DNA from: Chloroflexota bacterium
GTDB taxonomy: Bacteria; Chloroflexota; Anaerolineae; Anaerolineales; Anaerolineaceae
NCBI GenBank assembly: GCA_011053085.1
Contig: DSBE01000356.1
Span: 1 to 14,952, forward strand
Direction: 5' to 3'
Length of the DNA: 14,952 nucleotides
Within the stretch, counting starts at the first letter, position 1. The number at the start of each line of letters is the position of its first letter. Below the pieces are notes generated by a model. It did not search any database and was not told the DNA's origin. It saw only the letters and a list, made by a program, of their open reading frames with translations. The position numbers were made by a program, and so were the translations under genes. Below, one piece after another: positions 1 through 14,952 of this stretch.

Positions 1-418
1 GGTGATTGACCATGCCAGTGGGGAAGATATTACCACGGCAACGCTGACACAGATTTTGGCGCAACAAGAGAAACAAGACCTGGGAAGCATCCCTCAGGTT
101 CTGTTGCAGCGCATGGTGCAACTAAGCGGGTTGACCATTCATACGATGAGTGAGAGCATCCGTGCCTTTTTGGATCCGATTAATTACACGGATAATGAAG
201 TCGAACGCAGATTGCAAATCTTAAAGAAGCAGAACCGCATCAGTGAGATGGAAAGAAAAAGGTTGGTAGATATGTTGACTGATCCACGCCTTCATCCGGC
301 CCTGGTGAAAACTGAAGATGACCAACCTGCTGCAACTTTGCAGGATTTGCAGCGATTAATCGACCAGATCGATGCCCTTGAAGAAAAGTTACAGGCTATA
401 GAGCAGAACAAATCATAA
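1..418 (+). CDS. PhaR-like polyhydroxyalkanoate synthesis regulator, C-terminal part (5' partial)
   Basis: The reading frame is open from the left edge (codons in phase with base 2) and ends at TAA 416-418. The GTG at base 2 is more likely an internal valine than a start, because the visible protein begins in the middle of a domain. The first residues, SGEDITTATLTQILAQQE, match the PHA_gran_rgn/PhaR motif 'GEDITxxxLTQIxxxQE', which in the family follows an N-terminal DNA-binding segment lying outside this window. The tail, from about residue 110, is a heptad-like LQDLQRLIDQIDALEEKL stretch likely to form a coiled coil. PhaR proteins repress phasin and PHA-synthesis genes and bind PHA granules; whether that is the role here cannot be judged. 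The gene converges on cysN with 22 bp between the stop codons, so it is not part of the sugar operon. The family call rests on the short central motif. Confidence 0.72.
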   Translation, partial: VIDHASGEDITTATLTQILAQQEKQDLGSIPQVLLQRMVQLSGLTIHTMSESIRAFLDPINYTDNEVERRLQILKKQNRISEMERKRLVDMLTDPRLHPALVKTEDDQPAATLQDLQRLIDQIDALEEKLQAIEQNKS

Positions 419-440
419 GTTGAGGATCTGAGCGTCAATC

Positions 441-2255
441 TTAAGGGGCAAAAATAACCCCGTGTTCCATCAACAGTCCCTTAATCGATGTCACTGAAGT
501 GTTGAGGTCATCGTCGTCATCGATCTGAAAATCGGGATTGATGTCCGTTGTAACCCGACTGCCATTCCACACCACTTCTACTCGTTCATTACCAATGCTG
601 GAACGTATCAGATTGAGGTCTGCCTGGTCAATTTCGCGTGCTGTAACAATCAAAATAAGCCCGGCATCGATGAAGATGTGAGCGATTTCTGCGAGACGGC
701 GCATGTGTTCTTGCGGGTCATCGGTGGCGGCAAATAATTTTAAGTCTGCATCCACACCATAAATGACAGAGCCGATACCCAAAAAGTACACGAATTTTCC
801 TGATTGAAAGAGGGATTTCTCCAGTTGATGGGCTACTTCTTTGCGCCGGCTTTCTTCTGTGCCGGTGACGATGATCAAGCATGAGCGCTGGTTGTAACGC
901 TCTGAACGCTGGTACATTGAAACGGCGCTGTCGATCCATTTGCGTTCACGTAAAAAGATGGCTTCGCGAATTTGACTGCCTTCATCAGGCAAGGCTTCCA
1001 AAACGATGCCGCCACCGCGGATTTCATAGTCATCGACGATGACAAAACGGCTGGTGTCAGCCAGGCTTTCTGAGAGATCGCAAGCGATGGGGGCGTGAAG
1101 CAGAAGGACGCATTGAGCGACATCATGATGTTCGATGCGGTCTTTTTCCGTGCTTGAATAATCGGAGGCGTCAATGATCTTATCGATATGTTCGATGGTG
1201 CAGCGGACCTTGGCGGTGCCCAGTTTCAAATGATATTGCTTTTGGGGAACCATGGGTTTTTGCCCCAGCCAGACCAAACTGACACGCAGTCGTTTTGAAA
1301 CATAGGGGGGTTGTTCATCCACTTTGCTGGCGATTTCGCCGCGCTGGATGTAAATTTGTTTGGTCAGGGTGAAGCCGGTGGCGGAACCACTCATAACTTC
1401 ACCAGGCTGTTCAGCTGCGAAGGCTTCAAAAGAGTTAATAGTGGATACTTTTCCTGATGGATAGAAGATAACCCGGTCGCCAATCGCCAGTTTTCCTGAC
1501 GAGACGCTACCGGCGACGATACGGCGTGAATCACCATATTGTGTGAACTTGTAAATATCCTGCACAGGCATGCGGAAGGGTAGATCGACTGGCGGAGAGG
1601 CTTTCTGGAAAGAATCCAACGCGTCCAATAAGGTCTCGGACTGATACCAGGCAGTATCCTCGTTGTGAACCGCAATGTTTGCGCCCTGTATGCCGCTGAC
1701 CGGGATGTAGAACATAGGTTTGATGCCCAACTCATCCAAAAATTGCTGATAATCTGCAACTATGTTTTTAAAAACCCCTTCATCAAAATCGACCAGGTCC
1801 ATTTTATTGATCAATACTACAATCTGGCGGATCCCCAGCATCCATAACAAATAGCCGTGGCGGCGCGAGTTTTCCTGCACGCCTTCTTTGGCATCGATGA
1901 CCAGCACGGCCGCTTCAGCACGTGAGGCGCCAGTTACCATGTTTTTGATGAATTCGATATGGCCAGGGGCATCGATGATGATGTAATGGCGTTTGTTTGA
2001 ATGGAAAAAGACGCGGGCAGCATCGATGGTGATCGATTGTGCCTGTTCTTCTTTCAGGGCATCAATCAGATAAGCGTATTCGAAAGGCTGTGACTCGCGT
2101 TCACATCGTGCCTGGATTTGCTCCAGTTTTCCATCAGGCAGAGAGCCGGTTTCGGCCAGCAACCTGCCGACCACGGTGCTTTTCCCATGATCGACATGGC
2201 CGACAAAAACGATGTTCATTTGTTCGTTATTGGTTGGTTCGGTGCTTGCTGCCAT
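441..2255 (-). CDS. cysN: Sulfate adenylyltransferase subunit 1 (CysN) with a degenerate APS-kinase-like C-terminal domain
   Basis: This is the GTPase subunit of ATP sulfurylase, which couples GTP hydrolysis to formation of adenylyl sulfate (APS) by CysD. The GTPase motifs are intact: P-loop GHVDHGKST at residues 19-27, DAPGH at 95-99 and NKMD at 150-153. EF-Tu-like beta-barrel domains follow to about residue 440. Residues 458-604 (bases 441-884) align by eye along their length with the CysC protein of this same operon. The key sites are lost, however: the P-loop position reads GTEESRRKE instead of GLSGSGKST, and the DGD position reads GIG. The flanking scaffold ([24 protein letters not shown]) is kept, so this looks like a pseudo-kinase domain in a CysNC-type protein. 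Near the C-terminus there is a DDDDD run (579-583). The ATG at 2255 lies 2 bp beyond the cysD stop, with AAGGAT upstream. It is the last gene of the operon. Confidence 0.93.
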
Positions 2256-2257
2256 GT

Positions 2258-3154
2258 TTACATGTATCCTTCACGTCGTAATGATTCCAGGCCGCCGCCA
2301 TCTTCTTTGTCCTGCGCACGACCTTCACGTTCTGCAATTTTGGAGAAGCGGCCTGTCTTTAGTTCTTCGATGATCTCGCGCACATTGCGTGCTTCTGAGT
2401 TAACCGGAAAAGTGCAGGGATAGCAACCCAGAGAACGGTAACGGGTGCCTTCACCCTGGTTGTAATATAGAGAAACGGTGGGGATTTTTTCTCTTTCGAT
2501 GTACTCCCAGATATTGATCTCAGTCCAATCTAACAAGGGGTGGATGCGGACATTGGTGCCGGGGGCAAAATCGGTTTTGTATTGATTCCAAAATTCAGGG
2601 GGTTGTTCCGCAATGTGCCACTCATTTTGGCGGTCGCGCGGTGAGAAATAGCGTTCTTTAGAGCGAGAGCCTTCTTCATCAGCGCGGGCGCCAACGATCA
2701 CCCCGGTAAATGGTTCGGGGTTCTCCTCACGCTGGTACTCGCCGAGGGCATGGTTGAAGCGATACCGAACGCCATCACCGGTGAGTACACCGCGCAAGGC
2801 TTCGGTTTTCAACAACTGGCAGCAACTGATTCGGTCAATGGCACCATCGGGGAAGGTCTGCTTGTTCTCCAACGCCTGTTCATTGCTGCCAACGATCATG
2901 TTGATTTTCCACTCGCGAACGATGCGGTCACGATATTCGATCATTTCGGGAATTTTGAAATGCGTGTCGATATGGATCAGTGGGAAGGGAACATGGCCAT
3001 AGAACGCTTTGCGTGCCAGCCACAAAAGTACTGTCGAATCTTTGCCCATTGACCATAGCATGCCAAGATTTTTGAAATTGGCATAGGCTTCACGAAATAT
3101 GTAAACGGAGATATTTTCTAATTCCTGTAAATGATCCATGTGGTTTCCAGTCAT
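2258..3154 (-). CDS. cysD: Sulfate adenylyltransferase subunit 2 (CysD)
   Basis: This is the catalytic subunit of ATP sulfurylase (ATP + sulfate to APS + PPi), a PP-loop ATPase that pairs with CysN encoded just downstream. The PP-loop reads SMGKDST (residues 35-41) where the common form is SGGKDS. Other CysD signatures are [16 protein letters not shown] (61-76), [14 protein letters not shown] (155-168), [11 protein letters not shown] (238-248) and the terminal RREGYM. The 298-residue length is normal for the family. The ATG at 3154 overlaps the cysC stop as ATGA, but an ATG at 3139 (residue 6) with GGAAA just upstream is an equally good start. APS made here is the substrate for the neighbouring CysC. 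No sulfite-forming APS or PAPS reductase is in the window, so use for sulfation is as likely as use for assimilation. Confidence 0.95.
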
Positions 3155-3774
3155 TGTTTAGGATTGATACTGTGATGAATGATGTTCTTTTCGCACAGGT
3201 AGTCTATCACATCCTGAGTGCATTGTTCGGGGGTCTTTTCTGCGGAAAACAGGTGGATTTCAGGATGTTGCGGGGGTTCATAGGCAGCATCAATGCCGGT
3301 GAAGTTGGTGATGATTCCGGCACGCGCTTTTTGGTACAGTCCTTTGGGGTCGCGCTGCTCGCAAACCCGCAGGGGGCAATCAACGAATATTTCAATAAAT
3401 TCACCGGCGGGCAGCAGTGCCCTTATCTGGTCTCTGTCAGCGTGTAAAGGGCTGATAAAGGCGGTTAACACCAATAAACCAGCCTGGTTGAACAATTTGC
3501 ACACTTCGCCAATGCGGCGGATGTTTTCATGGCGGTCTGCTTCGCTGAAAGTCAGGTCTTTGTTCAACCCGGTGCGAACTGTGTCGCCATCCAGCAAGTA
3601 GGTATGGGCAAGATAGATTTGATTTAGCTGGTATTCAACCAGATTGGCAATGGTTGATTTCCCGCTGCCTGAAAGGCCTGTGAACCATAATACGGCGGGT
3701 TGGTGGCCTTTAATGCGCAACCGATCTGAGCGTGATAACATTTGCTGATGGGGGTGTAAATGTAATTTGTCCAT
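3151..3774 (-). CDS. cysC: Adenylyl-sulfate kinase (CysC)
   Basis: This enzyme phosphorylates APS with ATP to give PAPS, the sulfuryl donor for sulfotransferases. All kinase motifs are present in the 207-residue protein: Walker [10 protein letters not shown] (residues 33-41), DGD (62-64), [11 protein letters not shown] (81-91), [12 protein letters not shown] (107-118), the lid [10 protein letters not shown] (144-153) and [11 protein letters not shown] (158-168). The reading frame stays open further upstream, but that stretch runs inside the preceding oxidoreductase gene in another frame and does not resemble CysC. The ATG at 3774 gives the usual N-terminal lead before VLWFTG, 19 bp after the oxidoreductase stop. 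No clear Shine-Dalgarno site is visible. The 3' end overlaps cysD by 4 bp. The presence of this intact kinase makes the degenerate copy fused to CysN dispensable for catalysis. Confidence 0.95.
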
Positions 3775-3793
3775 AATGACTGGCAGAATTATA

Positions 3794-4846
3794 TCAGACC
3801 GGGCTGTTGGCATAAATTTGGTGGACCAACGCCAATGCGCGCAGGGCGTCCGCAGAATTGCCGGATGCCAATGGTTGGTCATTGATGATGGCGGCGACAA
3901 AATCTTCAAATTCAAGGCGCCACGAATCATCGATGCCAAAGTAAATGGTTTCCTCGCGGGGTTTTCCCAACGAGCGGGTCTTGTTTTCAAACTCCCGCCG
4001 CGCATAGGTCAAAGTTTCGTCTCCATAGCTTCTGGTAGATGACAGGATTCCGTTCAGGTTTATATACCCATTCTGAAGGCAGATTTCAAGCGAAAAAGTG
4101 TGTTTCCATTGGGTGGCTGATGAATGCAGCAATGCAACCTGGTTGTTGTCGTTGCGTAAGATAGCGAAGGCATTGTCCTCTACCGGCACCTGCCAGTAAG
4201 AGTTGGTGGTGAGGCTTTGAACTTGCTGGAAATCACCGCAAAAATACAAGAACAAATCCACCATGTGGATACCCTGGTCGATCAAAATGCCGCCACCTGA
4301 GAGTTCAAGGTCATTGCGCCAGGAGTCCGGGTAATAGAGTCCGCCAGCTTTTCCATAGACCCCACGCATCCAAAGGATATTGCCGAAATGGCCAGCATCG
4401 ATCATGTGTTTGGCTTCCATGATGGAATAATGTTTACGGTGGTTGAATCCATACATTAAGACCAATTCGGGATGGGCTTGTTCTACCTCGATCACCGATA
4501 GCATTTCTTCAATCGTGCGTGCAGGTGGTTTCTCGCAGAAGACGTGCTTGCCCGCCTTCAGCGCTGCCTTGACCACCTGCGGCGCAATGTGGTTGTAGGT
4601 ACAGATGATGACCGCATCAATATCTGCCTCAACAATCAACTTGCGGTAATCATCATAGATAATCTGGTCAGGATAGGTTTTTTCCAAACCGGGAACAACG
4701 TCACACAGGGCAGCAACAGAGAGGTTGGGATTCTTAGTTGCCTCCTCGTAACGAATCCCACCCATCTTTCCCATACCAACAATACCCACTTTAATGGGCA
4801 GCTTGAAAGGTTTCTTTTTGGGGTGTAGTGAGAGCTTTGATAGCAT
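3794..4846 (-). CDS. Gfo/Idh/MocA-family NAD(P)-dependent oxidoreductase
   Basis: A 350-residue sugar dehydrogenase-like protein. The N-terminal Rossmann fold carries VGIVGMGKMG (residues 20-29). It is followed by the family's EKP motif (105-107) at the cofactor and active site, then GFNHRKHY (133-140) and GGGILIDQGIHMVDL (184-198), whose His194 is in the usual catalytic-base position. These enzymes oxidise or reduce hydroxyls of free or nucleotide-linked sugars or cyclitols; the substrate here is unknown. An upstream in-frame TTG (4879) would overlap the SIS gene by 20 bp. I prefer the ATG at 4846, which leaves a 13-bp gap, although neither start has a strong ribosome site. Its place between an SIS isomerase and cysC suggests it works on the sugar phosphate or sugar nucleotide handled by this operon. 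Confidence 0.88.
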   Translation of the reverse strand: MLSKLSLHPKKKPFKLPIKVGIVGMGKMGGIRYEEATKNPNLSVAALCDVVPGLEKTYPDQIIYDDYRKLIVEADIDAVIICTYNHIAPQVVKAALKAGKHVFCEKPPARTIEEMLSVIEVEQAHPELVLMYGFNHRKHYSIMEAKHMIDAGHFGNILWMRGVYGKAGGLYYPDSWRNDLELSGGGILIDQGIHMVDLFLYFCGDFQQVQSLTTNSYWQVPVEDNAFAILRNDNNQVALLHSSATQWKHTFSLEICLQNGYINLNGILSSTRSYGDETLTYARREFENKTRSLGKPREETIYFGIDDSWRLEFEDFVAAIINDQPLASGNSADALRALALVHQIYANSPV

Positions 4847-4859
4847 GATTGATTTCAGG

Positions 4860-5480
4860 TCAATGGGAAAGAGAACCAACCCTTGACAGGCGCAGATAGG
4901 TATAGATCAGGTGGTCGAGGATTTGGAAGATATCTTCTACCGGCCCATATTCACCCAGTGGGGTGGGGATATGGAAATGGATGTCAGCCAGACTGCCAAT
5001 TTTCCCGCCACTGAATCCTGTGCAGGCAATCACCGTCGCGCCGTTGTCTTTGGCGTATTGACAGGCATGGACGACATTGGGGCTGTTACCACTCACCGAC
5101 AGGCCTACCACGATGTCACCAGGCTGCATAAAAATTTCTAATTGGCGAATGAAAATGTTCTCGAAGCCTTCATCATTACTGACACAGGTGAGTAAAGCCA
5201 AATTATCCACCAGTGAAACAGCTCGTAAAGGTTTGTGTTGGTTGGTGCGGGTGTTTACCGCCATGTCGGAAGCAAAGTGTGTGGCGGTTACCGCACTGCC
5301 GCCATTGCCCAAAAAGTAAATGGTTTTTTCGTTCTCTGCAGCGGTTGAGAACGCGTCTATGATTTGCTCGATGATGGAAACATCAATTGCCTGGAGGATA
5401 TCTGCCAGATAGGCAAGGTATGCGCTGGCAAATTGCGCGCTTGAATGGGTGGCATTAAACAAAGTAACCAGATCAGCCAT
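4860..5480 (-). CDS. SIS-domain sugar isomerase, GmhA (phosphoheptose isomerase)-like
   Basis: A 206-residue single-domain SIS protein resembling D-sedoheptulose-7-phosphate isomerase. Visible sugar-phosphate-binding loops are FLGNGGSA (residues 56-63) and SVSGNSPN (128-135). The C-terminal helix reads YGPVEDIFQILDHLI (178-192). By alignment to E. coli GmhA, the metal-ligand positions (His, Glu, Gln, His) correspond to His68, Asp72, Glu182 and His190. Two of the four are therefore conservative changes, and the substrate may differ from sedoheptulose 7-phosphate. No other heptose genes (hldE, gmhB, hldD) are in the window. The ATG at 5480 has AGGA upstream and lies 4 bp past the methyltransferase stop, which supports co-translation. 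I am confident of the SIS fold and less so of the exact reaction. Confidence 0.85.
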   Translation of the reverse strand: MADLVTLFNATHSSAQFASAYLAYLADILQAIDVSIIEQIIDAFSTAAENEKTIYFLGNGGSAVTATHFASDMAVNTRTNQHKPLRAVSLVDNLALLTCVSNDEGFENIFIRQLEIFMQPGDIVVGLSVSGNSPNVVHACQYAKDNGATVIACTGFSGGKIGSLADIHFHIPTPLGEYGPVEDIFQILDHLIYTYLRLSRVGSLSH

Positions 5481-5484
5481 AAGT

Positions 5485-6486
5485 TCAGTCCTTTTTTTGT
5501 GCTACCAGACGCAGATGCGAACTTAACAAATTCGCCTGGAGGAATTGTTGCAGATTTTGTTTTGCCAGGTCATCACGGTTATCAAAGAAGTACCTGACAC
5601 TTTTGGGCAATACCAATTCAGGAGTCTGTTGATACGTGGCAGCGACGGTTTCAACATCCAGTTGACCGGGCGTTGATATTTCGAAGATAGAGAGATTGTG
5701 TTCACGTAATAACAACTTGATTCCTTCTACTGATAGCAGATTCAGGTGTTCGATGGGTACAATGGTCGGGCAATACTCTCCCAGGATCTGGATATCAAAA
5801 CCACTGCCCACACGGGTGGTCATCAGGAGGAAACCACCAGACTGCAATTTCTTCCTGATGGTTTCAAAAAATTTTCGGGGTGAGTATTGATGTTCGAGGA
5901 TATCAAAGGCGGTGAGGATACTGACAGATTCATCATTAACATCATCAAGAAAGTCATAAGCCCGGCTTTGTTCGTCTGACTCCGCTGCAAACCTGGGCGC
6001 CACTGACGAAACCTCCCATTCTGCCTGTTGGCTAAGTAGTGTCAGGAAGTTGGCGGAACGGGTTTCCAGATCGAGGATTGATATTGTTTTTCTCTTCGGG
6101 ATTCGAATGGCGATCGAATCGATCCAGCTGGCACGGTAGGCAGACAGTCGTTCGTAATTCGTCTGCATGGTTTGCATATACGAAGAAGATTGCCGGTAAA
6201 GTGCTGCAGGTGATTCATTCAGGTACCAGGAAAGCTGGCTCAGGTTGGGCCGGTTGCTGACAAACAAAGATGAGCATTGCTGGCATTCAGCATAATGAAA
6301 CCGCCATTTGTCAAATGCCGGGGTGATTTCTTGGCTGCCACAGGCGGGGCATTCTGTTAATTCGACGAATTGAGACCTGTCAAGGACAAAAGCACTTTCA
6401 CGGGCAAGTTCACGAAAAGGCTGGTAGGTGCCAGGTGGGTGAATTTCTAAATCACTGATGGAGTCATTGTATGTGACCTGACGCAT
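5485..6486 (-). CDS. Zinc-ribbon, class I SAM methyltransferase-like protein with degenerate motif I
   Basis: A 333-residue protein. A CPACG...CQQC zinc-ribbon-like pair (Cys46/49 and Cys68/71) precedes a Methyltransf_23-like Rossmann domain. The post-motifs look right: FDILEH (194-199), RKKLQSGGFLLMTT (211-224) and IEHLNLLSVEGIKLLL (245-260). This N-terminal zinc ribbon plus methyltransferase arrangement is common among sugar and antibiotic C-methyltransferases. The SAM-binding glycine motif, however, which should read roughly hhDhGxGxG, is SILDLETRSANFL (136-148) with no glycine. Activity is therefore doubtful, or SAM is bound differently. Translation from TTG 6495 is possible, but ATG 6486 with AAAGGA 12 bp upstream is preferred. 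A 74-bp gap separates it from the preceding fusion gene. Its role in the operon is inferred only from position. Confidence 0.75.
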   Translation of the reverse strand: MRQVTYNDSISDLEIHPPGTYQPFRELARESAFVLDRSQFVELTECPACGSQEITPAFDKWRFHYAECQQCSSLFVSNRPNLSQLSWYLNESPAALYRQSSSYMQTMQTNYERLSAYRASWIDSIAIRIPKRKTISILDLETRSANFLTLLSQQAEWEVSSVAPRFAAESDEQSRAYDFLDDVNDESVSILTAFDILEHQYSPRKFFETIRKKLQSGGFLLMTTRVGSGFDIQILGEYCPTIVPIEHLNLLSVEGIKLLLREHNLSIFEISTPGQLDVETVAATYQQTPELVLPKSVRYFFDNRDDLAKQNLQQFLQANLLSSHLRLVAQKKD

Positions 6487-6560
6487 GGGTTGCAAAAATC
6501 CTTTGTCTGCGAGTATGGCAGTGACAGATGGTTCGTTGCATTGGATTATAACACGGTGGA

Positions 6561-7682
6561 TTAATTGTGAAAATTGGCTTTGGCGCGCACGACCGTATTA
6601 TCAGGGACATCGGCAGTTAAGGTTACGCCCGAAGCGATGACTGAGTTGCTTCCGATGGTGAGTCTGGGTTCGATGTAAATACCGGTACCGAAGCGAACAC
6701 TGCTGCCGATGGTAACCCCGCCTGACATGGCGACACCGGGCCCGAAGGTGCAATGCGAGCCCATTTTATTGTGGTGTTCAATATTCACATACGCAGATAG
6801 AAAATTATTATCTCCTATTTGCGACTCAGGCCCCAGCCGGCAGAATGCCATAATCATGTTACCAGTTCCCATGCCTGCATTGACGCCAATGATGGCGGAG
6901 GGATCGATGATGTTCACAAAAGGTATGCCGAGGGTGGTTAACCTCTCAAACAATTCGCGCCGTGTTGGCAAAATGCCGACAGCAAGAGCAGCCTTGTCAA
7001 AGAAATTCTGGTCAAAAAGAGATTTGGCTCTATCCAGATTGCCCAACACTGGCACTCCCATGATGGTGGTATTTTGCAGGGCAGGATTGTCGTCAAGAAT
7101 GGCAACGGCGGTTTGTTGCGGGATCCTGGCAAGAATGTCCAACACGAGACAGGCTACATTACCACCGCCCAGAATCAAAATGCGTTCAGTGGCATTGGAA
7201 AACCCCTGGTTGGCTTGTTTCTCCGCCGTTGTCGATTTCTGTTGCAGATAAGCTTGTACGACTTCTTCTGTTATCCGATTGTCGGCAGATACCCGGCGTT
7301 CCATCTCCTGTGGGGGGATGTTGTGTCTCTGGGCGAGAATTTCAGCTTTCCTGGTCCAACGATTATCAGCGGTTTGTTGCAGAGATTGGGGTTTCGCTTC
7401 TTCGGTCTTTGTCTCCACTGATAGAAGGTTTTGAATATCCTCATTCGGTTGGTCTGTCAAGGCAGCGATCACCTCACCAACTGTGACCTGGCTGCCAGCT
7501 TCGACTAACGGGACGAAAAAGCCCGGGTCTGTGGCATGAAAATCGTAGGTGGATTTTGTGGTTTCAAAGGTCGCTAATAATTCACCCTTGTTGACGAATT
7601 CTTTGGGTTGCTTGTGCCATTCAACCAGGTTCATTTGTTCTTCATTAACATTCACCATGGGAGCATACAGTAAAACACTCAT
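6561..7682 (-). CDS. Lipoyl domain - E3/E1-binding-like domain - NeuD/PglD-type sugar acyltransferase fusion
   Basis: A 373-residue three-part protein. Residues 1-77 form a biotinyl/lipoyl domain whose hairpin reads FETTKST, with Lys43 in the lipoate position. Residues about 107-147 resemble the peripheral subunit-binding domain of E2 proteins (RKAEILAQRHNIPP, then NRITEEVVQAYL), with Q- and K-rich linkers either side. Residues 166-373 are a complete NeuD/PglD/VioB-type acyltransferase: a nucleotide-sugar-binding Rossmann part starting RILILGGGNVACLVLDIL, then left-handed beta-helix hexapeptides (FGPGVAMSGGVTIGSSVRFG). His303 in NIEHH aligns with the catalytic His125 of Campylobacter PglD. 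The normal E2 acyltransferase core (HXXXDG motif) is absent. The start overlaps the E1-beta stop as ATGA. The architecture implies a shuttle of acyl groups from E1 through lipoate to a sugar amine or hydroxyl. An acetyl-CoA donor with a purely structural lipoyl arm is the alternative. Confidence 0.88.
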   Translation of the reverse strand: MSVLLYAPMVNVNEEQMNLVEWHKQPKEFVNKGELLATFETTKSTYDFHATDPGFFVPLVEAGSQVTVGEVIAALTDQPNEDIQNLLSVETKTEEAKPQSLQQTADNRWTRKAEILAQRHNIPPQEMERRVSADNRITEEVVQAYLQQKSTTAEKQANQGFSNATERILILGGGNVACLVLDILARIPQQTAVAILDDNPALQNTTIMGVPVLGNLDRAKSLFDQNFFDKAALAVGILPTRRELFERLTTLGIPFVNIIDPSAIIGVNAGMGTGNMIMAFCRLGPESQIGDNNFLSAYVNIEHHNKMGSHCTFGPGVAMSGGVTIGSSVRFGTGIYIEPRLTIGSNSVIASGVTLTADVPDNTVVRAKANFHN

Positions 7683-8671
7683 GACAACACCTCGTAGATT
7701 TTCTGTTCAATTTTTTGCAGATTCGGCAAATGCAACTGCTCCAAAGCCTGGGTGGCAGGGATGATTGTATTTTCAGCATGGATGACGGCGATCGGCGCGG
7801 TCAAACGGTTTAGCATTGCATGTTGCAGGTCGTATGCAATTTGCGCGCCCCAACCGAAGGGGCCGGCACCTTCTTCCACGATGACTACCCGCCCAGTATG
7901 GCTGGCTGAGACAGCCAGCGTTGGGTGTGCCTTTTGGTTAAGGGATGACGGAACCAGGACGTCCAACCAGATTTCTTCCTCTGCCATTTTTTGTAACAAC
8001 GCTGGCAGCCAGAGCGCACCGCCGTAGGTTATCAGGGTAAGGTCAGCGGTTTTTTCTGTGTTATTGGTTAATCTAACCAAAGGGAATGATTCGTCACTCA
8101 GGTTTACCGCGAAGGGTGAATTGGCTGGCGTGATGAGTTCCTGGCTGTAGAGAAGTTTGTGTTCCAAAAATAACACAGGGCCCGGTTGTTGTATCGCAGA
8201 TGCCAACATCAACCCCGGATCATGGTAAATAGATGGCGCAAGAATGGTGATGTGGGGGATGCCAAGAAATAATTTTTCCAAGCATTGGCTGTGTGTGGGA
8301 CCGTAACCTCTGCCGCCGCCAACCGGCATACGGATGACCAGGTGGTATTCAAGGGCTGATTGATACATAGCGGCGAATTTGGCGGCATAGTTAATGATCT
8401 GATCAGCGCCAAGGGTGATAAAGTCGCCAAACATGATCTCCACAATGGGTTTCAAGCCACGTAAAGCCATGCCGTTTGCGACGCCAATAAAGCCAGCTTC
8501 GCTGATCGGCGTGGTGATGACGCGGTCCGGGAATTTGGTGGAGAGTCCTTTGGTGACTTTAAAAGCGCCGCCATAGGGATCAAGAATATCTTCACCCATC
8601 ACAAGCACGGTCGAGTCGACTGACAAGAGTTGTTGCAGGTGCAGTTGCAGGCTTCCTAAGTAGGTGGTCAT
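7679..8671 (-). CDS. 2-oxoacid dehydrogenase E1 component, beta subunit-like (transketolase fold)
   Basis: A 330-residue homologue of PdhB/AcoB/BkdB, the partner of the E1-alpha gene with which it overlaps by 4 bp (ATGA). Family signatures are VMGEDILDPYGGAF (residues 24-37), TPISEAGFIGVANGMAL (54-70) with Glu58 in the position that activates thiamine diphosphate, GGGRGYGPTHSQ (118-129) and VIVEEGAGPFGWGAQI (263-278). In alpha2beta2 E1 enzymes this subunit completes the thiamine diphosphate site, and its C-terminal domain docks on the E2 subunit-binding domain. That fits the lipoyl fusion protein encoded immediately downstream. The substrate 2-oxoacid cannot be deduced. The length is close to the roughly 325-residue family norm and nothing looks broken. 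Confidence 0.92.
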   Translation of the reverse strand: MTTYLGSLQLHLQQLLSVDSTVLVMGEDILDPYGGAFKVTKGLSTKFPDRVITTPISEAGFIGVANGMALRGLKPIVEIMFGDFITLGADQIINYAAKFAAMYQSALEYHLVIRMPVGGGRGYGPTHSQCLEKLFLGIPHITILAPSIYHDPGLMLASAIQQPGPVLFLEHKLLYSQELITPANSPFAVNLSDESFPLVRLTNNTEKTADLTLITYGGALWLPALLQKMAEEEIWLDVLVPSSLNQKAHPTLAVSASHTGRVVIVEEGAGPFGWGAQIAYDLQHAMLNRLTAPIAVIHAENTIIPATQALEQLHLPNLQKIEQKIYEVLS

Positions 8672-9603
8672 GGCTGCCTTCCCGCAAAAAACATCTCGGG
8701 TGCCAGAACCAATTGCTGTTTCACTGTTTCCACCGCTTCAATAATGCGCATATCCACTTCATTCTCGATAGATGCCACCCGGCGCTCATTGATTTGCGCC
8801 AGTGCCCAACGCATATGTGTTAATGGGTCTGACCTTTTGGCGGTTTCGATCTCTGCGGCCGGCCGGACATCATCACCCTTGCTGTGGGGAGCGAAGCGGT
8901 AGGTGTGCATGGTAATGAACAGCGGTTTTTGCTGGGTGCGGACTTTGTGGACACACTCCTGTGCCAATCGGTTCACACTGATGACGTTGTCGGCTTTGAT
9001 CTCACGCGTTTCTATGCCGAAAGCTTTGGGGCGGTTGCTTAAGTCGCCGGTATGCGCCAGACTGGTGGGGGTGGTCTGCGCGTATTGATTGTGTTCTAAG
9101 ACAAAGAGAACCGGTAATTTCCATAGTGAAGCCATGTTGAGGCTCTCATAAACAATGCCTTCACCCATGGCACCGTCACCAAGGAAAACAACGGTTATTG
9201 CACCACTATTTTTCTTCTTCTCTGCCATTGCGGAACCTACTGCACAGGCAACGGTACCGCCCAGAATGCCGTTGGTATAAAAGTTGTTGTAATGTAAGTG
9301 TTGTGACCCGCCAATGCCACGGCACACGCCAGTTTCTTTGCCCATGACTTCGGCAATGAGGCCTTCTATATTGTCACAATAGGCCAGAAAATGGCCATGT
9401 CCGCGATGATTAGACCAGATCACGTCTTTGCTTTTGTCAATGGCGTTCACCACACCGACCGCGATGGCTTCCTGCCCGATGCAGGTATGAACGGTGCCGA
9501 ATAATAGCCCCTGTGAGAAAAGATCCAACAAGGTCTCTTCTGTGCGGCGTATCAGATACATTTGCTGGTATAAATGCCATTCAAGAGCAGGAACAGATTG
9601 CAT
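8668..9603 (-). CDS. 2-oxoacid dehydrogenase E1 component, alpha subunit-like (thiamine diphosphate enzyme)
   Basis: First gene of the nine-gene operon, 311 residues, related to PdhA/AcoA. The thiamine diphosphate motif runs from GDGAMGEG (142-149) to Asn172 in LEHNQYA; ENN is the more usual form of the end. Other conserved sites are SNHRGHGH (64-71), GGSQHLH (98-104) and the active-site loop HTYRFAPHSKGDD (233-245). In pyruvate dehydrogenases that loop is typically YRxHGHSxSD, so this enzyme is closer to acetoin- or branched-chain-type loops and may use a different 2-oxoacid. It would decarboxylate a 2-oxoacid and reductively acylate the lipoyl arm of the downstream fusion protein. No dihydrolipoamide dehydrogenase (E3) is encoded nearby, so one from elsewhere in the genome would be needed for turnover. 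The ATG at 9603 is preceded by AAGGAAA and a TGATATAAT box. Confidence 0.92.
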   Translation of the reverse strand: MQSVPALEWHLYQQMYLIRRTEETLLDLFSQGLLFGTVHTCIGQEAIAVGVVNAIDKSKDVIWSNHRGHGHFLAYCDNIEGLIAEVMGKETGVCRGIGGSQHLHYNNFYTNGILGGTVACAVGSAMAEKKKNSGAITVVFLGDGAMGEGIVYESLNMASLWKLPVLFVLEHNQYAQTTPTSLAHTGDLSNRPKAFGIETREIKADNVISVNRLAQECVHKVRTQQKPLFITMHTYRFAPHSKGDDVRPAAEIETAKRSDPLTHMRWALAQINERRVASIENEVDMRIIEAVETVKQQLVLAPEMFFAGRQP

Positions 9604-9606
9604 GGG

Positions 9607-9613
9607 TTTCCTT
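9607..9613 (-). promoter_or_regulatory. Ribosome binding site of the E1-alpha gene
   Basis: AAGGAAA on the minus strand ends 3 bases before the ATG at 9603, with its AGGA core about 5-6 bases away. It supports that start for the first gene of the operon. Confidence 0.6.
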
Positions 9614-9633
9614 CAAGTTGGTAAACACTTGCG

Positions 9634-9662
9634 ATTATATCACGGGGGTTTTTCTCGTTGAA
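9634..9662 (-). promoter_or_regulatory. Probable promoter of the nine-gene E1/acyltransferase/cysCDN operon
   Basis: On the minus strand a perfect TATAAT (9639-9634) is extended by TG to TGATATAAT. A weak -35, TTCAAC (9662-9657), lies 17 bases upstream, as expected for an extended -10 promoter that tolerates a poor -35. Transcription would start near 9627, giving a leader of about 24 bases before the ATG at 9603. This is read from sequence only. Confidence 0.6.
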
Positions 9663-9705
9663 AGAGATGCGGGCTGTACGGTTGTTGTCAGTAGAGCAAT
9701 TGTCG

Positions 9706-9733
9706 TTGAGCAATACAATTTATCAAGTACAAT
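9706..9733 (+). promoter_or_regulatory. Possible promoter of the UDP-sugar dehydrogenase gene
   Basis: TTGAGC (9706-9711) and TACAAT (9728-9733) are spaced by 16 bases, and the gene starts about 50 bases further on. A second TACAAT at 9714-9719 lacks a well-spaced -35. The site is divergent from the operon promoter with about 45 bp between the two elements, so shared regulation is possible. The match is modest. Confidence 0.4.
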
Positions 9734-9774
9734 GGTAAGGCAAATTGGCAAAAGCAATAATTTTCTGGCTTACA

Positions 9775-9780
9775 AGAGGA
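9775..9780 (+). promoter_or_regulatory. Ribosome binding site that fixes the start of the UDP-sugar dehydrogenase
   Basis: AGAGGA lies 9 bases before the ATG at 9790. That ATG begins directly before the Rossmann strand, while the reading frame is open further upstream without family-like sequence. This decides for 9790 over any upstream start. Confidence 0.65.
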
Positions 9781-9789
9781 AAATGGTCT

Positions 9790-11085
9790 ATGAAATTCTC
9801 AAAAATTTGCGTTCTGGGGTTAGGGTATATCGGCTTGCCGACCGCTTCCACCTTTGCTATGCACGGTTTGCTGGTGGTGGGGGTCGATGTAAAGCGTAAC
9901 ATCATCGAGACCTTGCAACGTGGAGAGCTGCATATTCACGAACCTGGTTTGCACAATATTGTCAAGCAGGCTTTAGCAAGTGGTAATTTGCGGGTGAGTT
10001 TGAAGCCAGAAGAAGCGGATGCCTTCATCATTGCGGTTCCTACACCTTTTCATGAAGACAAAACGGCTGATCTGTCGTTTGTCCGCTCTGCCACGCAAGC
10101 GATCGTTCCTTTTTTACGCAAAGGCAACCTGGTCGTGTTGGAATCGACGTCACCGCCGCAGACAACGGAGCAAGTGGTTGTACCGCTTTTGGAAAAGACC
10201 GGGTTGCATGCGGGAGAAGATTTTTTGGTTTGTTATTCACCTGAGCGAGTGCTTCCCGGGAAAATTCTGCACGAGCTCGTAGAAAATGCGAGAGTTATCG
10301 GTGGAATTGACGCTGCCTCTGCCAGAGCAGGCGCAGAACTCTATAAGACTTTTGTGCGAGGGGAGATCATTCAAACCACTGCCACCACGGCTGAAATGGT
10401 GAAGCTGATGGAAAACACCTACCGTGACATAAATATCGCAATCGCCAACGAATTTTCAAGGCTGGCAGAACAGTTTGACGTGAATATCTGGGAAGCCATC
10501 CAGATCGCCAATTTGCATCCGCGTGTGAAAATCTTAAATCCAGGGGTGGGGGTTGGGGGACATTGCATCAGTGTTGATCCGTGGTTTTTGGTTGAAAAAG
10601 CCCCCGAACTGACGCCCTTGATCAAAACTGCACGAGAAGTCAACGACAGCCAACCTGCCTTCGTCGCCCGATTGGTTCAGGAGGCCCTGGGGGGAACGGT
10701 TGAGAAAAAGAAAATTGGGGTATTGGGCCTGTCCTACAAAGCCAATGTGGATGATATCCGCGAGAGTCCGGCAATCGATGTGGTTGAATTATTGACTGAC
10801 CTTGGCGCTGAGGTCAAGGCATATGAGCCGAATAAACCTGAGGCGGTCATTAACAAAGGCAATGTTAACCACTCTCTTGCCGAGGCGGTCAATGATGCCG
10901 AAATGATTGTTTTTCTGGTCGGGCACAGTCCTTTTAAAGCGATTGAGCCCGCCTATATAGCAACGATATCATCGGCTCGTATAGTCATTGATGCCGTCCA
11001 GGTGTTGGATGCAGATAAATGGCGCAATCACGGGTTTACGGTCATTAAATTGGGGGATGGTAAATTTCCAAAATCCGTTAGCTGA
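9790..11085 (+). CDS. UDP-N-acetyl-mannosamine/UDP-sugar 6-dehydrogenase, WecC type
   Basis: A 431-residue member of the UDP-glucose/UDP-ManNAc dehydrogenase family, which oxidises C6 of a UDP-sugar twice with NAD to give the uronic acid. Motifs in order are VLGLGYIGLPTA (residues 8-19), CYSPERVLPGKI (148-159), VKLMENTYRDINIA (204-217) with Lys205, and GVGVGGHCISVDPW (252-265) with catalytic Cys259. The C-terminal UDP-binding domain begins IGVLGLSYKANVDDIRESPA (309-328). The HCISVDPWF and VLPGKILHE forms resemble WecC (UDP-ManNAc) and WbpA (UDP-GlcNAc) more than Ugd. Which of these sugars is used is open. It is divergent from the large operon and convergent with a WbpB-like gene, overlapping that gene's end by 8 bp. 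It probably supplies an aminouronic acid to a surface glycan. Confidence 0.92.
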   Translation: MKFSKICVLGLGYIGLPTASTFAMHGLLVVGVDVKRNIIETLQRGELHIHEPGLHNIVKQALASGNLRVSLKPEEADAFIIAVPTPFHEDKTADLSFVRSATQAIVPFLRKGNLVVLESTSPPQTTEQVVVPLLEKTGLHAGEDFLVCYSPERVLPGKILHELVENARVIGGIDAASARAGAELYKTFVRGEIIQTTATTAEMVKLMENTYRDINIAIANEFSRLAEQFDVNIWEAIQIANLHPRVKILNPGVGVGGHCISVDPWFLVEKAPELTPLIKTAREVNDSQPAFVARLVQEALGGTVEKKKIGVLGLSYKANVDDIRESPAIDVVELLTDLGAEVKAYEPNKPEAVINKGNVNHSLAEAVNDAEMIVFLVGHSPFKAIEPAYIATISSARIVIDAVQVLDADKWRNHGFTVIKLGDGKFPKSVS

Positions 11086-12121
11086 TTGACCCCCAGGCGA
11101 ATCCATTTCGATGGGCAGACGCATACGCCTGATGAATGACAGTGACGGTATCTACCGCATGTTGCGGCAAAAAGGCGGGGGAGCGGTCTTCAATCAGGCT
11201 GCTGATGAAGTCTTTGATCTGCAGGTCGTGTAAATCGCCATAATATCCGATACCTACCTTTTGGTAGGTGCGAGTGACTGTTTGCATGATCTCGCTAAAA
11301 TTTACACCCTGTACATCTATGACAGGTGGTTGGTGGGGGCTGTGAAGGTCAAATACAATTCTCCCGTCGGTGCCCACCATTTCAATCTCAGCGTTCCATT
11401 CCTCTTTTGCATAGCCACTGGTGATATTTAAGGAGCCTAAGGCGCCATTATTGAACACGCATTGCAGGGAAATGGTGTCTTCAGTTTCGATCAGGTCAAC
11501 GTGCGCACGTCTTGCCGCATAAGCGTTCAATTTAGCCGGAATGCCTGCCATCGACAGGATGATATCAAGCATATGGTAACCCTGGTTAATCAGGGCAGAG
11601 CCGCCGTCAATTGCGCTGCGTCCATGCCAGTAGGATTCTGAATAATATTCTGTAGATCTCCCACAAAGCAAACGCCCATTTATCTGCAATAGTGTGCCTA
11701 ATTTGCCTTTTTGAACCAAAGCACGGATTTGATTGATCATCGGGTCAAAGCGGTGTTGTGAGATGCAAATGATCTTCAGCCGGTTAGCGGTTGCCAGTGC
11801 TACCAGTTCGCGTGCATGCTCAGGTTCAATGGTAAAAGGTTTTTCTACGATTACGTGTTTTCCAGCAAGCAGTGCCTGTTTTGCCAGGAGATAATGAGAG
11901 GCATGGTCTGTCAAAATATTGACAAAATCTACGGATGGATCTTTGAACACATCGTCTGCACTCGGTGTTGTTCGCACGTTCGACAGTGAGTTGGCAAATG
12001 GCGCTGTATTGTGCACCTGCAAATCGCAGAGCCAACGAATGGCAACATCAGGGTGCTGATTGAGTGTGACAAAGTGATTGGGGCAGATTCGCCCGCAGCC
12101 AATGATTCCGCAGTGCAGCAT
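11078..12121 (-). CDS. Gfo/Idh/MocA oxidoreductase, WbpB/WlbA-like (UDP-sugar-uronate 3-dehydrogenase candidate)
   Basis: A 347-residue oxidoreductase with the Rossmann motif GIIGCGRICPNH (residues 5-16), EKP at 93-95 and DGGSALINQGYHMLD (172-186), where His183 is the probable catalytic base. The pattern YY-S-x-x-W-HG (159-167), followed by the DGG-NQ-H block and then an ALGSLNIT-like strand, is shared with WbpB/WlbA. Those enzymes oxidise the C3 hydroxyl of UDP-GlcNAcA on the way to 2,3-diamino sugars. The convergent WecC/WbpA-type dehydrogenase next door would make just such a substrate, which supports the call. No WbpE-like aminotransferase is present in the window. The ATG at 12121 is chosen because of a strong GGAGGT five bases upstream. 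The frame is open to 12151 without family-like sequence. Confidence 0.85.
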   Translation of the reverse strand: MLHCGIIGCGRICPNHFVTLNQHPDVAIRWLCDLQVHNTAPFANSLSNVRTTPSADDVFKDPSVDFVNILTDHASHYLLAKQALLAGKHVIVEKPFTIEPEHARELVALATANRLKIICISQHRFDPMINQIRALVQKGKLGTLLQINGRLLCGRSTEYYSESYWHGRSAIDGGSALINQGYHMLDIILSMAGIPAKLNAYAARRAHVDLIETEDTISLQCVFNNGALGSLNITSGYAKEEWNAEIEMVGTDGRIVFDLHSPHQPPVIDVQGVNFSEIMQTVTRTYQKVGIGYYGDLHDLQIKDFISSLIEDRSPAFLPQHAVDTVTVIHQAYASAHRNGFAWGSIS

Positions 12122-12126
12122 AGTAG

Positions 12127-12132
12127 ACCTCC
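12127..12132 (-). promoter_or_regulatory. Ribosome binding site deciding the start of the WbpB-like gene
   Basis: A full GGAGGT on the minus strand lies 5 bases before the ATG at 12121. It excludes the in-frame start at 12151, which is upstream of this site. Confidence 0.8.
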
Positions 12133-12152
12133 ATAGATGGTAAACCACCATA

Positions 12153-12158
12153 ATTATA
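12153..12158 (-). promoter_or_regulatory. Probable -10 element of the WbpB-like gene
   Basis: A perfect minus-strand TATAAT about 31 bases before the ATG at 12121, in an A/T-rich stretch. No good -35 is visible at 16-18 bases. The 159-bp gap to the upstream debranching-enzyme gene (12122-12280) otherwise holds no gene that I can see. Confidence 0.5.
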
Positions 12159-12280
12159 GAGGTTATTTATCTTTTTTCCGAAAGTGAAAAGGCGATTGGT
12201 TTTCGTAATTATTTGCCTTCATGAGTTAAGCCTATTCCATGCAAATCCTGACATTCTCGATTAACAAATTAATCATTTAT

Positions 12281-14257
12281 TCATTGAGCGTATGTGATTT
12301 GTCCATAATATCCGATTGCTTCACAGGCACGAATAACTTCGGCTACGCTCCATGCCTGCGCGATGCATCCGCGTGGGTGATAGGGCGAATCGCCATCAAA
12401 TATCTCACCGATACTACCCACACCGAAATCTGTCAACTGGTCGAGTAGTGGTGACAGAAAAGTCGCGGCCAGGTTGGCATCGTTATAAACCTTAAGATGG
12501 GCGATCACAAAGGGGCCAATCAGCCATCCCCATACGGTTCCCTGGTGATAGGATTGATCTCTGTGTGCCATATCACCGCCATAATCGCCGCGATATTCCT
12601 GTTGTGATGGTGCCAGGCTCCTCAGTCCATGAGCGGTTAACAACTGAGCAGCAGCAACATCAACAACGATTTTCTGTTGGAATCGAGGGATTGGACTGTG
12701 TGTCAATGAAACCGCAAATAGTTGGTTTGGCCGCAGCGAGTGATCTGGGCCATCAGGGGCGTCAATGACGTCATACAGATAATTCCCTTCGCTGTACCAG
12801 AATCGGTCAAAGCTCATTTTTACCTTTGATGCCATTTTCTCATAACTGGCCGGGTCTTTTTTCAAAACCTTTGTAAAACTTGCCATTATTCTTAACGCGT
12901 TATACCAGAGGGCATTGATCTCCACAGCCTTTCCGGTCCGGGGTGTGATCACCCGGTCGCCAACTTTTGCATCCATCCAGGTCAGCTGCACCCCCTCTTC
13001 GCCAGAATATAGCAAACCGTCTTTTGGATCAACATGAATCTGGTAGCGGGTTCCCCGGCGATGATGAACGATTATTTTCTCTAAAGCAGGATAAATTTCG
13101 GCGAGGAGATCTATATCTTTGGTTCTGACATAATAAGCATGAAGGGCTTCAAAATACCACAAGGTGGCATCGACAGTATTGTATTCTGGCGTTTCTCCTG
13201 AATCGGGGAACCGGTTGGGCAGCATTCCCTCAGACACGTAATCAGCATAGGTTCTAAGAATGGTTCGGGCGATGTCTGCTCTGCCCGTTGCCAGCGTGAG
13301 CCCTGGCAAACTGATCATCGTGTCCCTGCCCCAATCACTGAACCAGTGATAGCCTGCGATGATGGATTTCCCGTCAGGGTTATTCTCGGTGGCACGATGG
13401 ATAACGAATTGATCAGCTGCCAGTTTGAGTTGGGCAGGTATGTCCGGTGCCAGAGCAACCAGTTTCTGTTCATAGGCTCTTCTGTCTGCCAAAGTTTTCG
13501 CCCCGTCCAGGTTGGGATTCTCTTCACTGGACAATATGAATGTGATGGGATGATTCAGTTGAAGGGTTACCTCAAATTCAGCAGCCAACAGGTGGTCATC
13601 AAGCGCCCCCAACCCGCGGTATGCTTCTGTAGAGAGGGCAAAGCGAAAATACCACGCATGTTTAGGTTCGCAAGCTGCCTCAGGACACAGCACCTGAAAC
13701 GAAGCGGCACCAGAAAAGGGCAAAACACGTATACCGTGATTGACAGGTTGAACATTCATAACCCAGCCATGACCGGCAGTGGTATTGTGATGATCACGAT
13801 AGTTTACCAATACCTTTGTTCGCAGATTCATGGGGGCAGAAGCTCTCTTCAGGGAATATTGCACATAGGTTGTGTTTTCTCCCTGCTGCATCCAGATTCT
13901 CTTTTCCAGCAAGGCATCGCCAATTGCAAAGGTCCACACCGGCAATGTGCCTTCCAGGTGGAAGGATTCGATGTAAACAAAACCTCTGGGATCAATACTG
14001 CCATCACCCCATTGGTCGGCAAACAGGGGAACTGATTGATCGCCATAAGAAGCGATTTCATCAAGTTTGGCTACCAGCAACGTTCTCCGAGTAGGTGGCC
14101 GCAAAGCAGCTGTCAGCAAGCCATGGTACCGCCGTGTCAAGACATTGGCGATCGTGCCAGAGGCGTACCCGCCGATACCGTTAGTGACCAGCCATTCTTT
14201 TGATTGGCTGGTTTCCGGGTGAGTAACAATGCTCCTTGAAAAACGGATCGGTTCCAT
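12281..14257 (-). CDS. Amylo-alpha-1,6-glucosidase / bacterial-archaeal glycogen debranching enzyme (GH133)
   Basis: A 658-residue protein with the two-part organisation of the 'archaeal-type' glycogen debranching enzymes. An N-terminal beta-rich domain carries NGIGGYASGTIAN (26-38) and TRRYHGLL (41-48). From about residue 280 there is an (alpha/alpha)6 catalytic domain carrying YHWFSDWGRDTMI (303-315), YNTVDATLWYFEA (359-371), LTWMDAK (425-431), SYHQGTVWGW (569-578) and CIAQAWSVAE (631-640). The family hydrolyses alpha-1,6 branch points of glycogen-like glucans, and the protein has no signal peptide, so it should act in the cytoplasm. The acids in the SDWGRD and WMDA motifs are catalytic candidates. 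The ATG at 14257 follows AGGAAGGAA by 9 bases. It is probably a carbon-storage gene and not part of the sugar-modification operon; the 43-bp spacing from the broken SDR gene is likely incidental. Confidence 0.93.
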   Translation of the reverse strand: MEPIRFSRSIVTHPETSQSKEWLVTNGIGGYASGTIANVLTRRYHGLLTAALRPPTRRTLLVAKLDEIASYGDQSVPLFADQWGDGSIDPRGFVYIESFHLEGTLPVWTFAIGDALLEKRIWMQQGENTTYVQYSLKRASAPMNLRTKVLVNYRDHHNTTAGHGWVMNVQPVNHGIRVLPFSGAASFQVLCPEAACEPKHAWYFRFALSTEAYRGLGALDDHLLAAEFEVTLQLNHPITFILSSEENPNLDGAKTLADRRAYEQKLVALAPDIPAQLKLAADQFVIHRATENNPDGKSIIAGYHWFSDWGRDTMISLPGLTLATGRADIARTILRTYADYVSEGMLPNRFPDSGETPEYNTVDATLWYFEALHAYYVRTKDIDLLAEIYPALEKIIVHHRRGTRYQIHVDPKDGLLYSGEEGVQLTWMDAKVGDRVITPRTGKAVEINALWYNALRIMASFTKVLKKDPASYEKMASKVKMSFDRFWYSEGNYLYDVIDAPDGPDHSLRPNQLFAVSLTHSPIPRFQQKIVVDVAAAQLLTAHGLRSLAPSQQEYRGDYGGDMAHRDQSYHQGTVWGWLIGPFVIAHLKVYNDANLAATFLSPLLDQLTDFGVGSIGEIFDGDSPYHPRGCIAQAWSVAEVIRACEAIGYYGQITYAQ

Positions 14258-14266
14258 GGGTGCAGG

Positions 14267-14275
14267 TTCCTTCCT
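14267..14275 (-). promoter_or_regulatory. Ribosome binding site of the GH133 gene
   Basis: AGGAAGGAA on the minus strand, 9 bases before the ATG at 14257, which supports that start. Confidence 0.65.
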
Positions 14276-14300
14276 GTCTTGTCAGAATCTCAGAAAACAA

Positions 14301-14921
14301 TTATTCGGAAGACCAGGCCGTTGCGAAGTCGGGGTACAGAGTCAACCCGCCATCTACAAAGAGGGTTTGACCGGTGATATAAGCTGCTGCGTCTGAAGCC
14401 AGGAAAGCGGTGACAATGGCCATCTCCTCTGAAGTGCCGGCGCGCCTCATCGGAATGTGTTTTTCTACCTCAGCCCTTTTCACGGGATCATTGACCCAGG
14501 CATTGTTGATGGGTGTGATCGTGGCACCCGGCCCGACCCCATTCACGCGGATGCCGCAATGGGCATATTCAAGGGCAAGCGTGCGCGTCAGGTTTTGCAT
14601 TCCGCCCTTACTGACAGAATAGGCGAGAAAGCGCGGTTTTGGTATTTCCTGGTGGACACTCGAGATATTGATGATCACACCTGGTTTTTCTTGCGCCAAA
14701 AAGTGCTTAATCGCTTCTCTTGCAGCCAGGAATGCCCCGGTCAGGTTGACCTCGAGGACTTTCTGAAAATCGCTGAGCGGCATTTCATGCGAATTACCAG
14801 CAATTTGGATCCCCGCGTTGTTAATTAAAATGTCCAAACCGCCCAGTTTGTTTATCTGTATTAGCCAAGACTTAATCTGACACGAGGAAATTATTCTGAA
14901 CCTGTCAGGAAAAATAGACTG
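14301..14921 (-). pseudogene. SDR-family oxidoreductase lacking its NAD-binding N-terminus
   Basis: The frame encodes the C-terminal two thirds of a classical short-chain dehydrogenase: GGLDILINNAG, the catalytic Ser in INISSVH, the YSVSK catalytic pair, and the C-terminal TGQTLFVDGG. Family members are about 250 residues long and begin with TGxxxGIG some 75 residues before NNAG. Here recognisable similarity begins only about 15 residues before NNAG (near base 14867), and an in-frame TGA stands at 14922-14924. The TTG at 14835-14837, the only start-like codon near the conserved part, encodes the Leu of GGLD and is not a credible start. None of the three minus-strand frames of 14868-14952 shows the missing motif. 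I read this as a 5'-truncated gene. A frameshift with the N-terminus beyond the right edge would need unrelated sequence between the halves and is less likely. Confidence 0.7.
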
Positions 14922-14952
14922 TCATCTTCCGCATTCCCTTGATAGGAAAAAA

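Follow-up and report, generated by a model that had tools for sequence, protein, structure and literature searches.

A putative 2-oxoacid dehydrogenase-type complex, in which a sugar acyltransferase stands in the core position, is encoded by three coupled genes of the analysed window (14,952 nucleotides of a Chloroflexota genome), and is probably dedicated to the N-acylation of nucleotide-activated amino sugars, with the acyl-lipoyl group as the direct donor. The acyl group derived from a 2-oxoacid would probably pass from bound lipoate straight onto a cell-surface amino sugar. It also seems reasonably likely that the complex represents an enzyme class, as yet unnamed though widespread, whose members acylate nucleotide sugars directly from protein-bound acyl-lipoate and not from acyl-CoA or acyl-ACP. 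The initial annotation had described three ATGA-coupled genes for E1-alpha, E1-beta and a lipoyl fusion protein, and the open reading frames and junctions agree with it, both junctions (E1-alpha/E1-beta and E1-beta/fusion) being four-base ATGA overlaps on the minus strand. The genes and the domains of the fusion are as follows:

8668..9603, minus strand: E1-alpha-like thiamine diphosphate subunit (311 aa; GDG, residues 142-144, at 9172-9180)
7679..8671, minus strand: E1-beta-like subunit (330 aa; Glu58 codon 8498-8500; His127 codon 8291-8293)
6561..7682, minus strand: lipoyl / subunit-binding-like / PglD_N / left-handed beta-helix fusion (373 aa)
7443..7682, minus strand: lipoyl domain of the fusion, residues 1-80 (Lys43 codon 7554-7556)
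7239..7367, minus strand: peripheral-subunit-binding-like segment of the fusion, residues 106-148 (family profile and predicted helices)
6939..7184, minus strand: PglD_N nucleotide-sugar-binding domain of the fusion, residues 167-248, with D197 and D198 (Pfam)
6585..6908, minus strand: left-handed beta-helix acyltransferase domain of the fusion, residues 259-366 (Hexapep; His303 codon 6774-6776)

The E1-alpha-like protein matched Pfam E1_dh (190 bits), and in the PDB it matched PDH E1-alpha chains (best E 4e-38); residues R67, H69, G142, D143, G144 and H240 were kept in all 36 fusion-linked E1-alpha sequences. The E1-beta-like protein displayed Transket_pyr and Transketolase_C, with 1ik6 as its best PDB chain (E 2.4e-44), and its Glu58 and His127 were kept in the 39 rows with a letter at these positions, one further row having a gap. 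The pair carries the thiamine diphosphate motif and the catalytic Glu and His of 2-oxoacid dehydrogenases, and its histidines are of what we take to be the PDH type. In a tree of E1-beta, the 39 fusion-linked sequences were separated with 100/100 support from 17 others, which were the other copies from fusion-bearing genomes; this separate branch favours the link between E1 and fusion that had been proposed for the window.

Biotin_lipoyl was matched at residues 7-75 of the window's fusion barely above the cut-off (22.6 bits versus 22.1), and nine relatives scored 26-50 bits. The residue at position 43 was Lys in 75/75 distinct fusions (81/81 rows, and 38/38 in an earlier alignment), as in the lipoyl domains of 2-oxoacid dehydrogenases, and it is the candidate site of lipoylation. 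Met-Lys-Met, the biotin-type motif, surrounded Lys43 in none of the 81 fusion rows (75 distinct). The AlphaFold2 monomer model of the fusion (mean pLDDT 79) was matched by Foldseek to PDH lipoyl domains and to PerB, the lipoyl domain matching that of 3crk / 1y8n with an rmsd of 1.2-1.5 Å. The Pfam E3_binding domain that had been expected was not reported by hmmscan in 10 proteins, even at E<=10. Nevertheless, a family profile of residues 106-148 aligned with the E2 subunit-binding domains of 20 proteins (hhalign probability 97.7%), and 11 of 38 members scored higher than any of 760 shuffled controls; the window protein, whose segment scored -1.0, was not one of them. Helices were predicted in or near the segment at 111-119, 124-130 and 139-155, and it is from the family profile and these predicted helices that the region is called subunit-binding-like.

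The C-terminal half of the fusion, read earlier as a NeuD/PglD beta-helix, was recognised as such by the Pfam profiles, PglD_N being followed by Hexapep. The E2 core (2-oxoacid_dh, PF00198) was not matched in the fusion, as had been noted for the window, and no PP-binding (T/ACP) carrier domain was among the fusion's Pfam matches. The NeuD_NnaD profile (TIGR03570) scored 152.2 bits with the window's fusion, below the cut-off of 160.8, which was exceeded by more distant fusions (genomes G092, G188 and G220). The residue at position 303 was His in 75/75 distinct fusions and 26/26 NeuD-only relatives, and it aligned with the catalytic His141 of PerB. Lys43, Glu58, the E1-alpha motif and His303, on which the initial annotation had relied, were thus all kept across the aligned relatives. 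D197 was found in 75/75 and D198 in 66/75 distinct fusions, and they appear equivalent to the Asp pair that binds uridine in Pcryo_0637 (PMC8040287).

The closest solved relatives, PerB and Pcryo_0637, are N-acetyltransferases with CoA or acetyl-CoA bound, and they support an unlikely alternative, namely that the beta-helix domain uses acyl-CoA and that E1 and the lipoyl domain merely make the acyl group locally, with the acyl group passed to CoA, perhaps by a housekeeping E2, or with the lipoyl arm acting as a supply or control device. Such a relay is helped by the E2 core (PF00198) encoded elsewhere in 21/21 genomes searched and by two fusions that keep the C-terminal GxPA motif. This motif, seen in VioB, Pcryo_0637 and PglD, is taken to hold the proline that goes cis upon CoA binding in Pcryo_0637 (PMC8040287, in part). 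It was absent from 73 of the 75 distinct fusions, the window's included, and present in 15 of the 26 NeuD-only proteins, so that it does not strictly define NeuD/PglD. Because 11/26 ordinary NeuD proteins also lack GxPA, and because the C-terminal ends of the distant fusions L054 and L059 are much like the lipoyl-less NeuD of L087 and L091, its loss does not prove that CoA use was lost; the absent motif is a weak hint, and the sole one that the sequence gives on CoA. The relay also leaves the covalent fusion of a lipoyl arm to a sugar acyltransferase without a clear purpose, and the fusion has no CoA-acyltransferase core, therefore the operon's E1 and lipoyl domain cannot alone make acyl-CoA. 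Beta-helix acyltransferases that use carrier-protein thioesters exist (LpxA and LpxD), and both families were matched in the same profile search as NeuD_NnaD.

The association of E1 with the fusion had been proposed as a point on which the reading could fail, and the survey strongly upheld it: a same-strand E1 gene lay no more than 5 kb away in 40/42 fusion loci (window counted), compared with 0/26 lipoyl-less NeuD genes (flanks about 1.5 kb) and 4/4 NeuD genes with a lipoyl domain. Ten phyla were named in the record titles of the loci with fusion and E1, and a complex with its own dedicated E1 is well supported. No E1 was in view beside two of the 42 fusions (L010 and L055), and an acetyl-CoA-synthetase-like gene, which would suit a CoA donor, followed the fusion in two of the 41 loci other than the window (L028 and L036); both observations mildly oppose direct transfer from lipoate, the second being in favour of the CoA relay. 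The idea that the genes adjoin by chance, or are what is left of a decaying PDH operon with an accidentally fused NeuD domain, was refuted by the survey and is hardly credible; its one support is that the window protein scored low with Biotin_lipoyl, against which stand the recurrence of the architecture with E1 across the titled phyla, the invariant residues and the separate E1-beta branch.

For acyl transfer directly from lipoate, E1-alpha and E1-beta with thiamine diphosphate would decarboxylate a 2-oxoacid and reductively acylate the lipoate on Lys43, and the lipoyl domain would swing the acyl-dihydrolipoyl thioester over to the beta-helix domain of the same fusion, where an NDP-amino sugar, with His303 serving as base, would attack the thioester through its amine. 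The dihydrolipoyl arm would be re-oxidised by the common E3 of the cell. No E3-like reading frame was found in the window, and a lipoamide dehydrogenase above the TIGR01350 cut-off was found in 21/21 genomes, the window's own included. LplA/LipB was detected in 20/21 genomes searched; in the assembly that contains the window (69.8% complete), the search for lipoylation genes found none, apart from one weak LipA-like match below the cut-off.

The sugar acceptor was evaluated from the neighbouring genes, which in the window are:

3794..4879, minus strand: Gfo/Idh/MocA oxidoreductase, downstream (profile matches; same order in fusion locus L005)
4860..5480, minus strand: SIS/GmhA-like sugar isomerase, downstream (SIS_2, gmhA-like; same order in L005)
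5485..6495, minus strand: methyltransferase-like gene, downstream (Methyltransf_23; same order in L005)
9745..11085, plus strand: divergent nucleotide-sugar 6-dehydrogenase of the UDP-ManNAc dehydrogenase type (TIGR03026, 441.9 bits, cut-off 189.8)
11078..12151, minus strand: Gfo/Idh/MocA oxidoreductase (profile matches; same neighbour in L005)

The dehydrogenase scored 453.3 bits with PRK11064 (cut-off 459), and the Gfo/Idh/MocA gene at 11078..12151 possibly has a WbpB-type role. A DegT aminotransferase lay within 5 kb in 21/42 fusion loci, and DegT, Gfo/Idh or a UDP-sugar dehydrogenase in 28/42; no DegT gene was seen in the window, where the contig ends too. The fusion was the sole beta-helix acyltransferase found in 17/21 DegT loci, the other four (L018, L019, L023 and L037) having a second acyltransferase-like gene of this kind. 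Sugar acylation, as proposed earlier, was supported, and of the "amino or hydroxyl" acceptors then suggested the amine is favoured because aminotransferase, Gfo/Idh and nucleotide-sugar genes adjoin. Such a neighbourhood suggests that the fusion N-acylates NDP-amino sugars where WbpD, FdtC or QdtC would otherwise act. The fusion adjoins aminotransferase, dehydrogenase or ketoisomerase genes of the kind with which WbpD, FdtC, QdtC and PglD work; those four acyltransferases are CoA-dependent and are not known to carry a lipoyl domain, and the fusion would replace such an acyltransferase and the E2 core simultaneously.

A GmhA-like SIS gene is found with the fusion in L005, L008 and L022 as well as in the window, and in L008 GHMP kinase and nucleotidyl transferase genes after the fusion complete a heptose-type set. 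These genes agree with an improbable variant of the same complex, in which a ketose phosphate, and not a 2-oxoacid, would supply E1 with a C2 (glycolyl) unit and the sugar would be N-glycolylated, NapB/NapD-type pairs being reported to draw a hydroxyethyl unit from such a phosphate (PMC7570522, in part). The SIS genes may, on the other hand, just serve heptose synthesis, and the E1 subunits are nearest to PDH-type E1, not transketolase, with the PDH-type histidines kept. The pairs of naphthyridinomycin and dnacin resemble the present one as thiamine diphosphate enzymes that supply an assembly line with two carbons, and differ in that these come from a ketose phosphate and go to an acyl carrier protein (PMC7570522). 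More improbable still is an AviB1/AviB2-like carboligation, where E1 would attach a pyruvate-derived two-carbon branch to a ketosugar. Acetylation would then be left to the lipoyl-NeuD protein as a separate, CoA-dependent enzyme. Carboligation of this kind is assigned to the PDH-like E1 pairs of the avilamycin and paulomycin sugar clusters (AviB1/AviB2 and Pau11/Pau12), for which C-C bond formation is proposed and the available text of PMC4425429 mentions no lipoyl partner. Such a reaction has no use for a lipoyl domain, and the invariant Lys43 and the near-constant link, with the lipoyl fusion adjoining E1 in all but the two exceptional loci, are left unexplained.

The proposed lipoyl-donor complex is like the 2-oxoacid dehydrogenases (E1-alpha2beta2) in its E1, lipoyl Lys and genomic E3 and, by the family profile though not by the window protein alone, in a subunit-binding-like segment; it is unlike them in its core and in having no E3 gene in the window. 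With the NeuD/PglD/VioB/PerB N-acyltransferases (TIGR03570, PF17836 and Hexapep) it shares PglD_N, the Asp pair, the beta-helix and the catalytic His, and differs in the N-terminal lipoyl and subunit-binding-like domains, the linked E1 and the mostly missing GxPA. A comparable system is that of pepteridine (plu2792-plu2799 island), where a PDH-like E1 and an E2-NRPS fusion, with a 2-oxoacid source and a borrowed E3, are proposed to acylate a free amine without acyl-CoA, the acyl group reaching a pterin by way of two domains, a T carrier and an NRPS C domain (PMC5384830, in part); in the present fusion neither domain was reported and the acceptor is read as an NDP-sugar. No description of a lipoyl-NeuD fusion system was found in open-licence papers.

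Direct transfer, if true, would give lipoate a third kind of acyl exit, CoA and carrier proteins being the other two, and many phyla would have converted a textbook machine of central metabolism into an enzyme for glycan tailoring. Surface glycans could gain acyl groups that need no CoA-ester form, and the three-protein complex would offer a route by which polysaccharides of bacteria may acquire N-acyl groups of an unusual kind. Structures with such groups are known, among them Qui4N with 3-hydroxy-3-methylbutyryl and a 2,3-diamino uronic acid with 3-N-malyl (PMC3210612, in part). The annotation of the fusion homologues, of which 346 were found at E<=1e-3, would also be mended: among the best 120 of these, the usual name, where one was given, was 'sugar O-acyltransferase (sialic acid O-acetyltransferase NeuD family)', with one 'biotin/lipoyl-containing protein', one GlmU-like protein and others called hypothetical.

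The three genes form a single set on the minus strand of the window, with a 4-base ATGA overlap at both junctions. The last gene encodes the fusion, in which a lipoyl domain is joined to a left-handed beta-helix sugar acyltransferase:

8668-9603, minus strand: E1-alpha (Pfam E1_dh)
7679-8671, minus strand: E1-beta (Pfam Transket_pyr and Transketolase_C)
6561-7682, minus strand: fusion, 373 residues (Pfam Biotin_lipoyl at 7-75, PglD_N at 167-248, and Hexapep)

The CoA-acyltransferase core PF00198 was not reported by the Pfam search in the fusion. Together with the coordinates, overlaps and domains, this confirms the initial annotation, which had described a PDH-type three-gene set with its E2 core exchanged for a sugar acyltransferase. 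The Biotin_lipoyl score of the window fusion was barely above the cut-off (22.6 against 22.1), and nine fusion relatives scored 26-50 bits. The AlphaFold2 model of the fusion had a mean pLDDT of 79, with about 90-98 in the lipoyl part and a weak beta-helix end; Foldseek matched this model to the PDH lipoyl domains 3crk and 1y8n, with rmsd values of 1.2-1.5 Å, and also to the PerB entries 4eaa and 4ea7. A biotinyl domain instead of a lipoyl domain was rejected, since Met-Lys-Met at 42-44 was found in none of the fusion rows and E1 neighbours would be senseless for biotin.

Residue conservation was evaluated in 81 fusion rows, namely 38 from alignment A1, 42 from the loci including the window, and locus L090. 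Of these rows 75 were distinct, the repeats being the window, present twice, and some proteins included both as homologue and from their locus. Lys43, His303 and D197 were each present in all 75 distinct fusions in the alignment and D198 in 66, counts that are not independent because many of these proteins are closely related. His303 aligns with PerB His141, the residue altered in 4eaa (H141N) and 4eab (H141A). The E1 subunits were equally uniform, with G142, D143, G144, R67, H69 and H240 of E1-alpha found in 36/36 fusion-linked sequences, and Glu58 and His127 of E1-beta in all 39 rows that are ungapped at those positions (one additional row is gapped). Between the lipoyl and acyltransferase parts, residues 106-148 resemble a peripheral subunit-binding domain. 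Pfam searches at E ≤ 10 detected no E3_binding domain in the 10 fusions examined. When the subunit-binding domains of 20 E2 proteins (AceF of E. coli plus 19 encoded in fusion-carrying genomes) were turned into a profile, 11 of 38 fusions outscored every one of 760 shuffled proteins, the window fusion (-1.0 bits) not being among them. A profile-profile comparison of the segment with E2 subunit-binding domains gave 97.7% probability, a value for one comparison with the segment picked in advance. The model places helices at 111-119, 124-130 and 139-155.

The link between E1 and the fusion was surveyed in 42 loci encoding both halves, drawn from a genome-contig scan (38 loci, 34 with both halves), a second scan covering 400 genomes from the window's phylum (nine with a match, one of them the window and another lacking the lipoyl half) and the window itself. 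L038, L041 and L042, where only the acyltransferase half matched, were left out, and L017, which begins at a contig edge without the lipoyl part, was not counted. The initial annotation had named a fusion usually found apart from E1 as a survey result that would count against it; the survey instead upheld the link, with a co-directional E1 no more than 5 kb from the fusion in 40/42 loci. At the two exceptions, L010 and L055, no E1 was in view. The control set consisted of NeuD-family matches from 201 genomes belonging to the window's phylum, 30 of the 34 being evaluated with flanks of about 1.5 kb on each side; E1-alpha or E1-beta was in view of 0/26 lipoyl-less NeuD genes, compared with 4/4 carrying a lipoyl domain. 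Three of these four (L074, L079 and L081) share their genomes with L054, L060 and L058; the other, L090 (fusion, then E1-alpha and E1-beta), lies outside the 42. The E1-linked loci stand under record titles of ten phyla (Chloroflexota, Armatimonadota, Bacillota, Ignavibacteriota, Chlorobiota, Verrucomicrobiota, Pseudomonadota, Acidobacteriota, Bacteroidota and Actinomycetota), labels taken from titles that can be wrong for metagenome bins; L008 and L022, titled as different phyla, sit very near each other in the tree, which raises the possibility of a wrong label on one of the bins. The fusion is rare in the window's phylum (8/400 genomes, the window's included), and none was confirmed in the viral contigs scanned. 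In Bacteroides L025 both E1 subunits are one protein, and E1 frame lengths suggest the same for further Bacteroidota loci. Loci L054 and L056-L060 of the window's phylum carry a more distant class of lipoyl-NeuD fusion with E1-beta and E1-alpha adjoining, lacking the E338-P339 pair that marks the main class.

The adjoining E1 is unlikely to be the housekeeping enzyme. Other E1-beta sequences of fusion-bearing genomes were located with a profile built from the fusion-linked sequences, 20 regions being hand-chosen among Transket_pyr matches and 17 proving usable. A single 100/100 branch split these 17 from 39 fusion-linked E1-beta, a split matched by 0/500 label shuffles. A displaced housekeeping PDH E1 was rejected as well, since fusion-bearing genomes have other E1-beta across that branch; a complex with its own dedicated E1 is well supported. 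Among the 21 genomes searched (all of a set of 22 but that of L020), an E2 core was found in 21, E3 over the cut-off in 21, and an LplA/LipB-type enzyme in 20, the exception being the window's own assembly, which is 69.8% complete. Eight relatives that carry the fusion and are 94% complete or better have both LplA/LipB/biotin-ligase-family genes and LipA; the E. coli region L045 does not include lplA. The counts for fusion-bearing genomes indicate that lipoylation and E3 are at hand.

Beta-helix enzymes that take their acyl group from a carrier protein exist, as in LpxA and LpxD. The operon has no means of its own to produce acyl-CoA. Covalent attachment of the lipoyl domain to the acyltransferase is therefore best understood with acyl-lipoyl as the donor, which would pass its acyl group directly to the fused sugar acyltransferase; judged from sequence, this direct route without CoA is the likeliest mechanism. 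That the beta-helix domain still takes acyl-CoA is improbable, but finds some favour in the acetyl-CoA-synthetase-like gene following the fusion in Saprospiraceae L028 (4410-6320) and L036 (11750-13657), and in the C-terminal ends of the distant fusions L054 and L059, which are much like those of the lipoyl-less NeuD proteins of L087 and L091. For the related Pcryo_0637, a conserved proline near the C-terminus is described as changing from trans to cis upon CoA binding, the tail then looping back to its own subunit, with acetyl-CoA wedged between subunits and His142 the likely base (PMC8040287). We take the GxPA motif, present in VioB, Pcryo_0637 and PglD, to hold this CoA-responsive proline. 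GxPA was found in 2/75 distinct fusions compared with 15/26 lipoyl-less NeuD proteins, a loss that suggests a changed donor site. As 11 of those 26 also lack the motif and the L054 and L059 ends closely resemble NeuD-only ones, such a change is not proven. The two GxPA-bearing fusions, in L055 (2913-4121, no E1 in view) and L090 (1471-2607, E1-alpha and E1-beta downstream, not upstream), are possibly intermediate or CoA-using forms.

Related chemistry is described for other systems. In the pepteridine pathway, a PDH-like E1 and an E2-NRPS fusion are proposed to use 2-oxoacids for acylating the amine of a pterin, the host lending its E3 (PMC5384830). NapB/NapD-type pairs load a carrier protein with a hydroxyethyl unit (PMC7570522), and AviB1/AviB2 and Pau11/Pau12, both PDH-like pairs, have been given the role of placing a two-carbon branch on sugars (PMC4425429). 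In the passages of these papers dealing with the four systems, a lipoyl-fused sugar acyltransferase is described for none (PMC5384830, PMC7570522, PMC4425429). Among the matches listed from the open-licence literature (titles and abstract openings), no E1 with a lipoyl-NeuD fusion was found, which does not prove absence. The present system would represent a 2-oxoacid dehydrogenase complex with its E2 core exchanged for a sugar N-acyltransferase.

The acceptor was approached through neighbouring genes. A DegT/DnrJ aminotransferase lies within 5 kb of the fusion in 21/42 loci, and DegT, Gfo/Idh or a UDP-sugar dehydrogenase in 28/42. Among the 21 DegT loci, some of them on short contigs, 17 showed no beta-helix acyltransferase other than the fusion, a second occurring in L018, L019, L023 and L037. 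In Rheinheimera L021 the order is nucleotidyltransferase, dehydratase, 3,5-epimerase, C-methyltransferase, DegT, E1-alpha, E1-beta and fusion, matched by L020 and L024. Bacteroides L025 has FdtA-like ketoisomerases, E1, fusion, DegT, flippase and glycosyltransferases, and the Chryseobacterium loci L032 and L035 have UDP-sugar dehydrogenase, DegT, E1, fusion and Gfo/Idh. By analogy, the fusion would hold the place of FdtC/QdtC in the former and of WbpD in the latter. Two sugar genes accompany the set in the window:

9745-11085: nucleotide-sugar dehydrogenase
11078-12151: Gfo/Idh gene

No DegT gene was found in the window, whose contig ends with it at 14952. Because of these aminotransferase and amino-sugar neighbours, an N-acyl group on an NDP-amino sugar is the best reading of the product, and an O-acyl (hydroxyl) acceptor was rejected as the main reading.

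Other neighbourhoods differ in content. The Actinoplanes loci (L029-L031, L033, L034 and L040) present a compact four-gene set of divergent DegT aminotransferase, E1-alpha, E1-beta and fusion, possibly for modification of a small glycan or natural product; in L029 and L034, where few neighbours were scanned, a membrane acyltransferase (L029) was the only glycan hint. Acidobacteriota L019 and L037 contain a second NeuD-like gene and, further along, weakly E1-like ORFs (a pair in L037), and L019 also has a radical SAM gene ahead of E1 and a CTP-transferase gene after the fusion on the opposite strand. Beyond the cluster, the window carries a sulfate-activation set (441-4005, minus strand; CysC-, CysD- and CysN-like), whose CysN-like protein has a partial APS-kinase match at 457-555. 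In L005 the fusion is followed, in the same order as in the window, by methyltransferase, SIS, Gfo/Idh, CysC, CysD and CysN, hinting at a sulfated product. The longest CysC-like ORF of the window (3151-4005, minus strand) shares about 200 bases with the Gfo/Idh gene, and its true start is probably further in, since the APS-kinase domain begins at residue 102.
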